The translations under genes were made by a program, and so were the position numbers. Of a stretch of 64,000 nucleotides of DNA, positions 1-64,000 are shown one piece after another (the first letter of the stretch is position 1; the number at the start of each line of letters is the position of its first letter). The stretch lies in NCBI GenBank assembly GCA_041530395.1, contig CP136945.1, forward strand, positions 310,001 through 374,000, given 5' to 3'. Under the pieces are notes generated by a model that had not been told where the DNA came from, ran no database searches, and saw nothing but the letters and a program-made list of their open reading frames with translations. Origin of the DNA: Thermosynechococcaceae cyanobacterium Okahandja (GTDB taxonomy: Bacteria; Cyanobacteriota; Cyanobacteriia; Thermosynechococcales; Thermosynechococcaceae).

Positions 1-2071
1 TCTTGACATAGCCATAGGTTTCACTAAAGGGAATGGCTTCAACAAAGCGATCGCCATCGCTGGCATCTAGCCGTTCTAACCACTGGCTGACGTTACCGGG
101 TCCGGCATTATAGCTGGCGAGGGCTAGCAGGGTATTTTGTTGATACTGCTTATGGGTGTAGTCAAAATACCAAGTCCCGAGGCGAATATTGGTCTCTGGG
201 TCTTCGAGGGACACAGGGGTGAAGTTAATCTGCGCGGCAATCCAAGCGGCGGTTTCCGGCATCAGTTGCATTAAGCCGGTGGCTCCCACCACGGAGCGAA
301 TATCGGTTTCAAAGCGAGACTCTTGGCGAATGAGGGCCATGACCAGCAGGGCATTAAGCTGGCGGGCGGTTGCCCATTTTTGCACCAAATCCCAGTAGGG
401 CAGTGGATAGAGGGCGTACCAAAAGCGCGGGTCGTTTTGAATCGGGGCCAAGAAGGTGGCGGTTTCGGGTTCACTCTGGGCGCGCACAAACAGGTTTTGC
501 AGCATGAAAAGGCCATCGAGATACTCGCCCACTCCAAGGCGGATCAGGCCATCGGTAAGTTGTTCGGCAGCAGTGGGGTGAACCCGGTTCTGAAATTCCC
601 ATTGCCAGCGCTGCCAAGCGTCGTGGCTTTGGCCCAGCAGGTAGAGTTCTTGGAGGGTGACGCTACCGGTGGTTAGGGGCAGCGGCTGTGCCCGCTCTGG
701 GGCAATTTTGGGCTGATGTTGCCGCAGCGTGGTAAAGGTGCCCACGGGTTCCTTGAGGAGGCTGGCCGCCCGCCAACCATAGTAGGAATGGGGATACTGC
801 TGGCGCAGCGATCGCCACATGGCAGTCTGGGCTTGGGTCTGGCCGGCCTCCCCCAACCACTTACCCAACCAAAAGGCGGCGCGGGGGGCAATTTCACTGT
901 GGGGGTTCAGCTTTAGTATCTCACCAACCCAGCGCTGCGCCACTTGCCACTGCCGTTTTTGCGCTGCCGCTTCGGCGAAGGTCCAACGGAGTTCAGCCGC
1001 CGCCGGGTAATGCCCGTAGGTTTGGAAGAGTTCCGCTTGGCTGCGCTGGGCAGCCGTTTCATTCCCCAGTTGGCGGTAGGCTCGGTACTGCTCCAGCAAC
1101 ATATCGGCAGCAACGGCCGCTGATTGGCTTTGGCGAGCCAGTTGCAGCCCTGTGGCCAGCAGGGGTAGGCGAGCGGTTGGGGTCTTGGCTAGGCGGGCAA
1201 GGCGCAGTTGGGCGAGGGCCGCTTCCGGACTCTTGGGAAAGCGCCGCACCAGATCCTGATACGCTCTGGTTGCCGCCGGTATATTGTTGCTGAGTTGATG
1301 GCCACGACCCACCCGATAGCGATTCAAGGGGGTGGCAGGGGCGCGATCGTAGGCCGCCGCGGCGGCAGCGTACTGCATTTTTTCCCAATAGCCAAAGGCA
1401 ATGGCCTCCCAGTCGTCAGGGGTGAGAGCTTCGGGGTAGCGCTGCCGCAGAATTTCGAGGTAGGTGCCGTAGTCCTTTAGGTACAGCCCATACCGCGCCA
1501 CCACCTTCAGGTAAGGCACCCGATCCGGGTTGGTTTGCAACTGGGCATGGACGTAGTTCACAACCGCCGGATGCTGCGGAAACCGGGCGATCGCCTGTTC
1601 CGGTTGCCCAAGGTTAAGTAAGGCCACAGCGGCTTCTGGTTCTTGAGGATAGGTGTCAAGAAGCTGCTGCCACGTTTGTTTGGCCTTGGCGGTATTCCCG
1701 GCTTGCTGATGAGCCGCTGCCCGCAGGAGCAAAATGGGTGCTGCCATCGGACGATAGCTGGCCTCTAAATTGTTCAGCCACCCTAAACTGTCTTGGGGGT
1801 TGTTTTGGCGCAGACTATCCACGGCTAGCAAATAGCGGGCGCGATCGCGCCGTAATGGGTCCTTGCCCTGTGCCCAGGCTTGCAGTTGGGCGCGGCGTTG
1901 GGGGGGAGCCTCTAGGGTGAGGGAATAGAGCGGCTCCCCCGGCGGCACCGACAAGTACTGCCGCACCGCCAGCCCTCCGGCGATCGCAAGAACCGTCAGT
2001 AATGCCAGCAGCAGCCAGTTGCGCCAGCGACGGGATACCCCAGAACGGCGATGCTTAGGCAACGATTTCAT
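1..2071 (-). CDS. Soluble lytic murein transglycosylase, Slt70-like (3' end beyond window)
   Basis: Reads on the minus strand from ATG at 2071 and leaves the window before its stop. The start is followed by a basic stretch and one hydrophobic segment (about residues 17-36), a signal anchor, so the enzyme should act on peptidoglycan in the periplasm. A long helical, TPR-like superhelix region follows. The visible C-terminal part has the SLT-domain signatures ALIRQESRF (catalytic Glu), GLMQLMPETA and LASYNAGPGNVSQWL. Family knowledge: these enzymes cleave MurNAc-GlcNAc bonds to 1,6-anhydro products during wall turnover. It is divergent from sesA. Product assignment is firm; only the last residues are missing. 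Confidence 0.9.
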   Translation of the reverse strand, partial: MKSLPKHRRSGVSRRWRNWLLLALLTVLAIAGGLAVRQYLSVPPGEPLYSLTLEAPPQRRAQLQAWAQGKDPLRRDRARYLLAVDSLRQNNPQDSLGWLNNLEASYRPMAAPILLLRAAAHQQAGNTAKAKQTWQQLLDTYPQEPEAAVALLNLGQPEQAIARFPQHPAVVNYVHAQLQTNPDRVPYLKVVARYGLYLKDYGTYLEILRQRYPEALTPDDWEAIAFGYWEKMQYAAAAAAYDRAPATPLNRYRVGRGHQLSNNIPAATRAYQDLVRRFPKSPEAALAQLRLARLAKTPTARLPLLATGLQLARQSQSAAVAADMLLEQYRAYRQLGNETAAQRSQAELFQTYGHYPAAAELRWTFAEAAAQKRQWQVAQRWVGEILKLNPHSEIAPRAAFWLGKWLGEAGQTQAQTAMWRSLRQQYPHSYYGWRAASLLKEPVGTFTTLRQHQPKIAPERAQPLPLTTGSVTLQELYLLGQSHDAWQRWQWEFQNRVHPTAAEQLTDGLIRLGVGEYLDGLFMLQNLFVRAQSEPETATFLAPIQNDPRFWYALYPLPYWDLVQKWATARQLNALLVMALIRQESRFETDIRSVVGATGLMQLMPETAAWIAAQINFTPVSLEDPETNIRLGTWYFDYTHKQYQQNTLLALASYNAGPGNVSQWLERLDASDGDRFVEAIPFSETYGYVK

Positions 2072-2079
2072 CCTAATCC

Positions 2080-2118
2080 TCCAAAAGACCCTGCCCCTTT
2101 AGGCCGGGGAGGATGTCA
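2080..2118 (+). repeat. Possible relic of an IS200/IS605-type right end
   Basis: The stretch contains a short GC-rich inverted repeat (GCCCC...GGGG) directly followed by GGGAGGATGTCAA. A similar GGGAGGATGTCA string occurs on the minus strand near 56015-56032. Cyanobacterial IS200/IS605 right ends often have a hairpin followed by this kind of string. No transposase remains beside it, so this could be coincidence. Confidence 0.3.
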
Positions 2119-2230
2119 ACCATGCTAGAGCCATTGGCCTACATCCTTAGTAAAAAACTCTTGTAAAAAACTCCGGCTTCGCACCCCTTGCGACCCTTGC
2201 GATTGTAGCCCCGATACCCTTGATGGCACA

Positions 2231-4597
2231 ATGGAATTACTGCCGAGAGTGCCCCTCATGGATCAGCCTTATCCGACCCTCAGCCTTCACACCCTCGTCC
2301 AGCCGCATCGGGTCGCGATCGCCCCTAGCAGTTCCTTTGCGGACATTCTGACAGCCCTGCACCAGAATCAGGGACTCGGCGTTGTTGTTGAAGAGCAGGG
2401 GCGGTTTTGCGGTCTGATTACCCAGCGGGAAATTATCCGTGCCTTGGGGACTGCAGCCGAACCAGACCAAGCGACCGCTGCCAGCTTAATGCTGCCCCCC
2501 GCCTACTGCCTTCACCTTGGGGATCTGGATGACCCCCTGACCGTCTTGGGGCAGTTCCGGCACTTGGGCGTGGATGTCTTGCCGGTTGTCAACGCTAATG
2601 GCAGTATTGAAGGGCTACTCAGCCGCCAAGCCTTCCGCAATAGCTTGCGCCCCATTGACTTGCTACGGATTAAGCGGGTGGCAGACGTTATGGTGGAGGG
2701 GGTCGTCACCCTTCCGGCTACGGCCGCCCTTCAAGAAGCGGCCACCCTAATGGCCGAGCGCCGCGTCAGTAGTGTGGTCATTCCCCACCCCGCCAATGGC
2801 AGCCCTCAGGGCATTCTGACTGAAAAAGATATTGTTGAGGCGCTCTATCGCTCAGGGGGCAAACTGGAAGGGACAGTTGCGGCGGTGATGTCACAACCCG
2901 TCTTTACCGTGCGCCCCGACCAAAGCCTTTGGCATGTCAATGAGCAACTGAAGGAGCGCAACGTGCGGCGGATGGTGGTCGTTGATGATCAGGGGGGGAT
3001 GGTGGGGATTGTGACCCAAACCAACCTCCTAGAAGCCATTGATATTACCGAAGCAGAGGGCGTCATCCAAGTTCTGAAGCGAGAGCTCAATCGGGCAACG
3101 GCGGAGTTGCGGTGGCAGTTGTCGCAGCAGCAGGCCATGACCGTTGCCATTACCGAGAGTGAGCAGCGCTACAACACCCTCATCAGCCACCTGCCCGTAG
3201 CACTGTATCGCCGCAGTCCGACCTCCCTCTGGCAATTCAGCTATGTGAGTGACCAAATTTACGACCTAACGGGCTACTTCCCCCAAACGCTCCCCCCCCT
3301 GCCCACCCTCATTCCGCCGGAAGATTTAGTCTTGGCAGAGCGGGAAATAGAGCAGGCTATCAGTCAGCAGCGCCCCTACAGCGCTACCTACCGCCTCCAG
3401 CACCGCGATGGTTGCTTTCGCTGGCTCAACGATCGCGGCCAGTTTGACCCCCATAGCAACACGCTCCACGGTGTCCTCTTGGATGTTTCGGAGCAACGGC
3501 GCACCGAAGAGCGCTTAAAAACGGCGCTAGAGCGGGAAGTGATTGTCAGTACCATTATTCAAGATATTCGCCAGTCTATTAGGCTGACAGATATTTTGCA
3601 GCGAGCCGTCACCAGTATTCAGCAACTACTGCTGAGCGATCGCGTACTCATTTATCGCTTTTTAGAGGATGGCAGCGGCGTCATTGAGGTGGAGGCCACC
3701 AGTACACCCGAGTACGCCATTTTGGGGCAAGTGATCCACGATCCCTGCTTTCACAAAGGCACCGCCCAGCGCTTTTTAGAAGGACGCACTCTAACCATTA
3801 GCGATGTGGAACAGGCGCAACTGCCGGACTGTTACCGTGACCTCTTGGTGAGCCTCCGCATTCGCGCCAACTTGGCCGTGCCCCTCCTCCAGGGCAGGGA
3901 ACTCTGGGGCTTGCTACTGGCTCACCACTGCCGCGCCCCTCGCCTCTGGCAGCGGGAGGAATTATTTTTACTCCAGCGCATTGCCGAACCCCTCACCGTA
4001 GCACTGCAACAGGCGCAAATGTACCAAGGGCTAGAGCAAGCCAACACCCAGCTACAGCAGATGGTCTATCTGGATAGCCTGACTGATATTGGCAATCGCC
4101 GCTACTTTGACGAACTGTTCCCCAAGGAATGGCGGCGCTGCCAACGGGAGCAGCAACCCCTGAGCCTGATCATGCTGGATATTGACTGCTTTAAGGCCTA
4201 TAACGACTACTATGGCCACCTCCAAGGGGATGAGATTCTGAAGCAGGTGGCCCAGTTACTTGAACGCCAATTACAGCGGGCGGGGGATTTGGCGGCGCGT
4301 TTTGGCGGTGAAGAATTTGCCCTCATTTTACCCAATACCGATCAAGCGGGGGCTATCTGCGTTGCCCAACATATTCAAAGGGGGCTGGCGGAACTGAGAA
4401 TTAGCCATGCCAGAAGCACGGTGGCTCCGACGCTGACCGCCAGTTTTGGTATTGCCACCACCCTTCCCCAGCCAACGGCGACCCCAATCGATCTTTTAGA
4501 TTTGGCGGATCGGTGTTTGTACGAAGCCAAGGCCACCGGGCGCGATCGCTGGGTAGCCAAAGAACTAGTGGGTGCTCCGCGGCAGGTAAATCCGTAG
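2231..4597 (+). CDS. sesA: Cyanobacteriochrome diguanylate cyclase SesA (CBS-PAS-GAF-GGDEF)
   Basis: Domains in order: CBS motifs filling about residues 20-275, a coiled linker, PAS (about 310-425), a bilin-binding GAF (about 440-595) and GGDEF (about 610-780). The GAF has the DPCF motif (C506) and the canonical chromophore cysteine in DCYRDLL (C534), 28 residues apart, the hallmark of two-cysteine DXCF blue/green cyanobacteriochromes. The cyclase motif is GGEEF, with an RAGD inhibitory I-site five residues before it, so synthesis should be product-inhibited. The architecture and a nearby SesC-like gene match Thermosynechococcus SesA (Tlr0924), which makes c-di-GMP under blue light to promote cell aggregation. 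An alternative ATG lies at 2258. The 3' end overlaps the convergent kinase gene by about 33 nt. Confidence 0.9.
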   Translation: MELLPRVPLMDQPYPTLSLHTLVQPHRVAIAPSSSFADILTALHQNQGLGVVVEEQGRFCGLITQREIIRALGTAAEPDQATAASLMLPPAYCLHLGDLDDPLTVLGQFRHLGVDVLPVVNANGSIEGLLSRQAFRNSLRPIDLLRIKRVADVMVEGVVTLPATAALQEAATLMAERRVSSVVIPHPANGSPQGILTEKDIVEALYRSGGKLEGTVAAVMSQPVFTVRPDQSLWHVNEQLKERNVRRMVVVDDQGGMVGIVTQTNLLEAIDITEAEGVIQVLKRELNRATAELRWQLSQQQAMTVAITESEQRYNTLISHLPVALYRRSPTSLWQFSYVSDQIYDLTGYFPQTLPPLPTLIPPEDLVLAEREIEQAISQQRPYSATYRLQHRDGCFRWLNDRGQFDPHSNTLHGVLLDVSEQRRTEERLKTALEREVIVSTIIQDIRQSIRLTDILQRAVTSIQQLLLSDRVLIYRFLEDGSGVIEVEATSTPEYAILGQVIHDPCFHKGTAQRFLEGRTLTISDVEQAQLPDCYRDLLVSLRIRANLAVPLLQGRELWGLLLAHHCRAPRLWQREELFLLQRIAEPLTVALQQAQMYQGLEQANTQLQQMVYLDSLTDIGNRRYFDELFPKEWRRCQREQQPLSLIMLDIDCFKAYNDYYGHLQGDEILKQVAQLLERQLQRAGDLAARFGGEEFALILPNTDQAGAICVAQHIQRGLAELRISHARSTVAPTLTASFGIATTLPQPTATPIDLLDLADRCLYEAKATGRDRWVAKELVGAPRQVNP

Positions 4598-5836
4598 CCA
4601 CGCCCCACCGTACTCCGGATGATTGGCCGCCTGGATGTAGCCGCCATGGCACTCGACAATTTGGCGGGCAATGGCCAAACCCAGACCACTGCCGCTGCCA
4701 ACGGGCACTGTAGTGACGGCATCCCTAGGAGTTGGCATCACAAGGCGGTGCCGCCGCGACTGCGCACGATAAAAGCGCTCAAAAACGTGAGGTAAATCTT
4801 TGCTAGGAAAACCACTGCCCGTATCAACAATTTCTAGGCAAAGGTAGCCGCTTTCACCGCTTTCGGTAAGGAGCCGCGTCATCACCCGACCACCGTTGCC
4901 ACAGTACTTAATGCTGTTGTCGTAAAGATTCACCAGCAGCCGAAACAGTTGCGCCTCATTGCCGTAGTAGGCAAAACTAGCCGCCCCCGTGTAGGCGTGC
5001 TCAATCTGCTTACCTTCAGCCAAAGGCGCAAGGGACTGCCACGCCCGCTGAATCAGTTGCGCTAAGTCAAAGGATTGCCGCTCCATCTCACTCTCGGCGG
5101 TATGGCTGAGGCGATTGAGCTCCAACAACTCCTGTACCAGTAAACTCAGGCGAATAATTTCTTCTAGCAGGCGATCCACCCAGTCTTGGAGTGGCTCGGG
5201 AACACGCTGTTGCAGGGTTTCCGCCACCAAGCGCAAGGAGGTGAGCGGGGTTTTCAGTTCGTGGGCAACATCGGTGGCCCAGCGATCGCGCTCATCCCGC
5301 AGGCGGGTCACCTCTTCCCGATCCTCCAGAAAAATACCCACATGATTATCGGCAAGGGGCACCCCCCGTCCCCGCAGGGGCTTGCGTTTCGTTTGGCCGG
5401 TGGGTGTTAAAAAACCGTACTGCCATTCCTGCTCGGTGATTGCGCCTTGGGTGCGTACCTCCTCGATCAGGCAGTCTAGTTCGTAGGAGCGCACGAGTTC
5501 TAGGAGTAACCGTCCGTGGGGGGAGCCACTCAGTCCTAACAGGGTTTGGGCTTGGGCATTGCAGCACACAAGGCAGTCGGTGGCATCCACCTCAAGGTAG
5601 GCAACCGGCGCGGCTTCTAGAATGGTGTAGTACCGTTCAATGTGGCGCTGGCACTGCTGTTGGGCGATCGCCTGCTGCGCCAAGGCGGTTTGCACCCGCT
5701 GCACCAGCGATGACTTCAAGGGACGGGTATGGTACTGCTCAAGAATAGCCACGAGTTGCCGTTGGAGGCGAGTCCGCTGCCAGAACCAACCCGCCACGCC
5801 CAGCAGTAATCCTAAACCCAAAAAGGCAAGTTCCAT
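4565..5836 (-). CDS. Membrane sensor histidine kinase, SphS/PhoR-like
   Basis: 423 residues: an N-terminal hydrophobic segment (about 3-19), a short linker, a PAS-like region (about 70-170), HisKA with DVAHELKTPLTSL (phosphoacceptor about H192), and a HATPase with N-box (LYDNSIKYC), G1 (DTGSGF) and G2 (GSGLGLAI) motifs. This is the layout of cyanobacterial SphS, the phosphate-limitation sensor. The SphS name is inferred from architecture; no sphR response regulator gene lies beside it. It is convergent with sesA, overlapping its 3' end, and its start faces the ABC transporter gene across a gap of about 57 nt. Confidence 0.75.
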   Translation of the reverse strand: MELAFLGLGLLLGVAGWFWQRTRLQRQLVAILEQYHTRPLKSSLVQRVQTALAQQAIAQQQCQRHIERYYTILEAAPVAYLEVDATDCLVCCNAQAQTLLGLSGSPHGRLLLELVRSYELDCLIEEVRTQGAITEQEWQYGFLTPTGQTKRKPLRGRGVPLADNHVGIFLEDREEVTRLRDERDRWATDVAHELKTPLTSLRLVAETLQQRVPEPLQDWVDRLLEEIIRLSLLVQELLELNRLSHTAESEMERQSFDLAQLIQRAWQSLAPLAEGKQIEHAYTGAASFAYYGNEAQLFRLLVNLYDNSIKYCGNGGRVMTRLLTESGESGYLCLEIVDTGSGFPSKDLPHVFERFYRAQSRRHRLVMPTPRDAVTTVPVGSGSGLGLAIARQIVECHGGYIQAANHPEYGGAWLRIYLPRSTH

Positions 5837-5893
5837 ACACCTGTGCTCAAACCGCCTATATTTTAGGGATATCTGGAGTTGCTACCCCCCATT

Positions 5894-7624
5894 ATGGCTG
5901 CACCGCTGTTACACGTTGAAGCGTTAAGTGTTGATTTTCCGCAGTTCGGGCATACCGTGCGAGCGGTAGATCAGGTCTCCTTTACCCTTGAGCGGGGTCA
6001 GACGCTTGGCATTGTAGGCGAATCCGGATCGGGAAAATCCGTCACCTGTATGGCGCTGCTCCAGTTACTGTTGCCCCCCGGGCGGGTAACCCACGGGCGG
6101 GCATGGTTTCAGCCTGATCCCGAGGGAGAGGCCATTGATCTGCTCAACTGCTCCGAGCAACAAATACAGCAAATTCGGGGACGGCAGATCAGCATGGTGT
6201 TCCAAGAGCCGATGAGTTCCCTCAATCCGGTGTATCCGATTGGTTTTCAACTGGCGGAAGCCATTGATCCGCGGCAACGCCTGCCGCGCCAACAGGTGCA
6301 CCAACGGGCGATCGCGCTGCTGGAGCAGGTGCAGTTACTCAAACCGGCAGCCCCACCGGAACAGCGCCGCCATCTCTGGCAACGGTATCCCCATCAACTG
6401 TCGGGCGGCCAAATTCAGCGGGTGATGATTGCCATGGCCATGGCGGCAGCCCCGCCCTTACTCATTGCCGATGAACCCACCACGGCCTTGGATGTCACGG
6501 TACAGGCGGCGATTTTGCAACTGTTGCGGCAGTTACAGCAGCAGTATCATCTCTCCTTAATTTTTGTGACTCATGATCTCAACCTCATTGCCGATTTGGC
6601 GGATCAGGTGGTGGTAATGTACCGCGGGCAAATTGTGGAAGCGGGCGCGGTGGCTCAGGTGTTTCGTACCCCCAGCCATCCCTACACCAAAGGGCTGTTG
6701 GCCTGTCGTCCCCGCCTTGAGCAACGCTTGGCGATTCTGCCCACGGTGGCGGATTTTATGACGGATTCACCACCGGCGCTGGCCATTGTCCCCCCGGCGG
6801 TACAGCAACAGCGCCTTGCCCAATTGGCGGCGCAGCCCCCCCTCGTGCGGGTGGAGCACCTCTGGGTGCAGTATCCGGTTCGGGGTAAACAGCAGTTTGT
6901 GAGTGCGGTGCGGGATGTTTCGTTTACGATTCGGCGGGGGGAAACCCTTGGTTTGGTGGGGGAGTCGGGCTGCGGCAAGACCACGTTGGGGCGTGCCCTC
7001 CTGCGCTTGGTGCCCCCCAGCCAAGGGCAGATTTGGTTTGGCGATCGCAACATTACGCACCTACAGCGGCAACAACTGCGCCCCCTGCGGCAGCGGATGC
7101 AACTGATTTTTCAGGATCCCTATAGCTCGCTGGATCCGCGCATGACCGTTGGTGCGTTGGTGGCTGAGCCGTTGGTGATTCATCGGCGGCACCAGTCAAA
7201 ACGGCAGCGCCAAGAACGGGTGGCCTACCTCCTCGAGCGGGTAGGCATTGATCCGGCGGCGCAAGGCCGCTACCCCCACGAATTTTCTGGGGGGCAGCGG
7301 CAGCGAATTTGTATTGCTCGTGCCCTTGCCCTCAACCCAGAGTTTATTGTCTGTGATGAGTCGGTGTCGGCCTTGGATGTCTCAGTGCAGGCGCAGGTAC
7401 TCAACCTACTCAAAGAACTCCAGCAGGACTTGGGGCTAACCTATTTGTTTATTTCCCATGATCTCAATGTGGTCAAATTTATGAGCGATCGCCTCATGGT
7501 TATGTACAATGGCGAAATTGTCGAGATGGGGGACGCTGAGGCGGTCTATGCCCAACCCCAGCACGACTATACCCGCACCCTGATTGCGGCCATTCCCCGT
7601 GGTCTTTCGGTTGAGGCGGCCTAA
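5894..7624 (+). CDS. Fused double-ATPase subunit of an oligopeptide/dipeptide ABC importer
   Basis: Two complete nucleotide-binding domains in one chain, equivalent to DppD-DppF or OppD-OppF. NBD1 has Walker [10 protein letters not shown]-loop [10 protein letters not shown], signature LSGGQIQRV and Walker [16 protein letters not shown]2 has [27 protein letters not shown] and [12 protein letters not shown]. Each NBD is followed by the HPYTKGLL or HDYTRTLI tail typical of the peptide-uptake subfamily (GsiA/YejF type). The ATG at 5894 is preferred over an in-frame TTG at 5879, because GGAG near 5874 abuts the TTG. Permease and binding-protein genes are not adjacent, so the substrate is unknown. 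The next gene begins within 2 nt. Confidence 0.9.
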
Positions 7625-7625
7625 C

Positions 7626-8471
7626 GTGTCCGAGTCCCTTGATTTCCACAGTATTTTGGCGACCCTGCGCCCGCTGCTCTGGGAGGCCCTCGATCAACTG
7701 CGCCGGTTTTATCGCCGCGTTGACGAGCTAGCCGTTGCTGAAAAAAGCGGCGATCCGGTGACGATTGCCGACGAAACCATTGATGCCTTTTTGCGCCAAT
7801 CCCTCCAGCGCCACTTTCCCCAGACCACCTTTGGTTACCTCACCGAGGAGACCTACCAGCCCGGACACCCCCTACCCCAGCCCTACCAGTGGATCATTGA
7901 CCCCCTCGATGGCACCTACGATTTTCTCAAGCAGACGGGGGAGTACGCGATCCATGTGGCCTTGGTAAACCAGCAGCGCCCCTGTGTTGCCGCCGTCGTG
8001 TGGCCGGAACAGGAGGTGCTGTTTACCGCCATTGCCGGAGCGGGCACCTATCGGGAAACGCGCCATGGCTGTACCCGCCTAGCGGTAAAGGCCCCTGACC
8101 CAGCACACCCCCTACGGGTGGTCATGAGTCGCAGTCATGGGGGCGAACGGTTGCAGGCCTTCCTACGTACCCTAGGCCCTGTGGAGCAAATCCCTATGGG
8201 CAGCATGGGCTGTAAAACCGCCAGTATTTGCCAAGGGGATGCCGACCTTTACGTTAACCTTACCGGACGCAGTGCCCCTAAAGACTGGGATCTGGCGGCG
8301 CCGGATCTCATCATGCAGGAAGCGGGCGGTGCCTTTACCTACGCCAATGGGGAGCGACCCCGCTACAACCGTGCCGATGTGCAGCACTGGCCGCCCCTCG
8401 TGGTGTGCCATCCCAGCTTACGGCAAACCGTGGGCGATCGCCTGCAAGCGTTTCTGGCGGCCAACCCATGA
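7626..8471 (+). CDS. Inositol monophosphatase / PAP phosphatase (CysQ-like) family protein
   Basis: Metal-dependent phosphatase of the IMPase fold. Seen: the SGDPVTIADE motif, the metal-binding signature WIIDPLDGTYDFL, and the C-terminal APKDWDLAAPDLIMQEAGG. The DPLDGT plus KDWDLAAP combination is nearer to CysQ (3'-phosphoadenosine 5'-phosphate hydrolysis in sulfur metabolism) than to true inositol phosphatases, but the substrate cannot be fixed from sequence. A GTG start at 7626, just after the ABC ATPase stop, gives a normal length. Its TGA overlaps the ATG of the next gene (ATGA), so the three plus-strand genes probably form an operon. Confidence 0.8.
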   Translation: MSESLDFHSILATLRPLLWEALDQLRRFYRRVDELAVAEKSGDPVTIADETIDAFLRQSLQRHFPQTTFGYLTEETYQPGHPLPQPYQWIIDPLDGTYDFLKQTGEYAIHVALVNQQRPCVAAVVWPEQEVLFTAIAGAGTYRETRHGCTRLAVKAPDPAHPLRVVMSRSHGGERLQAFLRTLGPVEQIPMGSMGCKTASICQGDADLYVNLTGRSAPKDWDLAAPDLIMQEAGGAFTYANGERPRYNRADVQHWPPLVVCHPSLRQTVGDRLQAFLAANP

Positions 8472-8857
8472 TCAACCCCGAGACCCTGCTCACGGTCACT
8501 GAGTGCCAAGCCATTGATCAACTGCTGTTGCCCGCAGCGGATCGCTTTGCGATTCGGGTTGCCGTTTATACCCTCCGCTATCTTAAGACTGCCCTGCCGG
8601 ATCGCCCCCTTGATGACCTAACGGCGGCGCAAATTTACGAGGTGGTAGCCCAAGATGCGCGGCTACAAGCGGAAGAGGAGCGCCAAGCCGGATTTATGAC
8701 TTGGTACGGCCAAATTCTCATGAGTGCCCTCAAGCAGTTGCGACGTATTGCGGCACACCATGGTGTAGCGGTGGCGGATCTAGAGATTGAGCAGATTAGT
8801 CAGTGGTTTCAGCAACAGTGCCAGCAGCGGTTGCAATCTGACCCGCCACCACCTTAA
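8468..8857 (+). CDS. Conserved cyanobacterial protein of unknown function
   Basis: 129 residues, starting at an ATGA overlap with the phosphatase gene, which fixes the start. The protein is mostly helical and acidic, with no signal peptide or membrane segment; a region rich in Glu/Gln follows the motif QIYEVVAQDARLQ. The family is not recognised beyond general resemblance to small cyanobacterial proteins. Its 3' end overlaps the convergent recF gene by about 62 nt, which is unusually long. Translational coupling suggests co-expression with the phosphatase. Confidence 0.7.
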   Translation: MINPETLLTVTECQAIDQLLLPAADRFAIRVAVYTLRYLKTALPDRPLDDLTAAQIYEVVAQDARLQAEEERQAGFMTWYGQILMSALKQLRRIAAHHGVAVADLEIEQISQWFQQQCQQRLQSDPPPP

Positions 8858-9929
8858 GGATTTGGGCATGGGCACGCCATGGGGTGGCAAAGGGTGCCAA
8901 GTGGGTGGTGGTGATCAGGGTTTGGTAGCGATCGCCCATGACCTCAAGCAAAATATGCTGGCGTTGCAGATCCAACTCGGCCAGAACATCATCGAGCAGC
9001 AGCAGGGGGGCCTCCCCCACCACCGTTTCCACAAGGGCTAACTCCGCCAGTTTCAACGCCAGTACTAGGGTGCGTTGCTGACCTTGGGAGGCGTACTGTC
9101 GCGCACTCTCGCCGTTGAGTTCAAGGGCGACATCATCGCGGTGCGGCCCCACAAGGCTAGTTTTTTGGATGACCTCTAGGGCGCGCCGCTTGGCCAAACA
9201 CTCCATAAACGTGGCTAAAATGGCTTCCGGGTCGGGGTCAGCAATGGGAACATGGCTGTTGTAGGTGAGGGTGAGCACCTCGCGATCGCCACTGAGAACC
9301 TGATGCCAATGGCGGGCCAAGGGGGCAAGGCGTTCAATGAGGCGCTGGCGACGGCGCATAATCCGCGTCCCTGTCACCGCAAGCTGTTGGTTCCACGCCT
9401 GCCATAGGGGTTCATCCACGCCTGTGGATTGTTTGAGCAAGGCATTGCGCTGCCGCAAAATTTTTTGATAGCTCTGGAGCAGTTGGCTATACACCGGTTC
9501 CAGTTGCACGAGGATGCGGTCTAGCCATGAGCGCCGCACCGCTGGTGTGCCCCGCACCAGTTCGAGGTCTAAGCAGGAAAACTCCACCACATTAAGCTGC
9601 CCCAAAAAATCAAGGGTGCGCCGTACCGTACCGCCATTCACCCGCAGAACCCGTCCGCCCGAGTGCCGCAGCAGCACCGATAACTCGTGGGGCACCCCTT
9701 GGCGTTCTATCTCTGCCCTCATCTGCGCCGTGGTGTGGCCGTGCTGAATCAGATCGCGATCGCGATGGGTACGGTGAGACTGGAGGGTAGCCAGCCATTC
9801 TACTGCTTCGAGCAGGTTCGACTTCCCTTGGGCGTTGTCCCCCAGCAAAATGGTTTTAGCGGCAGTAAAGGTCACCGTTTGCTCGGGGTAATTCCGAAAA
9901 TGACGCAGACTTAAACGGCGTAAATACAC
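8796..9929 (-). CDS. recF: DNA replication and repair protein RecF
   Basis: 377 residues, normal for RecF. Seen: N-terminal LSLRHFRNY, Walker A GDNAQGKSNLLEA, the SMC-like signature region around ASQGQQRTLVLALKLAE, and Walker B PLLLLDDVLAELD followed by the D-loop. RecF is an SMC-family ATPase that loads RecA at single-strand gaps with RecO and RecR. The start is GTG at 9929, immediately after the TAA of the DUF427 gene (9930-9932), so the two are translationally coupled. Confidence 0.95.
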   Translation of the reverse strand: MYLRRLSLRHFRNYPEQTVTFTAAKTILLGDNAQGKSNLLEAVEWLATLQSHRTHRDRDLIQHGHTTAQMRAEIERQGVPHELSVLLRHSGGRVLRVNGGTVRRTLDFLGQLNVVEFSCLDLELVRGTPAVRRSWLDRILVQLEPVYSQLLQSYQKILRQRNALLKQSTGVDEPLWQAWNQQLAVTGTRIMRRRQRLIERLAPLARHWHQVLSGDREVLTLTYNSHVPIADPDPEAILATFMECLAKRRALEVIQKTSLVGPHRDDVALELNGESARQYASQGQQRTLVLALKLAELALVETVVGEAPLLLLDDVLAELDLQRQHILLEVMGDRYQTLITTTHLAPFATPWRAHAQILKVVAGQIATAAGTVAETTD

Positions 9930-10418
9930 TTACCAACCCCACGAACCCGGCGCCCCCTTAAACGGCCCAACAATATCGGGGGTAATCCAGCCGCCGTAAA
10001 AATTGCCGGGCTGGGGCGTGACCACCACCCCATCAACAGTACACTCATCCATGGGGCCGGCATAAAAAGCAATGTAGTTGCGAATAGGGGCAAAGGCCGG
10101 GGTCGGTTTCGGGTAGTACCACGCCACATTGTCCACTTGGCGATCGCCCAGCCGCAGGTGATAGTAAGCCCCTTGGCCTTTCCACTCACAAAAGGTTTGG
10201 CGTGGCGACGGAATCAGGTACTGGCGCTGCACATCCTCCGGCGGAAAATAATAGACCGGCGGATGGCTGGTTTCGAGCACCCGCTGGCCACGGGACGTTG
10301 CGGCAATCACCACCCCATTAAAGACAACCCGCAGGTATTTCCCAGTGGGTTCAAGGCGGGGGGGACGCGGATAGTCCCACACCGATTCTTGGCCAGGTTG
10401 GGGAGGAATGCGTTCCAT
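9930..10418 (-). CDS. DUF427 domain protein
   Basis: 162 residues with the DUF427 fold signatures: VVFNGVVIAATSRGQRVLETS near the N-terminus, YYFPPEDV, FCEWKGQGAYYHL and AFYAGPMDECTVDG. DUF427 proteins are small soluble beta-rich proteins common in cyanobacteria and actinobacteria; no firm biochemical role is known to me. It lies directly upstream of recF with no gap and about 10 nt after the Rre1-like regulator gene, so the three minus-strand genes probably share a transcript. Confidence 0.8.
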   Translation of the reverse strand: MERIPPQPGQESVWDYPRPPRLEPTGKYLRVVFNGVVIAATSRGQRVLETSHPPVYYFPPEDVQRQYLIPSPRQTFCEWKGQGAYYHLRLGDRQVDNVAWYYPKPTPAFAPIRNYIAFYAGPMDECTVDGVVVTPQPGNFYGGWITPDIVGPFKGAPGSWGW

Positions 10419-10428
10419 GGCGCTGCCC

Positions 10429-11079
10429 TTAGCTGTACTTCTGGGGACTCGTTTGCCGCTCCACTAAGCCCTGCTCAATGGCAAGGCGCACCAGTTCTGC
10501 CCGATTGTGTACCGAGGTTTTTTGGAAGAGACTGCTGACGTGCTTTTCAATGGTGCGGGCGCTCAGGTGGAGGCGATCGCCAATTTGGGCATTCGAGAGA
10601 CCGGCCACCAACAATTCCAGCACCTCCTGCTCCCGCGGGGTCAACTCAAGGCGCACCCCCGGGGAAGAGGCGGGTCGTTGCTGCCGCTCCAACTGCATCT
10701 GCACTAACTGAGAGCGATCCAGCAAGTTGCGGACAACGGCAGCTAACTCGTTTAGGTCAAAGGGCTTGGCCAAATAGACATCGCCCCCCGTGCGGTAGGC
10801 ACGAATACGCTCCTCTACCTCCGTGCGCGCCGTCAGATACACCACCGGCAACAGCCGCAGCGAAGGATGCTGCCGTACCTGCCGCACCAGTTCATAGCCA
10901 TTCATATTGGGCATGGCAATATCGGTGATCAGCAAATGGGGTTGGTAACGGTGGATCATCTCAAGAGCTTGGGCACCATCCCCCGCCGTTAAACAGCAGT
11001 ACCCTAAGGATTCTAAAAACCGACTGACCGACAACCGAATCCCCGGATCATCATCGGCAATTAGGAGGGTAAGGGACAT
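10429..11079 (-). CDS. NarL/LuxR-type response regulator, Rre1 (Ycf29)-like
   Basis: Receiver domain (about 1-125; acidic pocket ADDDPG, phospho-Asp about D53 in ITDIAMPNMNGYE, conserved Lys in VYLAKPF) plus a C-terminal LuxR-type HTH (LTPREQEVLELLVAGLSNAQIG...). The sequence closely follows my memory of cyanobacterial Rre1/Ycf29, which responds to several stresses, usually with Hik34 or Hik2. The assignment is by recall, hence no symbol. No kinase is adjacent. The upstream M20 hydrolase ends 5 nt before its start, so an operon is likely. Confidence 0.85.
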   Translation of the reverse strand: MSLTLLIADDDPGIRLSVSRFLESLGYCCLTAGDGAQALEMIHRYQPHLLITDIAMPNMNGYELVRQVRQHPSLRLLPVVYLTARTEVEERIRAYRTGGDVYLAKPFDLNELAAVVRNLLDRSQLVQMQLERQQRPASSPGVRLELTPREQEVLELLVAGLSNAQIGDRLHLSARTIEKHVSSLFQKTSVHNRAELVRLAIEQGLVERQTSPQKYS

Positions 11080-11084
11080 GGGAT

Positions 11085-12293
11085 CTAGGTCTCAACTAAA
11101 CCACAGTATCGCTCAACGCAGCGGATAAACAACTCTACCCCAATACTCAGCACCGTTTCATCAAAATCAAAGCGGGGATGATGGTGGGGAAAATCTAGCC
11201 CCAGTGTGCCATTGGCAGAGCCTAAAAAGAAATAGCACCCCGGTACCGCCTGCAGGAAAAACGACATATCCTCCGCCGCCATCGTTTGGCAGTGGGGCGT
11301 TACGCCGGCGGGAACCTCCATGACCGACTCGGCAACGGAACGCACCAAGTCCGCCATTTTGGCATCATTCACCGTGGGTGGGTACAGCCGCTGATAGTCA
11401 AAGCGATAGCTTGCCCCATGGCTTTGGCAGATGCCCGCAATCACCTGCTCAATCCGCTGTGGTAGCCACTCCCCCAACTCTGGCTTAAAGTAGCGCACCG
11501 TGCCCCGAAACGTGGCGGTATCGGCAATCACATTCTTGGCGGTACCTGCCTGCACCGCCCCCACCGAAATCACTGCCGTCTCGAGGGGATCCACATTGCG
11601 GGACACAATGGTGTGCAGGGCTGTAATCACTTGGGCCACCACCAACACCGTATCCACCGTAAATTGGGGCAGGGCAGCATGGCCGCCTTTGCCGTGGATG
11701 GTACACTCAAAAAACTCTGCCGCCGCCATCAACGGGCCACTGCGCACCCCCACGGTGCCCACGGGTAAAAAATTCCACAGGTGTAGGCCAATAATGGCAT
11801 CCACCTGCGGCGCATCGAGTACCCCCGCCTCAATCATGGGTTTGGCGCCGCCGGGGCCTTCCTCCGCTGGCTGAAAGATTATCTTCACCGTACCGGCAAA
11901 ATCACGGTGGCTCGCAAGGTATTTGGCCGTGCCAAGGGCGATCGCCGTGTGCCCATCATGGCCGCAGGCGTGCATCTTACCCGGGTGGAGCGAGCGGTAG
12001 GGGGCTTCATTTTCCTCCTGCACCGGCAGGGCATCCATATCGGCGCGAATGGCCAGCACAGGTCCGGGTCGCACCCCCGGGATCACGGCCACAATACCTG
12101 TCTCGGCAATGCCGCAGCGGTGTTGAATTCCCCACTCCTGCAACTTGCCCTGAATAAACTCCGCCGTCAGGTGCTCTTGGAACCCCAGTTCAGGGCGCTG
12201 ATGCAAGTACCGTCGCCACGCCACTAACTCTGGTTGTAGCGCCGCCACATCTGGTCGTAGGTGGCAGGTAAGCTGGGAAAGATGAAAAGCCAT
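11085..12293 (-). CDS. M20D-family amidohydrolase / aminoacylase
   Basis: About 400 residues with the M20D signatures: RADMDALPVQEENE, the metal-binding MHACGHDGHTA (Cys, His), and PAEEGPGGAKPMIEAG with the catalytic Glu pair, then a dimerisation domain and the final metal ligand near SANGTLGLDFPHHH. Members remove acyl groups from N-acyl amino acids (hippurate, indole-acetyl amino acids, N-acetyl amino acids); the natural substrate here is unknown. ATG at 12293 is preferred to an in-frame upstream start at 12326, because the family begins near FHLSQL. Confidence 0.85.
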   Translation of the reverse strand: MAFHLSQLTCHLRPDVAALQPELVAWRRYLHQRPELGFQEHLTAEFIQGKLQEWGIQHRCGIAETGIVAVIPGVRPGPVLAIRADMDALPVQEENEAPYRSLHPGKMHACGHDGHTAIALGTAKYLASHRDFAGTVKIIFQPAEEGPGGAKPMIEAGVLDAPQVDAIIGLHLWNFLPVGTVGVRSGPLMAAAEFFECTIHGKGGHAALPQFTVDTVLVVAQVITALHTIVSRNVDPLETAVISVGAVQAGTAKNVIADTATFRGTVRYFKPELGEWLPQRIEQVIAGICQSHGASYRFDYQRLYPPTVNDAKMADLVRSVAESVMEVPAGVTPHCQTMAAEDMSFFLQAVPGCYFFLGSANGTLGLDFPHHHPRFDFDETVLSIGVELFIRCVERYCGLVET

Positions 12294-12675
12294 GGCGACA
12301 AACAGCGAGACGACGTTAGAGGACAAAAAGAGGACAAAAATTCAAAAATTTAAAAATTTAGCATTTGTTAAGCATTCCCTTCTAGGATAAACGATGGCTT
12401 TGACGACGGCTACGCGGGCGATCGCCCCCAAGGATAGCAAGAGCCTCGATCGATAACCACTGCCCCCGCCAGATCCAACCCATCAACCGAGAAATTAGGG
12501 CAGCTTAGGCGCAGCCGCTGAACAAATTTACGTCAGAAGCCCCTGACCTAGGAAACATTTGTTATTATGACCAGTAGTTCCCTAGAGCAAAAATAAGAAT
12601 GGTTCAGTATTACACACTACATTTTGCGTAATTCTGAATTCATTGCTAGGGTCTCTTCAGCCAAACGAGGATGTT
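12294..12675. other. Intergenic region between divergent M20 and DUF4327 genes
   Basis: An A/T-rich block next to the M20 start (runs of AAAATTTAAAAATTT near 12340-12362) is followed by a HIP1 octamer near 12419-12426 and then the presumed plus-strand promoter of the DUF4327 gene. No RNA gene or strong terminator is seen. Confidence 0.5.
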
Positions 12676-12897
12676 ATGGTTCAATCCCTTCAATACTCCA
12701 TCGAGCTAGTTCAAGACGAAGCCCGTCAACTGGTAGCCAAGGGAGTGGTCAGCCGGCAGCAGCCCATTTACACCCTCTGCCAGTACGTACCAGTTCGGGA
12801 GTGGCCCCTCATTGAGGCAGAGTTAGAGCGTTGCGACTTCATGCTGCGCGATCGCATTGGCGATCTCATTGGTCGCGAGTGCTGGGAAAATGATTAG
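12676..12897 (+). CDS. DUF4327 family small protein
   Basis: 73 residues beginning MVQSLQYSIELVQDEARQL and continuing through SRQQPIYTLCQYVP and DRIGDLIGRECW, the conserved DUF4327 pattern found almost only in cyanobacteria. Soluble and helical, with no known role. ATG at 12676 is chosen because family members begin with MVQ; an in-frame upstream TTG (12643) would add residues without similarity. Confidence 0.8.
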   Translation: MVQSLQYSIELVQDEARQLVAKGVVSRQQPIYTLCQYVPVREWPLIEAELERCDFMLRDRIGDLIGRECWEND

Positions 12898-12951
12898 ATC
12901 CCTTGGCGGGACACCCCGCGCTCTAATGTTCGATTGAGCGTCGGGAGAATG

Positions 12952-13293
12952 TCAGGGAGCGCTGGACTGTTGCTCCTGCTGCAGATCTTGACGAATAGCA
13001 CTTAGTGTATCGAGTAATACTCGGATATCCGTTTCTATGGCGTTGGCTTCCATGGTAGGGGCAGCGATGGAGGGCTGCTTGGCCACAAAGGCCTCAATGA
13101 GCTTGCGGGCTTCGGCTTCCGTCAGGCGGCCTTTGGCTGCCCACAGATCCGCGAGTTGACCCAGATCTAAGCGCAGTTGGGCAACGTTCTCTTGGCGCTT
13201 GGCTTCATCTTGCAGCGACTCAAGGGCGGTGGCAACAGCACCGATGCCAACATAGTAAGCCTGCTGCAGCAGTTCTAAAGGATTGCGATTCAT
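12952..13293 (-). CDS. Small helical protein, phasin-like
   Basis: 113 residues, predicted almost wholly helical: ELLQQAYYVGIGAVATALESLQDE, then a charged central helix with a KGRLTEAEARKLIEAF segment, and a Gln/Glu-rich tail. The N-terminal hydrophobic helix followed by a coiled coil resembles poly(hydroxyalkanoate)-granule phasin-like proteins of cyanobacteria. This is a resemblance only; the window has no PHA synthase genes. It lies about 75 nt downstream of panC-cmk on the same strand. Confidence 0.6.
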   Translation of the reverse strand: MNRNPLELLQQAYYVGIGAVATALESLQDEAKRQENVAQLRLDLGQLADLWAAKGRLTEAEARKLIEAFVAKQPSIAAPTMEANAIETDIRVLLDTLSAIRQDLQQEQQSSAP

Positions 13294-13368
13294 AGTTTCT
13301 GTTTGCTAATGGCCAACCGAAGGGACAAGGCTCTCCCCTGCCACTGTAAAGGAAGACTGCCCCCCAAA

Positions 13369-14910
13369 TCAAGGCAAGGAATAGCGACTGCGGTAGAGTT
13401 GGACAATTTTACCGATGACTTCATCAATACTGAGGTTGTCGGTACAGACTTCAATGGCATCTGCCGCCTTGCGAAAGGGAGCGTAGGCTCGCTGTTGATC
13501 GGCGGTGTCGCGATCAATAATTTGCTGTAGCAGATCCTCGTAGGTCACCGCGGAGTGCCCTTGGGCTTGCAGTTCTTGCCAGCGGCGTTTGGCTCGCTCT
13601 TGGGAGGAGGCGGTCAGGAAAATTTTTAAGCCTGCTTCAGGAAAAACGTGGGTACCAATGTCGCGCCCCTCGGCGGCCACCCCACCTTCAGCCCCCATAC
13701 GCCGTTGCTGCTGCACCATCAGCCGCCGCACACCCGGCAGCGCCGCCACCCGCGAAACCCGCTGGGTCACGTCAAGGGAGCGAATAGCCGCGGTAATGTC
13801 CTTACCGTTGAGCCACACTTGGGGGGGCTGCTGGGGATCCTCACTCTCAAGGCGAATCTGGCACTGGGCAACCGCTTCCACCACCGCCAGTTCATCGTCA
13901 AGATCAATGTGGTTGTGCAAACACCACCACGTGGCGGCACGGTACATGGCACCGGTATCGAGATAGCGTAACCCCAAGAGGTGGGCGGCTTGGCGGGTTA
14001 CGGTGGACTTGCCCGCACCCGCTGGGCCATCGACCGCTAAAATGCCGCGGCGGCGATCCAGCAGGCAGTTATCAATCAGGCGGGTATGACCGACCCAGGC
14101 GGCGATCGCCAACAGTCCCACGCTATCCACCCGATCGAGGGGGGTGAGGGTTTCCGGGTGAACCAGTTCGGCATAGTCTAGGCGCAGGTCAGGGAACTGG
14201 CGCAGGTGGGTGTAAACCTGCTCGAGTAAAGGAGCGGCCTCAAGGGTGCCTTGGCGAAAGGCCTCGGTGGCTCTTTGCAGCGCTTGACTGAGGGCGAGGG
14301 CGGTGGTGCGCTCATGATCCTTGAGGTACTGATTGCGGGAACTGAGGGCAAGGCCATCGGCATCGCGCACAATCGGACAGGCAATGATTTCAACATCCAC
14401 GTTCAAGTCAGCGACGCAGCGGCGGAGGATGGCCAATTGCTGGGCATCCTTCTGGCCAAGGTAGGCCCGTTGGGGCTGGACAATGTGCAATAGCTTGAGA
14501 ACAACGGTGGCCACACCGCGAAAATGCCCTGGGCGGGAGCGACCACACAAGCCCTGCGTGAGTTGTGCCGGGGGATCAACCGTGGTCAACCCCGCCAAAC
14601 CATAGGGGTAAAGTTCCGTCTCACTGGGGGTAAAGACCAGATCCACGCCAAGGGTACGGCATAGGTCGAGGTCGGCTGCCAGTGGCCGTGGGTAACGCTG
14701 CAGATCTTCGTTGGCACCAAATTGCAGGGGATTGACAAAGATACTGACAACAACGACATCGCACTCTTGACGGGCGCGCTCAATCAGGGACTGATGGCCG
14801 CGGTGCAGTGCCCCCATCGTGGGGACAAAACCAAGGGTCGCATGGCCGGGATAGTTCTTTAGTGCCGTTTGCAGGCCAACAATTGTACGGAGGTGGTGAA
14901 AGGTACCCAT
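13369..14910 (-). CDS. panC/cmk: Bifunctional pantoate-beta-alanine ligase / cytidylate kinase
   Basis: 513 residues. Residues about 1-280 are PanC (LGFVPTMGALHRGH with the HIGH-like ATP site, VSIFVNPLQFG, and KDAQQLAILRR), making pantothenate from pantoate and beta-alanine. Residues about 287-513 are cytidylate kinase (P-loop VDGPAGAGKSTVTR, then LDTGAMYRA and AEGRDIGTHVFP), phosphorylating CMP/dCMP. The fusion is characteristic of cyanobacteria, so it is not an assembly error. Both halves look intact. Confidence 0.95.
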   Translation of the reverse strand: MGTFHHLRTIVGLQTALKNYPGHATLGFVPTMGALHRGHQSLIERARQECDVVVVSIFVNPLQFGANEDLQRYPRPLAADLDLCRTLGVDLVFTPSETELYPYGLAGLTTVDPPAQLTQGLCGRSRPGHFRGVATVVLKLLHIVQPQRAYLGQKDAQQLAILRRCVADLNVDVEIIACPIVRDADGLALSSRNQYLKDHERTTALALSQALQRATEAFRQGTLEAAPLLEQVYTHLRQFPDLRLDYAELVHPETLTPLDRVDSVGLLAIAAWVGHTRLIDNCLLDRRRGILAVDGPAGAGKSTVTRQAAHLLGLRYLDTGAMYRAATWWCLHNHIDLDDELAVVEAVAQCQIRLESEDPQQPPQVWLNGKDITAAIRSLDVTQRVSRVAALPGVRRLMVQQQRRMGAEGGVAAEGRDIGTHVFPEAGLKIFLTASSQERAKRRWQELQAQGHSAVTYEDLLQQIIDRDTADQQRAYAPFRKAADAIEVCTDNLSIDEVIGKIVQLYRSRYSLP

Positions 14911-14975
14911 AGGTGACTACTGGCTCACGGGGGCGATCGCCAAAACATTCTCCATCCTAGACCAGATTGGTGACG

Positions 14976-17900
14976 TTACAAATTTGGCAGGCAACTTAAG
15001 GGCATGGGCGGGTAAAATCCGTAACCTTGGCCGTAGCAGCACCCTAAGGCCAGCAGATGTTCCGCTTGGGCGGGGGTTTCTACCCCTTCGGCCACAACTC
15101 CTAGGTTCAAGCTCTTGCCGAGAGCCACAACGGCACCAATGATTTCGGCGGCAGCGGGATTGCTGCCAAGGTTGGCAACAAAGGAACGGTCAATCTTCAG
15201 AGCGTAGATGGGTAACTGGTGCAGCCGACTCAGGGATGAATAACCGGTGCCAAAGTCGTCAATGTTCAGGGCTACGCCTAGCTGTTGGAGGTGTTCGGCC
15301 ACTGTTAGGGTTGCCTCTAGGTTGCGGATCATCGTTGTTTCGGTAATTTCTAGGTGCAACTGCTGAGGCGGTAGGTGGGCGGCACTCAGGGCAGTAGTAA
15401 TGTCGTTCACAAACTGAGGATCAACCAGTTGCTGCGGTGAGATATTAATTCCTAGGGTGAGGTGCTGGCGCTGCGGGTTGCCCCGTTGCCACTCGCTAAA
15501 TTCGCTAATGGCACGCCTAATGACCTGACGGCCAAGGCTGACAATTAAGCCCGCTTGCTCCGCTAAGGCAATAAATTCGGCGGCTGGAATTTCGCCTTTT
15601 GGGGGATCAAACCAGCGACTCAGGGCTTCGAGACCCACAATCGCACCCGTGTCTAGTTGCACAATCGGCTGGAAATAAACTTGCAGTTCACTCTTGGCGA
15701 TCGCCTGCTGGAGTTGGCTCTCAAGGGTAAAGCGATTTTGAGCCTGCAGATACATTTCTGGGGCAAAGATGCGGTGTTGGCCGAGTCCCTCCTTTTTGGC
15801 TTGGTACATGGCAATATCCGCATCCCGTAGCAGCATGGCCGCGGAGGCATCGGGGCGATCGCTAAAGGCTACGCCAATACTGGCACTCAGGGTCAGCACA
15901 TGGCCATCAATGACGAGGGGGTCTTGAATCACCCGATCGAGGGCCTGCACCCGCTCCTGCACCTGGTGATGCATTTGGCTCGGGTCTAGATCCTCGCACA
16001 GCACCACAAACTCGTCCCCACTGAGGTGGGCAAGGGTATCCCCCTCGGGCACAACGGTTTGCATCCGCTGGGCAAGGGTAATGAGCACCTGATCCCCGGC
16101 TTGGTGGCCTAGGCTGTCGTTCACCCGCTTAAAGCGATCCACGTCAATGAAAATGACGGCAAAGGGGCGATCGCGGTGGCGCTGGTACTGCCGCCAACAG
16201 TGCAAGAGGCGATCGTTGAGCAGGGTGCGATTAGGTAAGCCGGTAAGGCCGTCGTGGAGGGCATCATGAATCAGTCGCTCCTCCATTAGTTTGCGGCGGG
16301 TAATATCGCGCCCCACACACTGGTATTCCAGACAGCGACCATAGCTATCAAAAAAGGCGCGGGTGGTCCACTCAAACCATACTACCCCGCCATCGTTGTG
16401 GTTGACGGCGCACTCAAGGGTGCTGATGGGTTGATCGGGGGTCAGAGCCGCTAGGTGCTGCTGAAAGCGTTGCTGACTGACCGCGTCAAAGGGATGGCAC
16501 AGCAGATCCCCCAGATCGCAACTTACGCCAAATTGGGCAAGGTAGCGGAAAAAAGCAGGATTGCCAAAGGTGAGCAGCCCATCGGGCGTACAGCGATACA
16601 GGAGTTCCGTTTGGGCATCGAGGACGCGGCGGTAGCGCTCCTTCTCTTGGTGCAGGTGGCTCACCAACTCGGCGCGATTAATGCCAAAGCCCAACTGCTC
16701 CCCCAGTTGCCGCAGCAGTTGCACCTCATCCGGTGCCCAAGGGCGTGCCCCGGTACAGTGATGGCACAGCAGTAGTCCCCACAGCCGATGTTCTTCAACA
16801 ATGGGTACCACTAAATTAGCGCGCACCGAGAGGCTCTGCAAAAACTTGCGGTGGCAGGAGGTCAGTTCGATGGTGTCAATGTCGGCGATCGCCAACACCC
16901 GCCCCTCTAGATACGCTTGGGCATGGCTCTTCTGAAAGCAGGGATCATAGAAGTCACTGTTTTGCAGCGAAAATTCCGGCGCAGCCACCGACTCCGCCAC
17001 CACGGTACCGCTGTTGTCCGGGTGGAACTGAAAAATTAAGGTGCGATCCACCTGAAGTAACTGGCGAATCTCTTCGAGGGCAGTCCGGAGAACGGTCTCA
17101 AGATCAAGGGACTGGCGAATTTTGAGGGTGAGGCGGTGCAACAGTTCCGCTTGGTTTTGCCGCCGCTGCAATGAGGTGCTCGAGTCCACCTGAACCGTAA
17201 TATTTTGGAAAAACACCGCTAACCCGCGCCCCGTAGGGAATGCCCGCACGGCGTGCCACTGATTTAGGGGAGCGAAAAAAGCCTCAAACTGCACCGGGCG
17301 TTGCTCCCTCAGGGCAGTGCGATAGTGCGCCTCAAAGGCAGAATGGCGGGCATCTGGAAACAACTCCCAAAGGCTTTGGCCAAGCATTTCAGCCGCGGTT
17401 TTCGCAACAAGGCGGCAGAAGTGACCGTTGACGTAGATTAACTTGAACTCCGGATCCACTTCAAAAAAGTGATCCGACATACTCTCAAGAATGTCGCTGA
17501 CTTGGTTGTAGGCGGCCTCGAGGCGATCGTTAAACTGGCGCTGCTCAGTCACATCGCGGGCGGCGGCATAGATGCGGTTTTGCGCCATCACCCCCTGCCA
17601 CTCGTACCAGCGGTAGTCCCCGGCGGCAGTGCGCAGACGGATAAGGTGACGCGCAATTTGCTCCCCTTGGCGAAGGCGTTGCTCAACAGCGCGGTGCGCC
17701 GCCAGATCCTCTGGGTGTAAAAACTCCTCAAACTGTGCCCCAGAAAGGGTATGCAGGCCGTAGCCTAAGCAGGTGTGCCAGTGTTGATTCACCCGCCGCA
17801 GTCGCCCCTCCGTATCGGCAATCATAAAGAGTTCCAGCGAGGAACTAAAAAAGTACTCCAGCTCGGCGGTTTTTTGCGCCAGTTCCGCCTGCATCCGGAC

Positions 17901-18704
17901 GCGATCGCTAATGTCCCGCTGCACCGCAAAGTGGCCAATAATTTCTTGACGTTCGTTGTACAAACAAACGTAGTTACCTTCCACCCAAAAGGACGAGCCA
18001 TCCTGACGCACAAGCTCGACATCGCTGTGAAAATTCCCGAGGTCAAAGAGGGCACGCCAGAAGCGCTTCGCCAGTTCCGGCGCGTGACGAAAGCAGTCGC
18101 GGGGGGTCAGGCCAATCAGGTCATCGGCTGGGCAACGGTGTTGTTTAGCAAGGGCAGGATTGACCTTCGTAATCCGTTGATGGTCAAGGACATACTCAAG
18201 AGTGGCCTCCTTATCCACCGTGTCATCCCAGCGTATTGGCTGATCTAGCATCATAAAAAAGCAGGCTTCAAGGGACTGCTGAAAAAAAGCCTCAAGAAGT
18301 TCTTTACTGGCTTGCAGTTGCAACTCCAGTTGTTTGCGCCAACTCACATCCCGGGACGTGGTCACTAAAAACAGCGGCGTACCCGATTCATCACAAATCG
18401 GATGGGTCAGGGTTTCTAGCCAGATGTAAGAGCCGTTTTTTTTGCGCATCCGGTACGTTTCAACTAAGTCCGTGGTGCCCTGGAGCGCTAAGGCATGAAC
18501 CCCACTGCGGATGCGCTCGGCATCATCCGGATGAAACAGAGTATAGGGGCTTTTGCCAACGAGTTCATCGGGACGGTAACCCAGCAGCCGCTCACTGGAG
18601 GGGGTAACGTACAGGTAACACCCATTGGGTTCATGGATACAAATGAGATCATCCGTGTAGTTCGCGAGTAATTCTGTGAAGTGCTCAAATTCACCGATGA
18701 TCAT
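14976..18704 (-). CDS. sesC: Cyanobacteriochrome c-di-GMP synthase/phosphodiesterase SesC (PAS4-GAF-PAS-GGDEF-EAL)
   Basis: 1242 residues. Four PAS regions (about 10-122, 140-268, 285-390, 400-505), a bilin-binding GAF (about 520-680), a fifth PAS (about 690-803), GGDEF (about 815-975) and EAL (about 985-1235). The GAF carries DPCF (C589) and SCHRKFL (C617), again exactly 28 residues apart, so it should be a DXCF blue/green photosensor. The cyclase motif is SGDEF, with no Arg-x-x-Asp I-site before it. The EAL part keeps EALSRW and DDFGTGYSSL. The architecture matches Thermosynechococcus SesC (Tlr0911), bifunctional and light-switched. The symbol rests on architecture and on sesA lying in the same region. 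Confidence 0.85.
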   Translation of the reverse strand: MIIGEFEHFTELLANYTDDLICIHEPNGCYLYVTPSSERLLGYRPDELVGKSPYTLFHPDDAERIRSGVHALALQGTTDLVETYRMRKKNGSYIWLETLTHPICDESGTPLFLVTTSRDVSWRKQLELQLQASKELLEAFFQQSLEACFFMMLDQPIRWDDTVDKEATLEYVLDHQRITKVNPALAKQHRCPADDLIGLTPRDCFRHAPELAKRFWRALFDLGNFHSDVELVRQDGSSFWVEGNYVCLYNERQEIIGHFAVQRDISDRVRMQAELAQKTAELEYFFSSSLELFMIADTEGRLRRVNQHWHTCLGYGLHTLSGAQFEEFLHPEDLAAHRAVEQRLRQGEQIARHLIRLRTAAGDYRWYEWQGVMAQNRIYAAARDVTEQRQFNDRLEAAYNQVSDILESMSDHFFEVDPEFKLIYVNGHFCRLVAKTAAEMLGQSLWELFPDARHSAFEAHYRTALREQRPVQFEAFFAPLNQWHAVRAFPTGRGLAVFFQNITVQVDSSTSLQRRQNQAELLHRLTLKIRQSLDLETVLRTALEEIRQLLQVDRTLIFQFHPDNSGTVVAESVAAPEFSLQNSDFYDPCFQKSHAQAYLEGRVLAIADIDTIELTSCHRKFLQSLSVRANLVVPIVEEHRLWGLLLCHHCTGARPWAPDEVQLLRQLGEQLGFGINRAELVSHLHQEKERYRRVLDAQTELLYRCTPDGLLTFGNPAFFRYLAQFGVSCDLGDLLCHPFDAVSQQRFQQHLAALTPDQPISTLECAVNHNDGGVVWFEWTTRAFFDSYGRCLEYQCVGRDITRRKLMEERLIHDALHDGLTGLPNRTLLNDRLLHCWRQYQRHRDRPFAVIFIDVDRFKRVNDSLGHQAGDQVLITLAQRMQTVVPEGDTLAHLSGDEFVVLCEDLDPSQMHHQVQERVQALDRVIQDPLVIDGHVLTLSASIGVAFSDRPDASAAMLLRDADIAMYQAKKEGLGQHRIFAPEMYLQAQNRFTLESQLQQAIAKSELQVYFQPIVQLDTGAIVGLEALSRWFDPPKGEIPAAEFIALAEQAGLIVSLGRQVIRRAISEFSEWQRGNPQRQHLTLGINISPQQLVDPQFVNDITTALSAAHLPPQQLHLEITETTMIRNLEATLTVAEHLQQLGVALNIDDFGTGYSSLSRLHQLPIYALKIDRSFVANLGSNPAAAEIIGAVVALGKSLNLGVVAEGVETPAQAEHLLALGCCYGQGYGFYPPMPLSCLPNL

Positions 18705-19010
18705 GGCTTAGGTTCCGCGATCGCCACCGCGGCAGTAAAGGTTAAAACGCCTGGGGGACACCGAAAAAGTGATCAGGGCTACGCCAACCCCGTTTCCTTA
18801 GGGGATTTCCGCTAGGGGGCAACATAAAGATTATCTATACATTATAGGAAGTCTAGAGCCATCTCTAATCCTTGGTTTTGAACCGCTAGAGAACTCAGGA
18901 AATAGGAACCCCCCCGACCCCTCAGGCAGGGTCGGCGATTCTTAGTGTAAATTTTTGTAAAAACTTGCCTTCATAGGGGCAAAACTGTTAAATTAGATAC
19001 AGAAATAAAT
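18705..19010. other. Intergenic region between sesC and the glutamine riboswitch
   Basis: Holds the divergent control region. An A/T-rich stretch lies near 18825-18845. A GC-rich imperfect hairpin (CCCGACCCCTCAGGCAGGGTCGG, near 18915-18937) may be a terminator or an upstream RNA element. No open reading frame is convincing. Confidence 0.4.
18988..19001 (+). promoter_or_regulatory. NtcA-like site overlapping the probable promoter
   Basis: GTT-N8-TAC, one mismatch from the NtcA consensus GTA-N8-TAC, ending about 10 nt before the riboswitch begins. In that position it would cover the -10 region, so binding should repress, as reported for the gif genes. One short site can arise by chance. Confidence 0.35.
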
Positions 19011-19089
19011 CGTTCATCTTCGCAAAGTCATAGCTTGAGCATGGGCAGCGAAGACGGAAGTAGGGAGATTCTCCCGAAGGAACGCGCCT
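19011..19089 (+). ncRNA. Glutamine riboswitch (glnA RNA)
   Basis: Contains the conserved glnA-RNA elements in order: CGTTCA (19012-19017), then GACGGAAGTAGG (about 19053-19064), a GGGAG/CTCCC stem (19063-19067 with 19071-19075), and CGAAGGAACGCG (19075-19086). CGTTC pairs with GAACG to close the three-way junction (P1). This class binds free L-glutamine and occurs in cyanobacteria ahead of nitrogen-assimilation genes, where glutamine turns expression on (for example gifB). It lies 45 nt before the DUF4278 start. Confidence 0.85.
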
Positions 19090-19133
19090 CAGTTACTAAA
19101 AACCACCTAGTTCATGATTTGGGGCGATGACTT

Positions 19134-19577
19134 ATGAAAACGACACTGACCTATCGCGGCATTCAATACGATTACGTTCCTCCGGCAGTGCGCACCGAAG
19201 CCACTGATGTGGTTGCCAAATATCGGGGCTGGAACTACCACTGCACCCAAGCAGTGAATCCCCCTGCTCAACCCGCTCGTGATTTGCTCTATCGGGGTGT
19301 GGCCTACCACACCGGGAATGACAACGCGGCACCGGCTGTTACCATGGCAGCCGCGAGTGATGCTGCACAGCCGACGGTGAGTGTGGCCGAAATGTCGCGA
19401 GCACTGCTCACGCACCACCACCAAAACATTAAAAATCGCGAGCAATCGCTGCTGACGCGAACCATTGCTCAAATGGGCTTACCCGCCGCTGCCGGACACT
19501 ACTGGAATCAAATTCAAGGCAAAATTAAGCCCAACGTTTGGCTAAGCTACGATCGCAGCCATGCCACGATGAGCTAA
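19134..19577 (+). CDS. DUF4278 domain protein under glutamine riboswitch control
   Basis: 147 residues. Two DUF4278-type motifs are visible: LTYRGIQYDYVPP at the N-terminus followed by KYRGWNYHC, and LLYRGVAYHTG around residue 50. The C-terminal half is helical and polar, with SVAEMSRALLTHHHQNI. DUF4278 is also the domain of PirA, a small PII-interacting regulator of arginine synthesis in Synechocystis; equivalence is not shown by sequence. The upstream glutamine aptamer and possible NtcA site predict expression when nitrogen is ample. A strong terminator follows. Confidence 0.85.
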   Translation: MKTTLTYRGIQYDYVPPAVRTEATDVVAKYRGWNYHCTQAVNPPAQPARDLLYRGVAYHTGNDNAAPAVTMAAASDAAQPTVSVAEMSRALLTHHHQNIKNREQSLLTRTIAQMGLPAAAGHYWNQIQGKIKPNVWLSYDRSHATMS

Positions 19578-19657
19578 ACGGTTTGCCATGCCAACTTGCA
19601 TCTAGCCCCCAAAAGGGCAAGGTTGCGGTAGTTGTTCTCGAAAGAATAGGCCCATGA

Positions 19658-19691
19658 CTCGCACTAGGGATTGCCCTACTGCGAGTTTTTT
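19658..19691 (+). terminator. Rho-independent terminator after the DUF4278 gene
   Basis: CTCGCA pairs with TGCGAG and TAGGG with CCCTA around an ATTG loop, with one internal C-C mismatch, followed by a run of six T. It lies between the convergent DUF4278 and glgB genes. Confidence 0.85.
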
Positions 19692-19703
19692 ATGGGAGCA
19701 ACC

Positions 19704-22004
19704 CTAGGCCATATCGCCGTAGCGGGCGCGTTCGGCAGCCGTTTTTTGCCGATCTAACTTCAGGATCAGCACCCCCAAGGGCGGTAAACACAGATCAAGG
19801 GAGTAGCGACGATTGTGGTAGGCCCACTCGTCTGCCCATTTGCCCCCGAGGTTGCCCATGTTACTGCCGCCGTACTCGCGGGCATCGCTGTTAAACAGTT
19901 CGGTATAGAAGCCATGTTCAGGAACACCAATCCGGTAGTGGCTATGGGGTTGGGGGGTAAAGTTACACACCACCACGACAAAATCCTTGTAGTCTTTGTC
20001 CCAGCGGATAAACGAGACGACACTGTGACGGTTGTCGCTACAGTCAATCCACTCAAAGCCGTCTTGGCTAAAGTCTTGGCTGTAGAGGGAGGGTTCAGAA
20101 CGATAAAGGGCATTCAAGTCCTGAAAGAAGCGTTTGGTTTGCTGGTGCGGTTCGTACTCCAGTAGGTGCCACTCCAGATCGCTCCAGACGTTCCACTCAC
20201 TCCATTGGGCAAATTCCATGCCCATAAACATGGTTTTCTTGCCCGGGTGGGTAAACATATAGGTGAACAGGCAGCGGAGATTGGCAAATTTTTGCCAGCG
20301 ATCGCCCGGCATCTTGCCAATGATATTGCTCTTGCCGTGCACCACCTCATCGTGGGACAACGCCAGCATAAAGTTCTCGCTGTGGTGGTACCACATGCTA
20401 AAGGTGACGTTGTTTTGGTGGAACTGGCGAAACCACGGATCCATGCTGAAATAGTCGAGGATGTCGTGCATCCACCCCATGTTCCACTTCAGGTTAAAGC
20501 CAAGCCCCCCCGTATAGGTCGGCCACGACACCATCGGCCAAGCGGTAGATTCTTCGGCAATCGAGAGAATCCCCGGAAAATAGCTGAAGATGACGTGATT
20601 CACTTGGCGCAGGAAATTGGCGGCTTCTAAGTTTTCGCGGCCACCGTATTCGTTGGGCAGCCACTCTCCTTCTTTGCGGCCATAGTCGAGGTACAGCATG
20701 GAGGCCACAGCATCAACGCGAATACCATCGATGTGGTACTTGTCAAACCAAAACAGGGCATTCGCCACCAAAAAGTTCCGGACTTCGTGGCGGCCATAGT
20801 TAAACACAAGGGTGCCCCATTCTTTATGCTCCCCTTTGCGGGGGTCGGCGTGCTCGTAGAGGTGGGTGCCATCAAAAAAGGCGAGGCCATGACCATCCTT
20901 GGGAAAGTGGCCGGGAACCCAGTCCACAATAACGCCAATCCCGTTCTGGTGACACTGATCCACAAAGTACATAAAGTCGGCAGGGCTACCATAGCGAGAC
21001 GTGGGGGCATAGTAGCCGGTCACTTGATACCCCCAAGAGCCATCAAAGGGATGCTCGGCTACCGGCAGCAGTTCAATGTGGGTATAGCCCAACTCCTTAA
21101 CGTAGGGGATAAGTTTTGCGGCTAGCTCCCGATAGGTGAGGAACCGTGCCCAAGGCTTGAGTTCCGCCACTTGCACCGGTTCTTGGGGGTTGCCCTTCTC
21201 ATCAAGGGGAGGCTCCTCCATTGAGGCGTGCAGCCAAGAGCCTAAGTGCACCTCAAAGACGGAGATGGGTTGGTTCAATGGGTCAGTGTGGCGCCGTTTT
21301 TCGAGCCACTCGCGATCGCCCCACTCGTAGGCATTTAAGTCCGCCACAATTGAGGCGGTTTTGGGGCGGGGTTCCTGAGCAAAGCCGTAGGGATCCGACT
21401 TCTCGTAGATATGGCCGTCGTGATTCTTAATTTCGTACTTGTAGTGCTCGCCAACCCCAAGACCGGGAATAAAAAGTTCCCAAATGCCATTACCCCGCCG
21501 CGCCATTTGGTGCTTGCGACCGTCCCAGTGGTTAAAGTTACCAATGACCGAGACATTGCGGGCATTGGGTGCCCACACCGCAAAATACACACCAGAAACC
21601 CCATCCACCGTGAGCAGATGGGCACCTAGTTTTTCGTAGATGCGGTGGTGATTCCCCTCGGCAAACAGATGAATGTCAAAGTCGGTTAGCTTGGAGGAGC
21701 GAAAGGCATAAGGGTCGTAGATGACCCGCTCATGGCCATTTTCAAAAATTTTGAGTTGATAGTTATTTAATTCGGCAACGGGAATATGACACTCAAAAAA
21801 ATGCGGGTGATGCACCGAGACCATCGGGTATTCCTGCCGTTGCTCGGGACACAGAACACTCACCCGCTCCGCATTCGGTAGATACGCCCGAACCGCCCAC
21901 ACTGATTGGCCATTCTCGCTAATTTGATGACATCCTAAAATTTCAAAGGGATCGTGGTGCTGATTGGACACAATGCGGTCGATTTGATCGGGCGAAATCG
22001 TCAT
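19704..22004 (-). CDS. glgB: 1,4-alpha-glucan branching enzyme
   Basis: 766 residues, normal for GH13_9 branching enzymes. The N-terminal domain and CBM48 ([27 protein letters not shown]) precede the catalytic barrel with [34 protein letters not shown] (nucleophile Asp), the acid/base Glu in AEESTAWP and [10 protein letters not shown]. The enzyme forms alpha-1,6 branches in glycogen. A monocistronic layout with its own upstream region (22005-22130) is likely. Confidence 0.97.
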
Positions 22005-22130
22005 ATTTTTATACTTTCGTAAAATATAAACACCTTACTATAGAAAAGTTAACAATCTGAATGCCCCCGTTGACAAGCCATCGAGCCATCTTTTTGGGGG
22101 TGATGTTGCTCAGGTCTGGTTTGGGGTGGG

Positions 22131-23207
22131 TCATGGCGCGGCGGCCAGGAGACTTTGCAGCAGTTCTTTGAGCAGGGTTGGCCCTTGATAGACCCAACCG
22201 GTGTAGAGTTGCACCAAGCGGGCACCGGCGTTGAGTTTTTCTTGCACATCGGCAGCGTCAAAGATGCCACCCACGCCAATGATGGGGAGGCGGCCATGGG
22301 TTTGCTGATGAATAAAGCGAATCACTTCGGTGGCACGGTCTTTTAGGGGGGCACCGCTGAGTCCTCCGGCTTCTGCGGTGGGCGATCGCCCCGTGGCGGG
22401 AATGACCGTTGTTTTCAGGCCTTCTCGACAAATGGTGGTATTGGTGGCAATAATGCCTGCTAGTTCGTAGGTTTGAATCAGTTCTAGAATGGCGCAAATT
22501 TCCGGCTCACTCAAGTCTGGGGCAATTTTGAGCAGCAGGGGCTTGCGGGGGGTATTAGCCCCTTGCAGTGCTTCTAAGATTGGGGCAAGCTGCTCCTTGG
22601 CCTGGAGATCCCGTAGGCCGGGGGTATTGGGAGAACTGACATTGACCACAAAGTAATCTCCCCAGGGGTGCAGGCAGCGAAAGCTAGCGAGGTAGTCATC
22701 TTTGGCCTGCTCCAGCGGCGTGATCTTCGACTTGCCTAAGTTAATGCCAATTGGGATGGTGGCGCGGGGCGATCGCGCCAGTTCGCGAGCCATGGCCTCA
22801 GCCCCCCAGTTATTAAAGCCCATGCGATTAATGGCGGCCCGATCTGCCGGTAGGCGAAATAAGCGCGGTCGTGGGTTCCCGGGTTGGGGGTGCCACGTCA
22901 CGGTGCCGAGTTCCGCAAAGCCAAAGCCAAAGGCACTCCAAACAGCACTGGCAACGCCATTTTTATCAAACCCCGCCGCCAAGCCAATCGGGTTGGGGAA
23001 CCGCAGCCCCCACAGTTCCCGTTCCAAGCGTGCATCTGGGAGGGCAAAAAACTGCTGCAACTGCTGCCGTAGCCGCTGCCGGAGGGGTGTATCCTGATTA
23101 AGCCAGCGACAGACGGCCATCATCTGCTGCTGTACCCGCTCAGGATCAGCTCTTAGACCCGAGAATAGCAGGGGCCGGACAAGGGAACGATAGGGATCGA
23201 CGCGCAA
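22131..23207 (-). CDS. pyrD: Dihydroorotate dehydrogenase (quinone), class 2
   Basis: 358 residues. Class-2 signs are the N-terminal membrane-associating helical extension before [17 protein letters not shown]-like sequence, the catalytic Ser in [10 protein letters not shown], and FMN-binding motifs LLLKIAPDL and [11 protein letters not shown]. It oxidises dihydroorotate to orotate with quinone as acceptor in pyrimidine synthesis. The most upstream usable start is TTG at 23207; no clear ribosome site supports it, so the true start may differ slightly. The repeat-protein gene ends 6 nt before it, suggesting an operon. Confidence 0.92.
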
Positions 23208-23213
23208 AGAAGG

Positions 23214-23759
23214 CTAGTCCAAATACCCCATCAAGGCAGGCGAATCATCAATGATGTTCGAGGCCACGGGTCGCTCTCCTGCTGAGTAGTAGGTCTCAGC
23301 AATGTGCAGCCCACTAGTGGTAATCGGGCGCACCCCCATCCAGTTGACGGTTTCTAAAATTTCAAAGGAATTGGCCGCAACCGGACGCACCCCCATAATA
23401 TTCAGGGTCTCCACCACACGAAAGTCGGTGGCAATGATGGGGCGAATGCCAGCGGAGTTGATGCTGTCATAAATCTGTAGTCCGCTGCTGAGGATGGGGC
23501 GCTCTCCGGCATCTTTGATCATGTGCACCACTTCGACCGGGCTGGCCTCAATGGGGCGCAACCCAGCACTATTAAAGGTTTGCCACACCACAATATCCGT
23601 GACCGGAGCAGCGCTGGTGGTGGCAAGGGGAGCCGTTTTTTCGGCCAGCGACACCATTTGACCACTGGCTTCCTTGGCGGTAGCGGGCCGCCGCGGACTG
23701 CGGCTGGCTTTGGTGGGGGTTTCTTCAGGGGGAGTTTGGGGGGTTTCCGAAGTACTCAT
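23214..23759 (-). CDS. Protein of six tandem 19-residue repeats, function unknown
   Basis: From ATG at 23759 (MSTSETPQTPPEE...) the first ~60 residues are low-complexity, rich in Pro/Thr/Ala/Lys. The rest is six consecutive 19-residue units of the form hhxTh-N-xx-G-x-RPhxxxxhx, such as VWQTFNSAGLRPIEASPVE and IYDSINSAGIRPIIATDFR. No cysteines, signal peptide or membrane segments. The invariant Gly-x-Arg-Pro suggests a regular beta or loop solenoid. Only 6 nt separates it from pyrD. An in-frame start at 23792 is possible but less likely. Confidence 0.75.
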   Translation of the reverse strand: MSTSETPQTPPEETPTKASRSPRRPATAKEASGQMVSLAEKTAPLATTSAAPVTDIVVWQTFNSAGLRPIEASPVEVVHMIKDAGERPILSSGLQIYDSINSAGIRPIIATDFRVVETLNIMGVRPVAANSFEILETVNWMGVRPITTSGLHIAETYYSAGERPVASNIIDDSPALMGYLD

Positions 23760-23842
23760 GGCGATCGCTCCTAAGGACAGTGGACAACTCAATCGAACCG
23801 AGACGTTAGTATTAAAGGTTTCTATGGCTGTTTATTATACCC

Positions 23843-24853
23843 CTAGGGCACCTGCCAGATCCGTTGATGGTAACTGGGCAAATGATCTAAGTCCACACTG
23901 GCGTGATGGTGATGATGGTGCGCTTCGCCGTGACTGTGATCGTGATGGTGATGATGATCCGTGCTGCTGGCGGCCGCTAGGCGAAATTTACAGGCTTCGC
24001 AGTTCATGGCCACCTGTCCGGTGAGGGTTTCAATTTCCCGCTGCCGTGTTAGATAAAATAATTGGGGATGGAGGCCAATTTCCGGCAAGTTAACGTACTC
24101 GACGTGCGGAAACTGCTGTTGCGCCGCCAAGGTTAAGGCATAGATTTTTTTCACCAAGGCACCCGTAAACATGAAGTGGGGCAGCACAATGACACGGCGA
24201 GGCTGGTAGAGATTTGACCGCTCAAAACCCACCTCAAGGCGGGGATGGGTAATGCCAATAAAGCACACCTCCACCGTTTTGTAGCCGCTGCCTTCCCAGA
24301 GCATTCGCGCCAGCTTAAAGACATCGCCATTGGCATCGGGATCACTGGAACCCCGACCCACCACCAATAACACCGTCTCTTCACGGCTAATCCCTTGGGG
24401 GTTAAACTCAGGGGAGTCTATCATTTCGAGGCGCGATCGCCACAGGGTGAGAATTTCTGGGGCAATGCCGTAGTGGCGACCGTAGTGGTAGCGCAATTGG
24501 GGAAAGGCGTGGCGGGCGCGATCCAACTCATTGGTCACGTCAAATTTGTTGTGGCGGGCGGCAAACAGCAGGATGGGCAAAACCGATAGATTGCTGTAAC
24601 CGGCGGCAACACACTGACTGAGCACCTCAAAAATAGAGGGTTGGGTTAATTCCAAAAAGCAGGGGAAGACCGGACGGCAGGGATCCAGTTGGTGATAGGC
24701 ATTGGCAAAGTCTAAAAACGCTTGGCGACCTTCCGGATCGCGGGTGCCGTGCCCCACCAATAGCAGGGGACGCGGCTGAGGTAATGGCGGTAAATCAACG
24801 CTAAAACTCAGGGGGTTGAGAATTGAATCGTTCGGCTCGACAGTAACGACCAC
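23843..24853 (-). CDS. cbiX: Sirohydrochlorin cobaltochelatase CbiX (long form, His-rich, Fe-S motif)
   Basis: 336 residues with two CbiX-type halves: [17 protein letters not shown] and the metal-site region [13 protein letters not shown] in the first, [16 protein letters not shown] and [11 protein letters not shown] in the second. The C-terminus carries MNCEAC (the MxCxxC Fe-S motif of long CbiX) and a stretch with 13 His residues, likely a metal store. The enzyme inserts Co2+ into sirohydrochlorin at the start of anaerobic cobalamin synthesis. The GTG start at 24853 has GGAG seven bases upstream. The cobalamin riboswitch directly ahead supports cobalt over iron or nickel. Confidence 0.9.
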
Positions 24854-24861
24854 GCTGTAAC

Positions 24862-25000
24862 TCCATGCCTGTGCAACGCAGGCGAATAGAGTGAACCGCA
24901 GCAGGTAGGCATTCTGGCTGAGGGATGGTTCCCATCACAGCTGCGGCACAGCCCCAGAGTTTCACTGGTGTTTCCCTACAAGCTGCTCTTCACAGTTAAC
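24862..25000 (-). ncRNA. Cobalamin riboswitch upstream of cbiX
   Basis: On the minus strand the segment shows GGGAAACACC, then CTGGGGCTGTGCCGCAGCTG followed by TGATGGG (the conserved core), then the B12 box CAGCCAGAATGCCTACCTGC at 24901-24920. A hairpin at 24867-24883 (GCCTG...CAGGC), just before the GGAG ribosome site (24861-24864), is in the right place for the regulatory kissing-loop stem. Control is therefore probably at translation initiation. The short peripheral region suggests a class-II type aptamer, which is inference. Confidence 0.85.
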
Positions 25001-25058
25001 ATTGCCGATTGTAACGAGCCGCTGAGTGCCCTGTCTATGCGGGGGGTGGGCACTGGGT

Positions 25059-25691
25059 CTAGACATAGTGATGATCAATGGCCCAGCGTGCCAATTCGGT
25101 ACGGTTGTGGAGACCTGTTTTCCCTAGCATATTGCTGACATGGCTTTCCACTGTGCGTTGACTCACGTGCAGTTCTGCGGCAATATCGCGGTTGGCCAGT
25201 CCGCGGGCAACGTACTGTAAAATGCGAGTCTCGGTGGGGGTTAGCTCGACCCCCGGGGGAGGGGCAGGCGGGGGGCTACTTTGCTGCTCCCGTAACCGGG
25301 CGGTTTGCTTTAGCAGCGCCTGAACCTGAGCTAGCAGTTCATCGGGTTCAAAGGGCTTGACCAGATAGACATCCCCGCCGGTTTGTAACCCCTTGACGCG
25401 ATCGTGGGTTTGCCCCTTGGCCGAAAGAAATAGAACCGGCAGCCAGTTCAAATGCGCGTGGCCGCGTACGGCACTGACAAAGCTGTAGCCATCCATCTGG
25501 GGCATCATCACATCGCAAATAATCAGGTCGGGGGTGTGCTGCTGTAAAATGGCTAACCCTTCACGGCCATGGGCAGCAGTCAGCACCCGATACCCTTGCA
25601 TTTCCAAATAATCCCTGACCAGTAAGACAAGGTTGGGGTCGTCATCCACCAGCAAAATGGTGGCGGGTTGGGGGTTGTCGGCAGCAGGCAT
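25059..25691 (-). CDS. NarL/LuxR-type response regulator
   Basis: Receiver domain (LLVDDDPNLV, phospho-Asp in ICDVMMPQMDGY, Lys in VYLVKPF) plus a C-terminal LuxR-type HTH (LTPTETRILQYVARGLANRDIA...VESHVSNMLGKTGLHNRTEL). It shares the unusual GGDVYL-KPF segment with the regulator at 10429-11079, so the two are probably paralogues. ATG at 25691 is preferred over 25709. It sits between cobT-like and cbiX genes on the same strand, with the riboswitch about 60 nt downstream. No partner kinase is adjacent; the DNA targets are unknown. Confidence 0.85.
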   Translation of the reverse strand: MPAADNPQPATILLVDDDPNLVLLVRDYLEMQGYRVLTAAHGREGLAILQQHTPDLIICDVMMPQMDGYSFVSAVRGHAHLNWLPVLFLSAKGQTHDRVKGLQTGGDVYLVKPFEPDELLAQVQALLKQTARLREQQSSPPPAPPPGVELTPTETRILQYVARGLANRDIAAELHVSQRTVESHVSNMLGKTGLHNRTELARWAIDHHYV

Positions 25692-25725
25692 GGTTTTCAG
25701 GCAAGGCACTATTTTATTATCACTC

Positions 25726-26811
25726 TCAAACTAGACGACGCTGCCAGCGATCGCCAAGGGTGTCAATGGCTTCCACTAGCTGTTCATTGTGCCACTGTCC
25801 AAACAGATGTGCGGCAATACTACAGCCACCCGCCCCAACCCCTTCTTTCACAAAGCCAGCTTCGTAGGCGCGCAAGGCTCCATGGCGCGACGTACTCAGA
25901 TTCAGTTGGCTATAGATCAGGGGACAGTCTGCTCGTGCGGCTAGGGCGCTAATGTTCGCGGTTGCATCCTCAATCACCCAGCGGGTGGTGCCTACGAGCA
26001 GTTGCTCAGGCTGCCATGGTAACTGCTGTTGGTGAGCGATCGCCCGGGCTAGGGCATAGACGGCAATCATTTGAGATCCGCCCGCCAACAGAACACCAGC
26101 GGTTTGGCTGGCACCTAAGGCCATAGCTGCCACCACCACCTGCATCGGATCGCCAATGGCCGCCACCGCCCTTAACGGGTCTGGGGACGTTGGTAACTGA
26201 GCGAGTCCCTGCTGCACAAGCCGCCATTTTTGATCGTGGTTACTGTGGCGATGGCTACTGCCAACACAGTAGCGGGCGGCAATTCCCAAACTCTCGCATA
26301 GGGCCAGTGCCGTTGTGGTACCCGCCACCACACACTCACCCACCACCAGCCACGGGTGGGCTTGGCTTAACTGTGCCCCCCACTGCCAGCCCTGCTGCCA
26401 TAGGTGTTCAACCAGATCTGTGTCCATGGCCTGCCCGGTACTCACACAGCGGGCCGGTTGCCCTTTAAGATCAATCATTTCCGGTAAGCCCGCTGCTGGC
26501 AGACCCGCATTAAAAACGTACAGGGGCAACGCTAGGCTCTCAATTAAGGCTCGACTAATCAGGGCCGGAGATGCGCCTTCAATGAGGGGAGGGAGGGGAT
26601 ACCGATAGTGGGGCTGAACCCCCCTCAGTAAAAATTCGCCATCGGCGAGGGCGGTATAGCGGCGATCGGCGGCGGTTTTGCCAGCGGCTGAGATACCGGG
26701 GATCAAGGCGGTTTCCGTAAACCCCAAGACACAAATAACGGCGGGTTGTTTCTGGCGGTGGCGATCGCACCACGAACGGGCAAACTCTGCCCCCCAAGCG
26801 ATACCCATCAT
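25726..26811 (-). CDS. CobT-like nicotinate-nucleotide phosphoribosyltransferase (UPF0284 type)
   Basis: 361 residues. The sequence (GISAAGKTAADRRYTALADGE at the N-terminus, VVGECVVAGTTTALA, VAAIGDPMQVVVAAMALGAS) matches the archaeal/cyanobacterial branch of CobT, which activates the lower base for the cobalamin nucleotide loop. That reaction is inferred from the family. The gene starts 2 nt after the pgeF stop and is followed 34 nt later by a response regulator and then riboswitch-controlled cbiX, giving a local B12 theme. Confidence 0.8.
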   Translation of the reverse strand: MMGIAWGAEFARSWCDRHRQKQPAVICVLGFTETALIPGISAAGKTAADRRYTALADGEFLLRGVQPHYRYPLPPLIEGASPALISRALIESLALPLYVFNAGLPAAGLPEMIDLKGQPARCVSTGQAMDTDLVEHLWQQGWQWGAQLSQAHPWLVVGECVVAGTTTALALCESLGIAARYCVGSSHRHSNHDQKWRLVQQGLAQLPTSPDPLRAVAAIGDPMQVVVAAMALGASQTAGVLLAGGSQMIAVYALARAIAHQQQLPWQPEQLLVGTTRWVIEDATANISALAARADCPLIYSQLNLSTSRHGALRAYEAGFVKEGVGAGGCSIAAHLFGQWHNEQLVEAIDTLGDRWQRRLV

Positions 26812-26813
26812 GG

Positions 26814-27578
26814 CTATCGACTAATAATTCCTGACCACTGCACCTGCTTTTGGCGCTCACGGCGATAGGAAAAAAAGAAAGCGGTATCGCGGTAAGTACA
26901 GTAGGGCGACACGGCCATCTGGCCCTCGGCCAAGCCCAACTGCCGCAGTTGCAACCAATTTACCCGAGCCACATCCACCCGCAACCGTTGGGGATCTGGA
27001 TCCGGAAATGCGACGGCTGCATCTAAGGCCGCCAAGCACTCGTAAAGCGCCGCCGCTGTCATCGTTGCCTCCACCTGTGGCGTTACAGTGGCGGCCAGCG
27101 CATAGGCCACATTTAACCCCACCTGATAAACGTCGCCGCGAATGGCCGGCCCCAATACCACCCGTAAATGAGCGAGCTTGCTTCCTAATGCCTGCATCTG
27201 GGTAATTGTTTGTTTTGCTACTTCGGCAGCGGTGCCCCGCCAGCCCGCATGGATTGCGGCAACTTGCCCGGTCACCGGATCGCCAATCAGCAGTGGTACG
27301 CAGTCGGCGCTGCACACCCAAAGGGCCTGATTCACCTCGGTACTCACTAAGGCATCCGCTTCTAAACGGTTGGGGGCGGCCAATACATCGCTTGCCAGCA
27401 CAACCCGATTGCCATGCACCTGCTGAGTGCGTAGCGGCATCGCACTCGTTCCTAAAGCGGCGGTTAGGGTGGCTAGGGGCTGACCCTGCCAAGCGCGGCT
27501 AAAAAAACCGTGACGAAAGGGTGAGAGCAGGTCACAGGTTAAAAACTCGCCTAATTCAGTGGTTTGCCAGTGCCACAT
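26814..27578 (-). CDS. pgeF: Peptidoglycan editing factor PgeF / multicopper polyphenol oxidase-fold protein
   Basis: 254 residues of the YfiH/DUF152 family. Metal/catalytic residues are visible: QQVHGN (His), SADCVPLLIGD (Cys) and HAGWRGT (His). Family members act on purine nucleosides or remove wrongly incorporated L-Ser from peptidoglycan precursors. The ATG at 27578 overlaps the TGA of the upstream DUF1345 gene (TGATG), which decides the start over GTG codons at 27584 and 27581. Confidence 0.9.
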   Translation of the reverse strand: MWHWQTTELGEFLTCDLLSPFRHGFFSRAWQGQPLATLTAALGTSAMPLRTQQVHGNRVVLASDVLAAPNRLEADALVSTEVNQALWVCSADCVPLLIGDPVTGQVAAIHAGWRGTAAEVAKQTITQMQALGSKLAHLRVVLGPAIRGDVYQVGLNVAYALAATVTPQVEATMTAAALYECLAALDAAVAFPDPDPQRLRVDVARVNWLQLRQLGLAEGQMAVSPYCTYRDTAFFFSYRRERQKQVQWSGIISR

Positions 27579-28273
27579 CACCACAAATCCGCGATTACAT
27601 TAATCACTAGCCCAACGATAACGCTATAGAAAAAGAACGACACAATTTGGTGGAAGAGCACAAGGCGGCGAATGCGGCGCTCCTCGATAGCCACATCGGA
27701 CGTTTGGGAGGTCAGGCTAATCGTAAAGGAAAAGTACATAAAGTCAAGGTAATCGGGTTCCCCTTCCCCCGGAAAGTCAAGACCGCCAGCATAACCAAAA
27801 TCGTTTAGGGTATGGTAGTTGTCATCGTAATAGTAGCGAGCATACTGTAGCGCAAAGGAGGTATGGGTTAAAAACCATGCCCCAATGACGGCCCATGTAG
27901 CCAAGCTCACCTGTAAGGTCAGCAGTGGATCGTTCGGCACTTTGGTATCCGCCAACAGTAAGCCGGTGGCCACAATGCTGGCAACAGCGGTAAACACAAC
28001 TAGCACCAGAATCGTCAGAGCCTTGGGTTCCCCCACCTGCGATCGCCGTTGGGTTTGCAGGCTATTGACACTGGCAATCATCTTGAGCAGCAAGAGCAGG
28101 TAGCTGGTAATGCCAACATCCCAAGCAAAGAGAAATCGCTGCCCTAAATTGACCCAACCAGATGTTAGGGCAAGGGCCATGACAGCTAAGAGGATGGCAA
28201 GCATCAGGCGCATCCCCACGTGAAGCTGATCAATCCATTCGCTAATTTGGCTAAGGCGCATACCCCTCAGCAT
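27578..28273 (-). CDS. DUF1345 family membrane protein
   Basis: 231 residues with about five membrane segments (around residues 22-42, 50-66, 88-108, 122-142 and 208-228) and the family signature DFMYFSFTISLTSQTSDV. Function unknown. An alternative ATG lies at 28261. The transposon with tnpB ends only about 10-20 nt upstream of the start, so its native promoter has probably been displaced; expression may depend on the element or on sequences inside its end. Confidence 0.85.
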   Translation of the reverse strand: MLRGMRLSQISEWIDQLHVGMRLMLAILLAVMALALTSGWVNLGQRFLFAWDVGITSYLLLLLKMIASVNSLQTQRRSQVGEPKALTILVLVVFTAVASIVATGLLLADTKVPNDPLLTLQVSLATWAVIGAWFLTHTSFALQYARYYYDDNYHTLNDFGYAGGLDFPGEGEPDYLDFMYFSFTISLTSQTSDVAIEERRIRRLVLFHQIVSFFFYSVIVGLVINVIADLW

Positions 28274-28420
28274 ACTCTCTGGCAGGATGAACTACCCCAC
28301 CGCACAGGCGGATGGGGTTTCTAAGACCCCAGATTCCACCGTAGCAGAGGATTTCCGTCTCTTCTTCTGCCCTAGTTGCTTCATCGAACCCGTATGCTTA
28401 CGAGTCTCTGAAGTAGAGCT
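28262..28420 (-). ncRNA. Predicted omega-RNA scaffold with guide
   Basis: Inferred by analogy with other TnpB elements: the RNA spans the 3' end of tnpB and the right-end hairpin, and the first ~16-22 bases outside the element act as guide. Here that guide would begin near TCCTGCCAGAGAGTATGCTG, just upstream of and into the DUF1345 start. The 5' limit is arbitrary. Confidence 0.4.
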
Positions 28421-29905
28421 AAGACATCCAAGACTAACGAGGGTCGTTCCAACCCCCAGTTGCTGATTCGTTGCAACGTTGTACATCACCATCGCAGCTC
28501 CCTTGTCTCTGGAAACCTCAAAACCACAGTCAGAACAAACGTGGTAACGATTGCCAAGTTCAGCCCATTCTTTGTGAACGGCTCCACACTTAGGACAACG
28601 CTGCGATGGTTTGATTTCGCGTGTTGGAAGCTGCAACACCAACCCACCTTTCTCCTCAATCTTGTACGAGAGCATCCTGTTGAGAATCCCAAAACCGACC
28701 GAGAGAATCGATTTGTTGAGTCCTGCTTTTTGCTTCCTCCGCTGACTTCCTTTCTTTGCAGCACGGGTCATCCCTTTCGTATTCAGCTTTTCAGTCACTC
28801 CGATGTCATAACGACGTGCAATCTCTGAAGTAACTTTGTGTTGCCAGTCTGTACGCTGACGTGCAACCTTAGCTTTTAGATTAGATTCCCGTTTGTTGAT
28901 TTTCCGCCAACGACGTGAAGCCTTGACCCCTTTCTTTGGAGCGCGTTTCCGTCGTTTTTGTTTGGCAACTTTGCGAACTTGCTCTTCATTTTTATGGGTG
29001 AAACGAGGATTTTCGATTTCCTCAAAGTTAGACCCATCAAACAACGTCAGAGCCGTTTCAGTCCCCAAGTCATAGGCCACAATCGACTGATACGACAGTT
29101 CAGACTCAGAGCCAAACTTCGGTGCGGGGGTGACAACCTCAACAGTGAATGATGCAAACCACTGGTGCTTGGACGGCTTGTAGACAATGGTTAGGGTCGT
29201 TGGAGTCCCCCAATGTTTTGCCTTTCCGCGCATCTTGACGGTGATACCCAAATCATTCAGCTTCACCGTTCCATGCTTGCCAGTGCTGTCAACTTTCCAT
29301 CCAGACTTTGCAGGATACCCCCATCCTGAGTATTTGCGAATCGATTTGAATTTTGGCTTACCGTGCAATCCCTTGAAGAATGACTGGTATGCCAAATCAA
29401 CTCGTTTCACCGTTGATTGCAGTGCTTGCGAGTGCAGCATTGCAAATTCTGGCCATTCCGCCTTAAAGGCGGGCAGGAGATTTTGCTGGTCAAAGTAGGT
29501 AATCGTCTTGCGATGATGCTTATACTCGAATTGACGATGCGAGATACAAGCATTGTAGAGATAACAGTGCAAACGACGTGCCGCAAACAAGGCTTTTTCT
29601 TGCGCCTTGTTTGGATACAGTCGAAATGTCTGTCTTCTCGTTACCACAAGATGATTTCCTTGACCTAGTGCTGACTCGATATTTGCAACTACAATGAATA
29701 TAGCACATTTTTTGGGACTGACTAGAAATCGATATGACTTAGCGGCATGATTCTAAGTGCATCATTTCTTGTGGAGGTGCGCTGCTAGAGACTGTCAAAG
29801 AGTATATTCAAAGTCAATCCGGTGGGAGAGCGTAAGAGATTAGGGCTTGCGCCCTGTCGCTATCCATCCCCACCGTGTAGACGGATGGGGAATTCCGCGA
29901 GAAGA
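28284..29905 (-). mobile_element. IS200/IS605-group element with tnpB only (IS1341 type)
   Basis: A tnpB gene is flanked by two subterminal hairpins read in the same orientation on the minus strand: CCCCATCCGTCTACACGGTGG plus GGG at the left (about 29868-29890) and CCCCATCCGCCTGTGCGGTGG plus GG at the right (about 28295-28318). Same-orientation end palindromes are typical of the IS200/IS605 group. No tnpA is present, so it could move only with help in trans. Exact ends are estimated: the right end probably near TTCA at 28284-28288, the left near GTTAAC at 29906-29911. Confidence 0.75.
28292..29647 (-). CDS. tnpB: RNA-guided nuclease TnpB (IS200/IS605 OrfB)
   Basis: 451 residues. N-terminal wedge region (FRLYPNKAQEKAL), then a RuvC fold with apparently intact acidic residues: D193 in YDLGTE, E286 in VTEKLN, D381 in SRDKGAAMVMYN. 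The zinc-ribbon cysteines C351/C354 and C371/C374 (CPKC, CSDC) are present. TnpB proteins cut DNA guided by a right-end RNA and favour transposon retention. The RuvC-III motif reads SRDKGAA where DRDxNAA is usual. The last ~15 codons and the TAG lie inside the right-end hairpin, where the guide-RNA scaffold is expected. Reading frame undamaged. Confidence 0.92.
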   Translation of the reverse strand: MVTRRQTFRLYPNKAQEKALFAARRLHCYLYNACISHRQFEYKHHRKTITYFDQQNLLPAFKAEWPEFAMLHSQALQSTVKRVDLAYQSFFKGLHGKPKFKSIRKYSGWGYPAKSGWKVDSTGKHGTVKLNDLGITVKMRGKAKHWGTPTTLTIVYKPSKHQWFASFTVEVVTPAPKFGSESELSYQSIVAYDLGTETALTLFDGSNFEEIENPRFTHKNEEQVRKVAKQKRRKRAPKKGVKASRRWRKINKRESNLKAKVARQRTDWQHKVTSEIARRYDIGVTEKLNTKGMTRAAKKGSQRRKQKAGLNKSILSVGFGILNRMLSYKIEEKGGLVLQLPTREIKPSQRCPKCGAVHKEWAELGNRYHVCSDCGFEVSRDKGAAMVMYNVATNQQLGVGTTLVSLGCLSSTSETRKHTGSMKQLGQKKRRKSSATVESGVLETPSACAVG

Positions 29906-29932
29906 GTTAACTTAGCTGCTGTCAACTGCGGC
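29906..29932. other. Left flank of the IS element
   Basis: The minus strand reads AAGTTAACTCTTCTCG into the element. The bases just outside the left end would define the target-adjacent motif used by TnpA and TnpB; GTTAAC is the candidate. Confidence 0.3.
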
Positions 29933-30820
29933 TTAAATTTCCGCCACCGCCCGCTCAATCAAGCGGCGCGCTAGGGTCTGAACCCCGGTGTGGTAGTAGT
30001 AGTTGGTGGTCATGTCAAGGAAGGCACCAAGGTAATCCAAGTTGTCCTTCGAGATTTCAATGAAGTTCTGCAAATTATTCACGACCTTTTCACGGGTTAG
30101 GTCTCGGGAGGTGACAAACTGACCCATCCAGCCTTGCACAGCACCAAAGCTTTGCACAATAAAGCCCAACTGACCCACCGGACTGCCGCCGGGGACGATG
30201 CTACTAATGGCCTTAAAGGTGGGGTTTTCCTGCAGATCCTTGGGTTCTAGACTTTGCAGCGTGTTTAAGCATTTCAGCAAAAAGTCCGGCCCAAGGGGAA
30301 TTAAGCCATCAAAGCAAATCAGGGCCGCCATGCGCATTAAGGATTCGCCACTGTAGTCCGCCAACGCACGCAGGAAATCGCTGAGGCTGTCACCCGGAAT
30401 CCCGTTAATTTGGCAGAAGGCCAGAATCTCGACAATGAGTTTAATGCTCAGATCAATGGATTGTGCCCGCTCTGGTTTGGGGGTTATCTTGTCAAGAAAG
30501 CCAAGGAAGGAAATTTTCTCCCCTACTTTGTTGGCTAAGGCGGCTGCCCCAAGCAGTGCATCGGTGTTATCCACGGTTTGGTACAGCCACAGTGCCCGCT
30601 GGTACCCTTGAGACTTATCGTTAAATAGCCGCACCGCCCGCTCACCAATCTGGCGCACTAGGGCGGGGTCGCTTTCGCCGGTGACATGCCGAATGGTGTT
30701 GTCAAAGCCAACCACGTTCTGCCATTGGCCGGGGATAACGAAATCTAGGGCTTTTAGCGACATCACCGTGATGCCGCCGCTGGGCAGTTGGTCAACAACT
30801 TTGAAAATAGCTTCGCTCAC
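29933..30820 (-). CDS. Conserved cyanobacterial protein, function unknown
   Basis: 295 residues beginning MSEAIFKVVDQLPSGGITV. Predicted mostly helical with no clear membrane segments or signal peptide. Recognisable stretches are IPGQWQNVVGFDNTIRHVTG, SLSDFLRALADYSGESLMRM and NYYYHTGVQTLARRLIERAV. I do not recognise a named domain. A GGAGATC ribosome site lies just upstream of the ATG. The lipoprotein gene ahead on the same strand ends 28 nt from its start, so they may share a transcript. Confidence 0.75.
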   Translation of the reverse strand: MSEAIFKVVDQLPSGGITVMSLKALDFVIPGQWQNVVGFDNTIRHVTGESDPALVRQIGERAVRLFNDKSQGYQRALWLYQTVDNTDALLGAAALANKVGEKISFLGFLDKITPKPERAQSIDLSIKLIVEILAFCQINGIPGDSLSDFLRALADYSGESLMRMAALICFDGLIPLGPDFLLKCLNTLQSLEPKDLQENPTFKAISSIVPGGSPVGQLGFIVQSFGAVQGWMGQFVTSRDLTREKVVNNLQNFIEISKDNLDYLGAFLDMTTNYYYHTGVQTLARRLIERAVAEI

Positions 30821-30848
30821 GGGATCTCCTTAGTTACTGGGGGATAGG

Positions 30849-31355
30849 CTACTGCGCTAGTTGTGCCAAACCAACAAGGTCAAATTTTTCAATCCAAGCG
30901 CGGCGATCGCTGGCGGTAAAACTGGGATCGCGGGAGAGGACTTTCACCTGATAGCGATCGGCCACAAGGATCGCGGTTTGGGTGGTGCCAATTTCGAGGG
31001 CAGGGTAACCGGCAATGTTCTCAGTACTACTTTGGAACTTAGCCGCCGCCTCCGGTAGGCTAACGGTGTCTGAAATGGCTAGCATGGCCAACTCTTTGCC
31101 ATCTTTTTTCAATTTTGCTTCGGCAAAGCCTTTTTTCTCTTGGACGTAAATGCGCTCGTAACCATCCCCTTCCGGTGGAAAGAAGCGGTTAAACTCACTG
31201 CCTTGGGTGGCCTCGCGGGCAACGGCGGCAGGGGCGTTCCGTTGGCTGCTCTCCTGCTGTACTTGTTCGTAGGGGGAGGGGGGTGTTGCCGCACAGCCGG
31301 TCACCACTAGGGTGAGGGCGAGCAGTAGGGCAGTGAACCAGCGGGTAACGGGCAT
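30849..31355 (-). CDS. Lipoprotein, probable thylakoid-lumen or periplasmic
   Basis: From ATG at 31355: MPVTRWFTALLLALTLVVTGC, a bacterial lipoprotein signal with lipobox VTGC. The mature part starts with a Pro/Gln-rich linker, then FNRFFPPEGDGYERIYVQEKKGFAEAKLKKDG and a compact alpha/beta region ending in FDLVGLAQLAQ. It is similar to small cyanobacterial lipoproteins of unknown role. Alternative ATG at 31361 and TTG at 31373; 31355 has GGA six bases upstream. It follows the lipoyl-attachment gene. Confidence 0.8.
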   Translation of the reverse strand: MPVTRWFTALLLALTLVVTGCAATPPSPYEQVQQESSQRNAPAAVAREATQGSEFNRFFPPEGDGYERIYVQEKKGFAEAKLKKDGKELAMLAISDTVSLPEAAAKFQSSTENIAGYPALEIGTTQTAILVADRYQVKVLSRDPSFTASDRRAWIEKFDLVGLAQLAQ

Positions 31356-31388
31356 GGGCATTCCGGAGTCCAACAGGCTGATCTTAAC

Positions 31389-32126
31389 CTAGGGGGTTGA
31401 ACCTGCGGTCAATGTTGCAATTCTTTTAACGTCCTGCCATTCCGCAGGGGTGAGGGGTTCAGGGGTCAAGCTGACCTGCCACTGCTCAGCAAAGGCATTG
31501 AGAAGAGCCGCTTGCACGTTTTCCGGTGGGGGTAACGCCAAGGAAGGGGGCGTGCTGCCAAACACCTGTTGCCACAGGGTCGGGTCGGGTTGCAGCAGGA
31601 TGCTACCGTGTTGCAGGAGGCGATCGCCCCGCCAGCCTTGGGCACTGCCGATTATCTTCTCGCCGCCAGCGAGGGTAATATCCGCCGGGGTGGCGCTGGC
31701 AAAGCAGTTAGCCGATTGTTGGCTGTAGGGGAGGACAACATCACTGCCAAAGTGCAGGGAATACCCCAACGTTGCCCAACCTTGGATAAGAAACTGGCAC
31801 AGGTGCTGATATACCTGACGGCGCGATCGCCCCAATCCCCAAGCCACAATCGAGTAGGTGAGATCCCCTTGGTGGAGCACCGCCCGCCCGCCCGTGGGTC
31901 GCCGCACTAAAGACAGGGGCTGCCCTCGCCAGACCAGCGATCGCCAGTGGTCTGGGAGGTCGCGCTGATGATACCCCAAGGAAATGGCGGCAGGCTGCCA
32001 AGTGTAAAAGCGCAAGCAAGGGCGATCGCTGTGGTGCCACAGCCACGTATCGATGGCCATTTGGAGGGCACCGGTGGTGGCGATCGCCGGAATATAGCGC
32101 CAGTGGCGTTCCCCTGCCACGGACAT
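31389..32126 (-). CDS. Lipoate-protein ligase A / octanoyltransferase family protein
   Basis: 245 residues from ATG at 32126; upstream codons show no similarity. Signatures: FYTWQPAAISLGYHQ, RRPTGGRAVLHQGDLTYS (substrate loop), then NCFASATPADITLAGGEKIIGSAQ and HGSILL. The Cys in NCF aligns with the catalytic Cys of LipM-type octanoyl transferases, so it may transfer octanoyl groups from ACP to E2 or GcvH lipoyl domains rather than ligate free lipoate. That choice is inference. Starts 11 nt after the moeB stop: an operon is likely. Confidence 0.85.
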   Translation of the reverse strand: MSVAGERHWRYIPAIATTGALQMAIDTWLWHHSDRPCLRFYTWQPAAISLGYHQRDLPDHWRSLVWRGQPLSLVRRPTGGRAVLHQGDLTYSIVAWGLGRSRRQVYQHLCQFLIQGWATLGYSLHFGSDVVLPYSQQSANCFASATPADITLAGGEKIIGSAQGWRGDRLLQHGSILLQPDPTLWQQVFGSTPPSLALPPPENVQAALLNAFAEQWQVSLTPEPLTPAEWQDVKRIATLTAGSTP

Positions 32127-32136
32127 CCTAGTAGAT

Positions 32137-33309
32137 CTAGTAGGTAGGGACGCTGGGATCCACCTCTTGACTCCAGGCGTTGATGCCGCCCTTGATATTA
32201 ATACCCTCAATGCCCGCCTGCTTAAGAATACCCAGCGCCTTGGCAGAGCGCCCCCCCATCTTGCAATGCACAAGAAGGCGGTGGCCATTGACCAACTGGC
32301 GGACCTTTTCAACCCCGGGACCGTTTTCAATTTCGGGCAAGGGCACTAGAACCGCTCCCGGAATTTTGGCAATCTCGTACTCATTAGGGTTACGTACATC
32401 CACCAGAACGTAGTCCGTTGCCCCACTATCGAGAAGCTGTTTGAGTTCTTGAACGGTCATCTCTGGAATTTCTGCCATTTGGGCGGCCTCCTGCGCTTGG
32501 GCTTGGGGAATACCACAAAACTCTTCGTAGTCAATCAGCTTATCAATTACCGGACGCTCGGGATTGGGTCGCAGTTTTAGCTCCCGAAACTTCATCTCAA
32601 GGGCATTAAACAGCAGCAACCGACCACTGAGAGTCGTACCTTTCCCGAGAATAATTTTGATGGTTTCCGTGGCCTGAATCACGCCAATAATCCCCGGCAA
32701 AATACCCAGCACGCCCCCTTCTGCACAGGAAGGCACGAGTCCGGGAGGCGGCGGTTCCGGATACAAATCGCGATAGTTCGGCCCCCCTTCGTAGTTAAAT
32801 ACCGTGGCTTGGCCCTCAAAGCGGAAAATCGAGCCATAAACGTTGGGCTTGTTCAGCAGCACACAGGTATCGTTGACCAAGTAGCGGGTCGGAAAATTAT
32901 CGGTGCCATCCACGACAATATCGTAGGGGGCGGCAATATCGAGAGCATTGGCCGCACTCAAACGGGTTTCGTAGAGATCCACTTGGCAGTAGGGATTAAT
33001 CTCGAGAATACGCTGCTTGGCCGATTCAATTTTGGGCTTGCCCACCCACGACGTACCGTGGATCACCTGCCGTTGTAGGTTGGAGCTATCCACCACATCA
33101 AAGTCAACAATGCCCAAGCGACCAATGCCTGCTGCCGCAAGGTACAGCAGTAAGGGAGACCCCAGCCCACCGGTGCCAATGCAGAGGACACTAGCGGCTT
33201 TCAGACGTTTTTGACCCTCAACGCCCACTTCCGGCAAAATTAAATGCCGCGAATAGCGTTCGTAGTCATCTTTGGTGAGTTCAATCGTTGCAAGATCAGG
33301 ATTTAGCAT
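32137..33309 (-). CDS. moeB: MoeB/ThiF-type adenylyltransferase with C-terminal rhodanese domain
   Basis: 390 residues. The E1-like part (about 15-260) has the ATP motif GTGGLGSPLLLYLAAAG, DFDVVDSSNLQRQ, DGTDNFPTRYLVND and the FNYEGGPNYRDLYPEPPPP loop with SCAEGGVLG. The rhodanese domain (about 280-390) has the active-site loop VHCKMGGRSAKA. Family members adenylate and thiolate the C-terminal glycine of MoaD or ThiS-like carriers for molybdopterin or thiamine synthesis; fused rhodanese can supply the sulfur. Confidence 0.92.
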   Translation of the reverse strand: MLNPDLATIELTKDDYERYSRHLILPEVGVEGQKRLKAASVLCIGTGGLGSPLLLYLAAAGIGRLGIVDFDVVDSSNLQRQVIHGTSWVGKPKIESAKQRILEINPYCQVDLYETRLSAANALDIAAPYDIVVDGTDNFPTRYLVNDTCVLLNKPNVYGSIFRFEGQATVFNYEGGPNYRDLYPEPPPPGLVPSCAEGGVLGILPGIIGVIQATETIKIILGKGTTLSGRLLLFNALEMKFRELKLRPNPERPVIDKLIDYEEFCGIPQAQAQEAAQMAEIPEMTVQELKQLLDSGATDYVLVDVRNPNEYEIAKIPGAVLVPLPEIENGPGVEKVRQLVNGHRLLVHCKMGGRSAKALGILKQAGIEGINIKGGINAWSQEVDPSVPTY

Positions 33310-33475
33310 GGTGACAATGCAGTAAGGTCAAGCTGATCTGACCTGATCAGCAAAGGTGAGGGGTTAATTCTCCCATTGTACTCAGGTTGCCCCCCCTGCA
33401 ATAGGGGTACGTTGCGTCCCTGCCTATTCCTGAAATTTTTATAAGATGGAAAGGAAAGCAATACTCACCGTCAGC

Positions 33476-33967
33476 ATGGCACAAACATTGCATTACCACC
33501 GTAAGGCATCCCAATCCTCGTCAAGAATGCAACCCCGCTTTTTGAAGGTGGGGGTAGCCTACCTCCTGTGGTGCCTGAGTTTGTTTGGCCTCTGTGGTAT
33601 CCAGCGGTTTTACGTCGGCCAGCCCTTGATGGGGCTGTTGTACCTCGTAACCTTTGGATTTTGTGGTATTGGCCAGTTTTTAGACCTATTCCTCATTCCG
33701 GGGATGGTGGATCACCGTAACACTTACCTACGGGGACGTTACCTCGTTTCGCAAGAATGGCCTGAGGAACCCACAAGCCCAATGCTACGGCTGTTGCAGG
33801 CGGCCAAAGACCATGGGGGGGTACTCTCGGCAGCCCAAGCGGCTCTCTACACTCATTTGGATGCCCAAACGATTGAGGAGCTATTGTTTGAGGCACAACG
33901 GTTGGGCTATGCCATGGTCTTTAATGATCCAGAGACGGGTGCGGTGCGCTACCGTTTTGATGTGTGA
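33476..33967 (+). CDS. TM2 domain membrane protein
   Basis: 163 residues from ATG at 33476. Two membrane segments around AYLLWCLSLFGLCGIQRFYVG and GLLYLVTFGFCGIGQFLDLF form the TM2 domain, followed by a soluble C-terminal region (about 90 residues) with a helical, winged-helix-like part that ends ETGAVRYRFD. A TATAAG box near 33440 fits a -10 element and favours this start over ATG at 33446. Divergent from moeB. Function unknown. Confidence 0.75.
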   Translation: MAQTLHYHRKASQSSSRMQPRFLKVGVAYLLWCLSLFGLCGIQRFYVGQPLMGLLYLVTFGFCGIGQFLDLFLIPGMVDHRNTYLRGRYLVSQEWPEEPTSPMLRLLQAAKDHGGVLSAAQAALYTHLDAQTIEELLFEAQRLGYAMVFNDPETGAVRYRFDV

Positions 33968-34026
33968 CACCGAGTACCTCCTAGGGTACGTCAACAAACT
34001 CAACAAATTCAACTTCAACACATTCG

Positions 34027-34059
34027 ACAAAAAAGACCCCCCAACGTGAGGAGGGTCTT
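34027..34059 (-). terminator. Terminator after psbDC (usable from both sides)
   Basis: AAGACCC (34033-34039) pairs with GGGTCTT (34053-34059); on the minus strand the stem is followed by a T-run. It lies 31 nt after the psbC stop and also after the convergent TM2 gene. Confidence 0.85.
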
Positions 34060-34089
34060 GGGACTTAGCCTAGGAACTAGTTTGAGCAA

Positions 34090-37005
<2,916 letters not shown>

Positions 37006-37446
37006 ATGTTCAAAACAATTCTGGTGGCACTTGATACCAGTGATTTAGCCGAGCAGGTGATGACAGCGGTTGATCAGTTGACCTTAGACCCCGATGCCTA
37101 CATTATCCTTAGCCATGTGATTTCCCCCACGGAGTCGGGTTTTGGCGTGAGTGCCGATCGCCCCTCACCGCATCCTCAGATTGGCACCTATCGCAGCATC
37201 GAGCAGCACTTGAAACAGTTTCAAGCCAACTTGATGTGTCGGTCGGATATTGAAATCGTGACCGGCGATCCGGTCGAGGAAATTTTACGTCTAGCGAATA
37301 TTTATGGTGCCGACCTCATTGTTTTAGGCAGCCGTGGCTTGACGGGGGTACGGCGGGTTGTCCAAGGCTCAGTGAGCAGTGCGGTGGTGGCGGATGCGGC
37401 CTGTTCGGTGTTGGTGGTTAAAGCGGCGGATGTGGTGGATGTTTAA
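37006..37446 (+). CDS. Universal stress protein (UspA family)
   Basis: 146 residues from ATG at 37006 (a GTG at 37000 is also in frame). Rossmann-like Usp fold: TILVALDTSDLAEQV at the N-terminus and the ATP-binding G-2x-G-9x-G-S/T motif as GSRGLTGVRRVVQGSVSSAVV. Such proteins bind ATP and signal stress. It ends 3 nt before the P-type ATPase gene, so it may regulate that pump; this is inference. Confidence 0.9.
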   Translation: MFKTILVALDTSDLAEQVMTAVDQLTLDPDAYIILSHVISPTESGFGVSADRPSPHPQIGTYRSIEQHLKQFQANLMCRSDIEIVTGDPVEEILRLANIYGADLIVLGSRGLTGVRRVVQGSVSSAVVADAACSVLVVKAADVVDV

Positions 37447-37449
37447 GCT

Positions 37450-39948
37450 ATGCAAGACCTATCGGGGTTGACGGCTGCTGAAGTGGCGGAGCGGCAGGCA
37501 CTCGGTCAGGGCAACCGCCAAGTGAATGAGAGCAATCGCAGCTACCGCGACATTTTTCAGGAAAATCTTTTCACGTTTATCAATGGCGTTTTTGCCTTTA
37601 TTAGCGTCATTTTGTTGGCGTTGGGTCGCCCGGGGGATGTCATTGCAATTATTTTGGTGGTCTTCCTGAATGCCATTATCAGCATTGTTCAAGAAATTCG
37701 CGCTAAGCGCCAACTGGATGCCATTAGCCTGTTAACCCGGCCACGGGTAAAGGTGCGGCGCGATCGCCACGATCAAATTATTGAGCCGGCAGAGGTGGTG
37801 GCGGGGGATATTTTGCTCCTGGAGCCGGGGGATCAGGTGGTAGCGGACGGCACCGTGGTGGGGGATGGCACGATTCAGGTGGATGAGTCTTTATTGACGG
37901 GGGAGTCGGATCTCATTCCCAAACAGGCGGGCGATCGCCTCTACTCCGGCAGTTTTTGTGTGCGCGGGGCAGCGGCCTATCGGGCGGAGGAGGTGGGCAG
38001 TGCCAGTACCGCCCAGCAGCTTACGGCAGCGGCTAAAACCCATCACCACAAACTGACCCCCCTCCAACAGGAAATTAACCTCATTATTCGGGTGATTCTG
38101 GCATTGGCCATTTTTTTGTGGTTACTGGTGCTCCTATCCCTGTTGGTGCGCTTAACCACCCTGCCCATGAGCGTGCAAACCGCCGCGGTCGTAGCCGGTT
38201 TAGTACCGGTTGGCCTGTACCTCACCATTACCCTCACCTATGCCTTAGGCGCGATTCGCATTGCGCGGGCCGATGTGCTGGTGCAGCAGGTGAATGCCAT
38301 TGAATCCCTCAGTAGCATCGATATTCTTTGCTTAGATAAGACGGGTACACTCACCGCCAATGCCCTTGAGCTACACAGTATTCATTTGTTGGCCGGTGCC
38401 CCTGAGGATACCCAGCAGCAACTGGCAACCCTAGCAGCCAGTGTGAGTGCCCCCAACCGCACAGTCACTGCTCTGTGCGATGCCCTCGGGGGAACGCCGC
38501 AACCCCTCTGTTGGGAAATTCCCTTTTCCTCCGCCTACAAGTGGAGCGGTGCAGCGTGGGACACCAGCGGCACCTATCTGCTCGGCGCACCGGATGTATT
38601 GCTAGCGGCGGCTGAGGGTAACGCTGAAATAGAGGCATACCTGCACCAAGGGCGAGAGCAGGGGCTACGGGTGCTGTTGTTTGCCCACACCCCAGAGCGC
38701 CCAACGTGGGATGACCAACAACAGACCCCCTATCTGCCGCCTCAGTTGACTCCCCTAGCCGTTATTTGGGTGGGCGATCGCCTGCGTCCCCAATCGAAAG
38801 AGGTACTACAACGGTTTCAGGCGGCGGGCATTACGATCAAAATTATTTCCGGTGACCATGCTGACACGGTAGTGGCGCTGGGCAAACAGGTGGGACTGGA
38901 CCCGCAGGCTATGGCCATCTCTGGCCAAGACTTGGCGGCTTTAGATGAGGCCAGTTTTGATCAAATGGCTGAGAAAGCCACCGTGTTTGGGCGCATTACC
39001 CCTGACCAAAAAGCGCGACTGGTTGCCCGCTTGCGAGCGCAGGGGCACCAAGTGGCTATGATTGGCGATGGCGTGAACGATGTCCTTTCCCTGAAGCAGG
39101 CCAACGTCGGCATTGCTATGGAAAGCGGCAGTGCCATTGCCCGCAATGTAGCGGATATTGTGCTGCTGAATGATTCCTTTGCCGCCCTGCCGGAAGCCTT
39201 TCGCGAGGGTCAGCGCATCTATAACGGTATTCAGGATGTCACCAAGCTATTTTTGGTGCGGGTGTTTAGCTTTAGCTTACTTTCGCTGGTCACCGTCATG
39301 GCGGGGCGCGCCTTTCCATTACTCATTAAGCACAATACGCTGTTGACGCTGTGGGGCGTAGGCTTACCCACCCTAGCGGTTGCCTTTTGGGCGGTGCCGG
39401 GGCCGCGTCCCTACCGTTCGTTAATTCGTTCGCTGCTGCATTTTGTAGTGCCTGCCACGCTGAGCTTGGCGCTGCTGGGTATTTTTGTTTATCTTGGCGT
39501 GTTGGCGCGGGAGTTGACCCCCTTGATGGAACTACTCCAGAGCGGGTTTGACCCTGCTCTACTGGATCGCAAAACAGTCATTGGTGATATTCACGACAGC
39601 GTGGCGATCGCCCGTACGGCCTTGGTAACAACGCTGCTTTTAGCCTCTCTATGTTTAGTGCTGTTTTTGAAACCGCCCCATTCGGTGTGGGTTGGTGGCG
39701 CGCCCTTGGTGGGCAACTGGCGCTACGTTGCCGTTGTGGGGGTTCTGCTAGTGCTGTTTATTGGCATTAGTGCTTCCCCTAGGCTGCGATCGCTGGTAGA
39801 ACTCGAACCGCTCTCGTGGCAACTATGGACAGGAACGGTACTCATTGTGATCCTATGGGTGCTCATGCTGCGCACCTTCTGGCGCTACCGTCTCTTAGAT
39901 CGCTTTTTGGGGGTGAATTTAGATGGTTACCCACCCCAACACGGCTAA
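37450..39948 (+). CDS. P-type cation-transporting ATPase, CtpE-like
   Basis: 832 residues: actuator with LLTGES, phosphorylation motif DKTGTL (D296), nucleotide-binding domain and the hinge AMIGDGVNDVLSLKQANVGIAM, with about ten membrane segments. The M4 motif reads LVPVGL (P253) instead of PEGL, and the following TYALGAIRIAR and INAIESLS regions recall CtpE, a Ca2+ pump of mycobacteria; the transported ion is therefore uncertain. No N-terminal heavy-metal-binding domain is present. Directly after the Usp gene with 3 nt spacing. Confidence 0.85.
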   Translation: MQDLSGLTAAEVAERQALGQGNRQVNESNRSYRDIFQENLFTFINGVFAFISVILLALGRPGDVIAIILVVFLNAIISIVQEIRAKRQLDAISLLTRPRVKVRRDRHDQIIEPAEVVAGDILLLEPGDQVVADGTVVGDGTIQVDESLLTGESDLIPKQAGDRLYSGSFCVRGAAAYRAEEVGSASTAQQLTAAAKTHHHKLTPLQQEINLIIRVILALAIFLWLLVLLSLLVRLTTLPMSVQTAAVVAGLVPVGLYLTITLTYALGAIRIARADVLVQQVNAIESLSSIDILCLDKTGTLTANALELHSIHLLAGAPEDTQQQLATLAASVSAPNRTVTALCDALGGTPQPLCWEIPFSSAYKWSGAAWDTSGTYLLGAPDVLLAAAEGNAEIEAYLHQGREQGLRVLLFAHTPERPTWDDQQQTPYLPPQLTPLAVIWVGDRLRPQSKEVLQRFQAAGITIKIISGDHADTVVALGKQVGLDPQAMAISGQDLAALDEASFDQMAEKATVFGRITPDQKARLVARLRAQGHQVAMIGDGVNDVLSLKQANVGIAMESGSAIARNVADIVLLNDSFAALPEAFREGQRIYNGIQDVTKLFLVRVFSFSLLSLVTVMAGRAFPLLIKHNTLLTLWGVGLPTLAVAFWAVPGPRPYRSLIRSLLHFVVPATLSLALLGIFVYLGVLARELTPLMELLQSGFDPALLDRKTVIGDIHDSVAIARTALVTTLLLASLCLVLFLKPPHSVWVGGAPLVGNWRYVAVVGVLLVLFIGISASPRLRSLVELEPLSWQLWTGTVLIVILWVLMLRTFWRYRLLDRFLGVNLDGYPPQHG

Positions 39949-40083
39949 GTCTTTGCTGGGGATTGCCAAATAGCCCACTGGCGCAGATTTTCCCCCGAAT
40001 ATGCCTTGAATCTGTCTCTCCCTAGGGTTTAGAATGCAGAGTGCAACAATAATAAACATTTTTTAACGTTTCCCCATACATTA

Positions 40084-40458
40084 ATGCGTTTAGTCAGCAC
40101 AGTAGAATTTGGAACGCATCTGTGGCGATGGCTACTGCCGCTTGCGGTGGTACTAACGCTGCTGAGTGTTTGGGGAATGGCTCTGCTGCTGCCCTTAACA
40201 GACCCTTACGTGCAGTCGGTGCGGGCAGCGGTTGGGGATGTATCGCGGGGCGAGCAAATTTACGTCATGAATTGTGCCGGCTGCCATGGGGTAGAAGGCA
40301 AAGGGCAAGTGGGGCCAACTCTGGTGCAAATTAGTCGGCGGCGATCGCAAGTGCAACTGATTCATCAAATTGTTAGCGGTGAAACCCCCCCCATGCCGAA
40401 GTTCCAAGCACAACCCCAAGATATGGCTGACCTGCTGAGCTACCTAAAACGCCTTTAA
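40084..40458 (+). CDS. cytM: Cytochrome cM
   Basis: 124 residues: an uncleaved-looking N-terminal membrane segment (about 16-36, LLPLAVVLTLLSVWGMALLLP), then a class-I cytochrome c domain with CAGCHG haem attachment and Met ligand in PPMPKF. The size and layout match cyanobacterial CytM, a minor haem protein linked to suppression of respiration or photosynthesis under certain conditions. The name is by family resemblance. Confidence 0.85.
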   Translation: MRLVSTVEFGTHLWRWLLPLAVVLTLLSVWGMALLLPLTDPYVQSVRAAVGDVSRGEQIYVMNCAGCHGVEGKGQVGPTLVQISRRRSQVQLIHQIVSGETPPMPKFQAQPQDMADLLSYLKRL

Positions 40459-40583
40459 GGCAACGCTTACTATTGCTTTCCAAGAAGAAATAGGGTAGCC
40501 TGTGCTTGGCTATTTGACAGGGTAATCGGCATTCTCTGTTAAGTTATTTCAGCAATATCAAACTTAGTTTAAGGAACTGATCA

Positions 40584-40853
40584 ATGGATTCGTCCGAAGA
40601 AAATATCCCAAATTATTTGATACCTGCAATTCTTTCAACCGTTTGTTGTTGTTTACCCTTTGGTGTGGTTGCGATTATTTTTGCGGTTCAAGTGAACTCC
40701 AAGTTGGCGGCGGGCGATCGCGCCGGTGCGCTGGATGCCTCTAACAAGGCCAAGCTCTTTACTTGGATTGCCTTTGGCCTCGGGTTCCTTGGCTCGGCAA
40801 TTTACGTGGTTCTGATGGTGTTGGCCATGATGGCCGAGCAAAGCGGCATCTAG
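40584..40853 (+). CDS. CD225/dispanin-type small membrane protein
   Basis: 89 residues: IPNYLIPAILSTVCCCLPFGVVAIIFAVQV (first membrane segment with the CCC group), the conserved loop VNSKLAAGDRAGALDASNKAKLF, and a second membrane segment. This is the CD225/IFITM-like pattern (two segments with a basic, Ala-rich loop) found in some bacteria; role in bacteria unknown. AAGGAAC gives a ribosome site. Its stop overlaps the convergent hpnB stop at the palindromic CTAG. Confidence 0.85.
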   Translation: MDSSEENIPNYLIPAILSTVCCCLPFGVVAIIFAVQVNSKLAAGDRAGALDASNKAKLFTWIAFGLGFLGSAIYVVLMVLAMMAEQSGI

Positions 40854-42010
40854 GGGTACACGCGTCCTTTCCAAGCGCCGCCCCGACCTTGCCAGTGGCG
40901 ACGGGCGGAGTCAAGGGTCATTAGCGTATAGAGGGTCGCAATGGCGGGTAGTGTTAAGGCCCATGGCCAGCCCAACCCATAAAAGCGCACGGTGGGGGCA
41001 TAGGCGATCGCCATCAGCAGCCAAACATAGCTCCCCAACGCCACCAAGCCCGGTTGCTGGAGCACAAGACCCGTGCCAAGAGCCATAGGGGCCATCAAGT
41101 AAACTAACGTCATGCCAATTACCGTTCCCCCGAGCAGCAGGGGGGAATAGGATAACTGGGTGTAGGCAGTACGCGCCACCATCTGCCAAATACTATCGAG
41201 GGTGGTGTAGGCCCGTAGGCTTACGGTGGTGGAGGTCAACCCCAGCCAAATCTTATATCCGGCTCGCTTAACGGCGGCAGCCAACGAGCAATCGTCAATT
41301 AGGGCATCGCGGATGCAGGCAATGCCACCAATTTTCTCTAGCACCGGCGTTTCAATGAGAATGCAGCCCCCCGCCGCCGCTGCCGTAGATCGCTGTGGAT
41401 CATTGACCCAGCGAAAGGGATACAGCTTGGCAAAGAAAAAGACAAAGGCGGGAATCAGTAGCTTCTCCCAAACGCTTTGGCAGCGCAGCTTCACCATTAA
41501 GGAGACAAGGGCACAGTGGTGGGTGTGGGCATGGGCCACCAGTTGGCCGAGATTCTCAGGATCGTGGGCAATATCGGCATCGGTCAGCAACAGGTAGTCA
41601 GGGTTAAGCTGACTGGCGACCGCAATTCCTTGGGACAGCGCCCAGAGTTTCCCGGACCAGCCCGGGGGGAGGGGCTCCCCCTGAATAACCGTCAACTGTG
41701 CTAGTTTCCCCAGTTCGGCGGCGGTTTGCTGGGCAACGGCTGCGGTGCCATCCTCGCTCTGATCATCGACTAGGACAATCTGGAAGTCACCGCGGTAGTT
41801 CTGTTGCAGCAGCGATCGCACACTGGTGGCAATGACCGCCGCTTCGTTCCGGGCGGGAATCACTACGCCAATCCGTGGCCAAACCGTTGGCGCAGAGCCC
41901 CTTAAGCGTTGATCGGTGCGCCAAAATTGCCCCCAAAATAGTAGCAGCACTAGCCAGATGAGCAGTGAAAGCAGGGTTGCCGCCAGTAGCCACAGGGTCG
42001 GGCTAAACAT
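40850..42010 (-). CDS. hpnB: Hopene-associated glycosyltransferase HpnB
   Basis: 386 residues. GT2 core: VVIPARNEAAVI, LVDDQSEDGT, LLLTDADIAHDP; then the HpnB-specific PFRWVNDPQRSTAAAAGGCILIE, IRDALIDDCSLAAAVKRAG and MVARTAYTQLSYSPLLL. One N-terminal and several C-terminal membrane segments. Proposed for side-chain modification of hopanoids, though the exact reaction is not firmly known. The 5' end overlaps rsgA by 8 nt. Confidence 0.9.
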   Translation of the reverse strand: MFSPTLWLLAATLLSLLIWLVLLLFWGQFWRTDQRLRGSAPTVWPRIGVVIPARNEAAVIATSVRSLLQQNYRGDFQIVLVDDQSEDGTAAVAQQTAAELGKLAQLTVIQGEPLPPGWSGKLWALSQGIAVASQLNPDYLLLTDADIAHDPENLGQLVAHAHTHHCALVSLMVKLRCQSVWEKLLIPAFVFFFAKLYPFRWVNDPQRSTAAAAGGCILIETPVLEKIGGIACIRDALIDDCSLAAAVKRAGYKIWLGLTSTTVSLRAYTTLDSIWQMVARTAYTQLSYSPLLLGGTVIGMTLVYLMAPMALGTGLVLQQPGLVALGSYVWLLMAIAYAPTVRFYGLGWPWALTLPAIATLYTLMTLDSARRHWQGRGGAWKGRVYP

Positions 42011-43049
42011 CGATCACCTCCTCCTCAGGGTCTAGGGGTGTAAGCTGCTGGTGCTGCTGCCGCCGCGATCGCCGCCGATATTTCTTCGGATCCAAGAGCG
42101 GTTCTTGGTGCTGACTGCCATGGCGATCCATTTTGGTTTTGCTGTGGGGTAACGCTTCGGCAGCGTGGGTTGCGATCGCCTCTAGTTCTTCAAGGCAACT
42201 TAAATAGAGGGGGTAGCGTTCCCAATCACCGCGGACAACACAGTGCGGCTCCTGACGGTGACGGCAATTGTCAAACTGGCACTGACCCTGGGCTAACCGC
42301 TGGCGAATTTCCGGAAATGCTTGCGCCAACTGCTGGGGCGTTGCGGCCAACTCTGGCTGATTAAACCCGGGGGTATCGGCAATCCAGCCGCTAGCGGGTA
42401 GGGGAAACAGTTCCACATGGCGGGTTGTGTGCTGTCCCTTGTGCCAATGCTCGGAAATCGCCCCCACGCGCACATTCCCCTCTGGGTACAGGTGGCGAAT
42501 CAGGCTGCTTTTGCCCACGCCAGAGGGGCCGGACACCACTGTGACTTTGTGGCTTAAAAGCGGCAATAAGGCTTGCCACTGTTGGCCAACCGTCAGGCTA
42601 ATACTGTAGCTGTCGTAGCCCCAGTCCCGCAGGCGATCGCGCCATAGGGTTTGCACGTCCTCAGGCACAAGATCCGCTTTTGTAAGACCCACAACAATCT
42701 CAACCCCAAGCACTTCAGCGGTGATTAAAAAGCGCGTCATTTGCTGGGCATCGGGTGCCGGATCGGCAAGGGCAAACAGCAGTAACATCTGATCCACGTT
42801 GGCAATGGCCGGTCGAGCTAACTGATTGCGTCGCGGTAAAACATGACTGATAGCGCCCCGCTGTCCTTGCCAGTCAGGATGCGTCACTTCCACCCAGTCC
42901 CCCACATAGACCTGCTGACCCATTTTTTTAAGGCGACTGCGGCGCACGCACAGTAATTCAGCAATGCCATGGTAGGGCTGAGGCAGGCGCACCCGATAAT
43001 AATTGGCCTGGACTGCCCGCACCAGACCCATCAGAGGGGTTGCGGTCAT
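42003..43049 (-). CDS. rsgA: Small ribosomal subunit biogenesis GTPase RsgA
   Basis: 348 residues; circularly permuted GTPase with N-terminal OB fold, G4 (GLTKADL), G1 (VVSGPSGVGKSSL), G3 (DTPGF) and a zinc region CQFDNCRHRQEPHC. It helps late maturation of the 30S subunit. A basic C-terminal tail (KKYRRRSRRQQHQQ) is longer than usual. The start ATG overlaps the tusA stop (ATGA) and its end overlaps the hpnB start: tusA-rsgA-hpnB form a tightly packed operon. Confidence 0.95.
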   Translation of the reverse strand: MTATPLMGLVRAVQANYYRVRLPQPYHGIAELLCVRRSRLKKMGQQVYVGDWVEVTHPDWQGQRGAISHVLPRRNQLARPAIANVDQMLLLFALADPAPDAQQMTRFLITAEVLGVEIVVGLTKADLVPEDVQTLWRDRLRDWGYDSYSISLTVGQQWQALLPLLSHKVTVVSGPSGVGKSSLIRHLYPEGNVRVGAISEHWHKGQHTTRHVELFPLPASGWIADTPGFNQPELAATPQQLAQAFPEIRQRLAQGQCQFDNCRHRQEPHCVVRGDWERYPLYLSCLEELEAIATHAAEALPHSKTKMDRHGSQHQEPLLDPKKYRRRSRRQQHQQLTPLDPEEEVIDV

Positions 43050-43276
43050 CCTATTTCAGCGGGTCGTTGGACATGGAGCGCAAAGTACTCTTGGCGCGGC
43101 TCCACCGCCAACACATCGTAACCCGCCATCCGCAGACTATCGGGTACCTGTTCAATGGGTTCGCCCGCATCTAACCAAACTTCAAGGAGTTGCTGAGGCG
43201 CAAGCTGCTGTAGCCGTAGTTTGGTGCGCACAAAGTTTAGAGGACAGGGGGTACCCCGCAGATCAAGTATTTCCAT
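43046..43276 (-). CDS. TusA/SirA family sulfur carrier
   Basis: 76 residues beginning MEILDLRGTPCPLNFVRTK: the CPxP-like motif CPLN has an Asn where the family usually has Pro, still with the sulfur-carrying Cys. An alpha/beta two-layer fold is expected. It may pass persulfide sulfur to tRNA thiolation or cofactor synthesis. Overlaps rsgA by ATGA. Confidence 0.85.
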   Translation of the reverse strand: MEILDLRGTPCPLNFVRTKLRLQQLAPQQLLEVWLDAGEPIEQVPDSLRMAGYDVLAVEPRQEYFALHVQRPAEIG

Positions 43277-43301
43277 GCCGTTGGCTATAACTTACCTGCT
43301 A

Positions 43302-44063
43302 CTATGCTCCCAAAAATTCCGCCACTTTGGTGATCACCGCATCCCGTTCCCCATCGAGGGTAATGACATGGTTGGAGCGCTCAAGCCAGTGGAGTTCCTT
43401 GTGGGCACTCGCCAATTGCTCATAAATCTGCTGCGCTCCGTGGGGGTCAACGGTGTCGTCGGCGCGTGTTTGCAGAATCAGTGTGGGGGTAGTAATGCTG
43501 GGTAGCTCCGCTTCAACTTGGGCAATGAGGTCAAGGGCGCTGCCAACAGCACGTAGGTTAAAGCTTTTGAAAAAGGCGGCGGCCTCCGCCTGCTGGCGCA
43601 TCTGGGCATCGCGAATGGGGAGGGCACGCCGCGGCAAGTGCGCGATCCAGGGGGCGATCGCCCTCACGAGTGGCTCGGCGGGCAGGGGGGCAAACCACGG
43701 GCGATAAATGCGCAAAAAGGGGCACAGCAGCACCAGTTGGGCAACGGGTTGACTATGGGCTAAGTGTAGGGCGAGGGTGGCGCCGGTGGAAAAACCAATC
43801 ACGGCAATAGCGTCAAACTGGGCGTGCAGTTCCTGAAACGCGCTTAAGGTGGCTTCGTACCACTCGTGCCATGTGGAGGCGGGCATTTGGCGGGCGGGGC
43901 GATCGTGGCCGGGGTAAAGAATCCCTTGCACCGTTAGCCCCTGCTCGTAGAGAGCTTGTCCTAGAAGTTGCAGTTCGTAGGTACCGCCCCCTAGCCCATG
44001 GAGCAACAGGCAGGCACGGTGGGAATCGGCATGGCCATAAAAAAAGGGCACATTTACCAGCAT
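43302..44063 (-). CDS. Alpha/beta hydrolase, carboxylesterase-like
   Basis: Serine hydrolase of the Est30 carboxylesterase type. LLHGLGGG forms the oxyanion region, GFSTGA carries the nucleophile Ser, then Asp in TRADDTVDP and His in RSNHVITLD. Acts on short acyl esters in relatives; substrate unknown. ATG at 44063 is preferred; a TTG at 44096 would immediately follow the preceding gene's stop. Confidence 0.8.
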   Translation of the reverse strand: MLVNVPFFYGHADSHRACLLLHGLGGGTYELQLLGQALYEQGLTVQGILYPGHDRPARQMPASTWHEWYEATLSAFQELHAQFDAIAVIGFSTGATLALHLAHSQPVAQLVLLCPFLRIYRPWFAPLPAEPLVRAIAPWIAHLPRRALPIRDAQMRQQAEAAAFFKSFNLRAVGSALDLIAQVEAELPSITTPTLILQTRADDTVDPHGAQQIYEQLASAHKELHWLERSNHVITLDGERDAVITKVAEFLGA

Positions 44064-44096
44064 TGGCGTGCCCCGTCGATCAGTTGCTGTCGCCAA

Positions 44097-44333
44097 CTAG
44101 CCGGCGTAGCTTTGGCGCGAAACGTGCTTTTCAAAGGTGGCTTGGGTTTGGTGCAGAAGTTGTTCACGGCTATCGTTGGTGTGCTTGAGGGCCGGAACTA
44201 AGTTACGAGCCTGAAGTGCCATGTGCAGTTGCAAGTGGGCAACGTATTCACTGAGGTCTTCTCGAAGCAGAGGATGACTTTGATGCACAGACACAGTGTT
44301 CTCCTTACGCTGATGTTCAACGGTGCTGACCAT
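44097..44333 (-). CDS. Small hypothetical protein
   Basis: 78 residues from ATG at 44333: Gln/His-rich and probably helical (ELREDLSEYVAHLQLHMALQ-like core, then KHTNDSREQLLHQTQATFEKHV). No known family. It stops just before the esterase gene, suggesting co-transcription. The frame extends upstream to 44435, but with residues unlike a protein start. Confidence 0.5.
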   Translation of the reverse strand: MVSTVEHQRKENTVSVHQSHPLLREDLSEYVAHLQLHMALQARNLVPALKHTNDSREQLLHQTQATFEKHVSRQSYAG

Positions 44334-44497
44334 AACAACATCTCCGCAAAAGATGCTGGGGAAAGCAGTGAATGACGGGTGTATTCGGCAGTTCGCGAGG
44401 ACGGTTAGCAACCCGACCCTTTTAGAGGTTAACATTTCTCAGGAAGTGTGCTGCGATTTGCAATCAACTGTAACTTTTTGCTAGGTAGGGGGCACCA

Positions 44498-45304
44498 ATG
44501 CGTTTACTGATTGCCAATGATGATGGGGTGTTTGCCCCCGGAATTCGCTGCTTGGCGGATACCTTAGCGATCGCCGGTCATCAGGTGAGTGTGGTGTGTC
44601 CCGATCGCGAGCGTTCCGCCACCGGCCATAGCCTCACGGTGTTTGACCCGATCCGCGCCGAGGTGGTCAGCGATCGCTTCCACCCCAGTATTCAGGCATG
44701 GGCCTGCTCCGGTACCCCCTCAGACTGTGTGAAGTTGGCCCTCGGGGCGCTGCTCACAGACCTGCCCGATTACGTCGTCTCAGGTATCAATCAAGGCTCA
44801 AACCTCGGCACCGATATTCTTTACTCGGGGACGGTCTCTGCCGCCATGGAAGGGGTGATTGAGGGCATCCCCAGTATTGCCATCAGCCTCACCAGCTTTA
44901 CGGTGCATGACTTTCAGCCCGCGGCGGATTTTGCTTGTCACCTGTTAAAAGCCCTCGAGGCTTCGCCCCCCCTACCACCAAAAATGCTGCTGAATGTGAA
45001 TGTGCCCGCGCTGCCCGCTAGCGAGATTGCCGGGGTGGCTGTGACCCGCCAAGGAATTCGTCGCTACCACGACCTGTTTCAGAAACGGGTGGATCCGCGG
45101 GGCAAAACCTACTACTGGTTGGCGGGCGAAGTGGTGGAGGAATACCCCCAAGACCCAGATCAGCCCCCCACCGATGTGGAGGCGATCGCCCAGAACTTGA
45201 TTAGCATTACGCCCCTGACGTTTGATTTAACCTACCCCCAAGGGTTAGCCCAGCTTACGACGTGGTTACAGACCGATACCGTCAGCGCGCTATTCAATGT
45301 CTAG
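44498..45304 (+). CDS. surE: 5'/3'-nucleotidase SurE
   Basis: 268 residues with the SurE signatures: [16 protein letters not shown] (metal-binding Asp pair), [26 protein letters not shown], and [26 protein letters not shown] stress-linked nucleotidase removing phosphate from NMPs. The 3' end overlaps xth by about 15 nt. Confidence 0.95.
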
Positions 45305-46069
45305 AATCACGGGGGCATGGTCGCTTGGTTTAGGCAGGCGGCGGGGTGCCACGTCAATGCGACAGCCGCGGGCACGCTCCTTAATGCCACCGGTCACGTA
45401 CAGGTGATCAATCCGCCAACCCTGATTGCGGCGGAACGAGCCAGCGCGGTAATCCCACCACGAATAGTGACCCGGATCCTCGGTAAAGTGGCGGAAGGCA
45501 TCCCAAAAGCCCAAGGCACGAATTGCGGCTAACTGCTGCCGCTCAGCATCGGTGGCTCCCACCTTGGTGGCGCGATCGCTAGCATCAAACAGGTCTTTAT
45601 CCTCAGGGGCAATATTAAAGTCACCGCAGAGAATGACCTCCCCTTGCAGTTGTTCAAGGTAAGCCTGCAACCCCAGTAGCCAGCGCAGTTTGTAGTGGTA
45701 CTTTTCGCTGTCGTACTCACCCCCATTGGGAATATAGACATTCACTAAGGTCAGGTTGGGAGCCAACTGAGCACGGATCAAGCGCTTTTGCTCATCTAAG
45801 CCAGCGTGGGAGGGCAGTTGCGGCGCAAAACCGGCTTCGACCACCGCAAGGGGCTGACGACTAATAATGGCCACCCCGTTGTAGGCTTTTTGACCGCTAC
45901 AATAGACGGCATACCCCCGCTCGATAAAGGCTTGCCGTGGGAACTCGGCATCCACCACCTTGGTTTCCTGCAAGCACAGGTAGTCAACGCCCGTGGTATC
46001 GAGCCACTGGCAAACATGATCAAGGCGAGTGCGAATTGAATTCACATTCCAAGTAGCAATTTTGGGCAT
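45290..46069 (-). CDS. xth: Exodeoxyribonuclease III
   Basis: 259 residues. Catalytic residues: [20 protein letters not shown] (Glu), [18 protein letters not shown] (Asp-Asn), [19 protein letters not shown] (Asp-His). An AP endonuclease and 3'-exonuclease in base-excision repair. Convergent and overlapping with surE. Confidence 0.95.
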
Positions 46070-46239
46070 GGAACCTTAGGGAAGCTCAGTCGTATCTTCT
46101 CATACTGCTTTTTCTATAAAAGTAGAAAATAGAAAATCAGTAAACCTCGGGCTAGCGAAATAGTTCAGCAGATGGATGCATAACTAGCCCAGCAAATAAA
46201 ATGGAATCATTTTTTAGAATGCCTCCTAGTTTTGCCAGT

Positions 46240-46352
46240 TGACCCTCATCCTCTGCTTCCCACGCTCTTGGAGCTACTCCCAAACAGAGAGAAGGGGGGT
46301 AGTTTGAAAGTCCCTCTCCCATGATCGGGAGAGGGATTTAGGGTGAGGGCTA
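46240..46352. repeat. Palindromic intergenic repeat (CCCTCTCCC type)
   Basis: An inner perfect stem CCCTCTCCC / GGGAGAGGG (46312-46320 with 46327-46335) sits inside a longer imperfect palindrome whose arms are ACCCTCATCC and GGGTGAGGG. This kind of repeat is widespread in bacterial genomes; a REP/MITE-like element is inferred. Confidence 0.65.
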
Positions 46353-46594
46353 CAAACGTGGGATATGCCCTACGCTGACAGCGGCGTGCATAACTAACTG
46401 GCACACGCACAGTCGTGAGCACAGTAGCTCTTCTTGGCTACCAACAGCCTGCCGATCCCAGTGTTATGTTTGCATAATTTCTGCACGTATTGTCTCACAT
46501 TGTTGCGGAAACCACTGTAGCGTGCTTAAGGTTCGCTTCAATGGGGGGAGTAAAGCACTGCTAGTATTTGTTATCTAAGGATGGGATTAGATTG

Positions 46595-46998
46595 AAGCTC
46601 CCCCACCTAGGCTTCGCTAAGAGGTGGGGGATTCCCAGTTCTAGCCCACTCCAACCAAAGTCGGAGCGTATTCACTGAGTTGCATACTCGCTACTTCTAA
46701 CGAGTCTGAGGCGAAGCTCTGGGGGGCTTCAAGCACCCTCTGACTCAGTTTCAGTAGTTCGTTTGCCAGATCGGTGCATGCCTGCGTCATCTGAGCAAAC
46801 AAATCTGCCTGGACCCGATTTAGGTTTAGGAACTTTAGCTTGACTGTCGTGGTTACTTTACCTATGGGAGTAAATATAATAATAAAATGTTAATAAATGT
46901 ACTGATTAGTTATCAGACATTGTTGGCTAATTTTGCCGAGATTGACCGGACAACATTAGCTCGGCTTTTATCCCCCACTTCGGAACAAGTGGGGGCTT
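46595..46998 (-). mobile_element. Non-autonomous IS200/IS605-like element (tnpB deletion derivative)
   Basis: About 400 bp bounded by two hairpins: CCCCCACTT/AAGTGGGGG (46972-46980 with 46987-46995) and CCCCCACCT/AGGTGGGGG (46600-46608 with 46622-46630). Between them on the minus strand is a fused tnpB remnant. End positions are estimated from the hairpins. Confidence 0.65.
46641..46865 (-). pseudogene. tnpB remnant: N- and C-terminal parts joined by internal deletion
   Basis: An open frame of 74 codons to TAG: KVTTTVKLKFLNLN, then DLFAQMTQACTDLANELLKLS resembles the TnpB N-terminus, and the following QSFASDSLEVASMQLSEYAP-VGVG resembles a TnpB C-terminal tail. The central RuvC and zinc regions are missing. 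The first codon is ATA where ATG is expected. Not functional as a nuclease. Confidence 0.6.
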
Positions 46999-47050
46999 TG
47001 CCGCCTGCATTGGTAAAAATATAGTTGGGGAGTGGGCAGCAGCACCCTGT

Positions 47051-48499
47051 ATGGCTGGGTACGTTTTGGTTTTAGCAGTGATTATTTTGGGCGGCGCGAT
47101 CGCCACCGTTGGCGATCGCCTCGGCTCGAAGGTGGGCAAAGCACGGCTGAGTTTATTTAATTTGCGGCCACGGCAAACCGCAGTGCTCATTACGATCCTC
47201 ACCGGCAGCCTGATTTCCGCTTCTACCTTAGCCCTACTCTTTGCCCTCAGTCGGGAATTGCAGGACGGCCTACTGCGCATTGGCACCATTCGCAAACAAC
47301 AGGAGGCAGCGGAACGGGAACTGGCAGAAACCCGCGCCCAAAAAGATGCCATCGAGGCAGAATTGGCGCAATCGCAGGTTGAGCTTGCCAATGTGCGCGA
47401 ACGCCTTGGCCAGACCAATCAAATTTTAGAGCAGGCCGTCAATCGCCAAACCCTGACAGAAGCAGAACTAAAGCAACTGCAAAACCGTTACACCACCGCC
47501 CAAGCGGAACTCAAGGAATTTGAAGCCCAAGGAGCACAACTACGGCAGGAAATTCAGCGGCTGCAACAGGAGCGCCAAGCCATTCAAGGGCGGCTGCAGG
47601 ATGTGGCGGGGCAAAAAGCCGCCCTAGAAACTGCCATCCGTACGGCTCAAGAACGCTTGGCAGAGGTGGAGGGGCAAAAAAATAACCTCCAAGCGGAAAT
47701 CGATCGCATTCAAGATCAACTGGCGGTGGCCAACCAACAGCAGCAGGTGCTCCGAGATCAGCAGCGCACCCTCCAGCAAGAAATTGCCGCCCTTGAGGCC
47801 AGTCGCCAACGCCTTGAGGAAAATGTCAATATTTTGTTATTGGGGTTACGGCGGGGCACCATATCGATTCGTGCCGGTCAGGTGCTAGCCTCAGCCGTCA
47901 TTCAAAGTGTGAGGGACCCCAACCAAGCCACCCAAGCCATTGAGCAACTGTTGCGGGAGGCGCGGCGCACCGCCATTGTCCTCAATAATCCCCAAAATCT
48001 CAGGCCCACGGATCAGGTGATTCAGGTGACCGCTGAAGACATCAATCGCCTGCGTGCCCAAATTAGTGATGGTCAGCCCTACGTGGTTCGCATTCTTGCT
48101 GCCGCCAACTACCTGCAAGGGGAAAGCAACATTTTGGTGGTGCCCCAAGTGGCCCGAAACCAAGAAGTTTTTCGGGAGGGGGAGAACTTGGCAACCATTT
48201 CGTTTGATCCGAGCCAAATGACCGACGAGCAAATTTTCCAGCGGCTAGATCAGCTATTTACCGTCACCAATCAGCGGGCGATCGCCTCGGGAATTCTCCC
48301 GGATCCGGTCACCGGTAGCGTGGGCTCCTTCCGCCAAATTGAACTGGTGAAATTTATCCTTGATCTCAAGGACTACCAAGGTACCGTTGATATTAGTGCT
48401 GTTACACCCACCCCCGTTTATACGGCTGGCCCCCTCACCCTTTCCCTAGTGGCACGCCAGAACGAGCGGGTCATTCTCCGCAGTGGCCTAAATAGCTAA
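47051..48499 (+). CDS. DUF3084 coiled-coil membrane protein
   Basis: 482 residues. Two N-terminal membrane segments (about 3-22 and 46-67) with a short GDRLGSKVGKARLSLFNLRPRQ loop, then a long coiled coil (about 70-265) rich in Glu/Gln/Leu, then a folded C-terminal domain starting VNILLLGLRRGTISIRAGQVLASAVI. This is the DUF3084 family, broadly present in cyanobacteria, of unknown role and probably tied to the membrane with a cytoplasmic coil. Confidence 0.85.
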   Translation: MAGYVLVLAVIILGGAIATVGDRLGSKVGKARLSLFNLRPRQTAVLITILTGSLISASTLALLFALSRELQDGLLRIGTIRKQQEAAERELAETRAQKDAIEAELAQSQVELANVRERLGQTNQILEQAVNRQTLTEAELKQLQNRYTTAQAELKEFEAQGAQLRQEIQRLQQERQAIQGRLQDVAGQKAALETAIRTAQERLAEVEGQKNNLQAEIDRIQDQLAVANQQQQVLRDQQRTLQQEIAALEASRQRLEENVNILLLGLRRGTISIRAGQVLASAVIQSVRDPNQATQAIEQLLREARRTAIVLNNPQNLRPTDQVIQVTAEDINRLRAQISDGQPYVVRILAAANYLQGESNILVVPQVARNQEVFREGENLATISFDPSQMTDEQIFQRLDQLFTVTNQRAIASGILPDPVTGSVGSFRQIELVKFILDLKDYQGTVDISAVTPTPVYTAGPLTLSLVARQNERVILRSGLNS

Positions 48500-48510
48500 C
48501 TAGGCCTGAG

Positions 48511-48864
48511 TCAGAAACTCACCGATGCTAGCATTTGGGGCATAGCGGGCGCTGTAGCAGGGGGGGTAGCTGAACTACGTTTTAACCCCAAAATCCAGAA
48601 AATTTGATCTTCGACAGCGGCTGCTTGCTGAGTGGCACCGGCCTTGAGGAGCAATTGATGCGTCATCACCAGCTTCTCAATTTCGGCCACTTGCACCCGA
48701 ATTTCCTCTTCATCCAAGTAGAGGCTTTCAATGACAGCGTTTAAGTCAACTTCGGGATCCGCAACCAAGCAGGCCCCCTCAGCCACCACAGACTTCAGTT
48801 GGCCTTGATACTGCCGCAGCAAGCGGCGAATGGTGTAGGCAGTTACTGGCAAAAGTTTAGTCAT
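48511..48864 (-). CDS. Small conserved protein, function unknown
   Basis: 117 residues from ATG at 48864 (MTKLLPVTAYTIRRLLRQYQ). Helical and acidic in the middle (LYLDEEEIRVQVAEIEKLVM), with an Ala/Pro-rich tail. No recognised domain. Convergent with the DUF3084 gene (11 nt between stops). Confidence 0.6.
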   Translation of the reverse strand: MTKLLPVTAYTIRRLLRQYQGQLKSVVAEGACLVADPEVDLNAVIESLYLDEEEIRVQVAEIEKLVMTHQLLLKAGATQQAAAVEDQIFWILGLKRSSATPPATAPAMPQMLASVSF

Positions 48865-49190
48865 TGATACCCCCGGCATTTGTTGGTTGTTCACTCATGA
48901 AAAATGAAGCAATCTGCCCACTGCACTCCCTTGCGATGGATCACCACTAAGGCTGGGGATCGCAGTAGCGATAACTAAAAATTAAGTTAAAGGTTTATTT
49001 TGCTTATGTGATTATTCTAAGAAATTCGTGACATGGGGATCATCCGTGATCCTACCTAGGACAGACATCAAGTGTGACCCAGATCACCAAAACAACGTGA
49101 TAATAAGCATTTACAGACAATATGAAGAAATATAAAGACCCATCTTTTTGTTAAGAAATGTAAAATTTGTTGTGTTTTATTAAAAGAATT
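48865..49190. other. Intergenic region upstream of the small unknown gene
   Basis: Strongly A/T-rich toward 49190, with a CRP-like site (49073-49088) and related GTGAT half-sites. It contains the promoter of the minus-strand gene ending at 48511 and the 3' flank of the cysteine desulfurase gene. Confidence 0.5.
49073..49088. promoter_or_regulatory. CRP-like (SyCRP1-type) binding site
   Basis: TGTGA-CCCAGA-TCACC matches TGTGA-N6-TCACA with one mismatch. It lies about 210 nt upstream of the gene starting at 48864. cAMP control is inferred only. Confidence 0.4.
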
Positions 49191-50357
49191 TCAAAGGGTT
49201 GCGTGTGGGGCACGTTGACGCAGGGATTGCACACACTCAGTCACATAGCCAAGGGCTTGATGGACCTCCTTTAGGGTTGTTGTTCGCAGGAATCCAAAAC
49301 GTAGGGTTGCCCGCGCTAATTGTGGCGATCGCCCTAGGGCCAGAAGAACGTGGGATGGGGCTGGCTTGGCGCTACTACAGGCAGAGCCGGAAGAAAGAGC
49401 TATGTGGGGGTAGAGGGCTTGCAGCAGGGCATTGCCATCCACCCCGGCAATACTCACGTTGAGACAGTTGGGTAAACTCTGCTCTAAATCGCCATTCAAA
49501 TAAATGCCTTCAAGAGCCGAAAGCCCCTGCCAGAGGTGGTGTTTAAGCTGCCGCAGGTGGGCAGTGTCGTTACTAAAGCGGTCTTGGGCTAGCCGCACTG
49601 CTTCGCCAAAGCCAACAATCAGTGGGGTGGCCAAGGTGCCTGATCGCCATCCCTGCTCTTGGCCGCCACCGTGAAGCTGAGGTGCCAACTGCACCCGAGG
49701 GCGATCGCGGCGGAGGTATAAGGCACCAATTCCCTTCGGGCCGTAGAGTTTGTGGGCGGTGAGGGAGAGCAAATCAATGTGCATCTGCTGCACGTCAAGG
49801 GGAATTTTACCAAGGGCCTGTGCCGCATCACAGTGAAACAGCACCTGGCGATCGCGACAGCGGCGGCCAATCTCAGCCAGAGGTTGCACCACCCCAATTT
49901 CATTATTGGCAGCCATCACCGACACTAAAAGGGTGTCTGGGGCAAAGGCCTGATCGAGTTCATATAAGTCAATCAGGCCATTGGCCTTGACCCCTAGATA
50001 GGTGACCCGAAACCCCAGCGACTCCAGATAACGACAGGGGGCAAGCACCGCCTGATGCTCCGTCTGCACCGTAATGATATGGCGGCCTTGGCCATAGTAG
50101 GCTTCGGCAACACCCTTGAGGGCAAGGTTATCCGCTTCGGTGGCACCGCTGGTAAAAATAATCTCTGCGGGATCAGCATTGATTGCCGTGGCCAAACGCT
50201 CTCGGGCCACTTCTACGGCGGCGGCAGCTTCCCAGCCGTAGGCATGGGCACTATTGCTGGCATTGCCGGGGCGATCGCTAAAATAGGGCAGCATGGCCGC
50301 CAGGACCTGCGGATCTACTGGGGTGGTTGCCAGTCCATCGAGGTAGATGGGGGGCAT
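49191..50357 (-). CDS. Cysteine desulfurase (NifS/IscS family)
   Basis: 388 residues. PLP-enzyme motifs: FTSGATEADNLAL, EHQAVLAP, HCDAAQALGK, the PLP Lys in LTAHKLYGPKG, and the catalytic Cys loop SSGSACSSAKP. It supplies sulfur for Fe-S clusters and thiolation. The CSS loop is the IscS/NifS-like class I type. ATG at 50357 is chosen over TTG at 50363. Divergent from the glycosyltransferase gene. Confidence 0.9.
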   Translation of the reverse strand: MPPIYLDGLATTPVDPQVLAAMLPYFSDRPGNASNSAHAYGWEAAAAVEVARERLATAINADPAEIIFTSGATEADNLALKGVAEAYYGQGRHIITVQTEHQAVLAPCRYLESLGFRVTYLGVKANGLIDLYELDQAFAPDTLLVSVMAANNEIGVVQPLAEIGRRCRDRQVLFHCDAAQALGKIPLDVQQMHIDLLSLTAHKLYGPKGIGALYLRRDRPRVQLAPQLHGGGQEQGWRSGTLATPLIVGFGEAVRLAQDRFSNDTAHLRQLKHHLWQGLSALEGIYLNGDLEQSLPNCLNVSIAGVDGNALLQALYPHIALSSGSACSSAKPAPSHVLLALGRSPQLARATLRFGFLRTTTLKEVHQALGYVTECVQSLRQRAPHATL

Positions 50358-50460
50358 CGCCAAAACACAATGGTTAACATTAAGGCGATCATAGATGAGT
50401 TTTTACCCGCTGTGCGGCCATAGGGATGCTTGTGCCCCTTCTCGTGCTCAAATAAGCAAT

Positions 50461-53400
50461 ATGCGAATTCTGTTTATTGATCGAATTTCTTGGGACTATA
50501 CCCTGCAAACCCCCTACGAACGGCCTTTAGGGGGGTCGCAATCGGCCCTTTGCTATTTGGCCGCTCACCTGAGCCAGCGGGGGCACCAGGTCTCACTCAT
50601 GAATAATGTGCCGCAGGTTGAAATCATTCGTGGGGTCACTCACGTTCCCCTTGCCTTACTGACGGCGGATTTTCTCGAGGCTCTCAACCCCGAGGTCGCC
50701 ATCATCTTGAATCGCGGCTTTGGCAATCAGGATCTGCGTGCCCTACTGCCCCCCGCCACTCGCCTTGTACTGTGGACTCAGCACGCCCACGATCAGCCTG
50801 CGGTTGCTCCCCTCAAGGACCCGCAAGAGCAGGCGTTGTACGATCACGTTGTGCTGATTAGTCATTGGCAGCAGCAACGCTACATCGAGCACTTTCAACT
50901 ACCCGCCACCAAAATCACCATCCTGCGCAACGCCATTGCCCCCTGTTTTGAAAACCTGTTTGCAGCGGATGAGGCCATCCTTGCCCACAAAACCCCCCAC
51001 CTTACGCTGGCCTACACCAGCACGCCATTCCGGGGGCTGAATCTGCTGTTGGAGGTCATTCCCTCGATTTATACCCGCTACCCAGATCTGCAACTCAACA
51101 TTTATTCCAGCATGCAGGTGTATCAGGACAGCAGCGCCGACGCAGGCTATGCCGAGTTATATCAGCGTGCTCAGGCCCTACCCGGGGTGAACTACATTGG
51201 CTCAGTGCCCCAACCCGAACTGGTACAAGCCCTGAAGTCCACAACGATCTGGGCTTACCCCAACACGTTTGCCGAAACCTCCTGCATTGCGGCGCTAGAA
51301 GCAATGGCCAGCGGCTGCTACGTCATTACCAGTGACTTTGGTGCCCTACCGGAAACCACCGCCGGGTTTGCAGAACTCATTCCTTTTCCCCAAGAGACGG
51401 CCACGTACCTCAACGCTTATGGCCATGCCCTACAGCACGCCTTGGAGCGCTTCTGCGGTTCTGAGCACTGGCCCGCCCTCGAAGACCATCTGCGTGCCCA
51501 AGTGACCTATATCCAGCAGCACTGCACGTGGTCGTTGCGCGCCCAAGAGTGGGAGGCATTTCTAGAGGCGCTCATCACTCCTCGGCTCTCTATTACCACC
51601 ATTCCCCGCTGGCAGAGAAAGCTGCAAAATGACCTTGCCGGTCACCGCTACAGCGAGGTGATGGCCACCTGCGAACATTTGAGCGAGGCGTTCCCCTCAG
51701 TTCATTGTTGGCTAGCCTATCAGGGGGCAGCCTACATTCTCCAAGCTCAAGAATCAGAGGCGCAACTCCTTTGGTCGGTGTATCTCAGCGAGTTCAGTGC
51801 CGCCGAGCAAGAGAAGATCAGTGCTGAGTGGGCAGCGTGCCTACTGGAGTTGGCCGGGTTGCCCGCCTTCGCCTTAGAGATGCAGTTTGCCCTCGCCAGT
51901 TATGCCTACGAATTGGCGGCTACCGCTCGCAGTGGGCTGCAACTGTTGCACTACTCCCTACAACTTGGGCTAGAGGCCGCGGCCATTCAAGATCTCCTCA
52001 CTCAACTCCTAAGCTTGGTGTCTCAGCCCCCAGAGGTGACTGATCCCCTTGTGGCCAGCCTCAAGACGTTACTGAAACACTACCGTGATTTGCCGGAAGT
52101 GACCGCGTTTTTTAAGGCGCTGAGTAGTGATGCCCAATGGCAACCCCTACTGGTGTCGTTATTGTTTGAGCAACTCAATAACCATCCCGAAACAGCGACC
52201 GCCAGTTTGGTAGAACTGTACCTAGAAATTGCACCAGAACACTGGGGGTTGTACGAGTTCCTGAGCCGTGTCTGTGTCAAGGGAAAAGTCCCTACCTTGG
52301 CCTTGCACTGTGCCAATAAGCTGTTTGACTTTCCGCCAACGCCGCTGCGCACGGATATGAGTTTGACCGCCAAGCTGCACGTGCTCCAAACCTTTAAGTA
52401 CGATCTTGGCTATGCCGAAGCAGTTAAGGCGCTCTACCAGCAGTGGCTTGCCAATGCCCAAGCCAGCAATCACTACCTAAGAGAGCAGACCCACCAGCAG
52501 ACCCTAGATTTTGGCAGTATTTTCTACGCTATTTCCTCCTATTTTCATCTGTGCCATCAGGTGGATCAGCCGGCTCAACTCAAACCCATTTACAACGATC
52601 GCAATCGGATATTTCACGACGCAGGCGGGTACCTATTGCCTGTTGAACCCTACTACAAGGTATCTGTGCCGCCGCCGCGGTTACCAGAATCGGCAAAACT
52701 CAGGGTTGGTTTTGTTGGCAGTTGTTTCTTTGAGCATCCCGCTGGCCATCAAATCCGTGCCTTTATTCGCCTGTGCGATCGCTCCCGCTTTGAACTGTTT
52801 GCCTATAATCCTTGGTCTCGCACGGCGAAGAAGGATGCTCTTGCCCAGTGGTTTACCGCCACGTTTAACGAGTTTCGCCACTGTGAAACAAACGCTGGCG
52901 AGATTGCCCAGCAAATCTACGAGGATCAAATTGACCTGCTCATTGATCTCGATAGCTGCACCAGCGATATTACCTTTCAAGTATTAAGCCTGAAACCCGC
53001 GCCGGTGCAAGCCACATGGGTCGGCTTTGATGCAATTGGCCTGCCCAGTGTGGACTACTTTATTGTAGATCCCTACATCCTCCCCGAAGGTGCCCAAGCG
53101 TGGTACAGCGAAACCCTATGGCGGCTGCCCCACTGCTACTTGTCCTTGGATGGTTACGATGTGGCCAATAATAAAACCGGTATTCGCCAGCAGCTTGGCC
53201 TCACAGGGGACACCGTTGTGTTTTTGTGCGCCCAGCGGGTCAGCAAAATTCAACCGGAGATGCTGAAGCTCCAGTTTGCGATTGTGAGTGCGGTTAAGGA
53301 TGCCGTCTTAGTGATGAAGTATCACCACAGTAGCGATTGCTTTGAGGACTGGTGCCGCGAGCTTGCTGCCGCAGAAGGGCTGAACCCAATGCAGTTGCAT

Positions 53401-53826
53401 TTTTTAACTGCCAATCCACCGGAAGTTCACCGTGCCAATCTCTACGATGTGGATGTGGTACTGGACACGTACCCCTACACTGGGGGTGCCATGAGCCTTG
53501 AGGCACTCTGGTTGGAGGTGCCGATTGTTACCAAAGTGGGCCAGCAGTTTGTGGCGCGCCATACCTACACCTTCCTAAAAAATGTTGGTGTCACGGCTGG
53601 CATTGCCCTGAGCGATGAGGAGTACGTTAACTGGGGTATCCGTATGGGAACTGAACCCGAGCTACGCCGCCAAGTGAGTTGGCAACTGCGCCAAGCCAAG
53701 CGCACGGAGCCTCTTTGGAACCCGCAGCAGCACGCTTGGGAAATGGAGCAGGCTTTAACTGCCATGATTCACCGCTATCGTACGGGTGAACTCATGATTC
53801 CCGCAGGGCATAGGGTGGGAACTTGA
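50461..53826 (+). CDS. Double glycosyltransferase: GT4-like domain, helical-repeat linker, GT41 (OGT/SPINDLY-like) domain
   Basis: 1121 residues. N-terminal GT4-like GT-B enzyme (about 1-370): GGSQSALCYLAAHLSQRGHQV, STPFRGLNLLLEVIP, and the donor E-x7-E loop in FAETSCIAALEAMASG. A helical, TPR-like linker (about 390-730) follows. The C-terminal GT41 domain (about 740-1110) has RVGFVGSCFFEHPAGHQIR (His region), the UDP-contacting RVSKIQPEMLKL and DVVLDTYPYTGGAMSLEALW. It probably adds two different sugars to a protein or glycan, perhaps at the cell surface; acceptor unknown. An upstream ATG at 50395 is out of keeping with the family. Confidence 0.85.
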   Translation: MRILFIDRISWDYTLQTPYERPLGGSQSALCYLAAHLSQRGHQVSLMNNVPQVEIIRGVTHVPLALLTADFLEALNPEVAIILNRGFGNQDLRALLPPATRLVLWTQHAHDQPAVAPLKDPQEQALYDHVVLISHWQQQRYIEHFQLPATKITILRNAIAPCFENLFAADEAILAHKTPHLTLAYTSTPFRGLNLLLEVIPSIYTRYPDLQLNIYSSMQVYQDSSADAGYAELYQRAQALPGVNYIGSVPQPELVQALKSTTIWAYPNTFAETSCIAALEAMASGCYVITSDFGALPETTAGFAELIPFPQETATYLNAYGHALQHALERFCGSEHWPALEDHLRAQVTYIQQHCTWSLRAQEWEAFLEALITPRLSITTIPRWQRKLQNDLAGHRYSEVMATCEHLSEAFPSVHCWLAYQGAAYILQAQESEAQLLWSVYLSEFSAAEQEKISAEWAACLLELAGLPAFALEMQFALASYAYELAATARSGLQLLHYSLQLGLEAAAIQDLLTQLLSLVSQPPEVTDPLVASLKTLLKHYRDLPEVTAFFKALSSDAQWQPLLVSLLFEQLNNHPETATASLVELYLEIAPEHWGLYEFLSRVCVKGKVPTLALHCANKLFDFPPTPLRTDMSLTAKLHVLQTFKYDLGYAEAVKALYQQWLANAQASNHYLREQTHQQTLDFGSIFYAISSYFHLCHQVDQPAQLKPIYNDRNRIFHDAGGYLLPVEPYYKVSVPPPRLPESAKLRVGFVGSCFFEHPAGHQIRAFIRLCDRSRFELFAYNPWSRTAKKDALAQWFTATFNEFRHCETNAGEIAQQIYEDQIDLLIDLDSCTSDITFQVLSLKPAPVQATWVGFDAIGLPSVDYFIVDPYILPEGAQAWYSETLWRLPHCYLSLDGYDVANNKTGIRQQLGLTGDTVVFLCAQRVSKIQPEMLKLQFAIVSAVKDAVLVMKYHHSSDCFEDWCRELAAAEGLNPMQLHFLTANPPEVHRANLYDVDVVLDTYPYTGGAMSLEALWLEVPIVTKVGQQFVARHTYTFLKNVGVTAGIALSDEEYVNWGIRMGTEPELRRQVSWQLRQAKRTEPLWNPQQHAWEMEQALTAMIHRYRTGELMIPAGHRVGT

Positions 53827-53830
53827 AAAT

Positions 53831-53864
53831 TAAGAAAAAGCAAGGGGCGATCGCCACCGCCCCT
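53831..53864 (-). terminator. Terminator after petF
   Basis: AGGGGCG (53843-53849) pairs with CGCCCCT (53858-53864), followed on the minus strand by a T-rich run (TTGCTTTTTCTT). It also separates the convergent glycosyltransferase gene. Confidence 0.7.
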
Positions 53865-53889
53865 GATCTATACGTTGCAAGTGAATGGA

Positions 53890-54943
<1,054 letters not shown>

Positions 54944-55241
54944 GTATGGCGATTTAACTGGGCTCTGTGTAGGCTGGTGATCGGGATGCTAAGGCGCTGC
55001 TGATACAGAGCATAGGTATTGGTGAGAATACAGGCCGCGGGTGGTGTTTGCCGCTGGCAGAGGAGTTCGTGATGGCCAAAGACAAAGGGAAGTACAGCAC
55101 TAGAAAGGATAAACAGACCCCCCATCAACCACAGCAAGCGGGGGCGATCGCGCAGGCGCAGAGAATAATCAGTGTGCGCAAGAATTTGCATCGCCGTTGT
55201 TCTGTGAAATTTTGTGAAGCGAGCGTAACAAGCTGTTGCCA

Positions 55242-55480
55242 TGAATGTTGTCTTCTCGTGTATGGAAATGGCAGGGAGCGTGTGCACTCCAATTTAGATA
55301 CTAGGGGAAAATTCCTATCTTGGTTGCGGCATTTAGTGTTGGGTGTGTATCGTTTTCGTAATTTGAGGGGGGTAAGGTATCTAAAATACTTAAAAATACT
55401 TATACGCCTCAGGGATGATTTCCTCCCTCTTTAGCTTTATCTTGCCGCTTTCTTTTGTTTCTTTTTTCAAGGTAGCCTCT
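55242..55480 (-). promoter_or_regulatory. Duplicated petF promoter and leader, now ahead of the membrane-protein gene
   Basis: 239 nt nearly identical to the petF upstream region (54184-54411) with one 10-nt insertion. The same A/T-rich block (AAATTACGAAAACGATACAC) and leader to the start codon are preserved, so it should still drive transcription on the minus strand. Confidence 0.7.
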
Positions 55481-56012
55481 TCAAGGGTCTGAAGGGTCTG
55501 AGGTGGGTGGCAACTGCAAAAACTGCCGTAGGCGCTCCACCACTTGCTGTTTACCGTGATAGCCACTGCTGTAGTAGTGTCGCAGCGGCACCGTTTCACC
55601 CGACGCGAGTTGAATCACAATCCGGTAGGTACTTCCACCATCAGAGTCAGGGTTAATTTCTAGAAACACATCGGTAATGTCGCGGAGGCGATACTCCTGT
55701 TTGTTGTGACCGAACAGATTCCGCCGCTGGAGTGTCCATGTGCCATCGGTGCGATCAAACTCCACATCCACCACTGGCGGCAAAAGCGCTAGCCCACCCC
55801 CCACCGCCAGCATCAGGGTTGAAATCAGCCAACCAATCCAGCGGTCATCCTGAGTGAGGTGCAGTTGGGATTGCTGGGGAGTTGCCAAAAATTGGTTGAT
55901 GCGCTCTACGGTGCGGCGGCGCTCCCCATAGGCTGAGGAAAAGTTACCAAAGGGAATGGTACGAGTTGCAGTGCGTAGTTCCACTTGGTAAGTTGGATCA
56001 CCATCACTGTCG
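55481..56012 (-). pseudogene. 5'-truncated second copy of the membrane-protein gene
   Basis: About 177 codons nearly identical to the C-terminal two-thirds of the gene at 54412-55191. The N-terminal membrane segment and start are missing; the break joins an IS-like relic. An in-frame ATG near 56023 leaves an open frame, so a truncated product is possible. Confidence 0.8.
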
Positions 56013-56240
56013 CGATGTGACATCCTCCCGACGCTGACTATGCCCCCCGACAGACCGACTTGACAGGCGGTTTCCGTTCCCCAGCGTCCCTAGGTACTGA
56101 TCGAACCAGAAACAGCAGTATTTCTGTACCATTCCCGAACGTTGGAGGTCCCGGCAATGCTTGACGTTCACTCTCAATCGGTGGGCTGTGAACCAAGCCA
56201 ATTTTATCACCTTGAACCCACAAGAGGCCAGCGCTCTATC
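56012..56240 (-). mobile_element. Possible 3' relic of an IS200/IS605 tnpB element
   Basis: On the minus strand the segment ends GGGAGGATGTCACATCG, similar to the right-end string at 2100-2116, and the frame before it carries a Gly/Arg/Lys-rich tail ending in a stop (VKSVCRGA) typical of TnpB C-termini. No catalytic region remains. Evidence is suggestive only. Confidence 0.35.
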
Positions 56241-56476
56241 CCATCGTGGGGAATCGACAAGCGCGGGGAGTCCATGTATCCCGACCGGCGCGGGACTTAT
56301 CGCTCCCCGAATCCCTCATTTGTTAACTTTTGTAATAGTTCGCAACAGTCGGTAAACGAGAGCCATGGGGAGGAATCCCTGCCATGGTAAGCTAAGTACG
56401 ATTTTAGATCCGCGCAATTTAGGCTGGCGTTAGGGTTGACGCTAGGTTTTACCAGTTCTAGGAGTAAGAAAACGTT
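56240..56476. other. apcF upstream region
   Basis: About 240 nt with the apcF promoter. A CCATGG...CCATGG inverted pair lies near 56363-56394. AGGAG occurs 12 nt before the apcF ATG. No gene recognised. Confidence 0.5.
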
Positions 56477-56986
56477 ATGCGTGATGCCGTCACCACACTG
56501 ATTAAGAACTATGACTCTACCGGTCGCTACCTCGATCGCACCGCTGTTGAGAGTCTGCGCTCCTACTTTAACTCGGGTTCGGTACGGGTCAAGGCGGCGG
56601 CCGTCATCAACGCCGATGCAGCCGCCATCGTCAAGGAAGCGGGATCTGCCCTCTTTACCGAGCAGCCAGAACTCATTCAACCCGGTGGGAATGCCTATAC
56701 CACCCGGCGTTACGCCACCTGTTTGCGGGATATGGACTACTACCTCCGCTATGCCACCTATGCCCTAGTGGCCGGGGATGTGGATGTGCTCAACGAGCGG
56801 GTTCTGGAAGGGCTACGGGAAACCTACAACTCCCTAGGGGTACCCATTGGACCAACGGTGCGCGGCATTCAAATTATGAAGGAGCTAGTGCGCGATCGCG
56901 TTGCGGCGGCGGGAATTGAGGATACCAGCGTTGTTGAGCAACCCTTTGACTATATGTGTCGGCAACTGAGCGAAGTGAATATCTAG
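56477..56986 (+). CDS. apcF: Allophycocyanin beta-18 subunit (phycobilisome core)
   Basis: 169 residues, standard for ApcF. Chromophore Cys in RRYATCLRDMDYYLRYATYAL (about C82), conserved Asn region VINADAAAIV, and the C-terminal DYMCRQLSEVNI. It replaces one ApcB in the terminal emitter trimer next to ApcE and helps pass energy to photosystem II. Monocistronic. Confidence 0.96.
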   Translation: MRDAVTTLIKNYDSTGRYLDRTAVESLRSYFNSGSVRVKAAAVINADAAAIVKEAGSALFTEQPELIQPGGNAYTTRRYATCLRDMDYYLRYATYALVAGDVDVLNERVLEGLRETYNSLGVPIGPTVRGIQIMKELVRDRVAAAGIEDTSVVEQPFDYMCRQLSEVNI

Positions 56987-57085
56987 AATATTCTAGTTTT
57001 CTCGTTGCAGCGCTGATCTGCCACAATAAAGGGCGATGGTTCAGTGTTCAAGCACTGGGCGATCGCTCGTTGATCTGTTGAGGCC

Positions 57086-57565
57086 ATGAAAATTCGCATT
57101 GGTAACGGCTACGATATTCATCAATTAGTGGTGGGGCGACCCCTGATCTTAGGGGGAGTTCACTTGGAGCACTCCCATGGCTTGCTGGGTCACAGCGATG
57201 CCGATGTGCTCACCCATGCGATTATGGATGCCCTATTAGGTGCCCTCAGTCTGGGGGATATTGGCCATTACTTTCCACCCACGGATCCCCAGTGGGCCGG
57301 TGCCGATAGCCAAGTGCTGCTGGGGAAGGTGGCAGAGTTAATTTACGGTCGTGGTTGGCAGGTGGGCAACATTGATGCAGTCGTTGTGGCCGAGCGCCCC
57401 AAGCTCAAACCCTATTTAGGGCAAATGCGCGATCGCCTTGCCACCACCCTCGCCATTACGGCGGAGCAAATTAGTATTAAAGCAACCACCAACGAGAAAC
57501 TGGGTCCGGTAGGTCGGGAAGAAGGGATTGCCGCCTACGCCGTGGCCCTCCTACAGGCGGCATAA
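57086..57565 (+). CDS. ispF: 2-C-methyl-D-erythritol 2,4-cyclodiphosphate synthase
   Basis: 159 residues with [20 protein letters not shown] (metal-binding Asp-x-His), [29 protein letters not shown] and [22 protein letters not shown]. The enzyme forms the cyclic diphosphate in the MEP route to isoprenoids, needed for carotenoids, phytol and quinones. Confidence 0.97.
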
Positions 57566-57692
57566 GCCAGTGCTGAGGCGAAATAGCGATTCAGGAAGTG
57601 GCCACTTCACGGGACTTGAATGGGTGTGGTAGGCTCTAGTGTGTTCTAAATAACGTTGTCTTGTCCACTGCACTATTCGGGAGAAATAATCC

Positions 57693-58769
57693 GTGTCCCA
57701 TCCTGTAACCCTGATTCGTGGTGATGGTATTGGCCCTGAAGTTGCCGCTGCCACTCGCACTGCCATTGATGCTACCGGTGTCAAAATTGACTGGTTGGTT
57801 GTGGATGCCGGAGTGGACATGATGGAGCGCTACGGTACTCCCTTACCCGATGAAGTGATCGAGGCCATTAAACAGACAAAAACAGCAATCAAAGGGCCCA
57901 TTACTACCCCCGTGGGCACCGGCTTTCGCTCCGTGAACGTAGAAATTCGTAAGCGCTTGAACCTCTACGCCAACCTGCGCCCAGCCAAATCCATTGTGGG
58001 GGTCAAAAGCTACTTCCAAAACATTGATTTGGTCATTGTTCGTGAAAATACCGAAGACCTCTACGCCGGGATTGAGTTTGAGTACACCAGCCCCGAAGCG
58101 GCTAAAGCCCGTGCCTTTTTAAGTGAACTGGCAGGCAAGCCCATTCGGGACGATGCCGCCATTGGCGTGAAGCCAATTTCTGTACTCGGGAGCGATCGCA
58201 TCCTTGAGTTTGCCTTTAAGTACGCCCAAGCCAATGGTCGCAAAAAAGTCACCGCCGTCCATAAGGCCAACATCATGAAATTTACCGATGGCCTCTTTCT
58301 GGAGCGAGCACGCCAGATTGCCCCCCGCTACCCGGCCATTGAGTTTGAAGACCGGATTGTGGACAACATGTGTATGCAACTGATGCAAAAACCAGAACTC
58401 TACGATGTGATGGTCATGCCCAACCTCTACGGCGACATCCTCTCGGATCTGTGCGCGGGGATGATTGGCGGCCTTGGCGTTGCCCCGGGTGCCAACATTG
58501 GCGATGAGTACGCTGTGTTTGAAGCCATTCATGGCTCTGCCCCCAAGTATGCCGGGCAAAACAAAGCCAACCCCACCGCCCTCATTTTGTCCGGTGTCCT
58601 AATGCTGCAACATCTTGGGGAAATGGAGGCGGCGCGGCGTTTGCAGGCCGCCGTTGAAAAGGTAATTGGTGAGCAGCGATTTGTCACCTACGACTTAGCG
58701 CCCCCCGGCCAAACCCCCGTCGGTACTCAAGAAATGGCCGCCGCCATTGCCGAGTACGCAGCCCCCTAG
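57693..58769 (+). CDS. Isocitrate-type beta-decarboxylating dehydrogenase
   Basis: 358 residues, the short (NAD-IDH/HICDH-like) form. Substrate loop [20 protein letters not shown] has the Ser-x-Asn pair typical for isocitrate rather than isopropylmalate. Mg-binding region [15 protein letters not shown]. The coenzyme loop reads [18 protein letters not shown]: Lys-Tyr as in NADP enzymes, where NAD enzymes usually have Asp; the VTYDL region keeps a Tyr but lacks the following Arg. Coenzyme use is thus uncertain. GTG start with GGGAG nine bases upstream. Confidence 0.85.
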
Positions 58770-60133
58770 CCCACCAGCAGGTTCTCTTCCGGATACTGAA
58801 TATTGGAGGGTCGGGGATCCCCCATGATGGCCGCCATCAGCAGCAGAATCCCCACCCGTCCAGCAAACATGGTTGCCACCAAAACAAACTTAGAAAATAC
58901 GGTCAAACCACTGGTAATGCCGGTGGAAAGGCCAACAGTGGCAAAGGCAGAGACGGTCTCAAAAAGGATGTTAATAAAGTTAATCTCTGGGTCGGCGATC
59001 GCAATCAACGTAGTGGAAATTAAGACCGTAAACATTGAACCAAAGGCAACCGCAACCGCCTTCATAATTAGGGTGGGGGGCACTTGGCGACGGTAGAGCA
59101 GCACCACATCTTTGCCCTGTAGCGCCGACTTTGTAATCCCCGCCAGAATACGGAACGTGGTGGTTTTAATGCCACCAGCGGTACCGCCGGGACTGCCGCC
59201 AATAAACATCAGGGCAATCATGATAAAGAGGCCACTATTGCGAAAACTGGCAATGTCAACGGTGTTAAAGCCAGCCGTACGGGCAGTCACCGACTGAAAC
59301 CATGCCAGCAGTAGTTTCTGATCAAACGAAAATTGGCCAAAGGTGTCCGGTAAACGGAACTCCGTCACCAAAAGCATCACCGTGCCCAAAATTAAGAGTA
59401 CGCCAGTGGTACTCGTCACAATCTTAAAGTTCAGACTAAAGGTCATTTGGCTGGCCTTGCGCACCAAGTAGCGGGGACGACCCCAATGCCGCAGGCAGTC
59501 GGTGAGCCACAGGTAAAATTCAAAAATCACCTCATAGCCAATACCGCCAAAAATAATCAGGGCAGAAATGACAAAATTTAGGGGCACTGACGTTTGGTAC
59601 CCCATGAGGCTATCGCTAAAGAGACTAAACCCGGCATTATTCCAAGCGCTAATACTGTGAAAGACCGCGAGCCACAATCCCCGTAGATTGCCGTAGTCTT
59701 GGCGGAACACCAGCCACAGCAGCAACGTGCCCGTCAGTTCAAACAGGAAGGCCAGTCCCATAATTGAGCGCACCAGTTGCCGCGCCCCCTGAATGCCACG
59801 GCGGTCTAAGGCTTGCTGAACCGCAATTTTCTGCCGCAAATTAAACTGGCGCCCCAGCAGAATAATTAAAAATGTGGTGGCCGTCATATACCCCAAGCCC
59901 CCCACCTGAATGAGCAGCAAAATAATTAACTGGCCAAAGGGGGAAAAATGGGTGGCGGTATCAACAATGATGTGGCCGGTCACGCAGACCGCAGATGTGG
60001 CGGTAAACAGGGCAATGACAAAGGGGTTCCACTGGCCATTACTGGTGGACCACGGCAACCACAGCAGCAGGGTGCCTACCGCAATGAGAGCTAAGAACCC
60101 CAGACAAATCGTGCGCGGAACAGTGAGTATCAC
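58766..60133 (-). CDS. ktrB: K+ transporter membrane subunit KtrB (Trk/Ktr family)
   Basis: 455 residues with four M1-P-M2 repeats; filter segments around [27 protein letters not shown] and ATVGLSTGI each have the filter Gly. Several helices between. It takes up K+ (Na+-dependent in Synechocystis NtpJ/KtrB) with regulatory KtrA, which is not in this window. The end overlaps the preceding convergent gene by 4 nt (CTAG). Confidence 0.93.
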
Positions 60134-60249
60134 GGCAGGGCAAGGATGTAAAAAGGTCTGGTGCTAGTCTCCCCGAGGGTTTGCCGTACAGGCACGCTTC
60201 TGGATGTATTGCCCATCAAGACCACCACGTTCAGGACGCGGTACTCCCC

Positions 60250-60951
60250 CTAGTGCAACACGGGGATGGTTTCAAGGCTAGGACGCTTGCTGTTACGGAT
60301 ACCGGCGATCGCTGCGGCATAATCGGGTGCCTTAAAGACCGCTGAACCGGCCACAATGGCATTCGCGCCCGCCTCCAGAACCTGCCACGTGTTATCGACC
60401 TTAAGGCCGCCATCCACTTCAATCCATGGATCCAAGCCGCGCTCATCACACATCTGCCGCAACCGCTGAATTTTGGGCAGGACAGCGGGAATAAATTTTT
60501 GACCGCCAAAGCCAGGGTTCACACTCATAATCAAGATCAGGTCGCACACCTCTAGGACGTACTCAATGAGGTCGAGGGGGCTAGAGGGATTGAGGACGAC
60601 CCCAGCTTGCTTGCCCAGTTCGCGAATTTGGCAGAGGGTGCGGTGCAGGTGGGGCGACGCATTATGCTCTGCATGTACCGAGATAATATCGGCACCCGCG
60701 TTAGCAAAATCGGCGACGTACTTTTCAGGTTCGACAATCATTAAGTGCACGTCGAGGGGCTTTTGGGTGAGGGGACGAATGGCCTCGACAATTAACGGCC
60801 CAATCGTAATATTGGGCACAAAGCGACCGTCCATTACATCCACATGAATCCAGTCGGCACCCGCGCGATCCACCGCTTTAATTTCCTCGCCCAAGCGGCT
60901 AAAGTCAGCAGACAAAATTGAGGGTGCAATCACAACGGGCTTAGCACTCAT
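60250..60951 (-). CDS. rpe: Ribulose-phosphate 3-epimerase
   Basis: 233 residues from ATG at 60951 ([17 protein letters not shown]). TIM-barrel signatures [37 protein letters not shown] and [10 protein letters not shown]. It interconverts ribulose-5-P and xylulose-5-P in the Calvin cycle and pentose-phosphate path. An upstream ATG at 60972 is possible. Confidence 0.95.
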
Positions 60952-61187
60952 GACAGGTCGGCTTCCGTGCATAACGTTACAGTTGCTACCAGTTTAGCCC
61001 CCGATTGTCCCTTGGGCAACTCCCTCGGATGAGGCAACCGCTTGGCGGCTAACCAACCTAGCAAATGGCTATTCTGGGGCAATCCCCCATGGCTGTGGCG
61101 TTAAGGATCCAGTACAGTAGGGAAATGAATGGCTCCTGAGATGGTTGGGAGCAGCCTCATTATCTAGCGTGAGTGGAGTAGTTTGCC

Positions 61188-61442
61188 ATGCCTCCCCGCT
61201 GGCCTCGTAAACCGGATCGGCGTGATCCTCGCTACCGCCGTCTAGACGATCGCATGAATTTTGCGGTGCACGTGGCTGTTTTTGCCGCCGTGAATTCGGG
61301 TGCTTGGTTTTGGCACCAAGTGCAGCCCATGGCGCTTTCGTTCCTACCGAACCTGACCCTTGCTTGGTTAGCGGTGCTAGTCGGGCATGGTCTCTATATC
61401 TTTGCGATCGCCCGCTATGCTGATGGAGATTTAACCCCTTGA
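61188..61442 (+). CDS. Small 2TM-domain-like membrane protein
   Basis: 84 residues: a basic N-terminus rich in Arg/Pro (about 1-22), then FAVHVAVFAAVNSGAWFWHQ and LTLAWLAVLVGHGLYIFAIARY, two membrane helices, similar to the 2TM domain. Role unknown. Its stop overlaps the start of the DUF3181 gene (TTGAG). Confidence 0.75.
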   Translation: MPPRWPRKPDRRDPRYRRLDDRMNFAVHVAVFAAVNSGAWFWHQVQPMALSFLPNLTLAWLAVLVGHGLYIFAIARYADGDLTP

Positions 61443-61741
61443 GTCGTACGCCCCTGATTGAACAATTAGCTGCCGCCATTGGTGGTGAAGTTTACATTGA
61501 CGTGGCTAAATGGCACCTGTACTTAAGGGATGCGAAGCTACACACGCCCCTTGCGGAAGCCTTTTTACCTCTCCTTGAGCAGGGAGACCTCAACAGCGAC
61601 CAAGTTCAAGCGGTGTTGCAGGAGGTAACGGTGCCCCTTGGGGGCGGCCAAGTCTCCCTCTCCCTTGATCGGTTAGTGCCCCCGCCCAATCAACAGACCC
61701 TTTTAGACGTACTCAACCGCTTTCGCCAAGAGGAACTCTAG
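61439..61741 (+). CDS. DUF3181 family protein
   Basis: 100 residues from TTG at 61439: LIEQLAAAIGGEVYIDVAKWHLYLRDAKLHTPLAEAFLPLL, the DUF3181 pattern restricted to cyanobacteria and plants. Translationally coupled to the 2TM gene. Role unknown. Its 3' end overlaps the convergent hydrolase by 4 nt. Confidence 0.8.
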   Translation: MSRTPLIEQLAAAIGGEVYIDVAKWHLYLRDAKLHTPLAEAFLPLLEQGDLNSDQVQAVLQEVTVPLGGGQVSLSLDRLVPPPNQQTLLDVLNRFRQEEL

Positions 61742-62760
61742 GAGGATAAGGGGTGGGTCGCTACCCAATCCAGGAGGCGGTGAATGCCCCAGCAGTAATC
61801 GGGATCCTGCCAGAGGTGCTGGCATTGGCGAGCACTGACAAAGCCCACATGGCCGCCGTAAGGGCTAAGAACCAGTTCTAGGGCAGGGTTACCACTGGCG
61901 ATCGCTACTAATTCCGGGACTAAGGCGGGGTCAAACAGGGGATCATCGGCGGCATAAAGAATCCACGTGGGCAACTGCAATTGCGGCAAAAAGTGGAGCG
62001 GGCTACTGGCTTCGTAATAGGCAGCAACGGAGGGAAACCCAAGCCGTTCAATGACTAAGGCCTGATCAAAGCCAGCAATTGTATTGATGCCAGCAACCGC
62101 CGCCAGATCAATATGGGCAGGATGAGCCGCATGGAGTTGCCGCGCTAAGCGTTGCAGTTCGCGGCTGATGGCGCGCTCAAACCGACGCCCCCAAAAAGTA
62201 CGGCCAAGATGCGCTAAGGAGCGGTTCGAGTCAAGGTTCGGGCAAATAACGGCGGCACCCGCAATCAGATGATCCGCCGCCTGCTGCGCATACCAAGCGC
62301 CCCACAGGGCCAGTTGCCCCCCCAACGAGTAGCCGACCAACCAGTAGGGGGGCGTGTAGCCAAGGTCGTGGCACTGGTGGGCGATCGCCTGTAGATCCTT
62401 GCCTTCGTAAAGGCCGTCACTGGTGAGGGTTGGCGACAGTTGGCCCGTGCGACCATGGGCGCGCCAATCAAACAACACCACATCAAACTGGCGGTGTTGC
62501 CCCCAGTGGGCGAGGGTATGTAGGTACCACTGATTACTGAGGTCTCCCGTAATGCCGTAGGTGGCAATCAGGGTACCGCGGGCATGGGGCACCCGACACC
62601 CTTGGCCGTACAGGGGAACCCCTTGTGCCCCCTCAAAGAGATGCTCCCGCTGCGGTTGCCAGCGATAGGGACAGCCCAACCGCTGAGCGTAGGCGGTAAA
62701 AATGGTGTGGGCAATGGGCGATCGCAACCCCAAGGGGGGCCAGTAGGAAAAAGATTGCAT
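61738..62760 (-). CDS. Alpha/beta hydrolase, YheT-like
   Basis: 340 residues. Seen: GYSLGGQLALWGA (nucleophile Ser), AADDPLFDP (Asp) and GGHVGFV (His), with the YheT-type N-terminus QSFSYWPPLGLRSPIAHTIF. Relatives are poorly characterised esterases. ATG at 62760 is chosen. Confidence 0.85.
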   Translation of the reverse strand: MQSFSYWPPLGLRSPIAHTIFTAYAQRLGCPYRWQPQREHLFEGAQGVPLYGQGCRVPHARGTLIATYGITGDLSNQWYLHTLAHWGQHRQFDVVLFDWRAHGRTGQLSPTLTSDGLYEGKDLQAIAHQCHDLGYTPPYWLVGYSLGGQLALWGAWYAQQAADHLIAGAAVICPNLDSNRSLAHLGRTFWGRRFERAISRELQRLARQLHAAHPAHIDLAAVAGINTIAGFDQALVIERLGFPSVAAYYEASSPLHFLPQLQLPTWILYAADDPLFDPALVPELVAIASGNPALELVLSPYGGHVGFVSARQCQHLWQDPDYCWGIHRLLDWVATHPLSS

Positions 62761-62822
62761 AGGGCAGCGAGGCAAACCGTAGAGTATTCATCACACTTGG
62801 TCATCATTGTGAGGCATCCACC

Positions 62823-63665
62823 ATGACGCAGAGCGATGATCCCTCTTGGCGGGGCAACGGGGCAGATCGCTATGCCGTAGAGGCCTGCTTAACCAGTGCT
62901 CAAGCCAACCGTTTAGTTGATGAAGTCTTTGCGGCTGTAGAAGCGGAAGCCACGCCAGACATCGAGTTTGCCGCTGTTTTAGAGCCGTCTGAGGCCTCCC
63001 CCCTTTTAGTTCCCTATGAATCGCTGGCTAGCCCGCACACCGTTGGTGCCGCAGCGAAACGGACGCTATCGGTGAATGCCGATGTTTCTTGGCGCGATCG
63101 CTTTTTAATGGGTGTTGGCATTGCCTCCTTTGTCCTTAGTATCGGCTTATGGGTGAGTGGTGCCCGCCAACCCACTCCAGTCGTTACCGCCGAGGTCACA
63201 ACCCCACCCGCCGCCGATGTTGCCTTTGCCGAATACCTACAAACCTCACTTCAACTCTTGAGTCAGCAGCCGACCCCCACCCCCTCGCCTACCCCGACAA
63301 CCGTGGCTCAGACTTCAGCACCCACCACCGTTGAACGAATTTATGTCCCCCTTTATCAACCCCCCAATGCAGCGGCGGTCTCGCTCCCGCAACTCCCCCC
63401 CGTTACCACCCCAACACCGCCAGCCAGCAGTAGTGTTGCCGCTGCCCCGGTGACCCCACCGCCACCTCAGCATACCTTGGTGGGGGTTCTCGAGCTAGGC
63501 GATCGCTCCGTTGCCCTCATTCAAAGCAATGGTGAAACCCTGCGTCTGAGTGTGGGCGATACTGTGGGCAATGACGGCTGGCAACTGGTGCAAATTCAAA
63601 ATCAACGTGCCGTGCTGCGGCGGCAAGGGGAAGTTCGCTCCTTAACGGTCGGCCAAAGCTTCTAA
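62823..63665 (+). CDS. GspC/PilP-like single-pass protein
   Basis: 280 residues: a cytoplasmic N-terminus (about 1-95), one membrane segment near FLMGVGIASFVLSIGLWVSG, a Pro/Thr-rich periplasmic linker (about 115-215) and a C-terminal beta domain with HTLVGVLELGDRSVALIQ, LRLSVGDTVGNDGWQLVQI and LTVGQSF. This layout and the repeated LxxGD/VG motifs resemble GspC HR or PilP domains of secretion and pilus assembly systems. GAGG lies 8-9 nt before the ATG. No other secretion genes adjacent. Confidence 0.65.
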   Translation: MTQSDDPSWRGNGADRYAVEACLTSAQANRLVDEVFAAVEAEATPDIEFAAVLEPSEASPLLVPYESLASPHTVGAAAKRTLSVNADVSWRDRFLMGVGIASFVLSIGLWVSGARQPTPVVTAEVTTPPAADVAFAEYLQTSLQLLSQQPTPTPSPTPTTVAQTSAPTTVERIYVPLYQPPNAAAVSLPQLPPVTTPTPPASSSVAAAPVTPPPPQHTLVGVLELGDRSVALIQSNGETLRLSVGDTVGNDGWQLVQIQNQRAVLRRQGEVRSLTVGQSF

Positions 63666-63705
63666 ACTTGAGAGATCTGAGAAAGGATAACGCACTAGAA
63701 TAACG

Positions 63706-63990
63706 TCATGCTTCGAGAAGCTGGGCATACACATCATCCTCAGCATTATCCCAAACGGCATCAAGTGAGGTTTGGCTGTCAATGAATGCTCCAACCACTT
63801 GCTGACGCGCAGTGGTGGTGTCTTGATGACAAGGCATTAGCCCTTGCGACAGGCGGCATTCTCGCCGAGCAACCAGAACGTTTGCTGGACTGCTCCCCCA
63901 CGTCGTTTCCGCGATGGGGCTTTTGGTTATTTTTTCGCCTCGAGTCCGACGGGTATCAACCGACTCAGAGGACTGACAGGTTTGACTCAC
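63706..63990 (-). pseudogene. Antitoxin-like C-terminal fragment
   Basis: The minus-strand frame ends SLDAVWDNAEDDVYAQLLEA, the kind of acidic Trp-Asp-Asn-x-Glu-Asp tail seen in small cyanobacterial antitoxins. The N-terminal part is not recognisable, so this may be a degenerate or frameshifted gene. A plus-strand frame from 63786 also stays open to the window edge; neither is confirmed. Confidence 0.3.
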
Positions 63991-64000
63991 CTTTCATTGA

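What the first reader, a model, noticed from the sequence alone, without database searches (positions are those of the whole stretch)
28262..29905. Apparently active TnpB with a readable guide pointing at its own insertion site
RuvC Asp193/Glu286/Asp381 and four zinc Cys are intact; the right-end hairpin lies within the last codons. The bases outside the right end (TCCTGCCAGAGAGTATGC...) would be the guide, spanning the DUF1345 start. The RuvC-III motif SRDKGAA departs from DRDxNAA. No tnpA, so it may be maintained by TnpB-driven homing alone.
Basis: partly seen in the sequence, partly recalled or inferred. Interest (0 to 1): 0.65.

Follow-up and report, generated by a model that had tools for sequence, protein, structure and literature searches.

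The report
tnpA-deleted IS605 element with TnpB guide
This is a jumping-gene copy that has lost its own jumping enzyme but still carries an intact-looking RNA-guided DNA cutter (TnpB) and the RNA that aims it at the site where the copy sits; it is a well-preserved example of a known kind, with sister copies elsewhere in the same genome that can still supply the missing enzyme.

Summary
Window 28287-29905 (-) is a complete 1,619-bp IS200/IS605-type element with an intact 451-aa TnpB: D193/E286/D381 and the CxxC..CxxC zinc cysteines align with ISDra2 TnpB. Eleven full copies in this genome fix the ends: TTAAC|TCTTCT... and ...GGGGTAGTTCAT|flank. Comparison of 23 loci gives an omegaRNA scaffold with three covarying helices plus an invariant CUAC:GUAG pairing; TTAAC as TAM recurs in nine further cyanobacterial loci.

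The proposal that it persists by TnpB homing alone is not supported. The copy is a tnpA-deletion derivative. Four sister copies carry a full-length tnpA ORF, though only one keeps the HUH motif. Five other copies share one identical tnpA deletion at five unrelated TTAAC sites, so tnpA-less forms spread in trans (or by recombination).

SRDKGAA is a clade-wide DxG variant that keeps the catalytic Asp. The family is absent from ten congeners. An uninterrupted relative locus was seen for one sister copy, but not for the window's site, where synteny is broken. Nuclease activity is inferred, not shown. Ordinary biology, unusually readable.

The parts
28287..29905 (-). whole element, 1,619 bp, left end at 29905, right end at 28287
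   Evidence: ends defined by alignment with 11 other copies in the genome
29906..29910 (-). TTAAC, left cleavage site and presumed TAM (outside the element)
   Evidence: TTAAC before the left end in all 12 copies and in nine further cyanobacterial loci
29868..29890 (-). left-end subterminal hairpin CCCCATCCGTCTACACGGTGGGG
   Evidence: DNA fold z -3.7; conserved in the copies
29740..29877 (+). tnpA remnant (divergent), C-terminal ~41 codons with 2 stops; internal deletion of about 312 bp, junction about 29743/29744
   Evidence: protein match of intact TnpA to G000:C1:339740-339877; alignment with full-length copies
28292..29647 (-). tnpB, RNA-guided endonuclease, D193/E286/D381, C351/C354/C371/C374
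28441..28455 (-). covarying 6-bp hairpin at the 5' side of the omegaRNA region
   Evidence: helix 1, three pairs with changes on both sides
28287..28425 (-). omegaRNA scaffold (about 139 nt) overlapping the 3' end of tnpB; long helix 28419-28425 with 28369-28375; pseudoknot strand 28414-28416 with 28292-28294
   Evidence: covariance model R1 finds this locus at 183 bits
28295..28317 (-). right-end terminal hairpin, inside the last tnpB codons
   Evidence: covarying helices 4 and 5; DNA fold z -3.8
28267..28286 (-). predicted guide, CCTGCCAGAGAGTATG (16 nt) to ...CTGA (20 nt), outside the element
   Evidence: directly 3' of the conserved right end; no other copy of TTAAC+guide in the genome
27578..28273 (-). 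right-flank gene, DUF1345 protein, first ATG 13 nt after the element
   Evidence: PF07077 8e-52

Best explanation
The locus is a non-autonomous, tnpA-deleted copy of a multi-copy IS200/IS605-family element whose ends, omegaRNA and TnpB are intact. Inferred working: the 3' part of the tnpB transcript is processed into a ~139-nt omegaRNA scaffold plus a ~16-20-nt guide read from the right flank (CCTGCCAGAGAGTATG...). TnpA supplied in trans by a sister copy peels the element out at TTAAC and TTCAT. The resealed donor joint TTAAC-CCTGCCAG... is then the matching target; TnpB cuts it, and repair from the sister chromosome restores the element. The element's ends, target motif and omegaRNA structure are shown by comparison; tnpA supply in trans, cleavage and repair are inferred from ISDra2 work.
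For: Twelve copies share the same ends and TTAAC. omegaRNA covariation: 95.1% of cells paired against 82.8% in shuffles, 56 cells with changes on both sides against 15, 0/500 shuffles as high, slid controls 32-54% paired. TnpB homology and triad, fold match to the ISDra2 TnpB-omegaRNA complex 8h1j, E 1.7e-22 (medium-confidence model). Purifying selection. Four full-length tnpA ORFs of Y1_Tnp type in the genome. Same tnpA deletion in five copies at different sites. A congener carries the homologous region of sister copy L002 without the element. Donor-joint cleavage and trans mobilisation of tnpA-deleted ISDra2: PMC8612924 and PMC2806898.
Against: No expression or cleavage data. The RuvC-III motif lacks the Asn of DxNAA; the effect on rate is unknown. 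Three of the four full-length TnpAs have His to Tyr in the HUH motif, so TnpA supply may rest on one copy (830472-830912). This copy's flanks are unlinked in the congeners examined, so its original site is not proven contiguous.
Confidence: 0.8

Rival explanations
1. The element is maintained by TnpB homing alone, without any TnpA.
For: The copy has no usable tnpA of its own; all 11 full copies keep tnpB open while tnpA is broken in seven.
Against: Identical tnpA deletion at five unrelated sites needs TnpA in trans or recombination; full-length tnpA genes present. Homing restores one site; it cannot explain spread.
Confidence: 0.1
2. The copy is a relic: ends, guide and TnpB look intact only because it is young, and TnpB no longer cuts (a variant RuvC-III site).
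For: RuvC-III reads SRDKGAA where ISDra2 has DRDENAA; within-genome dN/dS of 0.34 is only moderately low.
Against: D-E-D invariant in 16 homologues; DxG(A/S) is shared by the whole 62-82%-identity clade across genera, with dN/dS 0.11-0.15; omegaRNA structure maintained by compensatory changes.
Confidence: 0.12
3. Flanks come from two different former insertions, joined by recombination between copies, so the guide no longer matches the left-flank TTAAC site and targets a joint that never existed intact.
For: Left-flank gene and DUF1345 are unlinked in G003, where the homology to each flank stops within about 28 bp and 12 bp of the element; flanks of some other copies are unlinked too.
Against: The relatives' neighbours of the left-flank gene or of DUF1345 are not found within 1.5 kb of another copy in this genome (one search places one about 5.5 kb from copy L010); heavy gene shuffling in the genus explains the same pattern.
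Confidence: 0.2

Closest known systems
ISDra2 (IS200/IS605 family, Deinococcus radiodurans) TnpB-omegaRNA
   Same: DED RuvC triad, CCCC zinc finger, omegaRNA from the tnpB 3' end and right end with ~16-nt guide from the flank, pentanucleotide 5' target site that doubles as TAM, pseudoknot between right-end bases and a loop near the omegaRNA 5' end, trans mobilisation of tnpA-deleted forms (for the window: inferred)
   Different: TAM TTAAC not TTGAT; right end TTCAT; longer C-terminal tail (451 against 408 aa); omegaRNA scaffold about 139 against 116 nt; RuvC-III DxG; window copy lacks tnpA; many copies per genome
tnpB-only IS200/IS605 derivatives (IS1341 group; from memory, not tested against ISfinder)
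   Same: tnpB present, tnpA not usable
   Different: tnpA deletion with a remnant, and tnpA-bearing sister copies in the same genome
TldR (domesticated, nuclease-dead TnpB regulators)
   Same: TnpB fold, omegaRNA-like guide
   Different: here the catalytic triad and transposon ends are intact and the element is multi-copy
cyanobacterial IS607 TnpB / pro-Fanzor
   Same: cyanobacterial host range, TnpB superfamily
   Different: window protein has DLG and canonical RuvC-II Glu; sister copies carry a Y1-type tnpA, not a serine recombinase

Membership tests
TnpB RNA-guided endonuclease | OrfB_IS605 and TNB domains, guided_TnpB model | tested here: met
TnpB RNA-guided endonuclease | RuvC D-E-D triad and CxxC..CxxC zinc finger | tested here: met
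TnpB RNA-guided endonuclease | conserved omegaRNA structure at the right end | tested here: met
TnpB RNA-guided endonuclease | guide-directed DNA cleavage | not testable with these tools
   needs biochemistry
IS200/IS605 element | subterminal hairpins at both ends, fixed 5' target motif, no terminal inverted repeats | tested here: met
   hairpins and TTAAC
IS200/IS605 element | insertion without target duplication, seen as an uninterrupted site in a relative | tested here: inconclusive
   sister copy L002 against G003 is uninterrupted, but TTAAC itself is diverged there; window site not comparable
IS200/IS605 element | Y1 HUH transposase tnpA (needed only for an autonomous member) | tested here: not met
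   only a remnant in the window copy, so it is filed as a non-autonomous derivative; met in sister copy L006
TldR | loss of RuvC catalytic residues | tested here: not met
   triad intact
pro-Fanzor (IS607 TnpB) | DPG RuvC-I motif with repositioned Glu | tested here: not met
   DLG and E286 65 residues before the first zinc Cys (criteria PMC10711439)

The most novel reading that the evidence does not exclude
A cyanobacterial TnpB clade with an altered RuvC-III motif (DxG) in which elements shed tnpA, or even tnpB, while keeping the omegaRNA. The 13 near-identical omegaRNA loci in this chromosome (two without a tnpB of their own) could then act as one pool, any TnpB copy guarding all 13 sites.
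Probability: 0.3. Interest if true: 0.5.

Novelty: new member of a known kind. Interest (0 to 1): 0.3.

Why it matters
It gives a cyanobacterial TnpB clade with exact ends, TAM, guide and a covariation-supported omegaRNA, ready to test. The mix of full, tnpA-less and omegaRNA-only copies in one chromosome makes it possible to test whether TnpB retention works in trans between copies, and whether the DxG RuvC-III variant cuts DNA.

Tried and rejected
Rfam search of the locus gave only chance matches, so no Rfam family covers this omegaRNA at threshold. The uninterrupted form of the window's site was sought in ten congeners with joined flanks: none. Recombination between copies was tested by placing relatives' neighbour genes in this genome: none lies within 1.5 kb of another copy; the single 69-bp match of G001 to copy L010's flank is too short to weigh. 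An alternative pairing AUGAA:UUCAU is 97% paired but has no covariation. A literature search for Thermosynechococcus with TnpB found nothing; that host genus is my guess from gene content, not established. A deep mutational scan paper on ISDra2 TnpB did not mention N363 in its main text, so the effect of the DxN to DxG change could not be read off.

Full report
What is there. The window lies at G000:C1:310001-374000 of a 2.82-Mb complete genome. The ORF at 28292-29647 (-) encodes a 451-aa TnpB. Its D193, E286 and D381 align with D191, E278 and D361 of ISDra2 TnpB (residue roles from PMC10097598), and are invariant in an alignment of 16 homologues, as are three of the four zinc cysteines; the fourth is nearly so. 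An AlphaFold model of medium confidence (pLDDT 73) has the ISDra2 TnpB-omegaRNA complex as its best PDB match.

Ends. The same genome holds ten more full-length copies (94-98% identical proteins) and a 345-bp derivative. All twelve end in ...GGGGTAGTTCAT and begin after TTAAC with TCTTCT; the flanks beyond are unrelated. This places the window element at 28287-29905 and its guide at 28286 downwards: CCTGCCAGAGAGTATG. TTAAC also precedes the left end in nine related loci, most of them in other cyanobacterial genera, whose bases just inside the end differ, so it is a site motif, not part of a shared copy. The 22-bp TTAAC+guide does not occur elsewhere in the genome with up to 3 mismatches; the single match is the element's own right border.

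omegaRNA. Aligning the last 180 nt before the right end from 23 loci gives a hairpin, a long-range helix and the terminal hairpin, all with compensatory changes, plus an invariant three-pair CUA:UAG pairing (extendable to CUAC:GUAG) between the loop of the long helix and the bases next to the guide. Invariant pairs do not by themselves prove pairing; the position resembles the pseudoknot of ISDra2 omegaRNA, in which bases -5 to -3 pair with a segment near the omegaRNA 5' end (PMC10097598). A covariance model finds 13 such loci in this genome: the 11 tnpB copies and two without tnpB.

tnpA. Four copies have a full-length divergent Y1 transposase ORF; one has a frameshifted one. Only the copy at 830472-830912 has the H-V-H motif; the other three read Y-V-H, whereas the relatives have H-V-H or H-I-H. 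Copies L002, L003, L005, L008 and L010 share an identical 233-bp deletion inside tnpA; the window copy has a separate, larger deletion of about 312 bp. tnpA-less left ends also occur in L049, L053 and L148, judged by the short distance from left end to tnpB. In ISDra2 a tnpA/tnpB-deleted derivative is excised when TnpA is given in trans, and TnpB alone gives none (PMC2806898). Hence the window copy should be mobile in trans while a sister TnpA works.

Selection and the RuvC-III motif. Within the genome mean dN is 0.021 and dS 0.064; against three other cyanobacterial lineages at 79-82% identity dN/dS is 0.11-0.15. RDxG(A/S), with variants, replaces DRDxNAA in all copies here and in all homologues above about 60% identity; homologues near 50% have DRDVNAA or xRDIAAA-type motifs. 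Whether it changes cutting is unknown.

Origin. None of ten congeners has a close relative of this TnpB (best 41% over a fragment, otherwise about 30%), while a genome of another family has one at 77%: recent arrival and expansion is the simplest reading. At the site of copy L002 the relative G003 has the homologous region uninterrupted, though the TTAAC itself is diverged there. For the window copy this could not be done, since its left-flank gene and DUF1345 are apart in every congener that has both.

Mechanism. Shown: ends, target motif, guide position, omegaRNA structure, intact TnpB, tnpA-bearing sister copies. Inferred from ISDra2 (PMC8612924): omegaRNA processing, cutting of the donor joint and restoration by recombination. 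Because the scaffolds of all 13 loci are nearly the same, one TnpB could use any of the guides; this is a prediction.

Verdict. A genuine, well-preserved tnpA-deleted IS605-type element with TnpB; a new member of a known kind. The homing-alone idea is not supported.

Noticed in passing
G000:C1:2205558-2205902 (L012) and about 1838690-1838960 (L021, L194): Two short elements keep both ends and the omegaRNA but no usable tnpB; each would supply its own guide in trans.
   Followed up: partly
L004, L007, L011 (tnpA at G000:C1 32069-32509, 1113371-1113811, 660369-660809): Full-length tnpA with His to Tyr in the HUH motif (DYVH instead of DHVH), probably inactive; only L006 keeps HVH.
   Followed up: partly
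window 28271-28286: The guide part overlaps the leader of the DUF1345 gene, 13 nt after the element; processing of the tnpB transcript could affect DUF1345 expression.
   Followed up: no
L013-L018 and others: At least half a dozen further, distantly related TnpB genes (27-31% identity) in the same chromosome.
   Followed up: no
L010, left flank at G000:C1:714359-714558: The flank reads like the C-terminal part of a PIN-domain (VapC-like) gene that may be interrupted by the element; by eye only.
   Followed up: no
window about 29830-29850, near the element's left end: The window copy carries a 15-bp insertion near its left end that none of the other ten full copies has.
   Followed up: no
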